From Clostridia bacterium (lineage in GTDB: Bacteria > Bacillota > Clostridia > Oscillospirales > CAG-272), in the NCBI GenBank assembly GCA_017467815.1, contig JAFUKI010000039.1, positions 1 through 64,000 of the forward strand: a stretch of DNA of 64,000 nucleotides, given 5' to 3'. This document shows positions 1 to 64,000 of the stretch, one piece after another (position 1 is the stretch's first letter; each line of letters begins with the position of its first letter). Below the pieces are notes generated by a model. The model did no database searches. It was not told where the DNA came from and saw only the letters and a program-made list of their open reading frames with translations. The translations under genes were made by a program, and so were the position numbers.

Positions 1-155
1 CTCCGAGATGTATTGTTGGGAGCAATATTTTTACTTAAATATACACAAAATTATTTTAAAAGTCAATACATAAAACAGAAAAAATGATTATTTGGTGATA
101 CTACAAAAATAGACATCTTGATTATTGTGAAAAATGTCCAGAGCGATCTGCCGAC

Positions 156-198
156 AAAAAGAAAGAGAAGAAGAATCACACGTTGGAATTCTTCTTCT
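156..198 (-). terminator. Candidate terminator of the pyr operon
   Basis: An 11-bp inverted repeat (AGAAGAAGAAT at 166-176, ATTCTTCTTCT at 188-198) with an 11-base loop lies downstream of pyrI. On the minus strand it is followed by a pyrimidine-rich stretch (complement of 156-164). The stem is AT-rich, so termination may be weak. The rest of 1-284 is AT-rich and shows no gene. Confidence 0.4.
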
Positions 199-284
199 CC
201 TCATCAGCGCGGTATTTTTCGATACCTGTCGTCAGGCACATACAAAACCTGTCGGGCAATTATTGTATGTTTTGGAAAAACTTC

Positions 285-704
285 TTATTTCTTCGCCATG
301 GCATCGCAGTATACACAGCGGTAAATGCCTTCGTGACGGTCGGTCAGATGGAAAATATTGGGCAGTTCCTGTTCGGTGGAGGTGATGCAGCGGGGGTTCT
401 TGCAGCGGATTACACCGTTGAGCTTTTCCGGCAGTTCCAGATGCTTCTTTTCCACGCAATTGCCGTCACGGATGACATTGACGGTAATGTTGGGGTCAAT
501 GTATCCCAGTACATCCAGATGCAGATCCATATCCGCGTCGATCTTGATGATATCCTTCTTGCCCATTTTCTTGGAAGGCGCATTTTTGATGATGGCAACA
601 GAGCAGTCCAAGTCCCCCAGCTTCAGGAAATTGTAAATATCCATACTGCGGCCGGCGGTGATGTGGTCCAGTACGAGACCGTTTTTGATGGAATCAATTT
701 TCAT
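285..704 (-). CDS. pyrI: Aspartate carbamoyltransferase regulatory subunit
   Basis: 139-residue PyrI, the nucleotide-binding regulatory chain that assembles with PyrB and transmits allosteric control by nucleotides. The C-terminal zinc domain has four cysteines, Cys101, Cys106, Cys130 and Cys133. Their spacing (5, 24, 3) is the same as in the Escherichia coli chain. A GGAGG ribosome binding site precedes the ATG. It is the last gene of the pyr operon. Its RBS begins right after the stop that pyrB would use if its 3' frameshift were corrected, as expected for a coupled pair. The family assignment is secure. Confidence 0.97.
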   Translation of the reverse strand: MKIDSIKNGLVLDHITAGRSMDIYNFLKLGDLDCSVAIIKNAPSKKMGKKDIIKIDADMDLHLDVLGYIDPNITVNVIRDGNCVEKKHLELPEKLNGVIRCKNPRCITSTEQELPNIFHLTDRHEGIYRCVYCDAMAKK

Positions 705-754
705 GTTTGTTTCCTCCGTTCCTTATTCTGCGCTCAGTTCCAGCAGCATCATCA

Positions 755-1642
755 TCAAAGCCATACGCATATATTTCCGTACAGAACCTGCTTGAAGTAG
801 CAGGCACGGGGATCTTTGTCAATGGAAACGGAAATTTCGTTTACGCGGGGCAGGGGATGCATGATGCAGAGATCGCTCTTAGCCGCAGTCAGCTTGTCTT
901 CGGTGAGAATATAGCTGTCCTTCAGGCGGAGGTATTCTTCTTCACTGAAGAACCGTTCTTTCTGGACTCTGGTCATGTACAGCACATCCAGCTCCGGCAT
1001 AACGGATTCCAGATTGTTGGTTTCCTTATAGGGAATACGGTTCTTTACCAGAATGTCACGGCGTACATATTCCGGCAGCTTCAGTTCTGTGGGGGAAATC
1101 AGCACAATGTTGATGCCCACATAACGGGAGAGAGCCGCGATCAGGGAATGTACGGTTCTGCCGAACTTCAGGTCTCCGCAGAAACCTACGGTCATATTGG
1201 CCAGACGTCCCTTTTCAGACTGAATGGTGAACAGGTCGGTAAGGGTCTGTGTGGGATGGTTGTGACCGCCGTCACCCGCATTGATTACGGGAATGGAAGC
1301 ATTCAGGGAGGCTACATAAGGCGCACCTTCCTTGGGATGACGCATAGCGATGATGTCGGCGTAGCAGCTGACGGTCTTGGCAGTATCGGCAACACTTTCA
1401 CCTTTGGAAGCGGAGCTGCTCTGGGCTTCGGAGAATCCGAGTACATTTCCGCCCAGCTCATACATAGCGGCTTCAAAACTCAGTCTTGTTCTGGTGGAGG
1501 GTTCGAAAAACAGGGTAGCCAGTTTCTTGCCCTTGGCAACTTCACAGTATTTTTTAGGATTTGCAATAATATCGGCAGCTGTTGCCATCAGTTGATCGAT
1601 TTCTTCCGTGGACAGCTCCAGAATGTCAATCAGACTTCTCAT
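755..1642 (-). CDS. pyrB: Aspartate carbamoyltransferase catalytic subunit (3' frameshift)
   Basis: Catalyses carbamoyl phosphate plus L-aspartate to N-carbamoyl-aspartate, the committed step of pyrimidine synthesis. The carbamoyl-phosphate loop STRTR (residues 49-53), the SSSASKGES loop (76-84), HPTQ (129-132) and HPLPR are all present. The start overlaps the pyrE stop as ATGA. The open frame gives 295 residues and ends abruptly after YFKQVLYG. Adding one A to the AAA run (plus-strand 774-776) restores a normal tail, reading [17 protein letters not shown], with a TAA at 723-725 and 306 residues, the usual family length. So either the sequence has a one-base error or the last alpha-helix is lost. 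See findings. Confidence 0.95.
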
Positions 1643-2295
1643 GCTTTGGCTCCATTCACACTCAGGTAGTTTTTGATTCTTTCCACATTTTCAGCATTCG
1701 CCGGATCTTCTTCCAGATATTCGATGATATCATAAACATCTACAACGGAGTAGACCGGGAATCCGAATTCTTCTTCCACTTCAGCCATAGCGGACTTTTC
1801 GCCCTTGCCCTTTTCCTTACGGTCAACCATAACGAAGGTAGCGGCAACTTTTACGCCATTCAGGGAGCTGAGGTTTGCCATGCTTTCACGGATAGCGGTA
1901 CCGGCAGTGATAACGTCTTCCACGATAACCACTTCTTCGCCTTCCTTGGGTACATACCCTACAAAGATACCGCCTTCACCGTGGTCCTTGGCTTCCTTGC
2001 GGTTGAAGAAGAAGGGAACATCCAGGCCGCTTTTTGCCAGTGCGATGGAGGAAGAAACCGCAATGGAAATACCCTTGTATGCAGGACCGTACAGAACAGT
2101 TCTCTTATTGCCTACCTTTTCCAGATAGCTCTTGGCATAGAATTCACCCAGCTTGGCAATCTGTTCACCGGTCTTGATGTCACCGGCATTGATGAAATAG
2201 GGGATCTTACGACCGCTTTTGGCAGTGAAATCACCGAACTTCAGTACACCCGCATCCTGCAGGAACTTGATAAACTCTCTCTTGTAGCTTTCCAT
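1639..2295 (-). CDS. pyrE: Orotate phosphoribosyltransferase
   Basis: 218 residues. It transfers phosphoribose from PRPP to orotate, giving OMP. The PRPP-binding motif [13 protein letters not shown] is at residues 122-134, with the orotate/PRPP loop residues [11 protein letters not shown] at 99-109. An AAGGAG site precedes the ATG. The stop overlaps the pyrB start by 4 bases, so the two are probably translationally coupled. It sits between pyrF and pyrB in the operon. No internal irregularity is visible. Confidence 0.97.
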
Positions 2296-2317
2296 ATCTA
2301 TCTCCTTGTATCAAATA

Positions 2318-3016
2318 TTACTTACAGAATTCTTCCACACAGCGCTTGTAAGCCGCCAGAGGATCGGCTGCAGCAGTGATGGGTCTGCCCACTACGATGA
2401 AGTCGGAACCGATCTCCTTCGCCTTGGCAGGAGTGGTAACGCGTACCTGGTCACCGATGTCTCCGTCAGCAAAGCGAACACCGGGGGTTACGGTGATGAA
2501 CTGCTTACCGCAGGTCTCATGAACCTTTCCGGCTTCCAGGGGAGAACATACAACACCGTCCAGACCGGCTTTCTTGGCATTTGCCGCATAGTGCATAACC
2601 ACTTCGTCAATGGGATGATCGATCAGCAGTTCTTCACGCATACGGTCTTCACCGGTGGAAGTCAGCTGGGTAACGGCGATCAGCAGGGGACGGGTTCCGT
2701 CGGGACGGGTAAGTCCTTCAATGGCAGCTTCCATCATGGCGATGGTACCGGCAGCGTGCAGGTTGGTCATGTCAACACCCAGACGGGAGAGAACATTCAT
2801 GGACTTCTTAACGGTATTGGGAATATCGTGGAGTTTCAGGTCGAGGAAGATCTTGTGCCCTCTTTCCTTGATTTCTCTGACAATATCCGGACCGGCGGAA
2901 TAATACAGTTCCATACCGATCTTTACAAAAGGTCTTTCATCACCGAAACGGTTCAGAAAGGTCATAACCTCTTCCTTGGACGCGAAATCGCAGGCAATAA
3001 TTACATCTCTGTTCAT
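2318..3016 (-). CDS. pyrF: Orotidine 5'-phosphate decarboxylase
   Basis: Decarboxylates OMP to UMP. The catalytic motif [11 protein letters not shown] is at residues 59-69, carrying the Lys and Asp of the active site. The first residues ([11 protein letters not shown]) match the usual beta-1 strand of this TIM barrel. I chose the ATG at 3016, which gives 232 residues, because GGAGGAG stands 7 bases before it. An upstream ATG at 3037 would only add a non-conserved 7-residue extension. The start overlaps the pyrD stop as ATGA. Confidence 0.97.
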
Positions 3017-3927
3017 CTGTGTGCTCCTCCTGTGCATTCTTCTAAATTTGTGATTCCGTATTTTTGCATAACCTCCGGCAGTGCGGCAACGATATCCCGG
3101 CAGATGTAGGGATTGACCAGATTGGCAGCACCGATCTGTACGGCAGCCGCACCGGCAAGCATCATCTCAATTACATCTTCCGCGGAAGAGATACCGCCCA
3201 TACCGATAATGGGAATTTGAACAGCGTCATATACCCGATATACCTGTGCCAGCGCCACGGGCAGAATGGCAGGACCGGAGAAACCGCCGGTCGTGTTGGC
3301 AATAACAGGCTTCTTGCGCTTCAGGTCAATGCGCATACCGACCAGTGTATTGATCATGCTGATCCCGTCCGCACCGGCTGCTTCAACCGCTTTTGCGATG
3401 GAAACGATATCGGTAACATTGGGGGTGAGCTTTACAAAAACGGGCTTGGTGGTCACTTTTTTCACCGCTTCCGTTACAGAGGCGGCAGATTCAGCGGTAG
3501 TACCGAAGCCCATACCGCCGCCATGAACATTGGGGCAGCTGATATTGACTTCCAGGATCCCCACATTGTCGCAGGCATCCATCTTTTCCGCGCAGTATAC
3601 ATATTCTTCCAGGGAGAAACCGCCGATATTGGCAACTACGGGCTTGCCGAAAATTTTCTGGATATTGGGCAGTTCTTCACTGATTACCTTTTCAATACCG
3701 GGGTTCTGCAGACCGACGGCGTTGATCATACCGTTGGGGCATTCCGCGATACGGGGGGTGGGATTGCCGAAACGGGGATCCTTGGTGGTACCCTTGATGG
3801 AGAAGGAACCCAGACAACGGATGTCGTACAGTTCCGCAAATTCTCTGCCGTAACCGAAAGTACCGCTTGCCGGGATGATGGGGTTGTCCAGTGTCAGACC
3901 GGCAAGGTGAATTGTTGTGTTTACCAT
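3013..3927 (-). CDS. pyrD: Dihydroorotate dehydrogenase B (NAD+), catalytic subunit
   Basis: 304-residue FMN enzyme of class 1B that oxidises dihydroorotate to orotate and passes electrons to Pyr[16 protein letters not shown] (128-142) holds the active-site Cys131, typical of class 1 enzymes; class 2 has serine. The start is placed at 3927 because AAGGAG lies 8 bases upstream. The ATG at 4002 would run far into pyrK. The gene overlaps the end of pyrK by 7 bases and the start of pyrF by 4, so expression is likely coupled. NAD-linked function is inferred from the adjacent pyrK. Confidence 0.96.
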
Positions 3928-4649
3928 ACGATGATCTCCTTTTCCAGAACGGGACCGTCCTTGCATATACGCAGACTGCCGTATTTTGTCTTGCAGGAAC
4001 AACCCATGCAGGCACCGAATCCGCAGCCCATACGTTCTTCAAAACTGTATTCACCGCTGCAGTCCAGCTTGTCGTAAACCGCTTTCAGCATGGGAATGGG
4101 ACCGCAGGCGTAGCTGTAGGAATACGCACTGTCCATCAGATCGGTAACAAATCCTTTTGTACCGTAACTGCCGTCCACAGTTGCCACACGGACGGTGCAT
4201 CCCAGGGCAGCAAGTTCTTCTTCATAGAACACATCTTCTTTGGATGCAAATCCCATCACAACAGTAACGTTCTTACCCATTGCACGCAGCCGCTTGGCAA
4301 GACCGTACATGGGCGGAACACCGACACCGCCGCCTGCCAGTACCGGATTGTTTCCGGCTTTTTCTACATCAAAACCGTTTCCGAGACCGGTGAGGATGTC
4401 CAGCTTTGCGCCGGCACTGTATCGGGACATAGCTTGTGTACCGCGGCCGAGGATTTTGTATATCAGCGTGAGTTTTCCGTCTCCCCAGTCACATACGGAG
4501 ATGGGTCTGCGCAGATAGAATCCATCCAGCTGAATGTTCACAAACTGACCGGGCGCTGTGATATCCGATGTATCCCCGCTTAAAGTCATGCGGTAAACAT
4601 CCTTGGCAATATTCTCATTGGTCTCAATCGAAAAAATACTCTGTCTCAT
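3921..4649 (-). CDS. pyrK: Dihydroorotate dehydrogenase B, electron transfer subunit
   Basis: 242-residue iron-sulfur flavoprotein that carries electrons from PyrD-bound FMN to NAD+. It has a ferredoxin-reductase-like FAD domain (RRPISVC at 47-53), an NAD-binding AGGGVGVPPMY (105-115) and a C-terminal [2Fe-2S] site formed by Cys209, Cys214, Cys217 and Cys229. All parts expected of PyrK are present. The start ATG overlaps the pyrC stop (ATGA) and GGGAG lies just before it. Its presence next to pyrD fixes the class 1B type. Confidence 0.96.
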   Translation of the reverse strand: MRQSIFSIETNENIAKDVYRMTLSGDTSDITAPGQFVNIQLDGFYLRRPISVCDWGDGKLTLIYKILGRGTQAMSRYSAGAKLDILTGLGNGFDVEKAGNNPVLAGGGVGVPPMYGLAKRLRAMGKNVTVVMGFASKEDVFYEEELAALGCTVRVATVDGSYGTKGFVTDLMDSAYSYSYACGPIPMLKAVYDKLDCSGEYSFEERMGCGFGACMGCSCKTKYGSLRICKDGPVLEKEIIVW

Positions 4650-5905
4650 ATATTTCTCCCTTCATAAGCGATCTTACCTTCCGCCAGTGTCAGCACACAT
4701 TTTCCCTGAACCGTCCAGCCGGCAAAGGGCGTTGCCTTACCCATGGACAGGAAATCCGCCGGATCCACCGTGTATTCGCTGTCCAGATCAAATACGGTGA
4801 GATCGGCTCTGGCACCGGCTTTGATCTGCGGATCTTCCAGACCGAATCTTGCCGCAGGAGCCGTTGTCAGCATGGAAATCAGCTGTTTCAGGGGAAGGAT
4901 TCCCGTTTTTACCAGCTTCGCATACAGTACCGGGAATGCGGTTTCGATACCGACCACACCCATGGCACTCTTTTCCAGCCCTCTTGCCTTTTCCTCTGCA
5001 CTGTGGGGCGCATGGTCCGTGGCAATCATGTCGATGGTACCGTCCAGAACTCCTTCCAACAGTGCAGTTTTATCCGATTCACTGCGGAGAGGAGGATTCA
5101 TTTTGAAGCGTCCATCTTCCATCAGATCCTTGTCACACATAGTCAGATAATGGGGACCGGTTTCGCAGGTAATGTCCACACCGCGCTTTTTCGCATCCCG
5201 GATCAGGGAGACACTTTCGGCGGTGGAGATATGACAAACATGATAGGGACAGCCGGTTTCTTCCGCCAGACGTATATCTCTCTCGATCATTTTCCATTCG
5301 GAAGCGGAGCAGATACCCCTGTGTCCGTGAGCCTTGGCATATTCGCCGTCGTGAATGTAACCGCCGTTCAGCAGATCGTTGACTTCACAATGTGCTGCCG
5401 CAATTTTGCCCAGCTCCTTTACGGTAAGCATCAGCTGACGCATCATTTCTTCATTCTGGACACCCTTGCCGTCATCGGAGAACCCACCGACATCCGCCGC
5501 CATACCTGCCAGATCCGCCATTTCCTTACCGTTCTGTCCCACTGTCAGAGAACCGTAGGGAAGAACCCGGATGCAGGCGTCTTTTCGGATGGCATCCAGC
5601 TGCAGTGCCAGATGTGCGGGACTGTCCGGCACGGGATTCAGATTGGGCATGGCAAAAACCGTGGTGTAGCCGCCCCTTGCAGCTGCTTTCGTGCCGCTTG
5701 CAATGGTTTCTTTGTATAAAAAACCCGGTTCTCGCAAATGCACGTGCACATCGATAAAACCGGGAAAAACAGCAAAATCACCTAAAAAAATGTCCGCCTT
5801 CTCCGTAAACGGATCCACACGAACAATTCTTCCATCTTCAATACAAAGAGCAGCGGGTGTAAACTGATTGTCGATCCAAACATTCTTACTGCTGATGATC
5901 ATCAT
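4646..5905 (-). CDS. pyrC: Dihydroorotase
   Basis: Zinc amidohydrolase that cyclises carbamoyl-aspartate to dihydroorotate. The metal-binding DVHVHLREPG is at residues 52-61, with ATDHAPHS near the C-terminus. It is a class I enzyme of about 419 residues, starting at the ATG at 5905, which has GGAGAG 4 bases upstream. A second ATG follows at once (5902). An in-frame ATG at 5953 is possible but has only a cramped GGAG. As the first gene of the pyr operon it is preceded by a leader ORF whose stop overlaps this start, and by a direct repeat of the initiation region. Confidence 0.95.
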   Translation of the reverse strand: MMIISSKNVWIDNQFTPAALCIEDGRIVRVDPFTEKADIFLGDFAVFPGFIDVHVHLREPGFLYKETIASGTKAAARGGYTTVFAMPNLNPVPDSPAHLALQLDAIRKDACIRVLPYGSLTVGQNGKEMADLAGMAADVGGFSDDGKGVQNEEMMRQLMLTVKELGKIAAAHCEVNDLLNGGYIHDGEYAKAHGHRGICSASEWKMIERDIRLAEETGCPYHVCHISTAESVSLIRDAKKRGVDITCETGPHYLTMCDKDLMEDGRFKMNPPLRSESDKTALLEGVLDGTIDMIATDHAPHSAEEKARGLEKSAMGVVGIETAFPVLYAKLVKTGILPLKQLISMLTTAPAARFGLEDPQIKAGARADLTVFDLDSEYTVDPADFLSMGKATPFAGWTVQGKCVLTLAEGKIAYEGRNI

Positions 5906-5988
5906 ACTACTCTCCATTCTGTTGCATGATTCGACGGACAGCAGTGCATCCATAGCTCCATCCGGCGCAAGTCCACACTACTCTCCAT
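5902..5988 (-). CDS. Candidate 28-residue leader ORF overlapping the pyrC start
   Basis: An ATG at 5988 opens a 28-codon frame, out of phase with pyrC, whose TGA (5904-5902) overlaps the pyrC ATG (5905) as ATGA. A GTG at codon 5 has the same GGAGAG-TAGT context as the pyrC start. The frame contains two adjacent Cys codons and two Trp codons. The predicted transcription start is only about 9 bases before the ATG. It could couple pyrC translation to leader translation, or be chance. No homology is known to me. Confidence 0.35.
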   Translation of the reverse strand: MESSVDLRRMELWMHCCPSNHATEWRVV

Positions 5989-5991
5989 TCT
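5906..5991. repeat. 15-bp perfect direct repeat in the pyrC leader
   Basis: ACTACTCTCCATTCT occurs at 5906-5920 and again at 5977-5991, exactly 71 bp apart. On the minus strand each copy reads AGAATGGAGAGTAGT, that is an ATG plus the GGAGAG ribosome binding site. The second copy serves pyrC and the first would serve the leader ORF. It looks like a duplicated translation initiation region. Confidence 0.85.
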
Positions 5992-6003
5992 ATCTTATCA
6001 TAT

Positions 6004-6032
6004 AGTGTACCATATCCATCCGGGAAAGTCAA
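6004..6032 (-). promoter_or_regulatory. Promoter of the pyr operon
   Basis: On the minus strand a TTGACT box (6032-6027) and a TACACT box (6009-6004) are 17 bases apart, a sigma-A type promoter. The start of transcription would fall near 5997, leaving a leader of about 90 bases before pyrC. No PyrR-type attenuator or terminator hairpin is evident in that leader. Confidence 0.7.
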
Positions 6033-6197
6033 TGGGCAAAAGTGGGAATTTCTGTTTTTCCGCCGTCGTGAAACTGTAGCTTTTGCTATGATTTGCCGAT
6101 TTCTGTAAACATAAGAAATTCTTAAGGTTTTTCCCTCTTTCTTTTTAATATATTTTCTGGTACAATAATATCATGAAAGAACTGCGGAGGTTTAATA

Positions 6198-6890
6198 ATG
6201 TATACAATATTGGTATGTGATGATGAAAAAGATATAGTTTCCGCCGTGGAGATCTATCTGAGTGCGGAAGGATACAATGTGTTGAAAGCCTACAACGGTC
6301 TGGAGGCTATGGAAGTACTGGAAAACAATGAGGTGCATCTGATCCTGATGGATATCATGATGCCCGGCATGGACGGTATTTCCGCTACCGCACAGATCCG
6401 TAGATCCCACAACCTGCCCATACTGTTCCTGACTGCCAAGAGTGAAAGCAGCGACAAGATCCTGGGACTGAACATCGGTGCGGATGATTATGTCACCAAA
6501 CCCTTTGATCCTCTGGAACTTACGGCAAGGGTACGTTCCCATATCCGACGCTATGCCACACTGGGCGGTATGCCCCAGACCACGGATACCCTGGTGAACG
6601 GCGGTATTATCATGGATGACAAAACCAAAACGGTAACAGTGGACGGGGAAGCGGTATCCCTCACGCCCATTGAATACAGTATGCTCCGCCTGTTCCTCCA
6701 GCATCCGGGACAGGTATTCTCCATTCACCAGATCTACGAACAGGTGTGGAAAGAATCCCCCATCGGCAGTGAAAACTCCGTAGCGGTACATATCCGTCAC
6801 CTGCGGGAAAAACTGGAAATCAACCCTTCCGAACCCCGGTACATCCGCGTTGTCTGGGGATTGGGATACAAAATGGAAAAGATCCAATAA
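6198..6890 (+). CDS. OmpR/PhoB-family response regulator
   Basis: 230 residues. The receiver domain has acidic residues Asp8, Asp9 and Glu10, phospho-acceptor Asp52 (ILMDIMMPGMDG) and the conserved TKPFDPLELTAR switch region. The C-terminal winged-helix domain ends in VRGVWGLGYKME-like sequence (RVVWGLGYKME). A GGAGG site precedes the ATG. The sensor kinase gene follows 36 bases later on the same strand, so the pair is a two-component system. The sequence resembles the VanR-type subgroup, but the signal and target genes cannot be told. A TACAAT -10-like box lies just upstream (about 6160). Confidence 0.93.
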   Translation: MYTILVCDDEKDIVSAVEIYLSAEGYNVLKAYNGLEAMEVLENNEVHLILMDIMMPGMDGISATAQIRRSHNLPILFLTAKSESSDKILGLNIGADDYVTKPFDPLELTARVRSHIRRYATLGGMPQTTDTLVNGGIIMDDKTKTVTVDGEAVSLTPIEYSMLRLFLQHPGQVFSIHQIYEQVWKESPIGSENSVAVHIRHLREKLEINPSEPRYIRVVWGLGYKMEKIQ

Positions 6891-6926
6891 TGCAGCAGGA
6901 CTGCATACAGAAAGGGGAATCTGCAG

Positions 6927-8861
6927 ATGAAAATTGCTTCCTGGTTCAAACAGATCTTATTGGTGTTCTCTACGTATGTACTGGCGATTTTTATGATTTT
7001 TCTTGCCGTTATGATGGTAATCTCCGTGACCCTCGGCGTATACAGCCGCAACGAAGCAGATACGCTGCAATATCTGTACGAGCAGATCACCGTCCAGAAA
7101 TGCTATAATGTCATGGAGGAATACTACTGGCTTGGAGACGACACAGCCGAATACTATAACGCCTCATCCGATCTGCGCGGTACCAACAACTTCCGGTATA
7201 CCCTTTATACGGGCGATGCGGAAAAGGGAACACTGACAAAAGCCAAAGAAACGTATGACGACGAAGAATACCTTGTTTCTACAGAACGTACCAATGTATT
7301 TGCCCAGGATATGTTCCATGAATCCACAGGTACCTGGAACATTGTACGTGCACAGGTTCGTGTGGAGGGGTATTACTGTCCCCAGGACGGTATCGTGGAT
7401 GTATATACCATCGTCACTGATGTAGTACATTTCGGCTACATAATGCACATCGCCTTACCGATCATTCTTGTCGGTGTGGTACTGCTGTGGCTGATTTCCG
7501 GCGTAGCCATGACCTTCTCCATCGGACATATTTCCGGTTCCAAGGAAATCACACTGTTCTGGCTGGATAAGATACCCTACGATATCTATACCGCCCTTCT
7601 GGTGGCAATGGGTATCATGCCGGTATTTTTTGTCATAGATGCCGTGGAGCAATTCTATTACCTGAAACCGGAACTGCTGCAGTTTGTACTGGGGGTAATA
7701 TCCGTTCTGCTGCTGGTTCTGTTCATTCTGGCATTCTACTGTACGACAGTAGCAAGACTGAAGAAGGGGACCATATTCCAGAATACTCTGATCTGGTACT
7801 GTCTGGTGATTGTTTTCCGCGTGATCCGATGGATATTCCGCGGCATTGCCAAAATGTTCGGCTGGGTACTGAAACTGCCCACAGTGTGGCAGGCAGCGAT
7901 ATTTGTGCCTGTGGTCTTGCTGCTAAACAGTTTCCTTATTTATATAGGAAGGAACAGCGGCATCTTTTTCCTGTGTGCCTGTTTCTTCAATCTTGTGATC
8001 TATGGCATATTCCTGTACGCTGCCATAGCATACCGTACCATTGAAAAAGCCGGACGGGAACTGGCAGCGGGGAATCTGGCATACAAAACCGATGCTCCCA
8101 GTGTATTTTACCTTTTCCGCGAACACGCATACAATCTGAACGCCATCGGTTACGGCATGGAACGTGCAGTGGATGAAAAAATGAAAAGTGAACGGTTCAA
8201 AACGGAACTGATCACCAATGTATCCCACGATATCAAAACGCCCCTGACCTCCATTATCAATTATACCGACCTGCTGGCAAAGGAAGACCTGCCCGACACA
8301 GCCCGCGAATACACGGAGATCCTCAGCCGGCAATCCGCAAGACTGAAAAAGCTGACGGAAGACCTGATCGAAGCCTCCAAAGCCTCCACCGGCAACATCC
8401 CCGTATCCCTGGAAAGACTCAGCATCTGTCAGATCGTGCGCCAGTCCGTAGGAGAATACGAACACAAAATGGAACAGGCAGGACTGACCGTTATGACCGT
8501 AGTTCCGCCGGAGGATGTATATGCCAACGTGGACGGACGCCTGCTCTGGCGCATACTGGATAATCTGTACTCAAACGTATGCAAATACGCCCTGACGGGA
8601 ACAAGAGTATATATCGTCGTCACCGAAGACAATAACACCGTCTGCATCAGCGTCAAAAATATCTCCAGAGAAATGCTGAACGTATCCTCTGAAGAACTGA
8701 CAGAACGCTTCGTACAGGGAGACAGCAGCCGATCCGCAGAAGGAAGCGGTCTCGGCTTGAACATTGCCAAAAGCCTCACAGAACTCCAGCACGGCCAGTT
8801 CAACGTCCACTGCGACGGCGACCTCTTCCGCAGCGACATCATCTTCCCGATTGTTCCTTGA
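6927..8861 (+). CDS. Multi-pass membrane sensor histidine kinase
   Basis: 644 residues. A membrane segment at about 10-38, an extracytoplasmic domain to about 165, then a block of about six further hydrophobic segments up to residue 385. The cytoplasmic kinase has an H-box ELITNVSHDIKTPLTS with phospho-acceptor His434, an N-box around RILDNLYSNVCKYA, and a G-box GSGLGLNIAKSL near the end. It is cotranscribed with the response regulator at 6198. The large number of membrane segments between the sensor loop and the kinase is unusual and suggests sensing within the membrane. The ligand is unknown. Confidence 0.92.
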   Translation: MKIASWFKQILLVFSTYVLAIFMIFLAVMMVISVTLGVYSRNEADTLQYLYEQITVQKCYNVMEEYYWLGDDTAEYYNASSDLRGTNNFRYTLYTGDAEKGTLTKAKETYDDEEYLVSTERTNVFAQDMFHESTGTWNIVRAQVRVEGYYCPQDGIVDVYTIVTDVVHFGYIMHIALPIILVGVVLLWLISGVAMTFSIGHISGSKEITLFWLDKIPYDIYTALLVAMGIMPVFFVIDAVEQFYYLKPELLQFVLGVISVLLLVLFILAFYCTTVARLKKGTIFQNTLIWYCLVIVFRVIRWIFRGIAKMFGWVLKLPTVWQAAIFVPVVLLLNSFLIYIGRNSGIFFLCACFFNLVIYGIFLYAAIAYRTIEKAGRELAAGNLAYKTDAPSVFYLFREHAYNLNAIGYGMERAVDEKMKSERFKTELITNVSHDIKTPLTSIINYTDLLAKEDLPDTAREYTEILSRQSARLKKLTEDLIEASKASTGNIPVSLERLSICQIVRQSVGEYEHKMEQAGLTVMTVVPPEDVYANVDGRLLWRILDNLYSNVCKYALTGTRVYIVVTEDNNTVCISVKNISREMLNVSSEELTERFVQGDSSRSAEGSGLGLNIAKSLTELQHGQFNVHCDGDLFRSDIIFPIVP

Positions 8862-8878
8862 TTTGATTTCGGTTTTTT

Positions 8879-8995
8879 GCAGGGGAGGGAGAAACACTTT
8901 TTGCGAAAAAGTATTTCTCCTTCCTGAAGATTTGCGCAGCAATTCTTCGCTGCACACCCACCCTCTTTTCAAAAAACTTTGAAAAAGAAAGGGGG
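8879..8995. repeat. Dispersed hairpin element, copy A
   Basis: About 117 bp, closely matching 38104-38214 along its whole length. It holds three parts in order: a long hairpin (GGGAGAAACACTTTTTGCG and its near complement), a small GC hairpin (GCGCAGC/GCTGC), and a C-rich/G-rich pair (CCCTCTTTTC to GAAAAAGAAAGGGGG). It lies just after the sensor kinase gene and might end its transcript, but no clean U-run follows the first hairpin. The stretch 8996-9147 has another hairpin (9089-9118, CCGCAAAACACTTTC with its near complement) and no gene. Confidence 0.75.
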
Positions 8996-9147
8996 CTTTA
9001 GAATGATAATATCTTAATCACAGGTCAAATCATGTAGTCTTACGTCTGATGTATGATTTGATATTTCTGAATTGGTGTTCACCAAATACCGCAAAACACT
9101 TTCAAAAGTTTTTGCGGAGCTTTTTGCAAAAAGCGACCCGTTTCCCC

Positions 9148-9176
9148 TTTACAAACATAAAAAAATATGCTATAAT
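9148..9176 (+). promoter_or_regulatory. Promoter of queT
   Basis: TTTACA (9148-9153) and TATAAT (9171-9176) are separated by 17 bases. Transcription would start near 9182, directly at the first stem of the riboswitch-like leader. Confidence 0.75.
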
Positions 9177-9180
9177 AAAA

Positions 9181-9310
9181 CCCAGTCGTGAAGGTGAGAG
9201 CCTGTCTGCGGCTGGGTTAATTTCATAAAGTGAGTTCGTGACCATCCTCACTGCGGGCAAATGCCCCGAATCAAAACTACGGAAAAAGGACCGTGCATGA
9301 CGGATTTTTT
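9181..9310 (+). promoter_or_regulatory. Riboswitch-like leader, probably preQ1-sensing
   Basis: The leader begins with an 8-bp stem (CCCAGTCG 9181-9188 with CGGCTGGG 9209-9216). A second stem follows (AGTGAG 9229-9234 with CTCACT 9247-9252), then GGGC/GCCC (9255-9266). CTCAC can pair instead with an identical GTGAG in the first loop (9194-9198), a possible pseudoknot or switch. At the end CCGT (9291-9294) can pair with ACGG upstream (9279-9282) or with ACGG downstream (9300-9303), which precedes six T residues; this is an antiterminator/terminator arrangement. preQ1 sensing is inferred from the downstream queT family; class III preQ1 riboswitches are known before queT in Ruminococcaceae. I could not match the consensus from memory. 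Confidence 0.6.
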
Positions 9311-9350
9311 CGTCTATGGCGGTTTTTGCTTTTTCAGAAAGCGTGAAATT

Positions 9351-9836
9351 ATGAAAAACAGAAAGACAAGGAACTTAGTCCGTTCCGCAATGATTGCAGC
9401 CCTGTATGTGGCACTGACAATGGTATCCGCCCTTCTTGGTCTGTCCTCCGGCGCCATACAGGTGCGTATTTCCGAAGCATTGTGCGTTCTGCCGGTGTTT
9501 ACCGCATCCGCCATCCCCGGTGTGACCATCGGCTGCTTTATCGCCAATCTTCTGACGGGCGGTACTGTCTGGGACCTGACCCTGGGTGTACTGGCGACCC
9601 TTATCGGCGCTGCAGTGGCGTATCTCCTGCGGAAATGTCCTTACGCTGCCTCCATTCCCACCATCTTGTCCAATACCATCATCATCCCGGGTGTGCTGAT
9701 TCTCTCGGGTTTTTACCCGCCGGAAGCCTATCCGATCACCTGCCTGACCGTGGGCATCGGAGAAGTGATTTCCTGTGGTTTGTTCGGCACCGTACTGATC
9801 TGGTACCTGCGGAAAATGGGAAACAAAACAAAATAA
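9351..9836 (+). CDS. queT: QueT-family transporter (ECF S component, queuosine precursor)
   Basis: 161-residue membrane protein with about five hydrophobic segments, typical of small substrate-binding (S) components of ECF transporters. The sequence MIAALYVALTMVSALLGLSSGAIQVRISEALCVLP is broken here only to note that the RISEAL signature belongs to the QueT (DUF988) family, thought to import preQ1 or a related base. I start it at 9351 (MKNRKTRN). The ATG at 9261 lies inside the leader hairpin and would add 30 implausible residues. No ECF ATPase or T component is nearby, so it probably uses shared energising subunits encoded elsewhere. Confidence 0.85.
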   Translation: MKNRKTRNLVRSAMIAALYVALTMVSALLGLSSGAIQVRISEALCVLPVFTASAIPGVTIGCFIANLLTGGTVWDLTLGVLATLIGAAVAYLLRKCPYAASIPTILSNTIIIPGVLILSGFYPPEAYPITCLTVGIGEVISCGLFGTVLIWYLRKMGNKTK

Positions 9837-9843
9837 CCATAAA

Positions 9844-9894
9844 AATACCCTCATACAGATATCATGTGGTCAAAATATTCTGTATGAGGGTATT
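9844..9894. terminator. Bidirectional terminator between queT and the Crp/Fnr gene
   Basis: Perfect 15-bp inverted repeat: AATACCCTCATACAG (9844-9858) and CTGTATGAGGGTATT (9880-9894). It is followed by a T-rich end on the plus strand and by an A-rich start that reads as T on the minus strand. It sits between two convergent genes. Confidence 0.85.
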
Positions 9895-9898
9895 GATT

Positions 9899-10573
9899 TT
9901 ACATAGACAGCTTCCGCAGCTTCGCCTTATCCAGAATCAGAACCCCTTTTCTGGACACTTCCACAATTCCTTCGGAAGCGAAATACTTGAGCATTCTCGA
10001 CACAACCTCACGGGCAGACCCCATATAGCGGGCGATCTGTTCGTGTGTCAGTTTTATAGTATCTTCACCGTTTTTCGCACATTCATCCAGCAGAAAAATC
10101 GCCAGCCGCCTGTCCATACTCATAAACAGAATCTGCTGCATGACCCACATCACATCGGAAAACCGGCTGACCGTTGTTTCCAGTGCAAAAATCTTCACCT
10201 GCGGCACCCGTTCCGAAATGTCGGCAAAAGCGCATCCCCCCACAATACAGCATTCGCTTTCCTCCTCCGCATCCACAAATACATCAAAGGTAATACTGTT
10301 CAGTACACAGGATGCCGAAAGAATACAGATATCCCCCGGATACAGCCGGTACAGCGTGATCTCCTTGCCTTCATCGGACAGCATATACACACGCAGACAC
10401 CCGCTGCGGACAATGATAATACCCGTGCATTCACTGCCGTCATGAATGGTAGTACCCTTCGGATACTTCACCATAACCGAACTGCGGCACATGGTTTCCC
10501 TGTCACTGTCGGACAGCTGTTCCCAGAAGGGAAACTGTTTTATGTATATGGATTCAAACAGACAGGTTTCCAT
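9899..10573 (-). CDS. Crp/Fnr-family transcriptional regulator
   Basis: 224 residues. An N-terminal cyclic-nucleotide-binding-type beta barrel (about 15-125, with KYPKGTTIHDGSECTG) is followed by a dimerisation helix and a Crp-type helix-turn-helix (LTHEQIARYMGSAREVVSRM). I start at 10573, where GGAGG stands 5 bases before the ATG; a GTG at 10585 would be too near the site. The four-cysteine cluster of oxygen-sensing Fnr is not present, so the effector is unknown. It is monocistronic and convergent with queT. Confidence 0.92.
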   Translation of the reverse strand: METCLFESIYIKQFPFWEQLSDSDRETMCRSSVMVKYPKGTTIHDGSECTGIIIVRSGCLRVYMLSDEGKEITLYRLYPGDICILSASCVLNSITFDVFVDAEEESECCIVGGCAFADISERVPQVKIFALETTVSRFSDVMWVMQQILFMSMDRRLAIFLLDECAKNGEDTIKLTHEQIARYMGSAREVVSRMLKYFASEGIVEVSRKGVLILDKAKLRKLSM

Positions 10574-10613
10574 AAAGACCTCCACTCAGATTGCCCTGTA
10601 ACCGGATATGGAT

Positions 10614-10647
10614 AAAAAGATGCCGAAAATCTCCGACATCTTTTTTT
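10614..10647. terminator. Terminator of the LRR protein gene
   Basis: Inverted repeat AAAAAGATG / CATCTTTTT around a CCG-CGA inner pair. T-runs occur on both strands. It lies just after the minus-strand gene at 10651 and before the Crp/Fnr gene. Confidence 0.65.
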
Positions 10648-10650
10648 CAG

Positions 10651-12165
10651 TCAATCCGCTGTAATTACAGTCACTTTTTCCAGAATTCCGTTTTCCTCCG
10701 GCTCGATGACCACAGCATCCCACTGTGCCTTTGTTCCGGCATAGGAAATGACTTCCACAGCAGGACATTCGGAGAAAGCATACGCGGCGATTTTGGTAAC
10801 CGGCGCACGCAGAACCAATTCCTCCAGCGAAGTACAGCAGCTGAAAATATAACTGGGCAGTTCCGTAATTCCTGCACCCAGCGTTACCTTGCGGAGATCT
10901 CCACAGCTGTTGAACGCCCGGAGACCGATGCTGACTACCGTATCGGGAATGGTGATCTCCGTCAGGGAATAGCAGTTGATAAACGCTCTCGGACCGATAT
11001 TTTGGATACCGGAGCCAAAATGGACTTCAGTCAGGGATTCACAGTTGAAAAATGTCTGTTCCCCCAGCACTTCAATACAGTCGGATAAAGTAACTGTCTT
11101 CATATCCCGACAGTTCAAAAAGAAGCTCTTTGCCAGTTCTCTGACAATAATTCCGTCCACCAGATCCGGTACAATAAAATGATCCCAGCTTCCGATATAT
11201 TTATCTTTCCGCAGGGAAAGTACCCCATCTTCCGAAATCACGAACCAGGGACATTCTGCAGTGGTTACCATATTTACTTCGGAAAGTCCGGTCATAGCCT
11301 GGGCTTTTCTGTACATTGCCTCTGCAGTCCGTTCATTGGCATCCCGGAAACTGCCGAGATCCGTGAAAACTGCCGCTGCTTTATCATATTCCCCTGCCGC
11401 CAACGCTTTTTCCGCGCCGCTGTAGCGAATAGAGGGAATGATAAAGGTGAAAAGCAGGATCAGCAGAACCACTGCCGCAGCAATGCCGCCGCCCATCAGT
11501 TTCATACGCCGCTGATCGTCACGAACCTTTTCGTGACGGAAATTGACATTCTTTTTTTCGGCAGAAACGGTTTTCTTCTCCTCGGAAACACTCATCCGTT
11601 CTTTCAGATAGTCCGGATCAAAATGCCGGATCAGCCAATCATGTCCCGTATGACAGGCACCGCAGCTTTCTGCAGAGTCCAGATTGATGTGTCCGCAGGT
11701 ACAACGCCAGCCGCCGTTCACAGTATCCGGCCGATATACGGGATTTACCACTCCTTCACACTCCCGGCGGATCTGGGCATACAGAGGATCGGTCTGCCAG
11801 AGAATTTCCTGTTCCGGCAGTACAGCAGGTGCAAGATCCCCTTTTTCCCAAAGCAGGGAACCGTCCTCTCCGTAAATCTTTTCGGCAGTCGTATGGGCAT
11901 ACACCGCATCTACGGGACACGGCAGATCCGACGACTGTCCCGGACGGATCGTATAACCGACGGTGTCGATTTTTACCCGTCTTGCGTTGGAGAATACGGT
12001 TTCGATCTCGACTTTCCCAATGGCTTTGTCCGTACAGGGAACCATGGAAACGGACAAATATGCCGCATCCTCCCCTTTGGTGATTGTATTTTTGGTAATG
12101 ACCAGAGGACAAAGGGCATACCATTCCTTCTGTTCTCTGTCACTGACGATTTTTCTGTTTTCCAT
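10651..12165 (-). CDS. Membrane protein with zinc ribbon and BspA-type leucine-rich repeats
   Basis: 504 residues. The N-terminal 150 residues are unassigned. A zinc ribbon (WRCTCGHINLDSAESCGAC, about 152-170) is followed by a charged linker, one transmembrane segment (about 226-250), a short TPR-like unit (ALAAGEYDKAAAVFTDLGSF) and a C-terminal block of LRR_5/BspA repeats (for example LTEITIPDTVVSIGLRAFNSC). The topology implied is a cytoplasmic zinc-ribbon half and an exported LRR half with no signal peptide. BspA repeats usually mediate surface binding. A GAGG site precedes the ATG. The function is not known. Confidence 0.85.
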   Translation of the reverse strand: MENRKIVSDREQKEWYALCPLVITKNTITKGEDAAYLSVSMVPCTDKAIGKVEIETVFSNARRVKIDTVGYTIRPGQSSDLPCPVDAVYAHTTAEKIYGEDGSLLWEKGDLAPAVLPEQEILWQTDPLYAQIRRECEGVVNPVYRPDTVNGGWRCTCGHINLDSAESCGACHTGHDWLIRHFDPDYLKERMSVSEEKKTVSAEKKNVNFRHEKVRDDQRRMKLMGGGIAAAVVLLILLFTFIIPSIRYSGAEKALAAGEYDKAAAVFTDLGSFRDANERTAEAMYRKAQAMTGLSEVNMVTTAECPWFVISEDGVLSLRKDKYIGSWDHFIVPDLVDGIIVRELAKSFFLNCRDMKTVTLSDCIEVLGEQTFFNCESLTEVHFGSGIQNIGPRAFINCYSLTEITIPDTVVSIGLRAFNSCGDLRKVTLGAGITELPSYIFSCCTSLEELVLRAPVTKIAAYAFSECPAVEVISYAGTKAQWDAVVIEPEENGILEKVTVITAD

Positions 12166-12279
12166 ATACAGTCCTCGCCCGATAAAAATTCAGTATCAAA
12201 CGATTGTATTGTACCACGAAAAAAGACAACATTCAACTGTTTTTTGTGAATGGAGAAAGAAATTTTCTTTTGGGTAAAA

Positions 12280-12864
12280 TCACGCCAGTACACCCAGAAC
12301 CGGCACAGCCCGGTCACAGATCATCCTGCAGTGCTCATTTATGTAGTAATAATAAGAGCTGGGGCAGAGTTTTCCCAGATGTTCTCCGGCGAAAAAGGTT
12401 TCTTCATCCAGCGACAGATAATAAGTCAGTGCACCCGGATCATGATAAGCACTGCTGTCCCCGCTGTATCCGCTGCGCCGCAGACAGGCACAGGTAGAAA
12501 GCATATGCCCCATTTCGTGAAAAGCATAGATAATGTGACCGCTTTTGTAGCGCCGTTCCGATGTATACCGTTTGTACTCCGTCAAAGTGCGCTCACCTCC
12601 GCTGTGCGTCAAGGGTTCTTTTCCGCCGCGCATCTCCAGTTTGGTGACAAATAGCTCGCATCCGCCCCGTTTGCAGGGATACATCTGCACAAAAATTCTG
12701 CCGGCAGTGGCATCAAAACCGCAGTGTTCCTTGGCTTTCTGCAGAATTTCCGTCAGTGTTTCTCTGGTGGCCAGTCGGTTTGTATCGGTAATATGAAGGT
12801 CATCCAGATCTGCCTGATCTAACATAACCTTCAGTTTGGATTCGTTGATTACAATGAGCTCCAT
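12280..12864 (-). CDS. MecA-like adaptor protein
   Basis: About 194 residues. The N-terminus (MELIVINESKLKVMLDQADL) matches the MecA adaptor family, which presents substrates to the ClpC unfoldase. A middle glycine-charged linker leads to a C-terminal domain with FHEMGHMLSTCACLRR and DEETFFAGEHLGKLC, in the place where MecA binds ClpC. I start at 12864, where AAGGAG lies 6 bases upstream; an ATG at 12882 lacks a site. The protein is somewhat shorter than typical MecA and the middle part is not recognised, so the family call is moderate. It stands alone. Confidence 0.7.
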   Translation of the reverse strand: MELIVINESKLKVMLDQADLDDLHITDTNRLATRETLTEILQKAKEHCGFDATAGRIFVQMYPCKRGGCELFVTKLEMRGGKEPLTHSGGERTLTEYKRYTSERRYKSGHIIYAFHEMGHMLSTCACLRRSGYSGDSSAYHDPGALTYYLSLDEETFFAGEHLGKLCPSSYYYYINEHCRMICDRAVPVLGVLA

Positions 12865-12988
12865 TACAGCTCCTTCCCGCATTGCTGCATTCTATAGATA
12901 TACTATATTATAATCCGCAGACGGGAAAAATGGTACCCCTAATTTTTTGGTAAAAAGGGCAGGGGAATGGAGACAAGAAAATAAATGG

Positions 12989-13017
12989 AAAAACAAAAGC
13001 CGCGGATCGCCGCAGCT
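12989..13017 (-). terminator. Intrinsic terminator on the minus strand
   Basis: On the minus strand AGCTGCGG-CGAT-CCGCGGCT (stem 13017-12998) is followed by TTTGTTTTT. It would end transcripts coming from the Asn/Gln mini-gene, about 190 bases after that gene's stop, or a separate small RNA. Confidence 0.7.
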
Positions 13018-13200
13018 CTTGTTCTGTACCCTATATCTGACCGGACAGACATATTTTCCCTGTCCGGTTATCTGTATAATTTCCGGCAATCCGTACCGGG
13101 GTATACACGGATAAGGTCGTTTTTGTCCTTCAAAGGCGGTTTGTGCAAGCCTTTTCGGGTAAAAACATCGGGATTATCCGTGTCAGCTTAAAGGATACGC
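12989..13200 (-). ncRNA. Candidate structured non-coding RNA or long 3' UTR
   Basis: Between the mini-gene stop and the terminator lie about 190 bases without a credible gene. Long-range pairing is possible between ACGGATAA (about 13171-13178) and TTATCCGT (about 13106-13113). A perfect 9-bp hairpin, ACCGGACAG with CTGTCCGGT, spans 13040-13068. The terminator hairpin follows. The strand is inferred from the terminator. I see no match to 6S, SRP, tmRNA or RNase P RNA. The interval 12890-12988 holds only AT-rich sequence and the region upstream of the MecA-like gene. Confidence 0.35.
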
Positions 13201-13205
13201 GGGAC

Positions 13206-13391
13206 TCAGAACAGGTCTTTTTCGTCGCGCTTGTTCTGATTCTGGTTCTGATCTTTGTTCTGGTTCTGATTGTTTTTCTGGTTCTGATTGTTTTTCTGGT
13301 TCTGATTGTTCTTCTGGGTCTTGTTCTGGTTTTGATTCTGGTTGTTTGCCTGATTCTTGTTCTGATTCTGGTTGTTGTTCTGATCGTTCAT
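13206..13391 (-). CDS. Asn/Gln-rich mini-protein
   Basis: 61 residues made almost entirely of Asn, Gln and Lys, with tandem NNQNQK units (18-bp repeats) in the middle and a charged end KRDEKDLF. GGAAGG lies 8 bases before the ATG. No signal peptide or membrane segment is present, so it should be cytoplasmic and disordered. Such composition is prion-like; small Asn/Gln-rich proteins in spore formers are sometimes spore-associated, but nothing here proves that. The opposite strand reads as an unbroken hydrophobic frame, which I take to be its mirror image. Function unknown. Confidence 0.6.
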   Translation of the reverse strand: MNDQNNNQNQNKNQANNQNQNQNKTQKNNQNQKNNQNQKNNQNQNKDQNQNQNKRDEKDLF

Positions 13392-13478
13392 GATTTGACC
13401 TTCCGTTTCTTTACATCTCAGGGTACGGATATAGTATGAGAAAGGAAAACGGTTTTTATACAGGGATCCTTATTTCTT

Positions 13479-14759
13479 TTACGAATCGGCAAGCAGCTGC
13501 TTGATGGTCAGAAGGATCTGTGCGGTCTGGGCACGGTTCAGAGTGGCATCCGGAGAAATATTTCCGGAACCGGTACCGCGCATGATCCCCAGATCATTCA
13601 GGGCATACAGGGAAGGACCTGCCCATACGGGGATCGTGGAATTGTCTGCAAATACCGGCTGGATCTCCGGGGTTTGAGCACCGATGATCGCATTGAGAAT
13701 CACCGCAGCTTCCGCTCTGGTTATAGTATCCCCTGGACGGAAGTTCACACCCACAGTGTCCTCCGAACCGCGGATAATGCCGAGGGTATACGCTCTGTCC
13801 ACATATCCGGTGGCTTCCACGGGGATCTCGTCGTGATCGTTGAAGATCGTCTGACAGGGGGCGATCTCCCCGGCACCCAGCGCCTTCATGACCGTTACCA
13901 GAAAGTCGGCTCTGGATATTTCTTCTTCGGGAGAAAAATAGATATTCCCGTTTTCGGCATATACGGGCATGGCATTTTCCGCCACCATCACCACTGCGGC
14001 ATTCAGCGCCCAGTGACCATCCATGTCGGCAAATTCAATATCGCAGGCTGCCTTGTCAATGGCAACACTGACCGTTTGTACTTCGGAATAATTCCCGTAA
14101 TCGTCCCGTACCCGATACGAGAAAACATCCTCTCCCTCCGCTTCCATGTACGGCGTGTAAATGAAATCCCCCACAGCCGTATTGGTTACGGTCAAAAGTC
14201 CTTTTTCAGGGTAGCTTACGATTTCAAAATGCAGAGCATCACCATCGGGATCGGAGGCGGACAGGGTACCGTATGTGCTGATATCCTGTTGGGTCCAAAC
14301 CGAAGGATTCTGCATTGTCGAAGTCTGCAGGGCAGTGATGGGGGACGCATTCACACTTTGGGTAAAACGTATTGTACAGTTATGACTGTAATCCCCGTCC
14401 CCTTTGAACCGGAAGGAAGCTGTGGTACAGGAAGAAGCCGGAACAAACCGCAGAAGTCCCAGATTGACAGATGAGATCTCCTGATTCACGGCAGCCGGTT
14501 TACCGCCGAAATATAAAGTACCCTGTGCGGCGGACGGCAGGGAAGTTACGGTAATACTGTCCGGCAGATAGCCCAGCGAGTTGGTGAAATCGTTTTGGGA
14601 AAAGGAAATATCCGTGCGGACAATACCGGCTTTGACCATATCACACCGGTCCGACAGCAGATTCAGACCCGGCGACAGAACGGATGCGGATACGGGCAGA
14701 GCCACCAGCATAACGGCAAACACTCCGATTACCAGAAAAACAAAATTCTTCCTGAACAT
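13479..14759 (-). CDS. Secreted protein with Ig/cadherin-like domain and SLH repeats
   Basis: About 426 residues. A signal peptide (RKNFVFLVIGVFAVMLVALP then SASV) starts the protein. A cadherin/Ig-like fold (about 150-235, with ASDPDGDALHFEIVSYP and DVFSYRVRDDYGNYSE) is followed by three S-layer homology repeats (about 245-426, for example FADMDGHWALNA and FADNSTIPVWAGPSLYAL). SLH repeats bind pyruvylated cell-wall polymers, so it is probably an anchored surface protein. The ATG at 14759 has a better spaced GGAGG than the one at 14765. It is probably monocistronic. Confidence 0.88.
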   Translation of the reverse strand: MFRKNFVFLVIGVFAVMLVALPVSASVLSPGLNLLSDRCDMVKAGIVRTDISFSQNDFTNSLGYLPDSITVTSLPSAAQGTLYFGGKPAAVNQEISSVNLGLLRFVPASSCTTASFRFKGDGDYSHNCTIRFTQSVNASPITALQTSTMQNPSVWTQQDISTYGTLSASDPDGDALHFEIVSYPEKGLLTVTNTAVGDFIYTPYMEAEGEDVFSYRVRDDYGNYSEVQTVSVAIDKAACDIEFADMDGHWALNAAVVMVAENAMPVYAENGNIYFSPEEEISRADFLVTVMKALGAGEIAPCQTIFNDHDEIPVEATGYVDRAYTLGIIRGSEDTVGVNFRPGDTITRAEAAVILNAIIGAQTPEIQPVFADNSTIPVWAGPSLYALNDLGIMRGTGSGNISPDATLNRAQTAQILLTIKQLLADS

Positions 14760-14837
14760 AAGCATATCTCCTCCCCCACGGCATAAACAGCCATGGCATA
14801 AAAAATGAATAAATATATAATTTTATGAGAATATATA

Positions 14838-14866
14838 TTGCAAAATTTCCGAAACGGGTGTATAAT
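14838..14866 (+). promoter_or_regulatory. Promoter of ilvE
   Basis: TTGCAA (14838-14843) and TATAAT (14861-14866) are 17 bases apart, about 30 bases before the ilvE start. No leader peptide or T-box is visible in the short leader. Confidence 0.75.
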
Positions 14867-14898
14867 AAAAGAAATTTTACGATTGTGAGGATATTCCC

Positions 14899-15969
14899 AT
14901 GCTGAATATTAAAATTGAAAAGACAACCGCGCCCAAAGCAAAACCGGATTCTTCCAAACTGGGCTTCGGTAAGATCTTTACTGACCATATGTTTATCATG
15001 CAGTACTCTGTGGAAAACGGCTGGCATGATGCAAAAATCGTACCCTACGGCGGCATTACTCTGGAACCTTCCGCAATGGTATTCCATTATGCACAGGAAT
15101 TGTTTGAAGGTATGAAGGCATATCGCACAGCGGACGATACCATCCAGCTCTTCCGCCCGGATAAGAATATCGAAAGAATGAACAACACCTGCGACCGTCT
15201 GTGTGTACCGCGTATTGATCCCGACGATGCACTGCAGGCAATCAAGGCTCTGGTAGATGTAGAACGTGACTGGGTACCTTCCGCTGAGGGGACATCCCTG
15301 TATATCCGTCCTTTCATCATCGCTACCGACCCCTTCCTGGGTGTGCATCCTTCCCATACGTATATGTTTATTATCATTCTTTCTCCTGTAGGTTCCTACT
15401 ATGCAGCAGGTCTTGACCCTGTAAAGATCTACGTGGAAAGAGAATATGTACGCTGCGTTAAGGGTGGTACCGGTATCGCCAAAGCCGGCGGTAACTATGC
15501 GGCATCCCTGATTGGCCAGAAGCGCGCGGAAGATCTGGGTTACGCGCAGGTACTGTGGCTGGACGGCGTACACAGAAAGTACATCGATGAAGTCGGTGCT
15601 ATGAATGTATTCTTTGTAATCGACGGTACTGTTGTTACCCCGGACCTGACTGACGGCAACATCCTTCCCGGTGTAACCCGCCGTTCCTGCATAGAAATGC
15701 TCCAGAGCTGGGGTGTTCCCGTGGAAGAACGTAAGATTTCCATTGATGAAGTTGTGGAAGCATACAAGGCCGGCAAGCTGGACGAAGCATTCGGCACAGG
15801 TACCGCAGCCGTTATCTCCCCCATCGGTGAACTGTTTGACAATGGGGAAAAGATGATCATCAACAATAACCAGATCGGTACCATTTCCCAGAAGCTCTAT
15901 GACGCCATCACCGGCATCCAGTGGGGCAAGACACCCGACACCATGGGTTGGACCGTAGTGGTTGACTGA
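14899..15969 (+). CDS. ilvE: Branched-chain amino acid aminotransferase
   Basis: 356-residue class IV PLP aminotransferase that interconverts leucine, isoleucine and valine with their 2-oxo acids using glutamate/2-oxoglutarate. The PLP lysine is Lys195 in GIAKAGGNYAASL. The substrate-loop sequence DEVGAMNVFFV lies at about 226-236 and GGTGTAAV-like FGTGTAAVISPIG follows. GTGAGG precedes the ATG. It has its own promoter and terminator, so it is expressed singly. The length is typical of the longer Gram-positive form. Confidence 0.97.
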   Translation: MLNIKIEKTTAPKAKPDSSKLGFGKIFTDHMFIMQYSVENGWHDAKIVPYGGITLEPSAMVFHYAQELFEGMKAYRTADDTIQLFRPDKNIERMNNTCDRLCVPRIDPDDALQAIKALVDVERDWVPSAEGTSLYIRPFIIATDPFLGVHPSHTYMFIIILSPVGSYYAAGLDPVKIYVEREYVRCVKGGTGIAKAGGNYAASLIGQKRAEDLGYAQVLWLDGVHRKYIDEVGAMNVFFVIDGTVVTPDLTDGNILPGVTRRSCIEMLQSWGVPVEERKISIDEVVEAYKAGKLDEAFGTGTAAVISPIGELFDNGEKMIINNNQIGTISQKLYDAITGIQWGKTPDTMGWTVVVD

Positions 15970-15985
15970 TAATTGAACCATACAG

Positions 15986-16019
15986 AACCGCATTGCCGGA
16001 AAAAGCAGTGCGGTTTTTT
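15986..16019 (+). terminator. Terminator of ilvE
   Basis: ACCGCA and TGCGGT pair around a 17-base loop; TTTTTT follows directly. Confidence 0.75.
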
Positions 16020-16098
16020 CATTTGCCATACACCTTTTCACGGAGAGTACATACACTGAAAAAGAGAAAAAATCTATCGAATTGCCAACGGAGGGTGT

Positions 16099-17199
16099 AT
16101 GAAAACCATTTTTGACGGCTACAGAACCATTTCTGCCGGGGGACGCGTGACATACTTTGCAGGCAGCAATACGGAAACGGGATTCAGAGGACTGTATGAT
16201 GATATTGCCGAAGAGGACAGAATGGAGAGGGTCTATATCATCAAAGGGGGCAGCGGAACGGGGAAAAGTACACTGATGCGCAAAATCGCCGACGATGCGG
16301 AGAGACAGGGATTTGGCTGTACATACTATTTGTGCGGTTCCGATCCGGATTCGCTGGATGCTGTGGTTTTGGATAACCGCATTGCAGTACTGGACGGCAC
16401 ACCGCCCCATGCAAGAGAAATGAAATACCCTGGTGCCGCATCGGAACTGATCGATGTCACCCGTTTCTGGGATAAGGATGTGCTCACGGAAAAACGGGAG
16501 TCTATACGGACCCTCTGTACGGGAAAACAACAGGCATTCGGAACAGCCTACCGCTATCTGAAAGCCGCAGCCCTGCTGGAAAGAGAAACATACGAGATCA
16601 CCCGGCAAATGGTGGACACGGACAAAATAAGCGGATTCTGCCGCCGGATGCTTACCAAAGCCGGAAAACAGATCCCACCGAATGGTCCCAAAGGAAAAGT
16701 ACAGTCTGTGTACACCCACGGCATAGGTATGCAGGGCATGGTGTGTACGGATGCCTTCTTCCTGCTGACGCAGAACCATTACTTCATCGAAGACGCCTAC
16801 GGAACTGCCGGCTGCTTCTTCGACTGTCTGACGGAAGTCTGCCGGGATGTGGGGTATGATGTACTCCAGGCGAGACTGCCGCTGAACGACCGTATCGCCG
16901 CCGCCGTGATTCCGGCATTGTCCCTGTCACTGACGGTGGGAGGGGAGTATGCCTCGGACAAAACTATTCATATGACACGCTTTCTGAAAAAAGAACCCCT
17001 TGACAAACAAAAAGGGAAACTCAGACTGGCAAACAAATGTATGACCTCCCTCCTGTCAGACAGCGCGGAAAGTTTCGGAGAAGCTGGTAAAGCCCATTTC
17101 GCACTGGAAAAGATATACGTCTCCGCCATGGACTTTACCGCCATGAACCGATACACGGATACCGTGCGTGAGGATATCCTCAAAAGATTAAATGTGTAG
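16099..17199 (+). CDS. P-loop ATPase of unknown role (PRK06851-like)
   Basis: 366 residues with a Walker A motif GGSGTGKST at 50-58. It resembles a Firmicutes group of about 370-residue P-loop proteins annotated only as hypothetical (PRK06851 type). Those proteins have two related halves; here the second half (from about 190, VYTHGIGMQGMVCTDAFF) keeps the fold pattern, but I see no second complete Walker A. GGAGG precedes the ATG. It is followed by a promoter region and so is probably monocistronic. No function can be given. Confidence 0.8.
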   Translation: MKTIFDGYRTISAGGRVTYFAGSNTETGFRGLYDDIAEEDRMERVYIIKGGSGTGKSTLMRKIADDAERQGFGCTYYLCGSDPDSLDAVVLDNRIAVLDGTPPHAREMKYPGAASELIDVTRFWDKDVLTEKRESIRTLCTGKQQAFGTAYRYLKAAALLERETYEITRQMVDTDKISGFCRRMLTKAGKQIPPNGPKGKVQSVYTHGIGMQGMVCTDAFFLLTQNHYFIEDAYGTAGCFFDCLTEVCRDVGYDVLQARLPLNDRIAAAVIPALSLSLTVGGEYASDKTIHMTRFLKKEPLDKQKGKLRLANKCMTSLLSDSAESFGEAGKAHFALEKIYVSAMDFTAMNRYTDTVREDILKRLNV

Positions 17200-17297
17200 T
17201 TAAGTTACAAAAAATTAAAAGGAATAACAACAAAAATACTTTATTTTCTGTGCCGGAAAGCATATAATAAAGCTAACCAAACAGAAAGGAAACCGAA

Positions 17298-17708
17298 ATG
17301 AATTCATTCAGATATAAACTTGCTACTTTTATGCACGGTCGATACGGTATTGACCAGTTATACTACGGTCTGCTGGTGACTTATGTAATTTTTATCATTC
17401 TTAATATTATTTTTCCTTCCTTCATCTGGGGCATCCTTATGACCGCATCTCTGGTTTACGCTCTGTTCCGGATGTTCTCGAAGAATATCGCCGCAAGACA
17501 GCGTGAGAATCGGGTGTTTCTGAAACTCTGGAATCCTCTGAAAACGGAACTTGTACTGTGCAAGGACAGATGCAAGGATTTCCGTACTGCAAGATACAGA
17601 CACTGCAAACACTGCAGAGCCATTATCAAATTGCCGAAGAAAAGAGGCAAACATACCGTAATCTGCCCCTGCTGTAAGGAAAGATTTTCCGTAAGGATCA
17701 TACTGTAA
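17298..17708 (+). CDS. Small membrane protein with C-terminal zinc ribbon
   Basis: 136 residues. Two transmembrane segments (about 22-40 and 42-59) are followed by a basic linker and a zinc ribbon formed by Cys103/Cys106 (HCKHC) and Cys123/Cys126 (ICPCC). AGAAAGGA precedes the ATG. The ribbon lies on the cytoplasmic side if the inside-positive rule holds. Related small proteins are common in gut Clostridia, but I know of no function. It is convergent with the alanine symporter gene. Confidence 0.8.
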   Translation: MNSFRYKLATFMHGRYGIDQLYYGLLVTYVIFIILNIIFPSFIWGILMTASLVYALFRMFSKNIAARQRENRVFLKLWNPLKTELVLCKDRCKDFRTARYRHCKHCRAIIKLPKKRGKHTVICPCCKERFSVRIIL

Positions 17709-17715
17709 CATACAC

Positions 17716-17756
17716 AAAAAAGGATCGCCCATCTGCCTTGACGGGTGATCCTTTTC
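17716..17756. terminator. Bidirectional terminator
   Basis: AAAAGGATCGCCC pairs with GGGTGATCCTTTT around an 11-base loop. A-run before and T-run after make it work for both the plus-strand gene at 17298 and the minus-strand symporter gene. Confidence 0.8.
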
Positions 17757-17777
17757 GTATAGCGGAACAGGCAGAAG

Positions 17778-19115
17778 TCAGGAGTTTCCGCCCGTCCGTG
17801 CTATCTCTCCGATCTCCTTCCGCATAATCCAGAGAACGGCAATATTCAGACAGGTCATAACACTCACCACAAGATCCGCCGTATTCCACATCAATTCCGG
17901 GGAGATCACAGCGCCGATCACCGTACAGAGAATCGTAATACCGATATAACAACGCCTGATCCTGCAGGATGCGGAAAAATACTGCAGTGCCGTGATCCCG
18001 TAGTACAGCTGTGCCAGTATGGAGGAATAGGCAAACAGTACCACCGAAAAACCGAGAATCCGGTAGGACAGCATACCGCCGAACAAAGCATATGCTTCCA
18101 GTGTGGTCAGCGGAGAACCGGCGGAAAGAATCCCATACCGCATATCCGCCGTCAGAATCACAAAAGCCGTCAGACTGCACAGCAGGATCGTATCACAGAA
18201 CACTTCAAATATTCCGTAAATCCCCTGATGATGGGGACTTTTGGTATCCGCCGCCGCATGAGCAGTGGGGGAGGTACCGCATCCGGCTTCGTTGGAGAAG
18301 ATCCCTCTGGTAATGCCGAAACGTACGGCTTCCCGTATGGTAAATCCCGTGATTCCTCCCTGCACGGAAGAAAACGTAAATGCCTCTTTGAGAATCCGGG
18401 ACAGTATCGCCGGGAAAAGAGAAATATTGGGCAGAATGACGCCGAAGGAAAGAAGGATATACAGAACCGTCAGCGCCGGAATCAGCTTCACCGTAATATC
18501 TCCCACCCGCCGGATGCCGTAGATCGACGCCGCCAGTACAAGTACTGCCAAAAAAACACCGCAGACCCATTCGGGTACCGGTGTACATACATCCGCCGCC
18601 GCATTTGCCTGTACGATCGTCCCGGTAACCAGGGAATTGACGATGCAAAGTACGGCAAATACATTTCCGAGAGCAAAAGCTCTGCCGCTTCCGATGTATT
18701 TCCCAAGACCGTCCCGGATAGTATACATCGCACCGCCCGTATGGGTTCCGTCCCGGTTTGTACATCTGTACCGGACCGCCAGTGCAACCTCACCGTATTT
18801 TACCGCCATGGAAAAAAACGCACCCATCCACATCCAGAAGACCGCACCGGCACCGCCCTGCAGAATCGCCGCGGAAACACCTGTGATGTTCCCCACGCCA
18901 AGCGTACCGGCAAGGGCAGTACTGACCGCTTTGAAAGGTGTATTGCGGCTGTTTTCCGGAATATCGGCAAGTTTTCCGAAAAATGATCGGGGATTCAGTA
19001 TTTTCGGAATCCGTATCCTGCATGACAGCACCAAACCGCACCCAAGAAGCATCACAGGTACCAATGTGCCGCTGAGCAGACCGAGAAAAGCATCCCACCA
19101 TATTCCAACCGTCAT
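17778..19115 (-). CDS. Sodium:alanine symporter family protein (AGCS)
   Basis: About 445 residues with some ten hydrophobic segments. The AGCS signature is present (GVGNITGVSAAILQGGAG, then FWMWMGAFFSMAVKYGE). These carriers import alanine or glycine with sodium. I start at 19115 (MTVGIWWDAFLG), where AAAGGCGG lies about 9 bases upstream; a TTG at 19154 is less likely. It is divergent from the phosphodiester glycosidase gene and shows no operon partner. Confidence 0.92.
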   Translation of the reverse strand: MTVGIWWDAFLGLLSGTLVPVMLLGCGLVLSCRIRIPKILNPRSFFGKLADIPENSRNTPFKAVSTALAGTLGVGNITGVSAAILQGGAGAVFWMWMGAFFSMAVKYGEVALAVRYRCTNRDGTHTGGAMYTIRDGLGKYIGSGRAFALGNVFAVLCIVNSLVTGTIVQANAAADVCTPVPEWVCGVFLAVLVLAASIYGIRRVGDITVKLIPALTVLYILLSFGVILPNISLFPAILSRILKEAFTFSSVQGGITGFTIREAVRFGITRGIFSNEAGCGTSPTAHAAADTKSPHHQGIYGIFEVFCDTILLCSLTAFVILTADMRYGILSAGSPLTTLEAYALFGGMLSYRILGFSVVLFAYSSILAQLYYGITALQYFSASCRIRRCYIGITILCTVIGAVISPELMWNTADLVVSVMTCLNIAVLWIMRKEIGEIARTGGNS

Positions 19116-19283
19116 AAAATACGCCGCCTTTCTGAAAGTATGACTGGTAACCAATATAGAACCGCCCGTGGAAAATATGCATGAACAAAGGAAAATTTTT
19201 CAAAAAGTGCGTGAAACGGGAACATTGCGAAAAACGAAACGTCTAATAGAAAAAATCCAGAAAACGGATGTGAATACAGAAAT

Positions 19284-20357
19284 ATGAAAAGAAAAACAAA
19301 ACGGCTCTGGCAGATCGTATCCATCGGATTCTGTTCCGTGTCGGCAGTCCTGATCGGTGCGATGCTGAGTTTTTACATACTGATCGCAGCAGGTGCGTCT
19401 CCGGAACTGCAAAGTGTCTGGGTATGTACAGCCATGACCACCATGTCCCATAAATACCTTGCCACCATGTTTATTCCGGAGGAGAGAATCAACGAGATCA
19501 TGGATGAAAACCGGGTAGACGACTCCGCCCACGACTCCATCATCCTGAATTTCAACAAAGAGGAAACCGAAGAAGAGACCGCCGGCATCTCCGAAGAGGA
19601 AACAGCCCTGCCGGAACCCGAACCCACTTACGAGGACGAGGGATATACTTTGCTGGAAGACGGCATTTATGTCAAGGAAGTCAGCGGCAGTACCTGGAAG
19701 GGTTACGTAATGCTGGTGGAAAATCCCATGCGGGTAAAACTGGTGGACTCTTCCAAACAGTATTCCTGCGGTGAAAAAGTCATGACCATGGTAGCAAACA
19801 GCGGTGCTGTGGCGGGGATCAACGGCGGCGGTTTCCAGGACGGTGTGAATTACGACTCCAACGGCGGAATGCCTGCCGGGATGCTGATTGAAGACGGCGA
19901 ACTGATCTATCCCTATGTATCCGATAACAGTACGGTTTACAATATGATCGGCATCAACAAAAACGGCGCGCTGGTGCTTCGTCACTGTACAACCGCATGG
20001 GCATTGAGCAACGATATCGTCAGTGCCGTATCCTTCTGGCCATTTCTTGTGGTCAACGGGGAAGGGATGATCACAAACGGCACAGGCGGCTGGGGCATTG
20101 CGCCCCGGACAGCAATCGGTCAGAGAGAAAGCGGCGAATTCCTTTTTCTCGTGATCGACGGCCGCCAGGTGGACTGGAGTATCGGCTGTGACCTGGATGT
20201 ACTGCAGGAAGTTATGTTGGCGGAAGGCGCATACAACGCAGCCATGCTGGACGGCGGAAGCTCCACGGCAATGGTATACAAAGATACATACATCAACAAA
20301 CCCAGCCTTGGACATGAAAGATGGATCAACAACGCATTTGTGGTAATGCCTGAATAA
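19284..20357 (+). CDS. Phosphodiester glycosidase family protein (NAGPA domain)
   Basis: 357 residues. A single N-terminal membrane anchor (about 8-37) is followed by a Glu-rich stalk (about 85-120). The rest is an NAGPA-type domain with GINGGGFQDG (about 180), TAIGQRESGEFLFLVIDGR and AAMLDGGSSTAMVY. This family includes the mammalian uncovering enzyme and bacterial exopolysaccharide proteins; it hydrolyses sugar phosphodiesters. The active site faces outward, so a cell-wall or exopolysaccharide substrate is likely. The ribosome binding site is weak. A terminator follows. Confidence 0.88.
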   Translation: MKRKTKRLWQIVSIGFCSVSAVLIGAMLSFYILIAAGASPELQSVWVCTAMTTMSHKYLATMFIPEERINEIMDENRVDDSAHDSIILNFNKEETEEETAGISEEETALPEPEPTYEDEGYTLLEDGIYVKEVSGSTWKGYVMLVENPMRVKLVDSSKQYSCGEKVMTMVANSGAVAGINGGGFQDGVNYDSNGGMPAGMLIEDGELIYPYVSDNSTVYNMIGINKNGALVLRHCTTAWALSNDIVSAVSFWPFLVVNGEGMITNGTGGWGIAPRTAIGQRESGEFLFLVIDGRQVDWSIGCDLDVLQEVMLAEGAYNAAMLDGGSSTAMVYKDTYINKPSLGHERWINNAFVVMPE

Positions 20358-20363
20358 GTATAA

Positions 20364-20404
20364 AAACATCGTTATGGTTTCTGCACCGTAACGATGTTTT
20401 TTGC
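20364..20404 (+). terminator. Terminator after the phosphodiester glycosidase gene
   Basis: AACATCGTTA pairs with TAACGATGTT around a 14-base loop, then T residues follow. Confidence 0.8.
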
Positions 20405-20510
20405 TTGTATATTTTCAGATATACAGAATTGTCAAAAACAAACAAAAACGGGGGGGTACACTGTATTTATGTGTATAAAGTAGAATATTTGTGTTTTGCC
20501 GGAAAGCTGC

Positions 20511-20539
20511 TTGACATTTAATTTTAATTAATATACAAT
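20511..20539 (+). promoter_or_regulatory. Strong promoter of the AATE-repeat protein gene
   Basis: A consensus TTGACA (20511-20516) and TACAAT (20534-20539) are 17 bases apart in very AT-rich DNA. Transcription would start near 20546, leaving a 5' leader of about 150 bases. A near-perfect promoter suggests high expression. Confidence 0.8.
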
Positions 20540-20550
20540 ATATAATAAAT

Positions 20551-20672
20551 CGGTATATTGTCACATTGTGGAATATATACCAATCTATCACGCATAGACA
20601 CTAACCCCAAAACATAGAAATGTTTTCTCTTCCGTACCGGAGACTGAAAATGATCTTCTGATGGTTTTGGGT
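20551..20672 (+). promoter_or_regulatory. Structured 5' leader of the AATE-repeat protein gene
   Basis: Two paired regions are visible. GGTATAT (20551-20557) pairs with ATATACC (20575-20581). ACCCCAAAAC (20604-20613) pairs with GTTTTGGGT (20664-20672) with one bulged C, enclosing an inner AACAT/ATGTT hairpin. No terminator or anti-RBS pairing is obvious, so it may stabilise the mRNA or be a regulatory element of unknown type. Confidence 0.45.
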
Positions 20673-20696
20673 ATAAAATCAGAAAGGAATAGTTTT

Positions 20697-21779
20697 ATGA
20701 AGAAGTTTTTAGCCATTCTTTTGTGCGCTGTAATGGCAGTATCCGTTATGGGTATGACCGTTTCCGCAGCAAACTACATGAGCGAAAAGGCTGTTATCTA
20801 CCAGCCCGACGAATTTACCGGTGCTGAAGATCCGTGGCTGACTGTCAATGAGGAAGAAAATAAGATCATTGAATGGTGGTCATACGGTTACGGCTGGTTC
20901 ACCAACATTGACGGTTACCCGACCTTTATGACCACCCCTGTTGGCGACAGCTACTGGGATTCCCATGTTGTGGATTCTGAAGATGTTAACCTTGCCTGGC
21001 AGGTTCGTCCTGCAAGATACCCCATCATGAAGCTGCGTTACTGTGTTCCTTACTACGGTCAGGACATTGTTGTCAATGTTCCGATCTGTGACGGACAGGG
21101 TTTTGATTTTACTCTGATCGGTGACGGTCAGTGGCACGATGCCATCATTGATCTGTATTCCTTTGATTCTCTTGACTGGGATCAGTATGTGGAATACTGG
21201 AACAGCCCGGAAAACAATGCAGGTCTTACCGAACCCATGCAGGCAGGTCTGCTGATGCAGCCCCAGGTATATGGCGAAGAAGTAGCTATTATGTTCGAAT
21301 ACCTCGGCTTCTTCGCAACTAAGGAACTGGCTGAAGCCTACAACGGCGACCCCGCAAGCATCGAAAACATCGGTGTAACCGAAGCTGTAAATGAAGCTGA
21401 AACCGAAGCTGCAACCGAAGCCGCAACCGAAGCCGCAACTGAAGCTGCAACCGAAGCTGCAACCGAAGCTGCAACCGAAGCTGCAACCGAAGCTGCAACC
21501 GAAGCCGCAACCGAAGCCGCAACCGAAGCTGCTACCGAACCTGAAACCGCAGAAGTTATTGATCCTGCAACCGAAGCTGCAACCGAAGCTGCTACTGAAG
21601 CTGCTACTGAAGCTGCTACTGAAGCTGCTACTGAAGCTGCAACCGAAGCCGCTACTGAAGAAACTGTTGAAGACGTTCCTCTTGCCGCTCCCCAGACCGC
21701 AGACATCGCTCTCGTTCTGGCTGCAATCGGTCTCACCAGCGGTGCTCTTGTTCTGAAGAACAAGAAGAACAGAAAGTAA
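20697..21779 (+). CDS. Secreted AATE-repeat surface protein with wall-anchor-like tail
   Basis: 360 residues. The signal peptide (MKKFLAILLCAVMAVSVMGM, cut after VSA) leads to a globular domain of about 200 residues rich in Trp and Tyr, resembling a carbohydrate-binding or jelly-roll fold but not recognised. Next come 11 and then 7 tandem AATE units, a likely extended stalk. The end APQTAD, a hydrophobic stretch and KNKKNRK has the layout of a sortase sorting signal, with PQTAD in place of LPXTG. AGAAAGGAA precedes the ATG at 20697. It has a strong promoter, structured leader and terminator, so it stands alone and may be abundant. Confidence 0.85.
   Translation: MKKFLAILLCAVMAVSVMGMTVSAANYMSEKAVIYQPDEFTGAEDPWLTVNEEENKIIEWWSYGYGWFTNIDGYPTFMTTPVGDSYWDSHVVDSEDVNLAWQVRPARYPIMKLRYCVPYYGQDIVVNVPICDGQGFDFTLIGDGQWHDAIIDLYSFDSLDWDQYVEYWNSPENNAGLTEPMQAGLLMQPQVYGEEVAIMFEYLGFFATKELAEAYNGDPASIENIGVTEAVNEAETEAATEAATEAATEAATEAATEAATEAATEAATEAATEAATEAATEPETAEVIDPATEAATEAATEAATEAATEAATEAATEAATEETVEDVPLAAPQTADIALVLAAIGLTSGALVLKNKKNRK
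21408..21659 (+). repeat. In-gene 12-bp tandem repeats (AATE units)
   Basis: Eleven 12-bp units (21408-21539, consensus GCTGCAACCGAA) and seven more (21576-21659, many GCTGCTACTGAA) are split by a 36-bp spacer coding PETAEVIDPATE. Codon variants cluster, which suggests recent slippage or unequal crossover, so copy number probably varies among strains. Confidence 0.95.
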
Positions 21780-21844
21780 TATTAGTTTCCTATGGTACGG
21801 TTATCTCGGTTGAGATAAAAGGGAAAATATATTACGATAAAAAA

Positions 21845-21876
21845 ACGGGTTGTCTATGAAGGACAGCCTGTTTTTT
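21845..21876 (+). terminator. Terminator of the AATE-repeat gene
   Basis: AACGGGTTGTC pairs with GACAGCCTGTT (one G-T pair) around a 7-base loop, followed by a T-run. Confidence 0.8.
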
Positions 21877-21902
21877 ATATTAAGTCAAGTATATTAATTT
21901 TA

Positions 21903-22394
21903 TCATGATCCGATTGGTAATAAATTATCATTGTAAATTGCCTGGATCAGATCATCCCCGCGATACACCAGTTTCAGTGAGAAAAAGGGAACATCCTCTC
22001 GCAGAAGCCTGAGAAAAATCTTATCCCCTTCCCAGATCGGCAGATGCTCCACATCCGGAACAGGTACCCATTCCAGCGTACCTTCATCGCATTCCCGCAT
22101 CTCACCGGAAAAGTCCCGGCATAGAAACAGATGCATATACTCACCGAAAGGGTTACCGCCTTCCGCATCGGTACACCAGAACGTGACGATGCCCCGGTAT
22201 TCCATTTTACCAAGGGTAAGTCCCGTTTCCTCCAAGGCTTCACGGCGCATACCTTCTTCCGGTGTTTCGCCTTCTTCCATACCGCCGCCGATACCGATCC
22301 ATTTGTCCTTGTTGATATCCTTTTCCTTCTTGACCCGATGCAGCATCAGATAGCATCCGTCCCGCTCCAAATATCCCAATGTTGTATTCCGCAT
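21903..22394 (-). CDS. Nudix hydrolase (MutT-like)
   Basis: 163 residues. The Nudix box is complete at about 37-59 (GGMEEGETPEEGMRREALEE then TGL). The family cleaves nucleoside diphosphates linked to another group; the length and HRVKKEKDINKDKW start resemble 8-oxo-dGTP diphosphatases, but substrate is not proven. The ATG at 22394 has GGAGAG 4 bases upstream; one at 22430 has none. It is convergent with the AATE gene and downstream of no clear partner. Confidence 0.88.
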   Translation of the reverse strand: MRNTTLGYLERDGCYLMLHRVKKEKDINKDKWIGIGGGMEEGETPEEGMRREALEETGLTLGKMEYRGIVTFWCTDAEGGNPFGEYMHLFLCRDFSGEMRECDEGTLEWVPVPDVEHLPIWEGDKIFLRLLREDVPFFSLKLVYRGDDLIQAIYNDNLLPIGS

Positions 22395-22441
22395 AAAACT
22401 CTCCGAAAATACTGATAGTATAAAATGCAATTAAAAAACAT

Positions 22442-22478
22442 AAAAACGAAAAGGGATTGCTCGCAATGAACAATCCCC
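22442..22478 (-). terminator. Terminator of the N-acetylhexosamine kinase gene
   Basis: On the minus strand GGGATTG and CAATCCC pair (22478-22453) and are followed by a T-rich run. It lies just past the stop of the gene at 22489. Confidence 0.7.
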
Positions 22479-22488
22479 GATATTCCGA

Positions 22489-23592
22489 TTATCTGTTAGC
22501 CAGACGGCGAACAATAGCATTCATTTCGTCCATCTTGGCTTCGATCTCTGCAACCAGCTTGAACTGGGTACGGCATCTGTCCAGGTTGTGTTCCGGATAG
22601 TGGGTCTTGAAATAAACGTCGCCGGCGAGATAGTCTGCCAGGAAACGGGAACCGCATTCCAGAGTCATCAGCTTAATGGAGAAGGGCAGCAGAGCCAGCT
22701 CTTCATCGGTGATGGAGGTCAGTTCTTCAAGGAAGCCTTTGGTGAATGCTTCAAACTTTTCCATGTCGAACCAGATCTTGGACAGATCCTTTTCGTCTTC
22801 CGCACCGCTGGAACCGCCGAAACGGAGCGCATCGCCGTAGTCATACAGCAGGGAACCGGGCATAACGGTGTCCAGGTCGATAACGCAGACACCTTCACCG
22901 GTAACATTGTCCAGCATGACATTGTTCAGCTTGGTATCGTTGTGGGTAACCCGCAGAGGAATTCTGCCTTCCGCGATGGCATCAACAACTACATTGCAGT
23001 CAGCTTCTCTGTCCAGAACGAACTTGATTTCTTCCTGTACGTCCTTGGCTCTGCCGACAGCGTCTTCATTGACAGCCTTGACAAAGTTCTGGAAACGAAC
23101 CTTGGTATTGTGGAAGTTTACGATGGTTTCGTGGAGCTTTTCTGCCGGGTAATCTGCCAGAAGGTTCTGGAACTTACCGAAAGCTCTGGCAGCATGATAC
23201 AGCTGCTGGGGATTTTCCACGAGGTCGTAGGAAGTAGCACCGGTGATGAACTTGTACAGACGGAAATAGTCACCGTTTTCGTTCTTGTAGTAGGGAAGAT
23301 CTTCCTTGGTTTCAATCAGAGTCAGGGTTTCTCTGTCGGGATCACCGCCGGCAGCGATGATCTTTTCACGGAGATAAGAGGTAACACCCTGAATGTTTTC
23401 CATAACATCTTCCGGCTTGCTGAATACATTCTTGTTGATGCGCTGGAGAATGTAGTCCGGCTTGGCGTGTACGATAAAGGTGTCGTTGATGTGACCGTTA
23501 CCGTAGGAGGAAGGAAGCACTTCAATGTTGAAATGCGTCAGAATCTCATGAAAATTGTAGGGAGCATTTGCAGATTCATTCAGATTAGACAT
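22489..23592 (-). CDS. nahK: N-acetylhexosamine 1-kinase (NahK-like)
   Basis: 367-residue aminoglycoside-phosphotransferase-fold kinase. It aligns well from memory with Bifidobacterium NahK: YGNGHINDTFIV at the start, VTHNDTKLNNVMLD with catalytic Asp, IDLDTVMPGSLLYDYGDALR for metal binding, and FLADYLAGDVYFKTHYPEHN near the end. NahK phosphorylates GlcNAc or GalNAc at C1, feeding lacto-N-biose or galacto-N-biose use from mucin and milk sugars. No phosphorylase partner is in the window, so the pathway link is inferred. AAAGGATT precedes the ATG. Confidence 0.88.
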   Translation of the reverse strand: MSNLNESANAPYNFHEILTHFNIEVLPSSYGNGHINDTFIVHAKPDYILQRINKNVFSKPEDVMENIQGVTSYLREKIIAAGGDPDRETLTLIETKEDLPYYKNENGDYFRLYKFITGATSYDLVENPQQLYHAARAFGKFQNLLADYPAEKLHETIVNFHNTKVRFQNFVKAVNEDAVGRAKDVQEEIKFVLDREADCNVVVDAIAEGRIPLRVTHNDTKLNNVMLDNVTGEGVCVIDLDTVMPGSLLYDYGDALRFGGSSGAEDEKDLSKIWFDMEKFEAFTKGFLEELTSITDEELALLPFSIKLMTLECGSRFLADYLAGDVYFKTHYPEHNLDRCRTQFKLVAEIEAKMDEMNAIVRRLANR

Positions 23593-23743
23593 AGTATCAG
23601 AATCCTTTCATTCAATAAAGATGCGGTTTGCACCTGATATTCAATAATTTGAAATGGGGACATTTCCCTCTATATATAATAACATAAATCGCCAAAAAAG
23701 TAAATAGTGTTTTAAGACTTTACAATTCTTTAACATACTTCGG

Positions 23744-23772
23744 TTGTAATAAACCCCATAATCTGGTATACT
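23744..23772 (+). promoter_or_regulatory. Promoter of the metallo-hydrolase gene
   Basis: TTGTAA (23744-23749) and TATACT (23767-23772) are 17 bases apart, 22 bases before the start at 23795. The divergent kinase gene must have its own promoter in 23640-23700, where AT-rich -10-like boxes occur. Confidence 0.7.
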
Positions 23773-23794
23773 GCTGAAAAACAGGAAGGGATAA

Positions 23795-24493
23795 ATGCGT
23801 ATGAAAGTGAAATATTACGGACACAGTGGCTTCTCCGTGGAACTGGAGAACCATTGGCTTCTCTTTGACTATTATACCGGTGCGGCACCCGTACTGCCGG
23901 AAAATAAAGCGGTCTGTGTATTTGTAAGCCACCACCATCCCGATCATCTGAATCCGGAAATATTCACCTGGCAGAAGCATCACCCGGACATCCGCTATAT
24001 TCTGGCAAGCGATATCCGGAAAGACTATCCCGAACAGTACGGTGCCGTGAACTGCCATTTTGTCCGCGGAGAAATGACTGAGGAATACGACGACATTCAG
24101 GTACAGACCCTCCGTTCCACCGACTGCGGCGTGGCTTTTCTGGTAACTGTGGAAGGCAAACGGATCTATCACGCCGGTGATCTCTGCCTGTGGCTGTGGG
24201 AAGGCATGGATAGAAACGAATCCCGGCAGATGATGGGTACCTTCATGAAGTACGTCTCCCCTTTGAAGAATATTCCCATCGACCTTGCGTTTCTGACACT
24301 GGACAACCGGCAGGAAAAAGGCGCGTATCTCAATATGGATTATTATATGCGTCATTTTATGATCGAAGCCTGTGTGCCCATGCATTATTTCGGAGATACC
24401 GCCATTGCAGACCGGCTCAAAGCGGACAGCAGCAGCGAACCCTACCGTGACCGTATCTTCAAGATGAACCCAGGCGATACACTGGATGTGTAA
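23795..24493 (+). CDS. Metallo-beta-lactamase-fold hydrolase
   Basis: 232 residues. The metal site motif HHHPDH is at 46-51, and HAGDLCLW gives the further aspartate. The start YYGHSGFSVELENHWLLFDY fits the UlaG/RomA-like branch of the fold. GGAAGGG precedes the ATG; a second ATG two codons later is equally possible. Substrate unknown. It is probably monocistronic because pth has its own promoter. Confidence 0.85.
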   Translation: MRMKVKYYGHSGFSVELENHWLLFDYYTGAAPVLPENKAVCVFVSHHHPDHLNPEIFTWQKHHPDIRYILASDIRKDYPEQYGAVNCHFVRGEMTEEYDDIQVQTLRSTDCGVAFLVTVEGKRIYHAGDLCLWLWEGMDRNESRQMMGTFMKYVSPLKNIPIDLAFLTLDNRQEKGAYLNMDYYMRHFMIEACVPMHYFGDTAIADRLKADSSSEPYRDRIFKMNPGDTLDV

Positions 24494-24540
24494 AACGCGG
24501 AAATAAATCCGGAAAAGTTTTGGAATATCCTGTTTTCCCC

Positions 24541-24569
24541 TTGATTTTACAGCACATTTGGGGTATCAT
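24541..24569 (+). promoter_or_regulatory. Promoter of pth-mfd
   Basis: TTGATT (24541-24546) and TATCAT (24564-24569) are 17 bases apart. Transcription would begin near 24576, just before the hairpin at 24589. Confidence 0.6.
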
Positions 24570-24588
24570 ATAAACACAATAATTCCAT

Positions 24589-24610
24589 CCCGTCCCCAAA
24601 CGGGCTTTTT
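24589..24610 (+). terminator. Possible attenuator in the pth leader
   Basis: CCCGT and ACGGG pair around CCCCAA and run into CTTTTT, a short terminator-like hairpin. If the promoter at 24541 is right, it lies inside the pth leader and could attenuate; otherwise it ends the upstream gene. Confidence 0.45.
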
Positions 24611-24650
24611 CGGCGTTCAGATATATTGACCCAGAGGAGGTAAACACAAA

Positions 24651-25337
24651 ATGAGCGATATTATGGAACTGTTCAAGAAGATCAGTAAAGAAGGACCTGC
24701 ATCGGGTCCGCCGGAATATATTATATGCGGACTGGGAAATCCCGGCGACAAATATGCCCGTACCCGTCACAACGCCGGATTTATGGCGATGGATTATCTG
24801 TCCCAGAAGTGCGGAATCGAGATTAAAAGAATCCGCTTCAAAGCCCTGACCGGAGAAGGTACCGTAGACGGCAAACGGGTTCTGTTTATGAAACCCCAGA
24901 CGTTTATGAATTTGTCCGGTGAAGCCCTGCAGGAAGCCATGGCTTTTTATAAAATCCCGATTGAAAAAGTGATCGTATTCTCCGATGACGTAAATCTTGC
25001 CCCCGGCAGACTGCGTATCCGTAAATCCGGTTCGGACGGTGGTCAGAGAGGGCTGAGAAGCATCATCACCCTTCTGAATTCCGATCAGTTCCCGAGAGTA
25101 CGCATCGGTGTCGGAGAAAAGCCGCATAAAGATTACGATATGGCAGATTGGGTGCTGGGCAACCTGAGTGACGCGGACTGTGAGGATATGTACCCCTGTC
25201 TGGAAGCGTCCTATGAGATTATCAAACTGATTATGGCAGGCAAAACGGAGGATGCTATGGGCAGATTCAACGGCATGAAACCGAAGAATAAGGAAGAAGC
25301 AGCTCCTGCCGACGAAGAAAAAACGGTGACCAAATGA
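24651..25337 (+). CDS. pth: Peptidyl-tRNA hydrolase
   Basis: 228 residues. It frees tRNA from prematurely released peptidyl-tRNA. The core starts at IICGLGNPGDKYARTRHNAG (25-44), with catalytic His40 and GLGNPG. FMKPQTFMNLSGE follows. About 22 extra residues precede the core and a charged Lys/Glu tail ends the protein, making it longer than the usual 190. AGGAGG lies 10 bases before the ATG. The stop overlaps the mfd start as ATGA, the common pth-mfd arrangement in Firmicutes. Confidence 0.96.
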   Translation: MSDIMELFKKISKEGPASGPPEYIICGLGNPGDKYARTRHNAGFMAMDYLSQKCGIEIKRIRFKALTGEGTVDGKRVLFMKPQTFMNLSGEALQEAMAFYKIPIEKVIVFSDDVNLAPGRLRIRKSGSDGGQRGLRSIITLLNSDQFPRVRIGVGEKPHKDYDMADWVLGNLSDADCEDMYPCLEASYEIIKLIMAGKTEDAMGRFNGMKPKNKEEAAPADEEKTVTK

Positions 25338-28300
25338 ATATAACCATACTTCAGGATGTTTTCCGCAGAAGCAGGGAATATACCGGTCTTGTAAAAATGC
25401 TGAACGAACCCCACCGCGGTAAACACAGACCTTATTACGTAAGCGGACTCAGCGAAGGGGCGGAAGGGATCTTTCTCGGCGCATTCTGCCGGGATTTCAG
25501 CGGAACGGGGGATCCGATTCTGCTGGTATGTTCGGACGAGAAAAAAGCCGCCGCTTACCGGAATCTTCTGGAAAACACAGGTCTGCATACGGCATTGTAC
25601 CCGGTGCGGGATTACAACTTCAATAACATGACAGCCTCCCATGATTTTGAAAATGAGAGGCTTATTGTGCTGTCCGCCCTGTACGGCATTACTACCGGGG
25701 AATACGAACCGGCGGAAGTACCGGACGTGATCTGCACCACCGCGGAAGCACTTCTGCAGGTAACGGTTCCTCCGGCGTTGCTGGGTGAAAAAAGCATCCG
25801 TCTGCCGAGGGAAAACGCGGAACTGGATATAGCGGATATGACTGCCCGACTGGTGGACGCGGGATATTACCGTGTGGATCTGGTGGAAGGTGCCGGACAA
25901 TTTGCAGTCCGCGGCGGAATCATTGATGTGTATCCCCCTTCCAGGTACCCGATCCGCATTGAACTTTTCGGGGATGAAGTGGACAGAATCGGTTACTTTG
26001 ATCCCATAACCCAGCGGTTCATCGAAACCATCGAGGGGGACTCGGTTATTCCGCCGGCAAGAGAAATTCTGCTTGACGGGGAACTGAGAGACACCCTTAC
26101 AGCCCTGATCCGCCGGCAGATCCAGAGAATCGGAAAAATCGATCATGCAGACGAAAAATACAGCCGCGCCTGTACGGTACTGGCAGCAGAACTGGCGGCT
26201 GTTGAGAACGAATTGGATGTCCCGTTTCTGGACAAATACCTGCCCATCATCTATCCCGACGGAGACTGCCTGCTCGATTATGTGGAAGGCATGATGATCC
26301 TGGTGGACGCACCTGCCGCGGAAGAACGGGTCTATGCCGCAGATGCCCTTCTCACCCAGAGCATCGAGGATATGCTTGAGAACTTTGAACTGCCGCCCAT
26401 GAAGGACAGCTGTTATATGCGCGAATGGGAATCGGTCATTTCCAAAACGGAGAATTATCCCACCGTCTTTATCGACTCTCTGGCAAGATCCCATGCCGGT
26501 CTGATCCCGGCGGGAAATTTCGCATTCACAACACGCCATATCCCCGCCTATGCCGGACGGATGGAGCTTTTGCTGGAGGATTTGCGGAACTACACGGACG
26601 GCGGCTGTACGGCAGTGGTTCTGTGCGCCACGGAAGGGGAACAGAAGGCGGTGCTGGCGGCATGTACCGAAAAAGGCTACACTGCCGCATCTCTGCCGGA
26701 CAATGGAGATATGGACCAGTGGAATGCCCAGCTTGATGAACTGTTTGTACGGAAACTGCCGAACACCGTTCTGACCATGACGGGCGAATACATCGGCGGG
26801 TTTGAGTTGGTGTCCCCCCGGTTTGTATTCCTGGATTTCTCATCCGCCGCAGCAAAATCCGGTATCGGAAAGATCCTGCGCGGTAAATCCAAACAGAAAA
26901 AGAGTGCCGCAGAAACCATCCTTTCCTACGCTGACCTGGAGGTAGGGGATTTTGTGGTACACGCAGCCTACGGTATTGGACAGTACATGGGACTTGAAAA
27001 CCTCACCATTGGCGGCAGTTCCAGGGACTATGTACACATCAAGTACGCCGGAACCGATAAACTGTTTCTCCCTGTGGATCAGTTGGACCTGGTATCCAAA
27101 TATATCGGTGCCGGTGCGGACAACGGTATGGTGAAGCTGTCCAAAATGGGCGGCGCAGACTGGACCAAAGCCAAAAACAAAGCCAAAGCCGCCACCAAGG
27201 AGATGGCAAAGGAACTGATCGATCTGTACGCCAGAAGAAAGCGCACCAAGGGAATACAGTTTGATCCCGACGACGATATGTGCCGTGAATTTGCCGCTTC
27301 TTTTGAATATGAAGAAACAGACGGACAGCTTCGGGCCATAGAGGATGTACGACGGGATATGGAAGCAGGTTATCCCATGGACCGTCTGCTGTGCGGTGAC
27401 GTAGGATACGGGAAAACCGAAGTGGCACTGCGCGCGGCTTTCAAAGCGGTAATGAGTGGAAAACAGGTAGCGATTCTGGTACCCACCACCATCCTCGCCT
27501 ATCAGCATTACCAGAGTTTCCTCAGCCGTATGCGGGCGTTTCCCGTGCAGATTGATATGGTATCCCGATTCCGAACCCCGGCCCAGCAGCAGGCAACCAT
27601 ACGGAAAGTACGCAGGGGCGAGACGGATATCATCATCGGTACCCACCGCCTGATCTCCAAGGATGTGGAATTCCACGATCTCGGTCTGATCATCATCGAC
27701 GAAGAACAGCGTTTCGGCGTTGCCCAGAAAGAAAAACTGAAGCAGATCGCCACCAATGCCGATATTCTGACCCTGACCGCCACACCGATCCCCCGTACCC
27801 TGAATATGGCGATGGGCGGTATCGTGGATATGAGTATCTTAGAAGAAGCCCCCGGACAGCGTTCACCGGTACAGACCTATGTGCTGGAATACGACGAAGC
27901 CATCATCCACGAAGCCATTCGCCGGGAACTGCGGAGAAACGGGCAGGTGTTCTACCTGTACAACCGCGTGGACGGCATATTCAATGTAGCCGGAAAACTG
28001 CAGAAAGCCATACCGGATGCCAGAATCGCCGTTGCCCACGGAAAAATGGACAGGGACGAAATCGAGGAAGTCTGGGAAGAACTGATGAAAGGGAATGTGG
28101 ATATCCTTGTCTGCACCACCATCATTGAAACCGGCGTAGACATTCCCAATGCCAATACACTGATCATCGAAAACGCCGACCATTACGGCTTGTCCCAGCT
28201 TCACCAGATCCGAGGCAGAGTCGGCCGTTCCAGCAGACGTGCCTTTGCGTATTTCACCTACAAAAAATCCAAAGTACTGTCGGACGTTGCGGAAAAACGA

Positions 28301-28939
28301 CTGACCGCCATCAGAGAATATGCCGAATTCGGCGCAGGTTTCAAGATTGCTCTGCGTGACCTTGAGATCCGCGGTGCCGGCAACCTGCTCGGTGCGGAAC
28401 AGCACGGTCATATGGAAGCGGTTGGATACGACCTGTACATGAAACTGCTGAACGAAGCGGTGATCGAAGAAAAGGGAGAAACCAAACCGCCCAAACCGGA
28501 ATGTGCCATTGATATAAAATGCGATGCTTTCCTGTCCAAGAGCTATATCCCCTCGGCGCCCCAGCGAATGGATATGTACAAGAAAATCGCAAGAATCGAA
28601 AACGAAGACGACTACAACGATGTGCTGGACGAAATGTGCGACCGATACGGAGAACCCGGTTCATCGGCGGTAAATCTGTGTCGGATCGGGTATATCCGGG
28701 CAATGGCACAGAACGCCGGTATGCGGAAAGTGGAAGAAGCGGATGGGGTTGTGCGGATGTATCCGTATCAGATGGACGCAGGAGCCGTGACCAAGCTGGC
28801 AGAAACCTTCCCCAGAGCCGGTACCCGTGTTTCCCTCGGACAAACGCCCTGTTTCCTGATGAAAGTCCCAAAAGGGGAACGAAATACGGAATTTATCCTT
28901 GACATTCTGAAAAAATACAGTCTTTTCATACAAAAGTGA
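25334..28939 (+). CDS. mfd: Transcription-repair coupling factor
   Basis: 1201 residues. Mfd displaces RNA polymerase stalled at DNA lesions and recruits UvrA. The UvrB-like N-terminal region covers about 1-350. The RNA polymerase interaction domain follows (VGDFVVHAAYGIGQYMGLEN, about 535). The RecG-type translocase has Walker A GDVGYGKTE at about 692 and DEEQRFGV at about 787. A C-terminal TRCF regulatory domain ends the protein. Its start overlaps pth; with no strong ribosome binding site, coupling to pth is likely. Confidence 0.97.
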   Translation: MNITILQDVFRRSREYTGLVKMLNEPHRGKHRPYYVSGLSEGAEGIFLGAFCRDFSGTGDPILLVCSDEKKAAAYRNLLENTGLHTALYPVRDYNFNNMTASHDFENERLIVLSALYGITTGEYEPAEVPDVICTTAEALLQVTVPPALLGEKSIRLPRENAELDIADMTARLVDAGYYRVDLVEGAGQFAVRGGIIDVYPPSRYPIRIELFGDEVDRIGYFDPITQRFIETIEGDSVIPPAREILLDGELRDTLTALIRRQIQRIGKIDHADEKYSRACTVLAAELAAVENELDVPFLDKYLPIIYPDGDCLLDYVEGMMILVDAPAAEERVYAADALLTQSIEDMLENFELPPMKDSCYMREWESVISKTENYPTVFIDSLARSHAGLIPAGNFAFTTRHIPAYAGRMELLLEDLRNYTDGGCTAVVLCATEGEQKAVLAACTEKGYTAASLPDNGDMDQWNAQLDELFVRKLPNTVLTMTGEYIGGFELVSPRFVFLDFSSAAAKSGIGKILRGKSKQKKSAAETILSYADLEVGDFVVHAAYGIGQYMGLENLTIGGSSRDYVHIKYAGTDKLFLPVDQLDLVSKYIGAGADNGMVKLSKMGGADWTKAKNKAKAATKEMAKELIDLYARRKRTKGIQFDPDDDMCREFAASFEYEETDGQLRAIEDVRRDMEAGYPMDRLLCGDVGYGKTEVALRAAFKAVMSGKQVAILVPTTILAYQHYQSFLSRMRAFPVQIDMVSRFRTPAQQQATIRKVRRGETDIIIGTHRLISKDVEFHDLGLIIIDEEQRFGVAQKEKLKQIATNADILTLTATPIPRTLNMAMGGIVDMSILEEAPGQRSPVQTYVLEYDEAIIHEAIRRELRRNGQVFYLYNRVDGIFNVAGKLQKAIPDARIAVAHGKMDRDEIEEVWEELMKGNVDILVCTTIIETGVDIPNANTLIIENADHYGLSQLHQIRGRVGRSSRRAFAYFTYKKSKVLSDVAEKRLTAIREYAEFGAGFKIALRDLEIRGAGNLLGAEQHGHMEAVGYDLYMKLLNEAVIEEKGETKPPKPECAIDIKCDAFLSKSYIPSAPQRMDMYKKIARIENEDDYNDVLDEMCDRYGEPGSSAVNLCRIGYIRAMAQNAGMRKVEEADGVVRMYPYQMDAGAVTKLAETFPRAGTRVSLGQTPCFLMKVPKGERNTEFILDILKKYSLFIQK

Positions 28940-28994
28940 TAAAATGTTCACATTCATGTGGTAATGTAATAAAAACAAAATGATGAGGTATAAA

Positions 28995-30083
28995 ATGAAA
29001 ATAAGGAAATGGCTGAGCGGTATCACGGCAGCCCTTGTTACAGCCGGTATGCTGACTTCCTGCGGGACAGGAGAGGTTGTTATGACCTTCGGAAAAAGTC
29101 ATATTACGGAGAATCAGTTTTGTTACTGGCTTTCCTCTTATAAAGGTATCTATCTGAATACCTACACGGATATGGAGGATACCGCCGCCCATTACCGTTC
29201 CACCCTGGACAACGGCATGACAGTGGAGGAATACCTGTTCCAGTCCACCATAGACAATATTTCCATGACCCTGGTATGTTCGGAACTGTTTCGTCAGGAA
29301 GGGTTTACGGTACCGGAATCCGTGGAGGAATCGGTTGACGAATATATTGACGATCTCCTGGTCAACTATGCCGGCGGAAACAAAAACACATTGAATGCAG
29401 CTCTCGCACAGTATGGCATAAACATGAATATGCTGAGAGAAATCTGCATCATGCAGGAGATCAATAACCTGATGGTTGCCTATACTTACGGAGAAAACGG
29501 TACCCATACAGTATCCGAAACCGAAAAGCAGCAGTATTATGAAGAAAACTACTGCAGAGTCCGCCAGATTTATGTAAACAACAGTTACGTTTATGAAATG
29601 GACGAGGAAGGATACCGTAAAACGGACGAAAACGGCAATTACATCATAACAGCCATGTCCGAGGAAGAAAAGGCACAGAAGGATGCTGCCATCGAAGCCA
29701 TCGAAGCGGCAATAAACAACGGTGAGGACTTTGAAACCATATACACCACCTATTCCGAAGACCAGTACTACCCCAACGGCTATTACCTGACCAGAACCAT
29801 TGATTATATCCCGGAAGTAGTAAGCGCCGCATACGAGCTTGCAATCGGGGAAATCACCCGTGTGGACAGTAGTTACGGTACCCATTTCCTGATGCGGCTG
29901 CCCCTTGACGAAGGTGCATACAACAATAGCGAAAACGCCGATTTCTTTACCGATTTCGAGGATTCCCTGAAAGATAAGCTGTTTATGGCGTATATCGAAA
30001 GCTACTTGCCGGAAGTATCGGTGGACTATGACATCCTGTCAAAGTATTCCATCGAAGAAGCAGAAGTAAACAATCGGTTCTGA
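28995..30083 (+). CDS. Lipoprotein peptidyl-prolyl isomerase (PrsA/SurA-like foldase)
   Basis: 362 residues. The lipobox LTSC ends a short signal sequence, so the mature protein is lipid-anchored outside the membrane. A helical chaperone region leads to a parvulin-like domain (about 180-310; QIYVNNSYVYE, EDFETIYTTYSEDQ, AYELAIGEITRVDSSYGTHF). Such foldases help exported proteins fold. The ATG at 28995 follows GAGG; the one at 28980 has no site. The parvulin core is divergent and contains a Tyr/Glu-rich insertion, so enzymatic activity is uncertain. It follows mfd by 55 bases and may share its transcript. Confidence 0.85.
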   Translation: MKIRKWLSGITAALVTAGMLTSCGTGEVVMTFGKSHITENQFCYWLSSYKGIYLNTYTDMEDTAAHYRSTLDNGMTVEEYLFQSTIDNISMTLVCSELFRQEGFTVPESVEESVDEYIDDLLVNYAGGNKNTLNAALAQYGINMNMLREICIMQEINNLMVAYTYGENGTHTVSETEKQQYYEENYCRVRQIYVNNSYVYEMDEEGYRKTDENGNYIITAMSEEEKAQKDAAIEAIEAAINNGEDFETIYTTYSEDQYYPNGYYLTRTIDYIPEVVSAAYELAIGEITRVDSSYGTHFLMRLPLDEGAYNNSENADFFTDFEDSLKDKLFMAYIESYLPEVSVDYDILSKYSIEEAEVNNRF

Positions 30084-30102
30084 TAGTTGCGTACGATAAA
30101 AA

Positions 30103-30121
30103 AATAATGATAATCATTCTC
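30103..30121 (+). promoter_or_regulatory. Fur-box-like palindrome
   Basis: AATAATGATAATCATTCTC matches 17 of 19 positions of the classical Fur box (GATAATGATAATCATTATC). It ends 8 bases before the -35 box of the promoter at 30130. No fur gene is in the window. Iron or another metal may therefore control the glycyl radical enzyme gene. Confidence 0.6.
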
Positions 30122-30129
30122 AATAAGTA

Positions 30130-30158
30130 TTGTAATTTGGAAAATAATGTGCTACAAT
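30130..30158 (+). promoter_or_regulatory. Promoter of the glycyl radical enzyme gene
   Basis: TTGTAA (30130-30135) and TACAAT (30153-30158) are 17 bases apart. The leader runs from about 30165 to 30274. It includes AGAGTC (30185-30190) and GACTCT (30229-30234), which could form a stem. No further element is recognised. Confidence 0.65.
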
Positions 30159-30274
30159 GGTACTAAGAGGTATTGTGTTGAGATAGAGTCAGAATCAAGG
30201 TTGAGAGTATTGATTTGTTGGATGGAACGACTCTAGGCATTGGTTGAAATTTTCTATACAGGAGGTATATGACG

Positions 30275-32434
30275 ATGAAAGAATTTAAAACAGATCTTTT
30301 CCCTTTTTCAAGAGGATTTCTTGCCTGTGAGGGAGCAAGCAAAGGAAAAAGGTTGGCAGCCGGTATGTTATCTGCCATGAAAGAAATTCCGTTATCTTCA
30401 TTCCGTGTGGATGAACATGGATTTTGCCGTGGCGTATCTTTAGGTGAAGTATACTTTAGTTTTCAGAATTGTATTGTGTTTTTCAAAAAAAATGTGGAAG
30501 CACAGATACAGAATCACCCTGAATGTGCAGAAGAATTAGAGTATATCAGAGATACCATGCCTAAGTGGGCACATAACAATTATGTAAGAACTGATGAACA
30601 TATAATGCATGAAGATGAAGGACATATGTGGGCAGGCAGCTGGATGGGCCACGCCAACCCGGATTTCGCCGGTTTTGCTGCAAACGGAACAGGGTATTAT
30701 CGCGAAAAAATCAAAAAATACCGTGCAGTCAATGCGGGTAAAGATGATTTTTACGATGGCTTGGAACTGATGCTGGATGCCTTTGAGGTTATGTGTAAGC
30801 GATACGGCGAAAGAGCTGCTCAGTTATTGGAAGAATGTACTGACGAAACACAGAAGGCGTATTATGCCCGTACCGTGAAAACCTTCGATCATGTTCCGCA
30901 GCAGCCCTGCCGGGATTTTGCAGAAGCAGCAATACTGTTTTTCCTGAATGTCGCATTTGACGGCATCGACTCTCCCGGACATTTTGACCAGTATATGTAT
31001 CCCTTCTGGGAAAAGACAGATGAAGCGCTGAGAAGTGAGTATCTGCATCTGGTTTGGCAAAAGCTCATTGAAGTGGATATTTGGAATATCTGTATTTCCG
31101 GTTCGGATGAGAACGGAAAGGATTTAACCAATTCGCTTTCCTATGCCATGCTGGAAGAAACAGCAAAAGCACACGCTCCCAAGCCCAATCTTACACTGCG
31201 TTGGCATAAAGGAACACCGAGGGCGCTTATGGAGGCTGCGCATAAATCCCTGGCTACCGGATGCGGTCTTCCCGCACTGTACAATGATGAAGTCGTTTGT
31301 CCTGCACTGGAAAGTATGGGTATTCCCAAGGCTGATGCTCATGAGTATGTAATGAACGGCTGTAATCAGATTGATATCCAGTCCAAGAGCCATATGGGAC
31401 TTGAGGACGGACAGTTCTGTGTTGCCAAAGCGGTGGAACTGGCACTTAACAATGGTGTTTCGACGGTTACCGGAAATGTTCTGGGACCCAAGACGGGGGA
31501 ACCGGAAACATTCAGAACCTTTGAAGATTTCTACAGCGCGTTTATCATCCAGGCACAGCATTTGATGGATGTGGTAACCGATCTTGCCATTTCTGCCCAG
31601 AAAGGATTTGCGGAAAATTCCCCGAACCCCTATCGTTCCATTTTAATTGAAGGATGTATTGAAAAGGGACGGGATTATAAAAATGGCGGACCGCTGTACG
31701 GTCATGGTCAGATACTCCTTCACGGTATTGCCGAAACTGCCGATTCACTTGCTGCTGTGAAGAAATATGTATACGAAGAGAAAAAGTATACACTTCGTGA
31801 GCTGGCGGATATGATGGCAAAGAATTTTGAAGGCGCTGAGGAAGATTTCCGCTTCTTCGCCAACAACGAGCTTAAATACGGAAACGACATTGATTATGTA
31901 GACGAATTGGCAGAAAGAGCGGTCAATCATTGCAATCGTTATCTGCGTACGATCAAGACATTCCGCGGCGGTTATTTTTCCGGCGGTTGTTCTCCCTTTA
32001 TCAATTCTCCCGGCATGGGACGTGCATTGGGTGCGCTGCCCAGCGGAAGAAAGTGTTCTGATCCTATTATTGCCGACTCTATCGGTGCTACACCCGGTCG
32101 GGACACAAACGGACCTACCGCATTGCTGAATTCCTGCCTGCGTCTGGATCAGACCCTGCCTGCCAGCGGCTTTATTCTCAATCTGAAATTTGACAAGACC
32201 ATCTTCAATTCCGAAGCAGGTAAGGAAGCATTCCTGTCACTCTGGGAATCCTACTTTGAACGCGGCGGTCAGCAGATTCAGATTGGCGTAGTATCGCCGG
32301 AAGATCTGCTCGATGCACAGAAAAATCCTGATGCACACCGGGATCTTATCGTACGTGTTGGAGGATACAGCGACCGGTTCGTAAACCTGAACGAAGACCT
32401 TCAAAAGAATATAATCGAGCGTACTCTTTATTAA
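30275..32434 (+). CDS. Glycyl radical enzyme of unknown specificity (PFL-like family)
   Basis: 719 residues from the ATG at 30275, chosen because GGAGG is then 9 bases away; the ATG at 30269 is only 3 away. The radical loop RVGGYSDRFVNL is near the end with radical Gly697. The active-site loop is VMNGCNQID with catalytic Cys363. Pyruvate formate-lyase has two adjacent cysteines and most dehydratases and choline lyase have GCxE; here Cys+2 is Gln, so it fits neither standard set. The family needs a radical-SAM activase, and none is in the window. The first 100 codons are more AT-rich than the neighbours. Reaction unknown. Confidence 0.88.
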   Translation: MKEFKTDLFPFSRGFLACEGASKGKRLAAGMLSAMKEIPLSSFRVDEHGFCRGVSLGEVYFSFQNCIVFFKKNVEAQIQNHPECAEELEYIRDTMPKWAHNNYVRTDEHIMHEDEGHMWAGSWMGHANPDFAGFAANGTGYYREKIKKYRAVNAGKDDFYDGLELMLDAFEVMCKRYGERAAQLLEECTDETQKAYYARTVKTFDHVPQQPCRDFAEAAILFFLNVAFDGIDSPGHFDQYMYPFWEKTDEALRSEYLHLVWQKLIEVDIWNICISGSDENGKDLTNSLSYAMLEETAKAHAPKPNLTLRWHKGTPRALMEAAHKSLATGCGLPALYNDEVVCPALESMGIPKADAHEYVMNGCNQIDIQSKSHMGLEDGQFCVAKAVELALNNGVSTVTGNVLGPKTGEPETFRTFEDFYSAFIIQAQHLMDVVTDLAISAQKGFAENSPNPYRSILIEGCIEKGRDYKNGGPLYGHGQILLHGIAETADSLAAVKKYVYEEKKYTLRELADMMAKNFEGAEEDFRFFANNELKYGNDIDYVDELAERAVNHCNRYLRTIKTFRGGYFSGGCSPFINSPGMGRALGALPSGRKCSDPIIADSIGATPGRDTNGPTALLNSCLRLDQTLPASGFILNLKFDKTIFNSEAGKEAFLSLWESYFERGGQQIQIGVVSPEDLLDAQKNPDAHRDLIVRVGGYSDRFVNLNEDLQKNIIERTLY

Positions 32435-32452
32435 TAGTCTGTATAGATAGGA

Positions 32453-32505
32453 ATACTCCCTCCGGTATTACCGCAGCAACAGCGATATCATATCAGAGGG
32501 AGTAT
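32453..32505. repeat. Inverted repeat after the glycyl radical enzyme gene
   Basis: Perfect 10-bp arms ATACTCCCTC (32453-32462) and GAGGGAGTAT (32496-32505) enclose 33 bases. No T-run follows, so it is not a plain terminator. The right arm also supplies the purine-rich AGAGGGAG before the small ORF at 32512. Confidence 0.6.
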
Positions 32506-32511
32506 ACTATT

Positions 32512-32622
32512 ATGATCAGAAAAACTTTCCAATTTCCTGAGAGACTGCGTTCTTTCGAGAAATTCAGTCAAAAAATGTGTGGGATAATTGGAATACACAC
32601 AAAAATTTTGAATAAACAATAA
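32512..32622 (+). CDS. Candidate 36-residue small ORF upstream of the tautomerase gene
   Basis: An ATG at 32512 opens a 36-codon frame ending 12 bases before the tautomerase start; AGAGGGAG lies about 9 bases upstream. The peptide is basic and includes MIRKTFQFPERLRSFEKF. It could be a leader peptide or a small protein. There is no homology I recognise. Confidence 0.3.
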   Translation: MIRKTFQFPERLRSFEKFSQKMCGIIGIHTKILNKQ

Positions 32623-32634
32623 AGGAGAAAGACC

Positions 32635-32979
32635 ATGCCTTATATCGAAACCAAAGTATCCACGCCCATCACCCCGGCACAGGAAAAAGTTCTGAAAGAA
32701 AAACTCGGTGCCGCCATTGAAAATTTCCCCGGCAAAACAGAAAGATGGCTGATGCTGCATTTTGAAGATAACTGCCGCCTGTGGTTCATGGGCAACCAGG
32801 ACGCACCGACCGCCTATGTGGAAATAAAACTGTTCGGGGCTGTAAACCGGGAAGCGGCTGCCAAGATGACCAAGGATGTCTGTGCTATATTAGCAGAAGT
32901 CCTACGGATTCCCGAAGACCGCACCTATGTGAAATACGAAGGTGTGGATACCTGGGGATGGAACGGAAACAATTTCTGA
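32635..32979 (+). CDS. MIF/4-oxalocrotonate-tautomerase superfamily protein
   Basis: 114 residues starting MPYIETKVSTPIT, so after Met removal Pro1 is the catalytic base of this superfamily. Its length and WLMLHFEDNCRLWFMGN segment fit the MIF (phenylpyruvate/dopachrome tautomerase) branch. It catalyses keto-enol tautomerisation, here on an unknown substrate. AAAGGAG precedes the ATG. It lies 200 bases after the glycyl radical enzyme gene on the same strand. A shared pathway is an attractive inference only. Confidence 0.85.
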   Translation: MPYIETKVSTPITPAQEKVLKEKLGAAIENFPGKTERWLMLHFEDNCRLWFMGNQDAPTAYVEIKLFGAVNREAAAKMTKDVCAILAEVLRIPEDRTYVKYEGVDTWGWNGNNF

Positions 32980-33101
32980 TCTGTTAAAAATAAAAAACGT
33001 ACCACTGTATATGATTGGGAACTTTGATGGCTCTAAGCTGTTTTTTGTGGGGAGCTGCTGCAAAGTTGAAAAATTGCGTTGTCATTATATACAAGAGAAA
33101 C

Positions 33102-33142
33102 AAAAATCCAGAGATGTCACTACTGCATCTCTGGATTTTTTT
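33102..33142. terminator. Strong bidirectional terminator
   Basis: AAAAATCCAGAGATG pairs with CATCTCTGGATTTTTTT around a 9-base loop. It ends the tautomerase transcript and also the minus-strand gene remnant at 33190. The stretch 32980-33101 has no gene. Confidence 0.85.
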
Positions 33143-33189
33143 GTTAATGCTATGAAACAGACCCTTGTTTTGTTACTCTTGATCTTGTG

Positions 33190-34258
33190 TCAGCTTATCA
33201 GATTGGAGTCGTTGTATGCACGTCTGCCCGTGCAGGTGTCCAGTGCTAACGATACCGCACAGTTATCGATGATGTTGTGATGAATCGACCACGGAACACC
33301 GCTCGGATGATAAATGCGGAAACTGTCGCCTTCGGTGAGTGTTTTCGGCTGTGTGAGTTTGAATTCTGTCGACACAGGGTCAAAGTATTCGATCTCGGAT
33401 TCTGATCCATCATCCCAAACAAGATGCCAACCGCGATACAGATCGGAAAGACGACGCAGCAGCATGGGCTTCACTGCCGGTCCGGTCATCGCGAAGAAAG
33501 TAGTTTCCCCAGATACCAAACCGACTTTCCCGACTGCATTTTCAGATTGGATACCGACACCAGCACCCGCGATGGTGTTATCGTGTACGGAAATTCTCGC
33601 CGCATCGTCGCTGATGATGATACCTTTGAACTTTTCATCTCTCTGTCCTCTTACGTAGATCTGGTTATCCGAAACCGCAGCAAAATGCGCGGTGATTTTT
33701 ACAGCGAATCTCGGTTTGCTTGCCGCCACAGCCGCCGTCATGTCTATAATGTTGCCGCGAACAATCAGGTTTTCACATGGCGTATCGACGGGACCGCATT
33801 CCCCTATGAGCCAGATAGCATTCGCATTGAAATTGGTGAAATTATTGTTGCTAACGATAACCTGCGAGGCTGCGGAAGCGATTTGGATCATCGCAGCACC
33901 GTAGCAGTTGTCGTTTTCAAAATAGTTGTCCGTAATGATATGTTGACCCGTACCGAGCGTGTTTAAATAATCGCTTCTTCCGCGGACATTTCCGATTGCA
34001 ATGCTTCCGCAGTTCCTGAAGTAACAACCGTGGATTTTAACAAATCTCGACGCACCTTCCCATGAGCATCCGCCGACATTGATTACGCGGCAGTAGAGCA
34101 ATGAGGTGTTCTCAGCCCTATCATTGTTATTGAAGGTATCGGAATGCATAATTAACGCCGTCCCCTGTGTTATTGGCTTCTTGGGAAAGATAAATCTGAT
34201 TTCCCTCAATTTTTTCGATCAGAGCAACCATTTTGTCATCGCAGACAAACCATAACAT
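33190..34258 (-). pseudogene. Right-handed beta-helix protein, frameshifted and probably truncated
   Basis: The long frame (33190 to about 34161) is a parallel beta-helix of the pectate-lyase-like type, with repeating rungs such as VIVSNNNFTNFNANAIWLIG, LIVRGNIIDMT and ISVHDNTIAGAGVGIQ. It lacks a signal peptide and a credible start. A second frame just upstream (34258-34127) starts with ATG and reads ALIEKIEGNQIYLSQEANNTG; joining the two by removing one G from the GGGG run (plus-strand CCCC at 34162-34165) gives a smooth NNTGTALIMHSDTFNN. The protein still lacks an export signal, so it looks like a 5'-truncated remnant. Function may have been polysaccharide binding or lysis. Confidence 0.65.
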
Positions 34259-34435
34259 ATTTTTCGTACATTGTCAATCGATTTCAATAAATGAATAAAT
34301 CAAGTTTCAGGAGTTTATTTAGACTGTGAGAAAATCATTGTGTAATCCTACTGATAATTTACACTTATCCATAATGAGCAACATTTTTCTCATTATGAAT
34401 ACAAAGAAGGGGTTGCTGCAAATAGCGTTTGTGGA

Positions 34436-34472
34436 GGAAGGAGAACTTTTTTTGGGAAAAAGTTCTCCTTCC
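34436..34472. repeat. Dispersed hairpin element, copy C
   Basis: Perfect 16-bp stem GGAAGGAGAACTTTTT / AAAAAGTTCTCCTTCC with loop TTGGG. It is followed at about 34482-34500 by a second small hairpin (GCACA/TGTGC). It belongs to the same family as 8879-8995 and 38104-38214. It lies just downstream of miaA. The rest of 34259-34538 holds no gene. Confidence 0.75.
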
Positions 34473-34538
34473 CGCGCTAAATGCACAGCCCCCGTTGTGC
34501 GATAGTCCTTTTATTTACATCAAACTAATACTATCAAT

Positions 34539-35483
34539 TCAAAAATCGGCTTCTTTTGCAGCCTGTTCAATTTCATCCAGCAGCTCTGAAAGAGACCGCA
34601 TAGAACCATCAGCATTATCCATAACAAGCGGATAACCGCTTCCGCGCTTGAACCAGGTGATCTGCCGTTTCGCATACCGTCTGCTGGACTGGCGTATCTG
34701 ATCCGCAGCTTCTTCCAGGGAACAGAGTCCTTGGAAATACGGAAGCAGTTCCTTGTACCCGATTGCCTGTCTGGCTGTACCTGTCTGACTGCAGGAATCA
34801 TAAAGTGCCTTTGCTTCTTCCAAAAGCCCCGCATCCAGCATAAGTCCAACGCGCCGGTCAATCCGTTCATATAAAACATCCCGGTTCTGATAGGTCAGGA
34901 TCAGACGGAATTCCCGGTAAAGCGAGTTTCCGGCGGTCTGCAGTTTGTCCGTTTCGGTTTTCGTCATGCCCGTGACACGGTAAATTTCAATGGCGCGGAT
35001 GACCCGTTTCACATTGTTGGGATGGATCGCTTCCGCTGCTTCCGGGTCGATTTCGGAAAGCATTTTGTGCAGTACCTCAGCTCCCTGTACTTCCGCAATC
35101 TGCTGCAATTCTTCCCGTACAGAAGAATCCCCCGTGTTTTCACTGAACTGAGAGATCTTCGTCAGGGAATCCAGATACAGTCCGGTTCCGCCGCACAGAA
35201 TCGGCAGTTTCCCGCGTGCGGAAATAGCATCAATGCACTGTCTGGCAAGCGCCGTCCATTCTGCCGCAGAAAATGTATCGTCCGGAGAACATATCCCGAT
35301 CAGATGATGGGGAATGCCGTCCATTTCTTCGGCGGTCGGTGCAGCGGTTCCGATTGCCATACCCTTGTAAATCTGCATGGAATCACAGGAAACCACCTCA
35401 CCGTTCCACTTTTTGGCAAGGGCAATGGAAAGCCCCGTTTTACCGGAAGCCGTAGGTCCGGCAACCGACAGGATTTTTTGCAT
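34539..35483 (-). CDS. miaA: tRNA dimethylallyltransferase
   Basis: About 314 residues. It attaches a dimethylallyl group to A37 of tRNAs reading UNN codons. The P-loop GPTASGKTGLSIALAKK starts at about residue 10, then CDSMQIYKGMAIGTAAPT, GGTGLYLDSL and QAIGYKELLPYF follow, all typical. I start at the ATG at 35483 with AAGGTG 6 bases upstream; a GTG at 35492 is possible. It lies only 10 bases after the stop of the solute-binding lipoprotein gene and may be cotranscribed with it. Confidence 0.96.
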   Translation of the reverse strand: MQKILSVAGPTASGKTGLSIALAKKWNGEVVSCDSMQIYKGMAIGTAAPTAEEMDGIPHHLIGICSPDDTFSAAEWTALARQCIDAISARGKLPILCGGTGLYLDSLTKISQFSENTGDSSVREELQQIAEVQGAEVLHKMLSEIDPEAAEAIHPNNVKRVIRAIEIYRVTGMTKTETDKLQTAGNSLYREFRLILTYQNRDVLYERIDRRVGLMLDAGLLEEAKALYDSCSQTGTARQAIGYKELLPYFQGLCSLEEAADQIRQSSRRYAKRQITWFKRGSGYPLVMDNADGSMRSLSELLDEIEQAAKEADF

Positions 35484-35493
35484 GGTTATCACC

Positions 35494-36984
35494 TTATCCG
35501 AGGGGGAAGTGTTCTGCCAGAATCATATTGGCGTTGCTGACAGTATCTTCAAACTTGTCGGGAATCTCACCTGCTTTGAAAACATCTCTGATCAAAGCAT
35601 ATGTACCCCGTGCGATGTTGGGATACGCATTGCCCACGGAGAGGGAGAAATCAAAGGCAGGTGTGTCGAAAATAATATCGAGCATATTCACGGAACTGTT
35701 ATCCCGTAAAGTATAGATCATCGCGTGGTTGACATATTCATCATACAGCTGATGATAGGAAAGCGCATTGATAGCGGAGAGAATGACGGAAACCATCTCG
35801 TTGTTCACAGTACCGGCAGGAACCGTAAATACCAGAGAGGTGTTGGAAACCAGGGTACGGTAATCGTCTTCCGCAGATGCTTTGGGAAGGGGAAGTACAC
35901 CCCAGTTAGCTTCCGCATTGGCAAGCCAGTCCGCAACGTACACATGATCAATGAAGAACAGAGAACGTCCTTCGCTGAATACAGCAGAGGCATTGGCTGT
36001 GTCGCTGGTGATGGCAAGAGGATCCTTGAAAATTCTGTTGCTGACATCAAGAGCCCCGGCAACGGTCTCTTCCGTGAAATCAATGACGGGAATAAGCATT
36101 TCTCCCGATTGAACAAAGGAATTGCCGAGAGATACGTAAATCAGATCCGGCAGACGACCGGCAGCATACTGTGTGGTGCTGGAATAATAGGAAGTGCCGT
36201 TCAGATCGTTGTACTGCTGCAGAGCGGCGGTGTAGGCGAAATATTCATCCCAGGTCCAGCTGCCGTCAAGCACCTTGGCATAGGGCGTTTCCATCTGCAT
36301 TTCCGCAACCAGTTCTTTATTGAAATAAACTGCAGAAAAATCCGCCGGGGAGGTGGAGGCATGACCGGCGATACCCCATGTATCATATCCGGCAGAACAC
36401 ATTTCCGCGGATTCGGCATAGAAATACGGTGCAGACATATCCAGATAGGGAAGGGAACGGAGATTTTCAAGAATGCCTGCCGCACGGAAAGAACCGAGCA
36501 TATATAAGGGCAGCATCATGAAATCCGTGTAATACGTGCCGGAGGAATTGGCAGCTTTGCATTCTTCGTAGATCGTATCCGCATTGGCAATGGAGGTAAA
36601 GAGGGTGATATCGTACAGTTCCTCCAGTTCCTGATTCCGTTCATATGCTTTCTGGGACATGGTGGTGGTCAGAACATCCGGAGAAATATAGGAACGGTCG
36701 GGGGTTGTAATGAAGAATGAGGTGCTGTTGAAGGTAAGGGACGGAAGGGACTTCAGATAACTGCGTCCCAGTGCGGCATAATCTTCTTCCGGTGTATAAG
36801 GTGTAAAAGGGGTTGTGGTTTCCGGGGGACTGGTTTCGATGATTTCTTCGGTTTCCCTGGAATTGCCGAAGAGCATATCCGAAATATCATTGTTGACAAA
36901 AAGACTGCATCCGGTAGAGGACAGGAGGGAAAGAGCCGCCGCAAAAGCAGCAAAACGAATTTTTCTCTTGTCGTGTACTTTCAT
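35494..36984 (-). CDS. Extracellular solute-binding lipoprotein
   Basis: 496 residues. A lipobox (SSTGC) near residue 26 follows a short hydrophobic stretch. A Thr/Glu/Pro linker (about 45-62) leads to a two-lobed binding-protein fold (FSAVYFNKELVAEMQMETPY, DGSWTWDEYFAYTAAL). Sugars are the usual ligands of this type. No ABC permease or ATPase gene is near, which is odd for such a protein. GGAG precedes the ATG. miaA follows immediately. Confidence 0.82.
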   Translation of the reverse strand: MKVHDKRKIRFAAFAAALSLLSSTGCSLFVNNDISDMLFGNSRETEEIIETSPPETTTPFTPYTPEEDYAALGRSYLKSLPSLTFNSTSFFITTPDRSYISPDVLTTTMSQKAYERNQELEELYDITLFTSIANADTIYEECKAANSSGTYYTDFMMLPLYMLGSFRAAGILENLRSLPYLDMSAPYFYAESAEMCSAGYDTWGIAGHASTSPADFSAVYFNKELVAEMQMETPYAKVLDGSWTWDEYFAYTAALQQYNDLNGTSYYSSTTQYAAGRLPDLIYVSLGNSFVQSGEMLIPVIDFTEETVAGALDVSNRIFKDPLAITSDTANASAVFSEGRSLFFIDHVYVADWLANAEANWGVLPLPKASAEDDYRTLVSNTSLVFTVPAGTVNNEMVSVILSAINALSYHQLYDEYVNHAMIYTLRDNSSVNMLDIIFDTPAFDFSLSVGNAYPNIARGTYALIRDVFKAGEIPDKFEDTVSNANMILAEHFPLG

Positions 36985-37247
36985 ATATGATTCACTCCGA
37001 TAAGGATTTAAATTTTATATATAGGGATAATAACATTATAGTATAAAACGCTCGGTAAATCAATCCGATATTGTAAAAAAATATAAATTTCGCAGGAATA
37101 GCATGGGAATTCCGGAAAAAACAGCCGGAAATAACCGGGGAAATATTCCAAAAAGGGGAGGGGAAGATATTACCGGTTCCATTTGTGGAAAAACTATGGT
37201 ATACTGTATCAGTACAGAAGAGAAAAGAAAACATTATCGGAGGTCAT

Positions 37248-38071
37248 ATGAAAAAATATCGAATACTGATAAAAAACATACTGATAGCATCACTGCTGTG
37301 TATATCCATAGCCATTCCGACGCAGGCGCAGGCTATAAAGATAATTGCAGACGGATGGGACTATGAAGGAATCATAGAGAAAAACGGAGGGTATGCCTAT
37401 GTATCCGTCCGCGAATTTGCATCGGCTATGGACAACGCGGTGGTAAGCTGGGATGAAGCTGAAAGAAAGGTAACGGTTGTCACCGATCATCTGTACATGA
37501 CAATATGGGAAAACGGCAATTATATCATTGCCAACGACCGCTACCTCTGGTGTCCGGCGGGAACCTATACGGAAAACGGTATTATGATGGTTCCCCTTAC
37601 CGCAGTCAGCCGTGCTTTGGTTTCAACCATTTCTGGAGTGCGGCGGAAGGAACAGCGTATCTGACCAGACAAACCGGCGGTATTGATGCGGGAGAAAATA
37701 CTTACGATGAAGAAGATGTCCTCTGGCTGGCGCGGATTATCCACGCAGAAGCCCAGGGTGAACCCTTCCTCGGAAAAGTAGCAGTCGGAGAAGTGGTGCT
37801 GAACCGGGTGAAATCCGAAGAATTTCCCGACGCAATCTACGATGTAATCTTTGACGATGCCCACGGCGTACAGTTCACCCCCACCAAAAACGGCACCATT
37901 TACAATGAACCCGGAGAAGATTCCATCATCGCAGCCAAACTCTGTCTGGACGGCGCCAAAGTACACGGCAATCTTCTGTATTTCCTGAATCCGGAAAAAG
38001 CAGTCAGCGCATGGGTACCCAAAAACCGTCCCTACCGTCTGACCATAGGCGAACATGATTTTTACGCATAA
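37248..38071 (+). pseudogene. SleB-like cell wall hydrolase, split by a one-base frameshift
   Basis: Two frames together make one protein of about 275 residues. The first (37248-37619) has a signal peptide and a copper-amine-oxidase N-terminal-like domain. The second (to 38071) carries the hydrolase domain with WLARIIHAEAQGEPFLGKVA and VGEVVLNRVKSEEFPDAIYD, the signature of SleB/cell wall hydrolase 2. The break is at GCTTTGG|TTTC (37612-37624): one extra G restores SRALGFNHFWSAAEG. GGAGG precedes the ATG at 37248. The domain acts on spore cortex or wall peptidoglycan. It may be functional if the shift is a sequence error. Confidence 0.82.
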
Positions 38072-38103
38072 GTAAATAGTATTCTGTACAAGGGGATAGT
38101 TTA

Positions 38104-38214
38104 GCAGGGGAGGGAGAAAAACTTTTGGCGAAAAAGCTTTTCTCCCTCTTGAGATTTGCGAAGCGATTCTCAGCTGCACACCCTCCCTCTTTTCAAAAAA
38201 CTTTGAATAGGGGG
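38104..38214. repeat. Dispersed hairpin element, copy B
   Basis: About 111 bp, highly similar along its whole length to 8879-8995: GCAGGGGAGGGAGAAA, a CTTTT-GGCG-AAAAAG hairpin centre, GATTTGCGAAGCGATTCTC, GCTGCACACCC, CCTCTTTTCAAAAAACTTTG and a final G-run. It lies between convergent genes. Confidence 0.75.
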
Positions 38215-38275
38215 ATTTTTAGGAAGGGATGCAGAAATGGTTAGTGTTAATATTTGTATTGATGAATAAATCTTT

Positions 38276-38316
38276 GGGGAGAAAGAAACTATTTTGCAAA
38301 AGGTTTCTTTCTCCCC
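38276..38316. repeat. Related long hairpin, copy D
   Basis: GGGGAGAAAGAAAC (38276-38289) pairs with GTTTCTTTCTCCCC (38303-38316) in a perfect 14-bp stem, with ATTTTGCAAAAG in the loop. It lies just past the stop of the minus-strand glycosyltransferase gene and may terminate it. Confidence 0.7.
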
Positions 38317-38330
38317 ATCAATTTTACCGG

Positions 38331-39077
38331 TTATTTACTTTTCCATTCCTTTTTCAGACGCTTGCGGATCTGCAGAACATCTTTTACCATTCGTGTGCTG
38401 TCCTTGATCAGATGGATCTTCGATTCTCTGTGGTTGATGATTTTCACGGGCATTTCCTGAATGGAATACTTTGCATGGTCGGCACGCAGGATGATCTCGA
38501 TGTCAAAAGCCCATCCGTTGGTACCGTTGGCTGCAAACAATGCCTGTCCCACTTCACGGCGGAAAACCTTGAAACCGCACTGGGAATCGGACAATTTGAA
38601 CCCTGCGATAAATGCCAGTACCTTGATGTATGTCTTGGAAGCCAGCTTACGCAGGAATGTATATCCTTCGTAGCCGTCACCCGCCATGTTCCGGGAACCG
38701 ATGAGAATATCCGACGGATTCTCGATCATCTTCAAAATTGCCTGACCGATAACCTCTGTACCGTATGCCAGATCGCAGTCGGTATACAGAGCAAAATCCC
38801 CTTCCGCATTAGCCATGCCGAGTGTTACAGCATGACCCTTGCCATAGTTTCTGTCCGCCTTCACAACCCGTACTTCACCGTTTGCCAGCTGCAGGGAAGG
38901 TACGGCGGAGGTGACGCGCAGACTGCAGTCGTCCGCAGAACCGTCATCGGAGAAAAGGAGAAGATAGGAATGGCTGTGTGTGCGGCAGAATTCTTCCAGA
39001 TAAGAAGTCAGGGTGCGCAGGGTATCATCAATGATGGAGGATTCATTGTACATGGGAATGATCACGGAAAATTTCAT
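38331..39077 (-). CDS. Family 2 glycosyltransferase (dolichyl/undecaprenyl-phosphate sugar type)
   Basis: 248 residues. FSVIIPMYNESSIIDDTLRTL starts the GT-A fold and TDCDLAYGTEVI carries the metal-binding Asp residues. DSQCGFKVFRREV is typical of the DPM1/AlgR-like branch that moves a sugar onto a polyprenyl phosphate. No C-terminal membrane segment is present. The acceptor is inferred. It is followed upstream by rlmA on the same strand with a 50-base gap, but nothing ties the two in function. Confidence 0.88.
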   Translation of the reverse strand: MKFSVIIPMYNESSIIDDTLRTLTSYLEEFCRTHSHSYLLLFSDDGSADDCSLRVTSAVPSLQLANGEVRVVKADRNYGKGHAVTLGMANAEGDFALYTDCDLAYGTEVIGQAILKMIENPSDILIGSRNMAGDGYEGYTFLRKLASKTYIKVLAFIAGFKLSDSQCGFKVFRREVGQALFAANGTNGWAFDIEIILRADHAKYSIQEMPVKIINHRESKIHLIKDSTRMVKDVLQIRKRLKKEWKSK

Positions 39078-39127
39078 TTCATACCTCTGTTATGACAAAT
39101 TTTAGAAATAAAAGGTTTTGCAGTATC

Positions 39128-40015
39128 TTATTTAAGGCGGTAGACCCGTAGATCCGTATCTACCGTTACCGTCAGGGAATCCGCAGCGTAGAGCCGTTCT
39201 CTGCCGGCATCATTGGTTTTGTAGTAAAAGGGCGTCATGGTGAACAGATCGGCAACAGCCGTTTTGTCGGGCAGATGAATGGTGTAATACACCTTCTTTT
39301 CTTCCGCCAGCACAAAACCTTCGTATTCCGGCACGGCACCGTCGGAAATATGTACATCCGTATATAACAGATTCCGCATTTCTCTGAGATGATCCACCCC
39401 GGAGGAAGCTGTAACCAGAACCCCGCCGGAACGTAGAACCCGGATGTTTTCCTGCACCGCAACAGGGGCGAACATACTGATTACGGCAGAAGCACAGTGG
39501 TCGGACAGAGGGAGGGAAAAGATATTCGCCGGTATAAAATACGCCAGCCCCTTCCCGTCACTGCCGATACCCGCATCTCCCGTAAATCCGGCACGTGCGG
39601 AAGCCTTCATAGCACAGGCTGCAGCATATTTGGATGCATCAAAACCCACGGAGAGAACCTTCCCCGGAACCTGATGCATCAGTGATTCCGTGATCCGCAG
39701 TGTGTGGTATCCCTCGCCGCATCCGCTGTCGCATAAGAGGATTTCCGGAAAGTCCGACAGATATTTCCCAAGCAGACCGGCAATTCCATCGGAAATCGGA
39801 GAATACAGACCCAGAGCAAGAAAGTCCCGTCTCGCCCGGATCATATCTTTTTCGTCACCGGTCCGGGCATTTTTGCCTTTCCCGGGAGGAAGCAGATTCA
39901 CATACCCTTCCTTCGCCATGTCAAAATGATGACCGGAAGGACAGGATAGTACATTGTTGTTTCTTGTAAAACTGCCGCCGCATAAAGGACAGCAGAGGTG
40001 ATGCAGCAGATTCAT
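39128..40015 (-). CDS. rlmA: 23S rRNA (guanine-N1) methyltransferase, RlmA family
   Basis: 295 residues. The N-terminal zinc-binding part (CCPLCGGSF, then LSCPSGHHFDMAKEGYVNLL) and the SAM site (LLCDSGCGEGYHTL, about 94-107) match RlmA. The family methylates G745/G748 of 23S rRNA; some members affect macrolide susceptibility. PLSDHCASAVISMFAPV is the motif IV region. The start ATG lies 15 bases after the sortase stop, so sortase-rlmA-GT2 may be one transcript. Which guanine is modified cannot be told. Confidence 0.88.
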   Translation of the reverse strand: MNLLHHLCCPLCGGSFTRNNNVLSCPSGHHFDMAKEGYVNLLPPGKGKNARTGDEKDMIRARRDFLALGLYSPISDGIAGLLGKYLSDFPEILLCDSGCGEGYHTLRITESLMHQVPGKVLSVGFDASKYAAACAMKASARAGFTGDAGIGSDGKGLAYFIPANIFSLPLSDHCASAVISMFAPVAVQENIRVLRSGGVLVTASSGVDHLREMRNLLYTDVHISDGAVPEYEGFVLAEEKKVYYTIHLPDKTAVADLFTMTPFYYKTNDAGRERLYAADSLTVTVDTDLRVYRLK

Positions 40016-40030
40016 ACCGTCTCCCGAAAA

Positions 40031-41125
40031 TCAGTCAATAATGTAATCAACCAGCTTGGCGTGCAGGGCATACCGGTCGGTAGCCGCACCGTTTGTACAA
40101 GTGGAAAGGGTGATCATACGGTCAGTTTCCGCAAATTCCAGATCCTTGAGCTTTGTGGCATCTCCCTTGACCTTTTCCGTAAATTCCAGAAAATCATCAA
40201 AGGAAGTGAACCCGGTCTTGAAATAATTGTTGTCATACCGGGACTGGTAAATGGCAAAAGGTTCATAAATGTAGATCCCGTCAAGGGTATATACATAGAT
40301 CAGCTTGTTGTAGAAATACTCATCCTTGAAGAAATTCTCCACATCATGGAACATCTTGCCGGATGTGATATTGTGTCCGTAGAAAACCGTATTGTAATTC
40401 CGCATGATCATATCATCGTTCCGGTAATCCACAAAAATGGAACCGATAACAAGCGGGTCGCCGGTAAAAGCATGGTCAAGATAGAAATCATTGTCATCGC
40501 CCTGTACCAGCGGATAGTCAATGTTGGTGCCGTCCACATGGATCCATCCGTAAATATCTTCGTTGATGGTTGCCAGTGACTGCAGACGCGCACGCATTTT
40601 CGCCAGATCCTCGTTATAATTGTCCTGTACGGGGATTTCGATGCTCTCTCCGGAGGCGAGCTTGCTGACGGCATCGGTCATGGTGGAAAGTCCGCTGCTG
40701 CCGTGATCCTTGGACAACAGAAGGGCATCCCCATCCTCGCGACTGTCGGAAAGGGTCATATCAAAACCGTCCCCCAGAAACATATCCTGCAGTTCGCTGT
40801 AGATCGCATCACCGCGATACTGGTCTATCACATTTTTCAGAAGCAGAATACAGCTGACAACAAATACAGCGGCGGAAATATAGAACACACAGGTGCGTAC
40901 AATATCCATGGGAGATTTCTTTTTGGCGGAGGCACCGGGGGATAAGGGAACATCCTCCTCACTGAGCATCTCCAGAGAATTGATAAACGTATTGTCATCT
41001 TCAAAGCCTTCATCGGCAACCGTGAAATCCAGCTCATCCCCATCATCCAGATCGGGAATATAGGATTCCGGCTCAGTGGTTTTGTGTTGGAACTTGCCAA
41101 ACAGATCACTAAAAAATCGCTTCAT
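40031..41125 (-). CDS. srtB: Class B sortase
   Basis: 364 residues. A long acidic cytoplasmic tail (1-70) precedes one transmembrane segment (about 78-97). The transpeptidase domain has catalytic His in FYGHNITSG, Cys343 in TLSTCT and Arg351. Sortase B covalently attaches proteins with NPQTN-like motifs to the wall. The 70-residue acidic tail is longer than usual. No substrate gene is adjacent, but the AATE-repeat protein at 20697 ends in APQTAD. The gene has its own promoter at 41188. Confidence 0.9.
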   Translation of the reverse strand: MKRFFSDLFGKFQHKTTEPESYIPDLDDGDELDFTVADEGFEDDNTFINSLEMLSEEDVPLSPGASAKKKSPMDIVRTCVFYISAAVFVVSCILLLKNVIDQYRGDAIYSELQDMFLGDGFDMTLSDSREDGDALLLSKDHGSSGLSTMTDAVSKLASGESIEIPVQDNYNEDLAKMRARLQSLATINEDIYGWIHVDGTNIDYPLVQGDDNDFYLDHAFTGDPLVIGSIFVDYRNDDMIMRNYNTVFYGHNITSGKMFHDVENFFKDEYFYNKLIYVYTLDGIYIYEPFAIYQSRYDNNYFKTGFTSFDDFLEFTEKVKGDATKLKDLEFAETDRMITLSTCTNGAATDRYALHAKLVDYIID

Positions 41126-41187
41126 ATTTACCCCTGTTTATATGTATCCATTGCGAGCAATGTATGAAAACAAAATTACCTGATTAT

Positions 41188-41215
41188 ATTATAATCTTTT
41201 CTTCCGAAAATACAA
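41188..41215 (-). promoter_or_regulatory. Promoter of srtB
   Basis: On the minus strand TTGTAT and TATAAT are 16 bases apart. A palindromic CATTGC-GA-GCAATG (41151-41164) lies in the leader before the start. Confidence 0.55.
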
Positions 41216-41348
41216 GAGGAATTCAGGATTATTCCCGAATTTGTCAATGACTTTTAACAATTTTGCAAAGGAAAAACGGCAAAACGGCTTTTGAATAAAA
41301 ATATTTGAAGGAAAACAAAGCAATCCCTCCGATTTTACCGCCAATCTA

Positions 41349-41377
41349 TTGCATTTGATGGAAAAATAAGGTATAAT
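41349..41377 (+). promoter_or_regulatory. Distal promoter of the tilS-hpt-ftsH cluster
   Basis: TTGCAT (41349-41354) and TATAAT (41372-41377) are 17 bases apart. Confidence 0.65.
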
Positions 41378-41413
41378 AATAAAACCCCTTTTGTGCCCTG
41401 CCGGAAATTACCG

Positions 41414-41443
41414 TTGCATTTCAGATGGTGTATATGGTATACT
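41414..41443 (+). promoter_or_regulatory. Proximal promoter of the tilS-hpt-ftsH cluster
   Basis: TTGCAT (41414-41419) and TATACT (41438-41443) are 18 bases apart, 25 bases before the small membrane protein gene. Both this and the distal promoter have the same TTGCAT box. The remainder of 41126-41467 is AT-rich with no gene. Confidence 0.6.
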
Positions 41444-41467
41444 GGAGAAAAAACGAGGTACAAAACT

Positions 41468-41701
41468 ATGACGAAACAACAATACCAGCATATCTTCCTG
41501 ATTCTGACGAAATGTATTCTGACCACCCTGACCGGAACGGTTCTGTGGATATTTGTCCGCACCGCACAGATGACCTGCAGCATGGATCCTGCCTTCTACC
41601 TGACCGTTCCAGAACAGACGACCCACGTACTGGCAGGTCTGATGGTGTATGTGATTTTTGCCTGTGCCGGAAGTTATGCTGTGGGGGTATACGATACATA
41701 A
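41468..41701 (+). CDS. Small membrane protein
   Basis: 77 residues starting MTKQQYQHIFL, with two hydrophobic segments (about 8-30 and 52-73). CGAGG lies about 9 bases before the ATG at 41468. An ATG further upstream would place the start inside the promoter. It is 33 bases before tilS and probably in the same transcript. No family is recognised. Its position before a tilS-hpt-ftsH cluster may hint at a membrane or FtsH link, but this is guesswork. Confidence 0.6.
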   Translation: MTKQQYQHIFLILTKCILTTLTGTVLWIFVRTAQMTCSMDPAFYLTVPEQTTHVLAGLMVYVIFACAGSYAVGVYDT

Positions 41702-41734
41702 ACAGTGTTAAACCAAAAAGAAAGGAGTGGGGTG

Positions 41735-43135
41735 ATGTACTCTGCATTCTGCCTGTATATGACAGAACAGGGAATGGATAACCTGATCCGGAAAGCCGGC
41801 GGTGTCCTGGTCGGTTTTTCCGGCGGCGCAGATTCCTCCCTCCTGCTTTTTTTTCTGAAAAAATACTGCGATGAAAATGCGGCTCGGCTGTACGCTGTCC
41901 ATATCCACCATGGAATCCGGGGAGAAGCGGCGGACAGGGACGAAGACTTTTGCAGGAACAGAGCAGCGGAACTGGGGATTCCCTTTTATTCCTGCAGAGA
42001 GGATGTCCCCCGATTGGCGGAAGAAAAGGGAATCGGTGTGGAAGAAGCCGCCCGTCAGGTACGGTACCGGTATTTCAGAGAAACCGCAGAAAACCTGCAG
42101 AATCCCGATCTTCCCATTGCCACAGCACACAATGCCGACGACAACCTGGAAACGGTGCTTTTCCACCTGTGCAGAGGCAGCGGACTTCACGGACTCTGCG
42201 GCATTCCGCCCATCCGTGAAAAACGCTTCATCCGTCCCATGCTGCCGTTTACGGGAGAGGAGATCCGTGACTGCTGCAAAAGAGAGAATATCCCCTACAC
42301 GGAAGACCAAACCAACGCCGATACCGGATACACCAGGAACTATATCCGTCATGAGATCGTTCCGCGACTGAAACATATCCAACCCCATCCGGCGCAGGCT
42401 GTGTTCCGTTCCAGTGAGCTTCTCCGGGACGATGATTTGTATCTGGAAAGGAATGCCGAAGAGATCCTGGAGGGTGCATCCACGCTTTCCAGAGAGACCG
42501 TACGGGATTTACCCTTTGTCCTGCAGAGCCGTGTACTGCGGAAAATGTACCATGGTGCGCGTGATCCGGAATGTGACGGGACCCTGTCCCGAAAACATAT
42601 TGCCGATATCCTCCGCTGTATCACAGGCGAGGGCAGCCGGTATATTCTTCATTTGCCGGACAAAGTGGAATTTCGACTGGAAAACGGGCGGATCGGCTTT
42701 TTCACAGAGGAAGAAAAACATCCCGTTGAAAAGGCTGCGGTACCCGTATTTTTTCCGGATGGAGAGGGCATTTTTGAGAATGAATGTTATGTGATGGTCC
42801 TTTCACGTAAAAATCAGCAAAAAGCAACATCTGCATTTGAAAATATTTACAAATTATCAATACAACAAACTATCAATTTTGCTAAAATAAAAGGGGTAAT
42901 GAGTGTCAGATACCGTTTGCCGGGAGATACTATACGGTACGGCGGTATGACACGGAAAGTCAAGAAGCTCCTGTCGGAAAAACATCTGCCGGAAAAGCTG
43001 CGGAATTGCCTGCCGGTTCTGACGGATGAAGAAGGAATCGTCTGGCTTCCCGGATTTCCCGTACGGGAAGAAACAGCCGGAACGGATTCCGATGATCTGA
43101 CCGTATTTCTGTACAGCAAAACAGATTGTTTATAA
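41735..43135 (+). CDS. tilS: tRNA(Ile)-lysidine synthase
   Basis: 466 residues. TilS adds lysine to C34 of the tRNA-Ile that reads AUA. The PP-loop SGGADSS is at 29-35, ATAHNADDNLETVLFH follows, and the C-terminal substrate-binding domain (SVRYRLPGDTIRY) is present. AAAGGAG is 8 bases before the ATG at 41735; a GTG at 41705 is less likely. It heads the common Firmicutes tilS-hpt-ftsH cluster. The enzyme is normally essential. Confidence 0.96.
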   Translation: MYSAFCLYMTEQGMDNLIRKAGGVLVGFSGGADSSLLLFFLKKYCDENAARLYAVHIHHGIRGEAADRDEDFCRNRAAELGIPFYSCREDVPRLAEEKGIGVEEAARQVRYRYFRETAENLQNPDLPIATAHNADDNLETVLFHLCRGSGLHGLCGIPPIREKRFIRPMLPFTGEEIRDCCKRENIPYTEDQTNADTGYTRNYIRHEIVPRLKHIQPHPAQAVFRSSELLRDDDLYLERNAEEILEGASTLSRETVRDLPFVLQSRVLRKMYHGARDPECDGTLSRKHIADILRCITGEGSRYILHLPDKVEFRLENGRIGFFTEEEKHPVEKAAVPVFFPDGEGIFENECYVMVLSRKNQQKATSAFENIYKLSIQQTINFAKIKGVMSVRYRLPGDTIRYGGMTRKVKKLLSEKHLPEKLRNCLPVLTDEEGIVWLPGFPVREETAGTDSDDLTVFLYSKTDCL

Positions 43136-43203
43136 AGAATCTGTTTATACTATAAAAGAACAGCAAAAAAACGTTTTGATACAAACGTCATGGAGGAGAC
43201 AGA

Positions 43204-43770
43204 ATGAATAAGACTACAGTTTTGGATCGTGATATTGACAGAGTTCTGATTACAGAGGATGAGATCGACCGCCTGGTAACGGATATCGCTGCAAAGATCG
43301 ACAACGATTATAAGGATTCCGAGGGGAAACTTTTGCTTCTGTGCATCCTGAAGGGAAGCGTTGTTTTCATGGGCGACCTGATGAAGAAAATCACCATTCC
43401 CGTGGAGATTGATTTCATGAAAGTATCTTCTTACGGAAGCGGCACCGAGAGCAGCGGACGTATCAAGATCATTCTCGACCTGCACCGTACCGACCTTTCC
43501 GAACTGGATATCGTTGTGGTTGAGGACATTATCGACAGCGGCAAGACCCTGTCCTACCTGACCGAATATCTTCGTCTCGGCGGCGCACGTTCTGTCAAAA
43601 CCTGTACATTGCTGGATAAACCTTCCCGCAGAGAAGTAGACTTTGTACCCGACTACTGCGGTATGGAAATTCCGGATGAATTCGTGGTTGGATACGGGCT
43701 GGACTATGCGGAACAGTACAGAGCGCTCCCGTATGTGGGTATTTTAAAGCCCGAAGTATATGCAAAGTAA
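43204..43770 (+). CDS. hpt: Hypoxanthine phosphoribosyltransferase
   Basis: 188 residues. It salvages hypoxanthine (and often guanine) with PRPP. The PRPP motif VVVEDIIDSGKTLSYL lies at about 104-119, and the flexible loop region KVSSYGSGTESSG at about 73-85. GGAGG lies 7 bases before the ATG. It stands between tilS and ftsH, the usual order in Bacillota, 28 bases before the ftsH start. Confidence 0.96.
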   Translation: MNKTTVLDRDIDRVLITEDEIDRLVTDIAAKIDNDYKDSEGKLLLLCILKGSVVFMGDLMKKITIPVEIDFMKVSSYGSGTESSGRIKIILDLHRTDLSELDIVVVEDIIDSGKTLSYLTEYLRLGGARSVKTCTLLDKPSRREVDFVPDYCGMEIPDEFVVGYGLDYAEQYRALPYVGILKPEVYAK

Positions 43771-43786
43771 CCGACCTTAGGAGGTA

Positions 43787-43798
43787 ATGAAAAAGTAA
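43787..43798 (+). other. Possible three-codon mini-ORF overlapping the ftsH start
   Basis: ATG-AAA-AAG-TAA lies between the AGGAGG (43779-43784) and the ftsH ATG, and its TAA shares a base with that ATG (TAATG). The AGGAGG is 2 bases from this ATG and 13 from the ftsH ATG; neither spacing is ideal. Confidence 0.3.
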
Positions 43799-45840
43799 TG
43801 AAGAGCAGCTTCAAAATAGCAATTTTCTATATTGTCCTGATCGGGATCCTGATCGTGGCAACGGCTTCCCTGTGGTACAAGATACCCCAGGAATCTCTGG
43901 TGTACAGCCAGGTGGTGGAATTGTTCCAGAATGAGCAGGTACGCAAATTTGAAGTCGATGAAGACAACAACCTGACCATGCTGGTACGTGTTACCGCCCA
44001 GGACGGTACGGAAGGCGAAGCCACGCTGTACTATAAATTACGGGACGTTACCATGTTCCGTGAGCATCTGGGAGAGTTGATCGACGCCCAGCACGCCGCA
44101 GGAATCATTGAAGCATACGATTATCCCCCGCCGTATGAAATTCCGTGGTGGGTATCCCTGCTTCCCTATGTGATCGTAATTATCCTGTTTGTGGTAATGT
44201 GGATCTTTGTTGTCAACCAGGCAACCGGCGGAAAGGGTTCCAAGATCAATTCTGTCGGCAGAGCAAAAGCAAAGCTGGTTACAGCCGATAAAGCGAAAGT
44301 ATACTTCAAAGACGTCGCCGGCGCAGATGAAGAAAAAGCGGAACTGGAAGAGATCGTTGAATTCCTCCGCAACCCCGCCTACTTCACAAAACTCGGCGCC
44401 AAGATTCCCCACGGTGTACTTCTGGTGGGCCCTCCCGGTACCGGTAAGACACTGATCGCCAAAGCCGTAGCAGGGGAAGCCGGTGTTCCGTTCTACTCCA
44501 TTTCCGGTTCTGATTTTGTGGAAATGTACGTAGGTGTCGGTGCATCCAGAGTGCGTGACCTGTTCGATACCGCAAAGAAGAATCCGGCAGCGATCATTTT
44601 CATCGACGAAATCGACGCTGTAGGCCGTCACAGAGGTGCAGGTCTCGGCGGCGGACATGACGAAAGAGAACAGACCCTGAACCAGATTCTGGTGGAAATG
44701 GATGGTTTCGGTTCCAGCGAAGGCGTAATTGTTATGGCAGCAACCAACCGTCCCGACATCCTTGACCCGGCACTTCTCCGTCCCGGCAGATTTGACCGCC
44801 AGATCACCATGAATGCTCCCGATGTAAAGGGAAGAGAAGACATCCTCAAGGTACACGCCAAGAATAAACCCTTTGAAGAAGATGTGGATCTGAGCGTTAT
44901 CGCCAAAACCACCGTGGGCTTTACCGGTGCGGAACTTGCCAACCTGCTGAACGAAGCCGCACTGCTGGCTGCACGGAAGGGCAAGCACCTGATCGGCATG
45001 AACGATCTGGAAGAAGCGATGATCAAGGTTATCGTAGGACCTGCCAAAAAGTCCAAGGTGATCTCCGAAGCGGAAAAACGCCTGACCGCATACCACGAAG
45101 CCGGTCATGCCGTTACAACCTGGGTAAGACAGAAGGACGAACCGGTCCACCAGATCTCCATCATCCCCAGCGGCAGAGCAGGCGGATACACCCTGTCCTT
45201 CCCGAAAGAAGACCGTTCCTATATGTCCCGTACTGCAATGCAGGATGAAATTATTACGCTGCTGGGCGGACGTGTAGCGGAACAGCTGATTCTGGGGGAT
45301 ATCTCCACCGGCGCATCCAACGATATCCAGCGCGCCACCAATATTGCCCGTCAGATGGTTACCAAGTACGGTATGTCCGATAAACTCGGTCCGATCCTGT
45401 ACGGCAGTGAATCTTCCAGTGATGAAGTATTCCTGGGCAGAGATTTCAACCAGACCAGAAACTATTCCGAAGAAACCGCATCCATCATCGACGGTGAAAT
45501 CAAGCGCATCATCGCCTACGCCTATGATCAGGCAGAAAGCATCCTTAAGGAACACAGCGAGCGTCTGCATTTCATTGCGGAATATCTCATGAAGAATGAG
45601 ATCATGGAAGAAGAACAGTTTGTACGCGCCATGTCCGAACCCGGTGTAACCATTGAGGATCTGGAAGCCATGGTAGCGGAAAAACGCCGCAAGAGTCGTG
45701 AAGAAAACGAAGCTCACGCACGTCGTATGGCAGAAGAAGAAAAACGCCGTGAGGAAGAAAGAGCAAAGGCTGAATCCGGTGACAAAGCTCCTCTCAAAGA
45801 TGACAGTGATTCCGTAAGCAATACACCCACCGAGCAGTAA
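43798..45840 (+). CDS. ftsH: ATP-dependent zinc metalloprotease FtsH
   Basis: 680 residues. Two membrane segments (about 5-26 and 118-140) flank an external domain. The AAA module has Walker A GPPGTGKT (211-218), Walker [12 protein letters not shown] and [11 protein letters not shown]. The protease site is HEAGH (433-437). FtsH degrades damaged or regulatory membrane and cytoplasmic proteins. The C-terminal 50 residues are a charged, disordered tail rich in Glu, Arg and Lys. The start has an oddly long gap from AGGAGG with a three-codon frame between. It ends the tilS-hpt-ftsH cluster. Confidence 0.97.
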
Positions 45841-45860
45841 GCCGAAAACAGAAAAAGTAA

Positions 45861-45897
45861 GACCGGGTCGTCCATAACGGATAACCCGGTCTGTTTT
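45861..45897. terminator. Terminator between ftsH and the DUF4838 gene
   Basis: GACCGGGT pairs with ACCCGGTC around a 15-base loop, followed by GTTTTT. It touches the stop of the convergent minus-strand gene and may serve both. Confidence 0.75.
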
Positions 45898-47489
45898 TAT
45901 GCTTTTTTCACTGTCCACATATCGGGAGTCTGGGAGAGATCCGCATCATCGGGAGGGAAGTCAACGGATTCCTTGAAGTGTATACCGTACATCTTGGCAT
46001 CTTCCAGAAAAGCACGTCCCACATCCGCATCAGGATGCATCATCAGCTTGATATACCGCCACTGCATCCGGGAACGCTTGACCGCATCGATCCGGTCACC
46101 GGCAAGTTCCTCCGCCTTGTCCCACAACCCATCGAGCGTTTCTTCCATAGGGATATAGCAATCCTTGTGGAACAGCCAGGTTTCGGAAGTCCACCAGTAG
46201 GTGTGATAACGCCGGCTTTCCTGGGTGACAAAATCGAGATAACAGCGGATAAACCGCCAGCCTTCACCGTAGTAAGCCGCCATGAATTCATCCATATGCC
46301 GCAGATATTCCTGCTCCGCCATCATAGGATCCCACATCAGCCTTGCCAGCAGATAACAGCGCAGCTCGCCGAATTCACCGGAAGCGGGGGAGGTATAATT
46401 GCCTTCCGGATAGATTCCCTTTACCCCATGCTCCGCATAAAACCGCATGGTATCGCGCAGGGTGTAGAAATTGGGAAGAGTGGGAATATAGTGGAAAAAA
46501 TTCGTCGTATAATCCCAGAGATACAGACGATCACAGATTTCGTTCCACCACAGAATCTGATTCCGGAAATCCCGGTTGCTGATACAGGTATCATCCAGAA
46601 GGGAATGGGAAGGGCAGAGATATACGGAGCAGAGCCGGATGCATACATTTTCTCTGGGTTTTGTGATCTTCGGCGGATCGGTTGTGTAGTGATATGCCAG
46701 CGTTTCAATAACCACATCGGGGTAATCATCCCGTACACTGTCCGCTACCGCATTGACAAACCGCAGCAGAATACCGGACTGACTGCCTTCTTCCGCAAAG
46801 ACCGCATTGCACTTCTCGCAGGTACAGTATCTCTGATTGTCATTCTGTGAAACGGCAACGACTGTGGTATCCGGCGCTTCTTTCAGAATATTCCGTACTT
46901 TACGGATCGTTTTGTCCAGATTCTCCGGATCACTGAGACAGGGCTGTACATCTGCCGGCGTCTCCGTAAGCTCAGCCAGGGTATGCACAAATCCCCAGAT
47001 TTTCTGACCGCCGCCGTATTTTTCGGGGAAAAGCGTATGATTGGGGAAATACCGGTTGTTGATCCTGTTTTTGACACTCCAGACAAGATCATCACCGCAT
47101 ACCCAGTCAGACTGCCGGCTTTCGAAAACAGGTGTGTGCGCCCATTCCTTGTCCACAACGATATCGCCGTCGCCGTAAGTTTCCAGATCCGGCAGGAAAA
47201 AGCGGCAGCCGGCATAGCGTTCCAGAAACTCATAGACACCGTAAATTGCACCGCGTCCGTTTCCGCCGGCAATGGAAATACCGCCTTCTTCAGGCAGGGA
47301 AATGCGGCAGGCATCGGGTTTCAGTTGTGTATCCAGGTAAATCTGAACCGGATACATACCATCCGCGGAAATACCGAATTTTTCAAAATACCGACCAAGC
47401 TCAGCGGCGGCGTACTGTTCCGCTTCACTCTCGCCGCAGGAAATCCGAACAGACGTGATTTCCTGACCGTTTACAATCAGTTTTCTCAT
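45897..47489 (-). CDS. DUF4838 domain protein, probable glycosidase-like
   Basis: 530 residues with no signal peptide, so cytoplasmic. The N-terminal domain (about 1-110; AAELGRYFEKFG, GISIAGGNGRGAIYGVYEFL) is the non-catalytic domain found before alpha-glucuronidase-like barrels. The middle is a DUF4838 barrel with VAVSQNDNQRYCTCEKCNAV and WDYTTNFFHYIPTLPNFY. The whole resembles glycosidases of plant or host glycans, but no activity has been shown for this family that I know of. GGAGG precedes the start. It follows the beta-propeller lipoprotein by 42 bases, so they are likely cotranscribed. Confidence 0.85.
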   Translation of the reverse strand: MRKLIVNGQEITSVRISCGESEAEQYAAAELGRYFEKFGISADGMYPVQIYLDTQLKPDACRISLPEEGGISIAGGNGRGAIYGVYEFLERYAGCRFFLPDLETYGDGDIVVDKEWAHTPVFESRQSDWVCGDDLVWSVKNRINNRYFPNHTLFPEKYGGGQKIWGFVHTLAELTETPADVQPCLSDPENLDKTIRKVRNILKEAPDTTVVAVSQNDNQRYCTCEKCNAVFAEEGSQSGILLRFVNAVADSVRDDYPDVVIETLAYHYTTDPPKITKPRENVCIRLCSVYLCPSHSLLDDTCISNRDFRNQILWWNEICDRLYLWDYTTNFFHYIPTLPNFYTLRDTMRFYAEHGVKGIYPEGNYTSPASGEFGELRCYLLARLMWDPMMAEQEYLRHMDEFMAAYYGEGWRFIRCYLDFVTQESRRYHTYWWTSETWLFHKDCYIPMEETLDGLWDKAEELAGDRIDAVKRSRMQWRYIKLMMHPDADVGRAFLEDAKMYGIHFKESVDFPPDDADLSQTPDMWTVKKA

Positions 47490-47531
47490 AACGAACCTCC
47501 TGATATCGCTTAAAAGATCAACTTGGGAGAA

Positions 47532-48848
47532 TTATTCTTCCGCCCATTCCACATCGGCAATTCTGATGATGCCGATAGCGCACAGGTTGGTATCTTTATT
47601 AAGGTGTTCAAACATAAGCATTTCGGAGTTACGGCTGAAACCGGGATGGGGATCCAGGCCCCCGGAAGCGATCTGTATGTTCTGAACTACCGGTTTTTCC
47701 TCACCGGTTTCCAGATTGATCAGAATTACGTTTTTATTACCCCAGACGGTATCCCCGGTCACAGATTTGCCGTCGGGGGAACAGCTGGTGTGCCAATAGG
47801 GATAGGAGGTGAATTTTTCCTGTACGGTTCTGTCGGAAGAAGTCAGGTCAATGTAACAGATACCATAGGGTGCATCCTCCGGCAAAGGATAATTCACAAA
47901 CCAAAGTCCCTTGCCGTCATAACTCCAGCATTCATGGGTCAGCTGGTCTAAAACGATCGTATTTCCGTTTTCATCCACTGTGGTTTCCTGATCAACAATG
48001 CAGTAAGGTTCTTTGCCGATTTCATAGAGCCACATTCTGTCCAGATTTCTGTGGATACTTTTATCATGCGCAAAGAACAGCTGGGTATGATCGACGGGAT
48101 TGAGCATGTGGTGATTTGCAACGGGATCCTCTTCCTCAAAAATGTAGTCAAATATGTCGATGATCTCACGCTTTTCCATATCAAAAATGGTCGCGCGGTA
48201 TTTACCGTCCGCATCCGGGCTGGCATATGTGGTCATGCTGATATATCTTCCGTCCAGAGTAGTTTCAATAAATCCGTCGATGAGATGATCGAAGACATAT
48301 ACTACTTCATTGACACCGGTGCGAAGATCGAAAACACTCAGAGTATGATTATCGGAACCAACATAGTAGATCAGTTCGTCATGAACCAGATAGCTGCTGA
48401 AATGAGAACAGCTTATTCCTAAATCATAAACAACTTTTTCGGTGAGATCAGCCGCTAAAAGTTTATATCCACTTAGTTTACATACAACGAAAATATTGCT
48501 GCCTACAAAATAATTCTTGTTGTAGTAGCCATAAGCCAGATTGCTTTCTGTGGAAACAATATCCAGATAGGGGACCGGGACCTTTCTTTTAGCATAGGAG
48601 GTCTCTTGATACGTTACTTCAACGACCGATTCGGTCTGAGATACGGGATAAAGTTCCGCCAGGTTGATGTCACCGATAACAATGGGTTCCGTTTCCGGCT
48701 CGGTTTCAGTTACGGCTTCAGTTTCGGATTCGCTCTCGGTTTGGGCAGCGGTTTCTTCGGGGGGGACCGATTCGGCGGGTTCACAGCCAACCAGCATAAA
48801 ACAACTGAAAAGCAGCGCTGCAAAAAGCATAATGGTTATCTTTTTCAT
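47532..48848 (-). CDS. Beta-propeller lipoprotein resembling oligogalacturonate lyase
   Basis: About 438 residues. The lipobox LVGC follows a signal sequence. A Thr/Glu linker leads to a seven-bladed-propeller-like domain. VANHHMLNPVDHTQLFFAHD, LTHECWSYDGKGLWFVNY, WHTSCSPDGKSVTGD and HPGFSRNSEMLMFEH resemble the oligogalacturonate lyase (Ogl) family, which is normally cytoplasmic; this one is exported. I place the start at 48848, with AAAGGAG before it; an upstream ATG at 48941 adds an unlikely stretch. It heads a two-gene operon with the DUF4838 gene. The substrate is unproven. Confidence 0.75.
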   Translation of the reverse strand: MKKITIMLFAALLFSCFMLVGCEPAESVPPEETAAQTESESETEAVTETEPETEPIVIGDINLAELYPVSQTESVVEVTYQETSYAKRKVPVPYLDIVSTESNLAYGYYNKNYFVGSNIFVVCKLSGYKLLAADLTEKVVYDLGISCSHFSSYLVHDELIYYVGSDNHTLSVFDLRTGVNEVVYVFDHLIDGFIETTLDGRYISMTTYASPDADGKYRATIFDMEKREIIDIFDYIFEEEDPVANHHMLNPVDHTQLFFAHDKSIHRNLDRMWLYEIGKEPYCIVDQETTVDENGNTIVLDQLTHECWSYDGKGLWFVNYPLPEDAPYGICYIDLTSSDRTVQEKFTSYPYWHTSCSPDGKSVTGDTVWGNKNVILINLETGEEKPVVQNIQIASGGLDPHPGFSRNSEMLMFEHLNKDTNLCAIGIIRIADVEWAEE

Positions 48849-49067
48849 GGGTGATCTCCTTTCACTTTTCCGGGGTATCTCATTTGTCATTCTATGTCTC
48901 CGGTTAAATGTAAGGATACCATACTTTTTTATGTTTTGCAAGTCCTGTCTTACATTTTATTGGTATTTTTCGAAAAAACAATGCTCAAATTTGTTTTACG
49001 GAAAGATACCTCAGAAAGGATATATCCAATTTGCTGAAATACCGTGCAGTATTCCCATTCGGTTATG

Positions 49068-49111
49068 AAAAAACCTCCCGAGAATTCATCTAAGATAGAT
49101 TCTCAGGAGGG
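49068..49111 (-). terminator. Terminator of trkA-trkH
   Basis: On the minus strand CCTCCTGAGAAT pairs with ATTCTCGGGAGG and is followed by TTTTTTC. It lies 40 bases after the trkH stop. The rest of 48849-49150 holds the AT-rich promoter region of the lipoprotein gene and nothing else recognised. Confidence 0.85.
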
Positions 49112-49150
49112 AGAGGGATTCTTATGATTTCAAATGCAGAATAGTTCTAC

Positions 49151-50626
49151 TCAATGCTTCCATGCCGTCTTGCTGAACAAAGCCAGAATCGGGAACAACT
49201 CCAGACGACCCAGCAGCATATTGATGGACAAAAGATATTTGGATACATCGGACAAAAATCCGAAATTCCGGGTAGGACCGACCGCATCAAGACCGGGCCC
49301 CACATTGTTGAAACAGGTGGCAACCGCCGTGAAGCAGGTTTCCAGAGATTGACCGGATTCCGCCAAAGTGATCAGCAATACGGAAACGGCGAATATCAGC
49401 ATATATACCACAAAATACGCAGACACCCCGGTTACAACGGACTGGGGTACATGATTCCCGTCACAGCGGATGGCACGTACTTCTCTCGGATTGAGATAAT
49501 ACCGGATTTCCTTCAGGGCAGTCTTGACCATAATGATCAGACGGGAAACCTTAAGCCCACCCGCAGTGGAAGAAGCACATCCGCCGCAGAACATCAGCAG
49601 CACCAGTATTCCCTTGGAGAAGGACGACCATAGATCGAAGTCCGTGGTGGCAAAACCTGATGTTGTTATGATCGAAGCGACCTGGAAGAACGCATACCGC
49701 AGAGAAAGGAAGAAATCGCCGTAGAGTGATCGGATATCCAGCGTGATCAGCAGAACGGCGGATGCAACAATAATCAGATACCACCGCAGCTCGTCACTTT
49801 TCAGAATACCGAGAATGTTTTTGGTCAAAAGGAAATAGAAAATATTGAAGTTGATACCGAACATCAGGATGAATACACCTATGACCGTTTCAATATACGC
49901 ACTGTCATACGCACCGATGCTGGCATTCTTTGTGGAGAAACCGCCGGTACCTGCCGAAGCGAAGGAATGACAAACCGAGTCAAACAGATCCATTCCGCCG
50001 AGCAGCAGAAGAATGATTTCCGCTAATGTCATTACCGCATAGATCAGATACAGGATCTGCACATTGAACCGCAGTTTGGGTACCAGTTTGCCGAACATGG
50101 GTCCGGGGCTTTCCGCGCGGATGATATATACATCGGATCCTACGGACTGACTCCTCTTTTTATTCTTATCGGATTCAATGGGAAGAATCGCCAGCGCAAA
50201 AGCCAGAACTCCCATGCCGCCGATCCATACAATGAAATGACGCCAGAACTGAATACTGTTCGGCAGGGTCTCCACTTCGGAAAGAATGGTGGAACCTGTG
50301 GTAGTAAAGCCGGAAACCGTCTCAAAAAACGCATCCGCAAACCGGGGAATGGTGCCGCTGATCATAAAGGGCATCGCACCGAATACGGCAAAAACGATCC
50401 AGATAATTGTAACAACCGCAAACCCTTCCTTGGCAAAAAGGGTGCCTTTGGCAGGTTTTTTGAATCCGCCGAGCAGACCGAGCGCCACCAGAACCAGCGC
50501 CGGAATCAGAAATGCCGTCACACAGCCGTCGTTATAGATCAGCGAAACCAGAATGGGCAGAACCATCAGAATGGCCAGAACGAAGAAAATCCGGCTGCAA
50601 AGATAAAATATATACCGTATGCTCAT
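49151..50626 (-). CDS. trkH: TrkH/KtrB-family potassium uptake protein
   Basis: 491 residues with about ten membrane segments in the fourfold M1-P-M2 pattern of potassium channels/transporters (selectivity-filter-like TVSGFTTTGSTILS, SFASAGTGGFSTKNAS, SIITTSGFATTDF, ATCFNNVGPGLDAVG). It forms the membrane pore gated by TrkA. The ATG at 50626 follows GGAGG by 9 bases and lies 4 bases after the trkA stop. It imports potassium for osmotic balance. Length and motifs are intact. Confidence 0.95.
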   Translation of the reverse strand: MSIRYIFYLCSRIFFVLAILMVLPILVSLIYNDGCVTAFLIPALVLVALGLLGGFKKPAKGTLFAKEGFAVVTIIWIVFAVFGAMPFMISGTIPRFADAFFETVSGFTTTGSTILSEVETLPNSIQFWRHFIVWIGGMGVLAFALAILPIESDKNKKRSQSVGSDVYIIRAESPGPMFGKLVPKLRFNVQILYLIYAVMTLAEIILLLLGGMDLFDSVCHSFASAGTGGFSTKNASIGAYDSAYIETVIGVFILMFGINFNIFYFLLTKNILGILKSDELRWYLIIVASAVLLITLDIRSLYGDFFLSLRYAFFQVASIITTSGFATTDFDLWSSFSKGILVLLMFCGGCASSTAGGLKVSRLIIMVKTALKEIRYYLNPREVRAIRCDGNHVPQSVVTGVSAYFVVYMLIFAVSVLLITLAESGQSLETCFTAVATCFNNVGPGLDAVGPTRNFGFLSDVSKYLLSINMLLGRLELFPILALFSKTAWKH

Positions 50627-50630
50627 ACCA

Positions 50631-51995
50631 TCATTCCTCCAGAATACCGTCAAGAGAGGAAATGTACAGATTGGTCGTCACTACAATTACGATGTCCCCC
50701 GGACAGATCACGTCATTGGCGCCGGGATAAATAATGTGACTGCCTCTGACAATACCGGCGATCAGCAGATTCTTTTTGAGTTTCAGATCGCAGAGAGGTG
50801 TGCCGATTACTTCAGCTTTGTCGGTTGCCACAAACTCCATGGCTTCCACCTGACCGTCAATCAGCTTGTACAGAGTACGGATGGCGGAGTTGCCGGACTG
50901 ACCGAGCGCACGGGCGTAGGAGATGATCACATTGGCCATCAGCTGGTTGGGGGAAATACCGCTGTTCAGCTGAATACCGCCTGCCATCCCCAGAAGGGTC
51001 TTCTTGTTGATCTTCGGAATCACTTTCTGTACCCCTTCACTGAGGGCATACAGGGAAAGGATCATATTGCTTTCATCCATACCGGTAAGGGGAATGCAGG
51101 CATCCATATTACGGATCCCTTCTTCCACCAGCAGTTCATGATCCGAACCGTCACCGTGGATGATCTGCGCTTTGGGCAGTTCCCGCGCCAGTTCAAGACA
51201 GCGGTTTTCATCCGATTCAATGATCTTGACACGCATACCGCTGTCCGTCAGCATCTTTGTCAGATAGTAGGCGATCCTGCTGCCGCCGATGAGCATAACA
51301 TCCCGGATGGGTTCCGAAAGCTCACCGATTTCCCGGAAGAAGCGGTGGATATCCCCGTGGGTCGCTGTCAGATTCAATATATCCCCCGGTTTGATCACAT
51401 ACGCACCGGAAGGTACAAGTACCCTGTCCGAACCGGCGCACTGCACAGTACAGACGAGCACTCTTGTTTTGAATTTGGAGGGGAACTGCATCAGGGAAAG
51501 CCCTGCCAGAGGACTTTTTTCCGTAACTTTCAGTTCTACAATATCAATTCGTCCGCTGGCAAAAGAGTCCACTTTGATTGCACTGGGAATCCGAAGGATA
51601 CGGGAGATCGCATTAGCCGCATGATATTCCGGATTGAACATATTGTCAATACCGAATTCACGACGCATGAACTGGATCTGCGCATGGAGATCGGGATTCC
51701 GCACACGTGCCACGCAGTTTTTCGCACCGAGCCGTTTGGCAATGGTACAGGAAAGCACATTCAGCTCATCCTGGGGCGTACAGGAAATCACAAGATCCGC
51801 TTTTTCCACACCGGCTTCACGAAGGATGTCCGTAACAGCACCGCTGCCGCAGATACCGATGACATCATAGGATTCCTGTACGGCATTGATCACGGAGGGC
51901 AGAGTATCAATAATGGATATATTGTGATTTTCTGCAAGGAGGGAAGCTACCAGTTCTTCACCGGTCTTCCCACATCCGATAATGATAATATTCAT
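50631..51995 (-). CDS. trkA: Trk system potassium uptake regulator TrkA
   Basis: 454 residues made of two RCK_N/RCK_C tandem units. The first begins MNIIIIGCGKTGEELVASLL (a Rossmann NAD site) and the second has VMLIGGSRIAYYLTKML at about 228. TrkA binds NAD(H)/ATP and gates TrkH. GGAGG lies before the ATG. It is the first gene of trkA-trkH and 57 bases from the divergent-looking but same-strand PRTase gene upstream. Confidence 0.95.
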   Translation of the reverse strand: MNIIIIGCGKTGEELVASLLAENHNISIIDTLPSVINAVQESYDVIGICGSGAVTDILREAGVEKADLVISCTPQDELNVLSCTIAKRLGAKNCVARVRNPDLHAQIQFMRREFGIDNMFNPEYHAANAISRILRIPSAIKVDSFASGRIDIVELKVTEKSPLAGLSLMQFPSKFKTRVLVCTVQCAGSDRVLVPSGAYVIKPGDILNLTATHGDIHRFFREIGELSEPIRDVMLIGGSRIAYYLTKMLTDSGMRVKIIESDENRCLELARELPKAQIIHGDGSDHELLVEEGIRNMDACIPLTGMDESNMILSLYALSEGVQKVIPKINKKTLLGMAGGIQLNSGISPNQLMANVIISYARALGQSGNSAIRTLYKLIDGQVEAMEFVATDKAEVIGTPLCDLKLKKNLLIAGIVRGSHIIYPGANDVICPGDIVIVVTTNLYISSLDGILEE

Positions 51996-52052
51996 AATGT
52001 TTCCTCCATTTATCGTAAATTTAGCGCAGTGAATAATGAAAGCAGCGTATAA

Positions 52053-52622
52053 TTAAAACAGAGAACCGTCCATAACCGTGCCGTCCGGATTGAACAGCGG
52101 GAGTTTTTCCAGATAGATAATATCCTCTCTGGTCTGTGCATCCCCTTCGGCGAGAATCGCCATCTTACCGGCAATAATGCCGCCGGCAGCTTTCACCAGT
52201 TCTTCAACAGCACGGAGGCTTTCCCCGGTGGAAATTACGTCATCTACCAGCAGAATCCGCTTGCCGCACATCAGCTCTGCATCGGTTTTGTCCAGAAACA
52301 GCTCCTGTTCACCGGCTGTGGTGATGGACTGAACCGTAACCTTGAACACACCCTGCATATAGGCTTTTGCCTTTTTGCGGGCGATGAAATACTTCTGATT
52401 TCCGGCAAGACGTGCCATTTCGTGGGCAAGCGGAATTCCTTTTGCTTCCGCAGTAATGATGTAATCGTATGCGGGGGCAATTTTCAGCAAAGCCTCCGCT
52501 GCCGCAGTGGTCAGTTCCGGATCACCAAAGATGACAAATGCGCCAATGGACAGATTTTCGTTCACAGGACAAATGGGCAGATCTCTGCGAAGCCCGGCAA
52601 TGGTCATAGGATAACTTTTCAT
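52053..52622 (-). CDS. Phosphoribosyltransferase (adenine/xanthine type)
   Basis: About 189 residues. The PRPP-binding motif RILLVDDVISTGESL and the hood sequence YIITAEAKGIPLAHEMARLAG are present. Overall it resembles adenine or xanthine phosphoribosyltransferases; the central PAYDYIITAEAKG part fits xpt/apt more than hpt. It may also be a regulator-like PRTase. GGAGG precedes two ATGs (52625 and 52622); the second has better spacing. It lies between trkA and pheT, apparently on its own. Confidence 0.85.
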   Translation of the reverse strand: MKSYPMTIAGLRRDLPICPVNENLSIGAFVIFGDPELTTAAAEALLKIAPAYDYIITAEAKGIPLAHEMARLAGNQKYFIARKKAKAYMQGVFKVTVQSITTAGEQELFLDKTDAELMCGKRILLVDDVISTGESLRAVEELVKAAGGIIAGKMAILAEGDAQTREDIIYLEKLPLFNPDGTVMDGSLF

Positions 52623-52710
52623 CATAAACCTCCATTCCAAAAGACAGAAGGGAAACAGGTCACCCCCATTTCCCACCGTCCATTTATCGTTAACTCAATT
52701 CTATTGTGTA

Positions 52711-55137
52711 TTACTTACGCAGGGTAATACCGTGTGCAGCAGCCAGCTTATCCAGAATCTTGGTAACGGTAGCATCGGCTTCTTCATCGGTCATGGTGTG
52801 GTCATCGGCACGGAGCATAACTGCATAGGAAACACTCTTCTTGCCTTCACCGATCTGTGCACCGCGGTAAATGTCAAACAGTTCCGCAGATTCCACAACC
52901 TTACCGCCGCATTCCTTGATCTCCTTCGCAATGGTGCCGACAGCAGTATCTTCATCACATACAAAGGAGAAATCGCGTTCCAGAGCAGGGTACTTGGGCA
53001 GAGGCTTGTAATCCATCATCAGACGGCGAACATCAAACAGGGTGTTCATTGCCAGTTCGCACACATATACAGGGGTTACAAAATTGTAGTTTTCAGCTAC
53101 GGCAGGATGGATTTCACCGAATAGAGCGATTTCCTTGTCACCCTTATACAGCTTTGCACAGCGTCCGGGATGGAAGGTAGGTTCACTGTCGCAGGAAACG
53201 TAGTCAACATCGGTAATGCCGGCAATGTACAGAATGGCTTCCAGATAACCCTTCATGCGATAGAAACCGCTGCCGGTCTTGTCTGCTTCGGAAACAAAAC
53301 CGATGGAAAGACGTCCGGGTTCTTCGGGCAGTTCCCCTTCCTTGGTAGGCAGATAAACCTTACCCATTTCAAACAGAGCCACATTCTTGTTCTTTACAGA
53401 CGTATTGTCAGACAGAACTTTCAGCATGGAAGGCAGCATGGTGGTACGCATAACGGAAGTATCTTCACCCAGAGGATTGGAGATTACCACGGACTTACGG
53501 CGTACATCGGTTTCTGCCAGACGGATCTTCTGATAATAAGAGGGGCTGATAAAGGAGAAGGTTTCGATTTCATCCAGACCCATACCGCACAGCATATCAC
53601 GCAGATGCATATCAAAGTTCTGGCGTTCTGTGCGTGCGCCTACAGTGGGAGTAGCAGCTGCAGACAGGGTGGATGCAATCATATTGTAACCGTAAATACG
53701 AAGAACTTCTTCCGCCAGGTCATTCATGCAGCGAACATCATCACGGTAAGTGGGAACGGTCAGGGTGCACAAATCCTCGCTGACAGCAAAATCCAGGGAA
53801 TGGAATACATCGGCCATATATTCTCTGGTCAGATTTACACCAAGGAAGGTGTTGATCTTTTCCGCATCCAGAGGCATGGTGAAAGGTACCTTCTTTTCGG
53901 GATATACATCAATGGTACCGTCAACCACTTCACCGGCATTCAGCAGTGCCACCAGTTCGCAGGCACGATCCAGAGCAGGCATGGTGTTTTCACAGTCCAG
54001 ACCCTTTTCAAAACGTGCGGAGGATTCGGTGCGCATACCCTGCTTCTTGGCGGTAACACGAACATTGCCGGGATGGAACATAGCGGATTCAAATACAACC
54101 GTTACGGTTTCATCGGTAATTTCGCTGTTCAGACCGCCCATAACACCTGCCAGAGCAACTGCTTTCTTTTCATCTGCGATAACCAGGGAAGCAGCATCGA
54201 GAGTGTGCTGCTGATCGTCCAGAGAAACAAAGGTTTCTCCTTCAGCGGCATTGCGGACAATAATATGGGAACCGTCCAGGCACTTGTAGTCAAAGGCGTG
54301 CATCGGCTGACCGTATTCCAGCATAACATAGTTGGTGATGTCTACAATGTTGTTGATCGGACGAACACCGGAAGCGCGCAGACGCATACGGAGCCACAGG
54401 GGAGAGGGCGCGATCTTTACATTTTTAACAACACGCGCAGAGTAACGGGTACAGAGTGTGGGATTGTTGATATCTACGGAAAGATACTTTTCAATGGTTT
54501 CACCGTCATTCCGTACAGCCGGCTTGGGGGCTTCGGGAATGTTCAGGGGCTTGCCGAAGGATACTGCGGTTTCTCTTGCCAGACCGATTACGGACAGGCA
54601 ATCGGGACGGTTGGAAGTGATCTCGAATTCCACAGCAGTATCGGAAAGCATCAGAACCTTGCGGATGTCTTCCCCGATGGGCGCATCAGCCAGACCAACA
54701 TCATTCAGAATCAGAATACCGTCTTCGATGGCACCGGGCATATCGTGGGTGGTCAGACCCAGCTCACCGATGGAACAGAGCATACCGCAGGAAACTTCAC
54801 CGCGGAGCTTGCCCTTCTTGATCTTGATGCCGCCGGGCAGATTGGAACCGTCGGTAGCCACAGGAACTACAGCACCGGCAAACACATTGCTGGCACCGGT
54901 AACGATCTGTACAGGCGATTCAGCACCGATCTCAACCTGGCAGATTACCAGATGGTCGGAATTGGCGTGGGGGACAACGGAGAGGATCTTGCCCACAACA
55001 ACACCGGTGATATCTTCGGCAAGAACTTCGTAGGTTTCTACTTTGGAACCGGTCATGGTCATCCGGTCACAGTAATCTTTTATATTAATATCGCTGACAT
55101 CAGTGAAATCTGCCAGCCAGTTCATGGAAAGCTGCAT
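52711..55137 (-). CDS. pheT: Phenylalanyl-tRNA synthetase beta subunit
   Basis: 808 residues. The N-terminal tRNA-binding (OB) domain (about 40-150; GVVVGKILSVVPHANSDHL), the B3/B4 editing domain, B5, the catalytic-like domain and the C-terminal ferredoxin-like anticodon-binding domain (KYPALERDFSFVCDEDTAVG) are all visible. The length is normal. With PheS it forms the alpha2-beta2 enzyme. It follows pheS after 63 bases and ends near 52711, just before the PRTase gene. Confidence 0.98.
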   Translation of the reverse strand: MQLSMNWLADFTDVSDINIKDYCDRMTMTGSKVETYEVLAEDITGVVVGKILSVVPHANSDHLVICQVEIGAESPVQIVTGASNVFAGAVVPVATDGSNLPGGIKIKKGKLRGEVSCGMLCSIGELGLTTHDMPGAIEDGILILNDVGLADAPIGEDIRKVLMLSDTAVEFEITSNRPDCLSVIGLARETAVSFGKPLNIPEAPKPAVRNDGETIEKYLSVDINNPTLCTRYSARVVKNVKIAPSPLWLRMRLRASGVRPINNIVDITNYVMLEYGQPMHAFDYKCLDGSHIIVRNAAEGETFVSLDDQQHTLDAASLVIADEKKAVALAGVMGGLNSEITDETVTVVFESAMFHPGNVRVTAKKQGMRTESSARFEKGLDCENTMPALDRACELVALLNAGEVVDGTIDVYPEKKVPFTMPLDAEKINTFLGVNLTREYMADVFHSLDFAVSEDLCTLTVPTYRDDVRCMNDLAEEVLRIYGYNMIASTLSAAATPTVGARTERQNFDMHLRDMLCGMGLDEIETFSFISPSYYQKIRLAETDVRRKSVVISNPLGEDTSVMRTTMLPSMLKVLSDNTSVKNKNVALFEMGKVYLPTKEGELPEEPGRLSIGFVSEADKTGSGFYRMKGYLEAILYIAGITDVDYVSCDSEPTFHPGRCAKLYKGDKEIALFGEIHPAVAENYNFVTPVYVCELAMNTLFDVRRLMMDYKPLPKYPALERDFSFVCDEDTAVGTIAKEIKECGGKVVESAELFDIYRGAQIGEGKKSVSYAVMLRADDHTMTDEEADATVTKILDKLAAAHGITLRK

Positions 55138-55200
55138 ATTTGAATACCTTTCTATCGTTCAAAGTTTTATCGGAAATACAATGCCGGGTACTGACTGTCA

Positions 55201-56214
55201 TCAGAACTGATGCAGGAAACGGATGTCGTTTTCATACAGATGACGCATATCGTCAATGTGGTATTTCAGCATAACAATACGTTCCACACCGAGACCGAAA
55301 GCAAAACCGCTGTAAACTTCCGGGTCAATGTTGCACATCCGCAGTACATTGGGATGAACCATACCGGCACCGAGAATTTCGATCCAGCCTTCACCCTTGC
55401 AGAGACGGCAGCCTTTACCGCCGCAGGCAAAGCAGGAAACGTCAACTTCCGCAGAAGGTTCGGTGAAAGGGAAATGGTGAGGACGGAAACGGATCTTTGT
55501 ATCTTCTCCGAACATGGTCTTTGCGAACATTTCCAGCGTACCCTTCAGATCCCCCATGGTGATACCCTTGTCCACTACAAGACCTTCGCACTGGTGGAAC
55601 AGGGGAGAGTGGGTTGCGTCCACAGCATCGGAACGGTATACACGGCCGGGAGAAATAATCTTGATCGGCGGCTGTGTGTTTTCCATAACACGTGCCTGAA
55701 CGGGGGAAGTCTGGGAACGGAGAAGAATATTTTCCGTAATATAGAAGGTATCCTGTGTATCTCTTGCCGGGTGATCCTTGGGGATGTTCAGCGCCTGGAA
55801 ATTGTAGTAGTCATATTCTACTTCCGGACCTTCGGCGATGGAGTAACCCATACCCAAAAAGATTTCTTCCAGCTGACGCTGAACCAGCGCAAGAGGATGG
55901 CACTTGCCCACGGGAATCTTGCTGCCGGGAACGGTAACATCCAGCTTTTCCGCCTTCAGCTTGGCTTCCAGAGCCGCTGTTTTGGCTGCAGAAGACATCT
56001 TTTCGATTTCCGCTTCGATTTCCGCACGTACATCGTTTGCCAGCTGACCGATGATCGGTCTTTCTTCGGGAGTGAGCTTACCCATACCGCGCAGAACGGC
56101 AGTCAGTTCACCCTTTTTACCCAGATACTTGATGCGAAGCGCTTCGATATCCGCATTTTCGGCAGACAGAGCGGCAAGCGCTTCCGATTTGATTTTGAGA
56201 AGTGTGTCTTTCAT
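55201..56214 (-). CDS. pheS: Phenylalanyl-tRNA synthetase alpha subunit
   Basis: 337 residues. A coiled-coil N-terminal region (1-90) is followed by the class II catalytic core: motif 2 near [37 protein letters not shown], and motif 3 [15 protein letters not shown] Cys-rich insert ([19 protein letters not shown]) is present. It charges tRNA-Phe together with PheT. Expression is controlled by the T-box leader upstream. All family features are intact. Confidence 0.98.
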
Positions 56215-56254
56215 TGTTTTACCTCAGAAAAATTAGTATACAGATTTGGAAAAG

Positions 56255-56505
56255 CGGCGCAAAATAAAAACAGCCCCCTCCCACATAAACAGGGACGAGG
56301 CGAAAGCTCCGCGGTACCACCCAGATTCCGGCATAGAAACACCGGCACTCACGGGGATAACGGACCCACCGGGATAAAATCCAGCTCAGAAGTGAAATGC
56401 CGTACAACAGGTACAGGACAGCTCCCAGCCAATGGCCATCCTTCTCTGCAAGTACCGATACAGTCATACCGGCGAGCTTCTTCAACGCTTTTGATAAAAA
56501 ACAAT
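56255..56505 (-). promoter_or_regulatory. T-box leader of pheST
   Basis: On the minus strand the T-box core GGGTGGTACCGCGG (56322-56309) is followed by a terminator stem (GCCTCGTCCC 56301-56292, GGGAGGGGGC 56282-56273) and a T-run. Upstream sequence from about 56505 to 56330 forms the stem I region; a TTC trinucleotide at about 56380 (GGCATTTCACTTC) is the likely Phe specifier. Uncharged tRNA-Phe would favour antitermination. Confidence 0.92.
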
Positions 56506-56516
56506 TATACCAATAT

Positions 56517-56545
56517 AGTATACCACGAATTTCCCCAAAGTGCAA
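56517..56545 (-). promoter_or_regulatory. Promoter of the pheST operon
   Basis: On the minus strand TTGCAC (56545-56540) and TATACT (56522-56517) are 17 bases apart, directly before the T-box. The interval 56546-56750 is AT-rich with no gene. Confidence 0.75.
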
Positions 56546-56750
56546 TAGATAATTGAGAAAAAAGGCAGAATTTTTCAAATTATACAGTAGGTTTCCGAAA
56601 TCCCTGTTTTCACCAATTTTTTGCGTTAAAGGATGCTGAGTAAAAATAATTTCGGATAAAAAAGGGATAAAACAGCAAAAATCACCCATATATAGTGGAT
56701 ATACACATAAAACGACACAAGATATCGTAAAATATTTACTGAAAATACAT

Positions 56751-56779
56751 TTGAAATTTGGAAAGATATGTGGTATAAT
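56751..56779 (+). promoter_or_regulatory. Promoter of fhs
   Basis: TTGAAA (56751-56756) and TATAAT (56774-56779) are 17 bases apart, 61 bases before the fhs start. Confidence 0.75.
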
Positions 56780-56840
56780 AATGTCACGCGTTGAAAACAC
56801 ACCGACAAAACAAAAAAACGAAATCATTTGGAGGATCGAT

Positions 56841-58514
56841 ATGTTGACAGACATCGAAATCGCACAGCAGACACAGTTGAAGCCCATCCAGGAGATCGCG
56901 GCTGAAGTAAATGTACAGCCCGAAGAACTGGAGCTGTACGGAAAGTATAAAGCAAAGATCACAGATGACGTTTCCAAGCGCCTGGCAGACAAGCCCGACG
57001 GTAAACTGATTCTGGTTACAGCCATCAACCCCACTCCCGCCGGCGAAGGTAAGACCACCACAACCGTAGGTCTGGGTATGGCTATGAAGAAGATCGGCAA
57101 GAACAGCATTATCGCACTCCGCGAACCTTCCCTCGGTCCTGTTTTCGGTATCAAGGGCGGTGCGGCAGGCGGCGGATATGCACAGGTTCTGCCCATGGAA
57201 GACATCAACCTCCACTTTACCGGAGACTTCCACGCCATCACAGCAGCCAACAACCTGCTCTGCGCCCTGATTGACAACCACATCCAGCAGGGCAATGAAC
57301 TGGATATCGACACCAGACGCATCATCTTCTCCCGTGTAACCGATACCAACGACCGTGCTCTGCGTAATGTTGTACTGGGTCTGGGCGGCAGAATCGAAGG
57401 TGTGCCGAGAGAAGACCACTTCATGATCACCGTTGCCAGTGAAGTTATGGCAATTCTCTGTCTGGCAGAAGACCTTGCCGACCTCAAGAAGCGTCTCGGC
57501 AATATTCTGGTTGCATACACCAGAACCGGCAAGCCCGTATATGCAAAGGATCTGAAGGCAGAAGGTTCCATGACCGTTCTGCTGAAGGACGCCATTAAGC
57601 CGAATCTGGTACAGACCACCGAAAATACCCCCGCACTGATCCACGGCGGTCCCTTCGCCAATATCGCTCATGGCTGTAACTCCGTACGCGCTACCAAACT
57701 GGCGTTGAAAATGGCGGATTACACCATCACAGAAGCAGGCTTCGGCGCTGACCTGGGTGCTGAAAAGTTCTTGGACATCAAGTGCAGATTTGCCGGTCTG
57801 AAGCCCTCTGCCATCGTTCTGGTTGCCACCGTACGTGCCCTGAAGTACAACGGCGGCGTTCCCAAGGATATGCTGAAGGAAGAAAACGTAGAAGCCCTGC
57901 TGAAAGGCGGCGTAAACCTGGAAGCACATATTTCCAACCTGCAGAAATACAAGGTACCCGTGGTTGTTGCCATCAACCGTTTTGAAACCGACACCGATGC
58001 CGAACTGAAGACCGTTGAAGAAATCTGTCTCCGCAACGGCGCGGATTTCGCTCTGTCCGAAGTATTTGCAAAGGGCGGCGAAGGCGGTATGGAACTGGCT
58101 GAAAAGGTAGTTGCAGCCTGCGAAAAGCCCTCCGATTTTGCACCGATCTACGAAGATTCTCTGTCCATCAAGGAAAAGATCGAATGCGTTGCCAGAGAAA
58201 TCTACGGCGCAGACGGTGTAGACTATGACGCAGCCGCAAGCAAAGCCATCGCTGAAATCGAAGCATTGGATCCCGCTTACGCACGTTTCCCCGTATGCAT
58301 GGCAAAGACCCAGTACTCTCTGTCCGACGATATGACCAAGCTGGGCCGTCCCTCCGGCTTCAGAATCCGTGTACGTGAAGTAAAGGTTTCCGCAGGTGCA
58401 GGGTTTGTAGTTGTACTGACCGGCGCGATCATGACCATGCCCGGTCTGCCCAAGATTCCTGCAGCCAACCGCATTGATATTGATGAAAACGGAAACATCA
58501 CAGGACTGTTTTAA
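56841..58514 (+). CDS. fhs: Formate-tetrahydrofolate ligase
   Basis: 557 residues, the usual length. It joins formate to tetrahydrofolate with ATP, giving 10-formyl-THF for purine and fMet synthesis and one-carbon flow. The P-loop [18 protein letters not shown] starts at 65. Motifs [18 protein letters not shown] and KLTPGDGIV-like regions are conserved. I start at 56841 because GGAGG is 7 bases upstream; an ATG at 56751 lies in the promoter. Its stop overlaps the tsaE start by one base (TAATG). Confidence 0.97.
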
Positions 58515-58936
58515 TGGAATATATCACAAATGATGTGCTGCAGACGGAAAAATTGGGTACCGAACTGGCACAATCCCTGCCGGGGGGACCTGTGTTTGTA
58601 GCATTATACGGAGACCTGGGCGCCGGTAAAACAGCTTTTGTCCGCGGTTTTACCAGCGTACTTTCCCCGGGCAGCCGTGTAAAAAGTCCCACCTATACCA
58701 TTGTAAACGAATACCGCAAAGGCAAACGCCCTGTCTACCATTTCGATCTCTATCGTATCGAATCGGAGGACGACCTGGATGCCATCGGGTTCGATGAATA
58801 TGTGCAGAACGGTATCTGCATTGCCGAATGGTGCGAACATATCGGAACACTTCTGCCCGATCACGCCATTACGGTAAAAATCGAAAAAACAGGTGAAAAC
58901 GGAAGAAAGATTACGATCTGTAACGAAGGAGAGTGA
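58514..58936 (+). CDS. tsaE: tRNA t6A37 biosynthesis ATPase TsaE
   Basis: 140 residues. P-loop GDLGAGKTAF is at 33-42; KSPTYTIVNEY and HFDLYRI are family motifs. TsaE works with TsaB, TsaC and TsaD to make N6-threonylcarbamoyladenosine at A37 of ANN-reading tRNAs. There is no clear ribosome binding site and the ATG overlaps the fhs stop, so it is probably translated by coupling. The stop overlaps the upstream edge of tsaB. Confidence 0.95.
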   Translation: MEYITNDVLQTEKLGTELAQSLPGGPVFVALYGDLGAGKTAFVRGFTSVLSPGSRVKSPTYTIVNEYRKGKRPVYHFDLYRIESEDDLDAIGFDEYVQNGICIAEWCEHIGTLLPDHAITVKIEKTGENGRKITICNEGE

Positions 58937-58941
58937 CCACC

Positions 58942-59658
58942 ATGCGTATACTGGCAGTTGATACATCAGCTCCCACAGCCACCGCAGCCATTATGACGGA
59001 CGGTAAAATGACCGGACTGTATTCATTACAAACCAATACGCACAGTACCACACTCCTGCCCATGATCGAATCCATGCTGGAAAAACTGCAGCTTGATGTG
59101 CAGGATTTTGACCTGCTGACAGCGGCAGTGGGCCCCGGTTCCTTCACCGGCATCCGTATCGGTGTTTCCACCATCAAGGGATTGGCATTCACGCATAATA
59201 TCCCCTGTATCGGTGTTTCCTCCCTGGAAGCAATGGCATGGACAATATCCGGCTTCAGCGGCATCCTCTGTCCGGCACTGAACGCCCGGAGAAATCAGGT
59301 GTATACGGCATCTTTCGAATGTGACGGTATAAATCCTCCGAAACGCATTGCGGAAGACAATGTACTCCCTGTGGAAGAAGTCTGCGAAAAGCTGGCACAG
59401 TATAACAAACCGGTTTATGTTACCGGAGACGGATATACCATGCTCCATGCTGCAGCCAAAGAAGGTCTGTTGTCCCCGACGCCGGAAATGCTTCGTTACC
59501 CCAACGCATTCGGCGCAGCCCAGGCAGCACAACTGCATTATTCCAGCGCAGAAGACAAATCGGTATTCACCGAAGCCCACCTTCTCCCCGTGTACCTGCG
59601 CAAGTCCCAGGCTGAACGGGAAAGGGAAGAACGTCTGGCGGAAAAAGCTGAAAAATAA
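58942..59658 (+). CDS. tsaB: tRNA t6A37 biosynthesis protein TsaB
   Basis: 238 residues. MRILAVDTSAPTATAAI begins the ASKHA fold and AAVGPGSFTGIRIGVSTIKG is the family signature. TsaB is the scaffold partner of TsaD. GAAGGAG lies 9-10 bases before the ATG at 58942; a GTG at 58933 is less likely. The C-terminal tail is rich in Arg and Glu. rimI and tsaD, often next in this operon, are missing here; a terminator follows. Confidence 0.94.
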   Translation: MRILAVDTSAPTATAAIMTDGKMTGLYSLQTNTHSTTLLPMIESMLEKLQLDVQDFDLLTAAVGPGSFTGIRIGVSTIKGLAFTHNIPCIGVSSLEAMAWTISGFSGILCPALNARRNQVYTASFECDGINPPKRIAEDNVLPVEEVCEKLAQYNKPVYVTGDGYTMLHAAAKEGLLSPTPEMLRYPNAFGAAQAAQLHYSSAEDKSVFTEAHLLPVYLRKSQAEREREERLAEKAEK

Positions 59659-59675
59659 TGATATAGAACAAAGAG

Positions 59676-59712
59676 AAAACTGCTGTACCATTTTGTGATA
59701 CAGCAGTTTTTC
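59676..59712 (+). terminator. Terminator of fhs-tsaE-tsaB
   Basis: AAAACTGCTGTA (59676-59687) pairs with TACAGCAGTTTT (59699-59710), then T residues. The same 12-bp stem occurs again at 60851. Confidence 0.85.
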
Positions 59713-59725
59713 TTATGTCCGAGAA

Positions 59726-60560
59726 TTATTCGAATGTCACACTGGTGTAATATACATCGTTGTCATTGGCATAAACAATGCAGTCGATCACATTGTCCTG
59801 TACAGAACCGGTACGGGGGGAACTGATGCTGAAGGATACAGCGGCGAATTCGCCGAGGTCCTTGGTCTGTGTCAGCGCCCAACCGTTTTCGGAGGCAAAG
59901 TATACATCCAGTTTGGCGGATGCTTCGTTGAGATGGCAGACCAGCAGGTAATCCGTACCATCGGCAGCTTCCGTCATTCTGACAGAAGAATCGTCAGTAA
60001 GTCCGGCAATGTTCAGTTCTTCACTGGAAATCAGTTCCGTACCGTCAAAAACAGCATGATAATGTTTCAGCGTATTTTCCAGCAGCGCGGCATTGTCACG
60101 ACCATCGGCATCATCGAAGTCAAACTGACGGTATGTATAGAAAATATGCAGCTTTCCATCCTGATCCAGATAAACACCGCCTTTGCCATCGGAAAGCGTG
60201 TAGAATCTTGTGTAATTATCGGAAAGTTCCTTGTCAAAGGTGTACTTGGTATTCTCCTTGGACACAGTTACCGTATCCGTATCCAGAGCATACCTGGTAA
60301 CAGAGAAATTCTTGGTATTTCCGATTGAGAGAGAGGATACCATGCCGGAAGCGGAATTCACAACAAGTGCCGTGTTTCCGGTTGGGGGAGAAATATAAAT
60401 CCATCCGTCCGGCAGTTTGTACATGGTCAGATATTTGTCCTGCATGGAAGGATAGCTGTCGGAATAGAGAATGGAAACCGTATTGTCGTTAGCGATCTTT
60501 ACGATGTGGAAGGATTCCTTGTTTTCGACAGAATTACTAAGGTGTGCCGTGTAATAGCGG
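59726..60560 (-). pseudogene. 5'-truncated remnant of a secreted propeller-like protein
   Basis: About 275 codons of protein-like sequence (MYKLPDGWIYISPPTGNTAL, YTLSDGKGGVYLDQDGKLHI, LLVCHLNEASAKLDVYFAS) end cleanly at 59726. Upstream of about 60560 the frame stays open but turns into AT-rich nonsense that runs through the antisense of the tRNA gene. There is no start codon with a ribosome binding site. I take it as the 3' part of a gene whose beginning is lost. The family is not recognised; the repeated strands suggest a beta-rich extracellular domain. Confidence 0.55.
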
Positions 60561-60729
60561 AAAACATATTGTTTTGCAAGTGGTAATAGTGCGGAATTTT
60601 CAAAAAGGAATTTATACAGAATTGACAAAAAAACGGAGGCAGCTGCAAGGGAGAGATTTTTGTGATATAACGGTAGGAAAATAGTGGTAGAGAACAATCC
60701 TTCGCTGGAAAATATTTTATAAAAAAGTA

Positions 60730-60758
60730 TTGCATTTTTATTCCCGGTATGATATAAT
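60730..60758 (+). promoter_or_regulatory. Promoter of tRNA-Val
   Basis: TTGCAT (60730-60735) and TATAAT (60753-60758) are 17 bases apart, 11 bases before the tRNA. Confidence 0.75.
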
Positions 60759-60769
60759 ACTAACCACAA

Positions 60770-60843
60770 GGAAGCATAGCTCAGTTGGTTAGAGTACTTG
60801 CTTGACATGCAAGGGGTCACTGGTTCGAATCCAGTTGTTTCCA
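60770..60843 (+). tRNA. tRNA-Val (anticodon GAC)
   Basis: Cloverleaf: acceptor GGAAGCA/TGTTTCC, D arm GCTC-AGTTGGTTA-GAGT, anticodon stem CTTGC/GCAAG with loop TTGACAT (anticodon GAC), variable loop GGGTC, T arm ACTGG-TTCGAAT-CCAGT, discriminator A. No CCA is encoded. It has its own promoter and terminator and stands alone between two decayed genes. 74 bases. Confidence 0.95.
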
Positions 60844-60850
60844 TAAACAA

Positions 60851-60897
60851 AAAACTGCTGTATTTGCGTAAGATCACGCACGTACAGCAGTTTTTTT
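60851..60897 (+). terminator. Terminator of tRNA-Val
   Basis: AAAACTGCTGTA (60851-60862) pairs with TACAGCAGTTTT (60883-60894), with an inner TGCGT/ACGCA pair; seven T residues follow. The outer stem is identical to that at 59676. Confidence 0.85.
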
Positions 60898-60909
60898 GTT
60901 GACCGTTTA

Positions 60910-61360
60910 TTATTCTGTAATTTTCACCCCATCCGGCACAAGCGTCTTTGTCAGTACCCTGCCGTCCGAAGACTTGGTGTGTTCCACATACAGAATACCA
61001 TAGGGTGTAGGATACGCAATTTTTACGTGATTCAGATTTCCGAGCCTGGGTGTAATCCGGATTTCCTCGCACCAGGGTCTCGGTATCTCCATGCCGCCAA
61101 CCACATAGGTGAGAAAGGGAAGCGGCATACAAGCCTTCCGTGACAAAAACCGGTACGCATCCGGAGCGCGGCATAGACATCCTTTCTGCCATCTTCAGGC
61201 AGCACATACCCACCCGCCCTGATCTGCGTAAAAATGCTTTCATAGGATCCGATCTGCATATTTTTGCGCATTTTCAGATTCTCAATACCGGAAGCATTCT
61301 TGGCAGAAACAATAGTTTGATGAGAGGTGAATTTTTCATTTTGTCTACATGAGAAATTGA
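60910..61360 (-). pseudogene. C-terminal fragment of a glycosidase-like gene, frameshifted
   Basis: The last 78 codons (EEIRITPRLGNLNHVKIAYP, then TPYGILYVEH) resemble the C-terminal domain of alpha-L-rhamnosidase-type glycoside hydrolases. A second frame upstream (about 61165-61330) reads MRKNMQIGSYESIFTQIRAG and GGYVLPEDGRKDVYAAL. Inserting one C at CTCCGG (plus-strand 61161-61166) joins the two as AALPDAYRFLSRKACMPLPF. The catalytic part is missing, so this is a remnant even if the shift is a sequence error. The family call is from the C-terminal pattern only. Confidence 0.5.
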
Positions 61361-61368
61361 GTAATCAT

Positions 61369-61785
61369 TCAGTTTTCGGCAAAGCAGATTTGACAGGGTG
61401 AAAAACCGTCCTCTTCCGCCTGTGCATAATCATCCGTATACGCCTTGTTGGAATCCTTGATTTGGGAAACACTGGAACAGCTGCTTTTGTGAATCTTCTT
61501 CGAGGATGTATTCAGTACATAAGCCGAGTTCGCATTCGTCCCGCCAATGCCCACCGTCTCGGATACCGCATCATCGTATCCCGCCGACGGAACAGCCGCC
61601 TCCCCGGATAACGATACTTCACCGCCGGAAAGGGATACGGAATCCGCCGAAACAGCCAGAATACCGTTTGCCGGAATACTGTCGGATGGCATACGGTTGG
61701 TGTGATATGCTGAAACCGCGGCTATTCCGGTCAGAATAAGAAAGAAAACAACCGCGCAGGTCAGACATAACAGAAATTTTTTCAT
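61369..61785 (-). CDS. Secreted protein with C-terminal Cys/His metal-binding-like domain
   Basis: 138 residues. A signal peptide or single membrane anchor (KKFLLCLTCAVVFFLILTGI) is followed by a Ser/Val/Gly-rich disordered stretch. The end (YVLNTSSKKIHKSSCSSVSQ, then FSPCQIC) has the layout of the small Ada-like/nuclease-associated domain with a Cys pair and PCxxC. The start overlaps the manA stop as ATGA, so it is the third gene of the ROK-manA operon. No function is known. Confidence 0.75.
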   Translation of the reverse strand: MKKFLLCLTCAVVFFLILTGIAAVSAYHTNRMPSDSIPANGILAVSADSVSLSGGEVSLSGEAAVPSAGYDDAVSETVGIGGTNANSAYVLNTSSKKIHKSSCSSVSQIKDSNKAYTDDYAQAEEDGFSPCQICFAEN

Positions 61786-62762
61786 ATAGAATTGATCGTT
61801 GTCACAAGAAGGGTGAGTTCTCCTGCAACGGTAACATCCCCAAGACCGGCAGGCAGGAAATAACTTTCCCCCTTCTGCACATCACAGGAAAAATCCCCGC
61901 AGAGAATCTGTCCGTTTTCCCCACTCAGCACGAGAAGGGAAGCAAAACTCCGTTCATCTACAGAAAAATGTACACTGCCGTCCCCGGCGGAAGTATATTT
62001 CGTAACCTTAAAATACTGACAGTCACACAAAACATCATCATTCACAGGCATTTCCCTGGAATAACGCTGAGCGGAAATTTCCGCATCTGTGTAGGAACGC
62101 ACAACATCCATCGCCTGGGCAACGTGCAGCTGACGCAGTGTACCGTCCGCCTGTCTGCGATTGTAATCGTATACCCGATACGTCACATTGGAATTCTGCT
62201 GGATCTCAGCAATGAGAATCCCGGCACCGATGGCGTGTACCAGACCGTGGGGGATAAAATAACATTCCCCGGCTTTTACGGGTACATACCGCAGAACGGA
62301 TTCTGTCTCACCGGATGTAACCGCATGAGCAAAATCGTCCAGCGTACAGTCATCTTTCAAACCGTAAACCAGCTGTGCACCCGGTTCTGCTTCCATGATA
62401 TACCACATTTCCATCTTTCCCAGATCATCCGCATGGGCAAGCGCATAGGCATCGTCGGGGTGGACCTGTACGGAAAGATCGTCAAAAGCATCCAGAAACT
62501 TTACCAGCAAGGGAAAACGCTCGCCGTCCGCATCGCATCCGAGAATATTACACGGGTCTTGTTCGATATACTGATCCAGCCGCATTCCGGCGAAAACACC
62601 GTTGTCGATGATGTTTACCCCGTCACTGCGCACGGTCAGTTCCCAGGATTCTGCGATTTTGTCAAAGGGTGCTGTTTTGTGATAATTTTCAATAAGTTTA
62701 CTGCCGCCCCAGATGGCCTGTTTGGTAACGGGACGCAGTTTCATAGGATATTTGTTCAGCAT
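61782..62762 (-). CDS. manA: Mannose-6-phosphate isomerase, class I
   Basis: 326 residues, the short Gram-positive form. It interconverts mannose-6-phosphate and fructose-6-phosphate. Zinc ligands come from QVHPDDAYA and the ESWELTVRSDG region; the cupin core has FIPHGLVHAIGAG. The ATG at 62762 follows GAGG by 7 bases; the ATG at 62774 overlaps the ROK stop but has no site. It is preceded by a ROK regulator and followed by the secreted protein gene, which suggests sugar-controlled expression. Confidence 0.94.
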   Translation of the reverse strand: MLNKYPMKLRPVTKQAIWGGSKLIENYHKTAPFDKIAESWELTVRSDGVNIIDNGVFAGMRLDQYIEQDPCNILGCDADGERFPLLVKFLDAFDDLSVQVHPDDAYALAHADDLGKMEMWYIMEAEPGAQLVYGLKDDCTLDDFAHAVTSGETESVLRYVPVKAGECYFIPHGLVHAIGAGILIAEIQQNSNVTYRVYDYNRRQADGTLRQLHVAQAMDVVRSYTDAEISAQRYSREMPVNDDVLCDCQYFKVTKYTSAGDGSVHFSVDERSFASLLVLSGENGQILCGDFSCDVQKGESYFLPAGLGDVTVAGELTLLVTTINSI

Positions 62763-62770
62763 AGTAAACC

Positions 62771-63835
62771 TCATACATTGTTTTTGTCAAAGATAATCCG
62801 TTCCAGCCACTGTGACCGCAGCCGCATAACAAGACCGCGGTGGGACTGCCGGTTTTCGTAGTGCATACCCAGAATGTCCGGCAGATGATCGTATCGGTGG
62901 TGGTATTTCTCGTGAAGAATCCGGCACAGTTCCGGGGAAACGCTGCTGCAGCCGTCAGCAAGCTCTTCAAATTCCAGTATGATCACGTGCGGTGCGAGAA
63001 TCTGAATACAGTTGTGTACCGGTCCCGAAAGAACCGCCGCGTATTCGGAAGGGGACTTGCATCTCTGCAGGGCAGACCGGACCGTATTGCCTGCAGGGAG
63101 AACCATATTGCCGAAATCGCAGGGATGACCGGGCGTACCGTCCAAAAAATCACCGCGGATCATAAATGTACCGTCAGTACTGTCCGCGCCGATAAACCAG
63201 TACAGAATATTCTTCCGGGCATAATCGGGAATCACGGAAACGTTGGACAGGGCAGACAGATTCACGCCGGATTCCGGATAAACAGACAGCATGGGGAAGT
63301 ACTCACCGATTACCTCACAAAGCCGTATGTTCTTCAGCTCCGGTATATACGTCCCGTTCACACTGTCACTTTCCGGATTATATATACCCGGCAATGACAC
63401 GCCAAAACCGAAACAATCGTCGAACGCATAGTTCTCGTAAGAATGTTCCATAATCTCGGTCAGAAAATCATGCAGATTATCCTCGTATAAACGATCGTTT
63501 TTATAGGTATGTGTGATGGTCTCAATAGGTACCAACCCCAGATTCAGTACGGAAAAGCAGAAATTCTTCTTGGACAGATCCAGCACAAAGGCAAATTTGT
63601 CCGTGTTGAGTGCCAGAATTCCCGCGCGTCTGCCGGCAGTAGCCTTGATCTCCTTCTGCTGCTTCAGAATTCCGGCATCCAGAAGGGCATCCGCAATTTT
63701 TCCGGCAGTAACCAGGGAAAGACCGGTGATTCCGGCAATTTCAGCACGGCTGATCTGTTCTGCACCTGCAATGACATTGAAAATGGATTTCACACTTTCA
63801 TATCGTATATTGGCCAATTGGAATGAACTCATCAA
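62771..63835 (-). CDS. ROK-family transcriptional regulator (kinase motifs lost)
   Basis: 354 residues. A winged helix (1-75; SRAEIAGITGLSLVTAGKIA) precedes a ROK/actin-like fold (FGFGVSLPGIYNPESDSVNG, MIRGDFLDGTPGHPCDFGNM). In active sugar kinases of this family a CxCGxxGC zinc motif follows GHMxx; here only PGHPCDFGN remains and no cysteine cluster is seen, so it is a regulator, not a kinase. It heads an operon with manA, so a hexose or its phosphate may be the effector. The promoter is at 63864. Confidence 0.88.
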   Translation of the reverse strand: MMSSFQLANIRYESVKSIFNVIAGAEQISRAEIAGITGLSLVTAGKIADALLDAGILKQQKEIKATAGRRAGILALNTDKFAFVLDLSKKNFCFSVLNLGLVPIETITHTYKNDRLYEDNLHDFLTEIMEHSYENYAFDDCFGFGVSLPGIYNPESDSVNGTYIPELKNIRLCEVIGEYFPMLSVYPESGVNLSALSNVSVIPDYARKNILYWFIGADSTDGTFMIRGDFLDGTPGHPCDFGNMVLPAGNTVRSALQRCKSPSEYAAVLSGPVHNCIQILAPHVIILEFEELADGCSSVSPELCRILHEKYHHRYDHLPDILGMHYENRQSHRGLVMRLRSQWLERIIFDKNNV

Positions 63836-63863
63836 AAAACCTCAGATAATATTTGTTATTATC

Positions 63864-63892
63864 ATTATAATAAAAAAAAGGGAACTTGTCAA
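63864..63892 (-). promoter_or_regulatory. Promoter of the ROK-manA operon
   Basis: On the minus strand a perfect TTGACA (63892-63887) and TATAAT (63869-63864) are 17 bases apart. The last 108 bases of the window (63893-64000) are AT-rich; a TTGACA at about 63978 may be the -35 box of a plus-strand gene beyond the edge. Confidence 0.85.
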
Positions 63893-64000
63893 GAAAATTA
63901 ATACACGGCCTTAAAAATGATCGGAACGCAAAAAACGTGACAAAAAACGCCGATATTAGGCATTTGGATAAAATATATTGACAAATACGTTAGGCGGCTG

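Follow-up and report, generated by a model that had tools for sequence, protein, structure and literature searches.

A candidate sortase B substrate with AATE repeats and a predicted carbohydrate-binding-like domain in a Clostridia bacterium

Introduction

Can an exported protein whose C-terminus reads APQTAD, and not LPXTG, be a substrate of a class B sortase encoded on the same piece of DNA? The question is raised by a 360-residue protein in a 64,000-nucleotide stretch of a Clostridia genome (the window), which a first-pass annotation, made from the sequence alone, had described as an AATE-repeat surface protein and possible sortase substrate. We approached it through the gene and its flanks, the protein's parts, the tails and sortases of the host genome, and the occurrence of both across the bacterial family.

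Results

The gene and its flanks

The mechanically called open-reading frame begins at 20661, 36 bases before the ATG used here, and the protein is composed of a signal peptide, a globular domain of ~200 residues, two blocks of AATE repeats and a hydrophobic-basic tail (Table 1); the signal peptide and the APQTAD-hydrophobic-basic tail that had been proposed are both present. The signal peptide, MKKFLAILLCAVMAVSVMGMTVSA, is conserved in eight relatives and gives the protein the N-terminal feature expected of a sortase substrate. A lipoprotein was considered and rejected, as Cys-10 lies outside any lipobox (by eye) and is not conserved among the relatives.

Table 1. Positions of the features discussed, numbered along the window
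Feature	Position	Strand	Basis
Promoter-like TTGACA-17-TACAAT	20511..20539	+	Consensus scan, 11/12 matches
Leader element TTCCGTACCGGAG	20630..20642	+	Common to both other complete paralogues in the genome
Ribosome-binding-site-like AGAAAGGAA	20681..20689	+	Read from sequence
AATE-repeat protein gene	20697..21779	+	Start ATG, 360 aa
Signal peptide MKKFLAILLCAVMAVSVMGMTVSAA	20697..20771	+	Read by eye; predicted cleavage site
CBM-like beta-sandwich domain (predicted), aa 26-225	20772..21371	+	AlphaFold2 model, Foldseek/VIA matches
AATE block 1, 11 units	21408..21539	+	Translation, TRF
AATE block 2, 7 units	21576..21659	+	Translation, TRF
Candidate sorting motif APQTAD, cleavage expected after Thr	21687..21704	+	Translation, tail comparison
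Hydrophobic segment IALVLAAIGLTSGALVL, 17 residues	21705..21755	+	Translation
Basic tail KNKKNRK	21756..21776	+	Translation
Terminator-like hairpin (intrinsic type) with terminal T run	21840..21876	+	-20.4 kcal/mol, z -7.45
Class B sortase, 364 aa	40031..41125	-	TIGR03064, PDB 2oqw alignment, PF04203

With a promoter-like site upstream and a strong terminator-like hairpin 3′ of the gene, the AATE-repeat gene is probably transcribed alone, as its own transcription unit; the promoter carries little weight in this, since the consensus scan returned six such sites against 3.2 expected, and the same scan omitted the hairpin from its list. The upstream neighbour (19284-20357) encodes a phosphodiester glycosidase (NAGPA) domain. 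Rfam gave no match at gathering scores in 20350-21950. The leader element, CTCYTCCGTRCCGGAG, is found in all three complete paralogues, 65-71 nt upstream of the start codon (L003 1436-1448 and L005 1430-1442 besides the window copy), the rest of their leaders being different, and just once more within 822,531 bases of locus sequence, a total in which overlapping loci are counted repeatedly. It is a possible shared regulatory site. The idea that it forms an RNA hairpin was set aside, as it was well folded relative to shuffles in one of the three copies only.

AATE repeats and copy number

The 18 AATE units in two blocks described earlier were recovered as 11 + 7, separated by PETAEVIDP, and TRF reports them as a single 12-bp array (21377-21660, 23.7 copies, 84% matches). 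The first-pass annotation had also read clustered codon variants as a sign of variable copy number. The clustering holds for the window array (8 identical neighbours vs. 4.1 expected, p 0.013), but only 3 of 11 arrays from two species reach p<0.05 (p 0.013, 0.022 and 0.0074, uncorrected for 11 tests). Segmental duplication judged by the order of units is clear in two of the 11 arrays (each p under 1/2000), both in the sister species G017. Variation in copy number is supported between paralogues and species, with 12 to 44 AATE per complete gene. In one locus (L048 2977-4155, minus strand) 11 codon-variant units are duplicated in the same order, over 132 bases.

The globular domain

None of the Pfam and NCBIfam models reached its cut-off on the globular domain, and the best PDB sequence match, 5t7a, was not significant (E 0.22). 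An AlphaFold2 model of the domain built from five sequences, of middling confidence (pLDDT 63, pTM 0.67), was led in Foldseek by xanthanase, CBM30 and CBM29, with CBM11 lower (E 5e-4 to 7e-3, TM 0.3-0.5). VIA-align scored CBM29 at Z 9.2 (132 aligned, rmsd 3.1, 7% identity) and CBM11 at Z 8.3, on a scale where Z below 8 may reflect only a common arrangement, and 17 of its best 20 rows were CBM entries or CBM-bearing xanthanase chains. Foldseek matches to toxin binding components and axonemal/flagellar proteins were discounted as common beta-sandwich matches. The domain is also weakly linked, by profile, to domains within large proteins of another genome (G051). It had been called unassigned, which stands as regards Pfam families at cut-off but not as regards the predicted fold: residues 26-225 are predicted to form a carbohydrate-binding-like beta-sandwich, with its ligand presumed. 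That it is instead a protein-binding or structural beta-sandwich, which would be compatible with sortase anchoring, we consider rather unlikely; this would suit the lack of a Pfam family and of a significant PDB sequence match, and a shared jelly-roll fold is no proof of function, whereas the predominance of CBM structures among the best VIA rows, and sibling proteins that carry CBM6 and CBM9_1 in the same slot, argue for a carbohydrate binder.

The tail and the sortase

The C-terminal end of the protein, AAPQTADIALVLAAIGLTSGALVLKNKKNRK, resolves into AAPQTAD, IALVLAAIGLTSGALVL and KNKKNRK, which is the layout of a sortase substrate (pentapeptide motif, hydrophobic segment, basic tail) with a non-canonical motif. 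It falls outside the LPXTG family proper, having Ala at P4 and P1′ instead of Leu and Gly. On this tail TIGR01167 scored 14.1-15.1 bits (cut-off 15.9) and PF00746 14.7 bits (cut-off 20), and full-length scans of the protein listed no curated sorting-signal model; such sub-cut-off scores are a feature of the annotation and not of the biology. The earlier comparison of PQTAD with NPQTN served in pointing to a possible sortase substrate, but NPQTN is not the best comparison, as Clostridioides difficile SrtB cleaves SPQTG peptides and not NPQTN (PMC4155245).

A class B sortase had been reported from the window, and it is encoded there on the opposite strand to the AATE-repeat gene. It scores 171 bits against TIGR03064 (cut-off 153.75), and its best PDB match is 2oqw (SrtB, E 2e-35), which we take to be the Bacillus anthracis sortase; the TLSTC, GH and R positions, presumably catalytic, align between the two. 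A single-sequence structure model of the enzyme (pLDDT 36) was set aside. A PF04203 search of the 2.99-Mb host assembly returned this gene as its single match, although with 177 contigs and 90.66% completeness another sortase could be missing. We infer that it is the cognate enzyme of the PQTxD tails.

Relatives, other tails and module shuffling

The host genome contains three complete copies of the AATE-domain protein, the window gene included, plus one cut by a contig end. The two other complete ones, at positions 57201 and 25778 of contig C31, share 65% and 40% N-terminal identity in the alignment, and the truncated one leaves the end of contig C143 inside its repeats. A fifth AATE-repeat protein (C31:27634, minus strand) has other domains, including CBM6 (35.2 bits, cut-off 28.9), and terminates in SAPQTFDAGVIAAAAAVISAAAFAVSKKRSK. 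Elsewhere a decayed remnant of the family (L006, C55:77563-77679) retains the end of the domain and the extreme end of the tail, and has lost the repeats and PQTxD. In the genome contig collection a single-protein query found no relative, and an alignment query found three loci from one genome (SVTO01, SIG697).

The first-pass annotation had named the lack of other such tails in the genome as evidence against its proposal. A P-Q-T-x-D DNA pattern occurred at 37 places in the genome against 15 for the reversed control, and at seven of the 37 the motif is in frame, 29-33 residues before the stop, and followed by a hydrophobic stretch and a basic end. These are two PQTAD, two PQTFD and three PQTGD tails, two of the latter identical. 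This leaves six distinct PQT[A/F/G]D tails, each residue represented twice, which sit behind four unrelated kinds of domain; none of the PQTGD proteins is related to the AATE family. The identical pair (C125:18652 and C168:1730) have the same 3′ ends, which may have arisen by a recent duplication event or by duplication within the assembly. Searching for P-x-T-G-D (52 places vs. 23 in the control) gave no tail besides the PQTGD ones.

Two unrelated hydrophobic tails, beginning IALVL and AGVIAA, both follow APQT[A/F]D. The sister species G017 has the window-type domain with tail A (PQTAD-IALVL), with tail B (PQTFD-AG) or with a motif-free transmembrane tail; tail A also ends a CBM9_1 protein of the same species, so that the repeat/tail module is found behind three kinds of domain: the predicted beta-sandwich of the window protein, CBM6 and CBM9. 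In the host, the paralogue at C31:25778 shares its linker and PQTFD with the gene convergent to it, and continues with the hydrophobic segment of tail A. Given these mosaic tails and linkers across the genes of both genomes, the repeats look like recombination points. The motif-free tail, EEPASSKTPIIVGCVAAVVVIAAVVGIIVKTKKSKK with a close variant, is carried by two relatives in G017 that share the domain and the repeats, which indicates that this architecture can work as a membrane anchor. Sister-species relatives of this kind, having a plain transmembrane tail that lacks PQTxD, lie at L047 4035-5459 and 5697-7115, with AATE counts of 32 and 44. Another locus (L018 497-9949, minus strand) contains a 3150-residue open frame with a signal-peptide-like start, many CTVC-type repeats and no sorting tail at its end.

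Shape of the signal

With a motif-free filter we collected 110 distinct hydrophobic-plus-basic C-terminal tails from the fetched loci, three duplicate loci being excluded; most of the loci had been retrieved by a match to a tail or a sortase, and the proportions that follow are therefore no census. P-x-T is present in 75 of the 110. Among these, the residue after Thr is F in 30, G in 25, A in 14, S in two and H, N, M or L in one each; P2′ is D in 61 and G in nine; Pro is preceded by A in 48 and by L in 12. Several of the 35 tails that passed the filter without P-x-T resemble spurious frames or sortase C termini, and two of the 35 read AQT[AF]D. Such AQTAD and AQTFD tails, in which the proline is missing and the usual hydrophobic and basic parts follow, occur at L212 and L214. 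Judged from these sequences, the wider signal appears to be A-P-x-T-[F/A/G]-D. In the list of SrtB signals given by PMC11987632 Thr is followed by G, N or S, and the best activity of the B. anthracis enzyme needs Asp at P2′, so that, against that list, Phe or Ala at P1′ is new and the Asp is familiar. In the open-licence PMC literature we found no paper on PQTFD, no sortase paper by title or abstract for PQTAD, APQTF, PXTFD or PXTXD, and, for Ruminococcus, no paper on an NPXTG-sortase or on class B sortase motifs.

Tails and sortases across the family

We searched 196 genomes from the bacterial family with a profile of 22 tails, motif included (A4), and scored TIGR03064 as present at E<=1e-5. 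Tails at E<=1e-3 occurred in 52 genomes, 50 of which have TIGR03064, compared with 66 of the 144 others (Fisher p 6.5e-12, from genomes that are not independent, with relatedness outside the statistics and many draft assemblies). At E<=0.05 the figures are 69/84 and 47/112 (p 1.4e-8); 13 of the 32 genomes with tails at E 0.001-0.05 only have no TIGR03064 match, and these, together with the exceptions below, make the association weaker at loose cut-offs. Counting any sortase (PF04203 added), 51 of the 52 strong-tail genomes have one vs. 70 of the 144 others, and strong tails occur in one of the 75 genomes that have no sortase match. A hand count by genus gave 24/24 against 23/47 (p 3e-6). The two strong-tail genomes without TIGR03064 are G234, which has another, non-class-B sortase, and G199, which has no sortase match. 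PF04203 matches do not exceed TIGR03064 matches in 24 of the 52 strong-tail genomes, a rough sign that these have class B sortases only. In a first set of 59 relatives, seven sortase-less genomes shared one weak tail match (G052, E 0.03), and no PxT[x][DEN] tail was found there. Numbers of tail matches reach 28 in G229, 22 in G108, 16 in G124 and 15 in G098, against four in the host. The lack of other such tails, which the first-pass annotation had named as refuting its proposal, did not come about, and where strong the tails track class B sortases through the 196 genomes.

Discussion

The whole of this evidence is probably best explained if the window protein is a cell-wall-anchored display protein for carbohydrate binding. 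The signal peptide would direct it to Sec export, and the C-terminal hydrophobic segment with KNKKNRK would hold it in the membrane until the SrtB encoded 18 kb away recognises A-P-Q-T-[A/F/G]-D, cuts behind the Thr and attaches the protein to peptidoglycan; this sortase step is supported by the conservation of the motif, the single-sortase genome and the co-occurrence. The AATE array, whose length changes by tandem duplication, as its repeat variation attests, would act as a spacer, bringing the domain across the wall, and the beta-sandwich, going by its fold and by the CBM6 and CBM9 siblings on the same chassis, may bind polysaccharide. The mosaic genes suggest that the chassis is exchanged between domains by recombination.

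Two other accounts of the tail were weighed. It might be a plain membrane anchor, uncut, with the AATE array alone spanning the wall and PQTAD a relic of a sorting signal. The two motif-free G017 relatives would fit this, as would the absence of Ala and Phe from the P1′ residues listed for studied SrtB in PMC11987632 and a C. difficile SPQTG protein that goes unprocessed in vivo (PMC5569036). We nevertheless regard it as unlikely, since APQT[AF]D, were it a relic, would not be preserved on two hydrophobic tails unrelated to each other, or track sortases from genome to genome, and P2′ is Asp in 61 of the 75 PxT tails collected with a motif-free filter, from loci mostly fetched by tail or sortase matches. 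Less likely again, and in our view quite improbable, is that another enzyme acts on the PxTxD tails, be it a sortase missing from the incomplete assembly or a non-sortase protease. Phe at P1′ is odd for a sortase, and the exceptional genomes G199 and G234, with tails and respectively no sortase match and a non-class-B match only, point the same way; against it, G024 with 14 tail matches and G108 with 22 have one sortase match each, of class B, and the sister species G017 likewise has one PF04203 match. The structure of the tail, the several tails per genome, the motif on different hydrophobic segments and the co-occurrence with sortases together make a SrtB substrate the best reading.

A broader proposal, on which we are evenly divided, is that the class B sortases of this family serve for anchoring in general, with up to tens of substrate proteins in a genome. 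They would read A-P-x-T-[F/A/G]-D and accept a residue as bulky as Phe at P1′, depending on Thr and the P2′ Asp in place of Gly. As current annotation models would overlook such a signal, a large share of the surface proteins of these bacteria would be uncounted. If class B sortases do accept Phe or Ala after Thr, the surface proteins of this large group of gut bacteria could be listed by motif, and the enzymes would be candidates for ligation tools in which the leaving group is new. With its varied sugar-binding domains, the AATE chassis would offer such cells a simple modular hold on polysaccharides.

Among described signals, the NCBIfam model NF033846 (Rumino_NPXTG) matches 8 of the 22 tails at E<=1 and TIGR03063 (srtB_target) one; on individually scored tails NF033846 stays below its cut-off, scoring 18.4 bits (cut-off 23.5) for tail B with its PQTFD and giving no match to the window tail. 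There is a close likeness to the (S/P)PXTG system of C. difficile, likewise a gut clostridial genome with one class B sortase, suggested to be the housekeeping enzyme, which cuts SPQTGD and similar peptides at the T-G bond (PMC4155245), although the SPQTG protein CD2768 showed no sortase processing in cells (PMC5569036). The SPQTGD-type signal followed by a hydrophobic segment and basic tail has the same layout as the tails described here, whereas the AATE family has Ala or Phe, not Gly, at P1′, and P4 is mostly Ala. The streptococcal AbpA/SrtB pair (LPKTS-AVK, cut T|S) is another class B signal without Gly after Thr; AbpA differs in having neither hydrophobic segment nor charged tail, and its sortase and substrate genes are linked (PMC4974636). 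Ruminococcus flavefaciens ScaE/CttA (PMC4081043) similarly combines a sortase-anchored surface protein with attachment to cellulose by CBMs, but does so through cohesin-dockerin pairing, whereas here a predicted CBM-like domain, a putative spacer and a candidate sorting tail are contained in one small protein.
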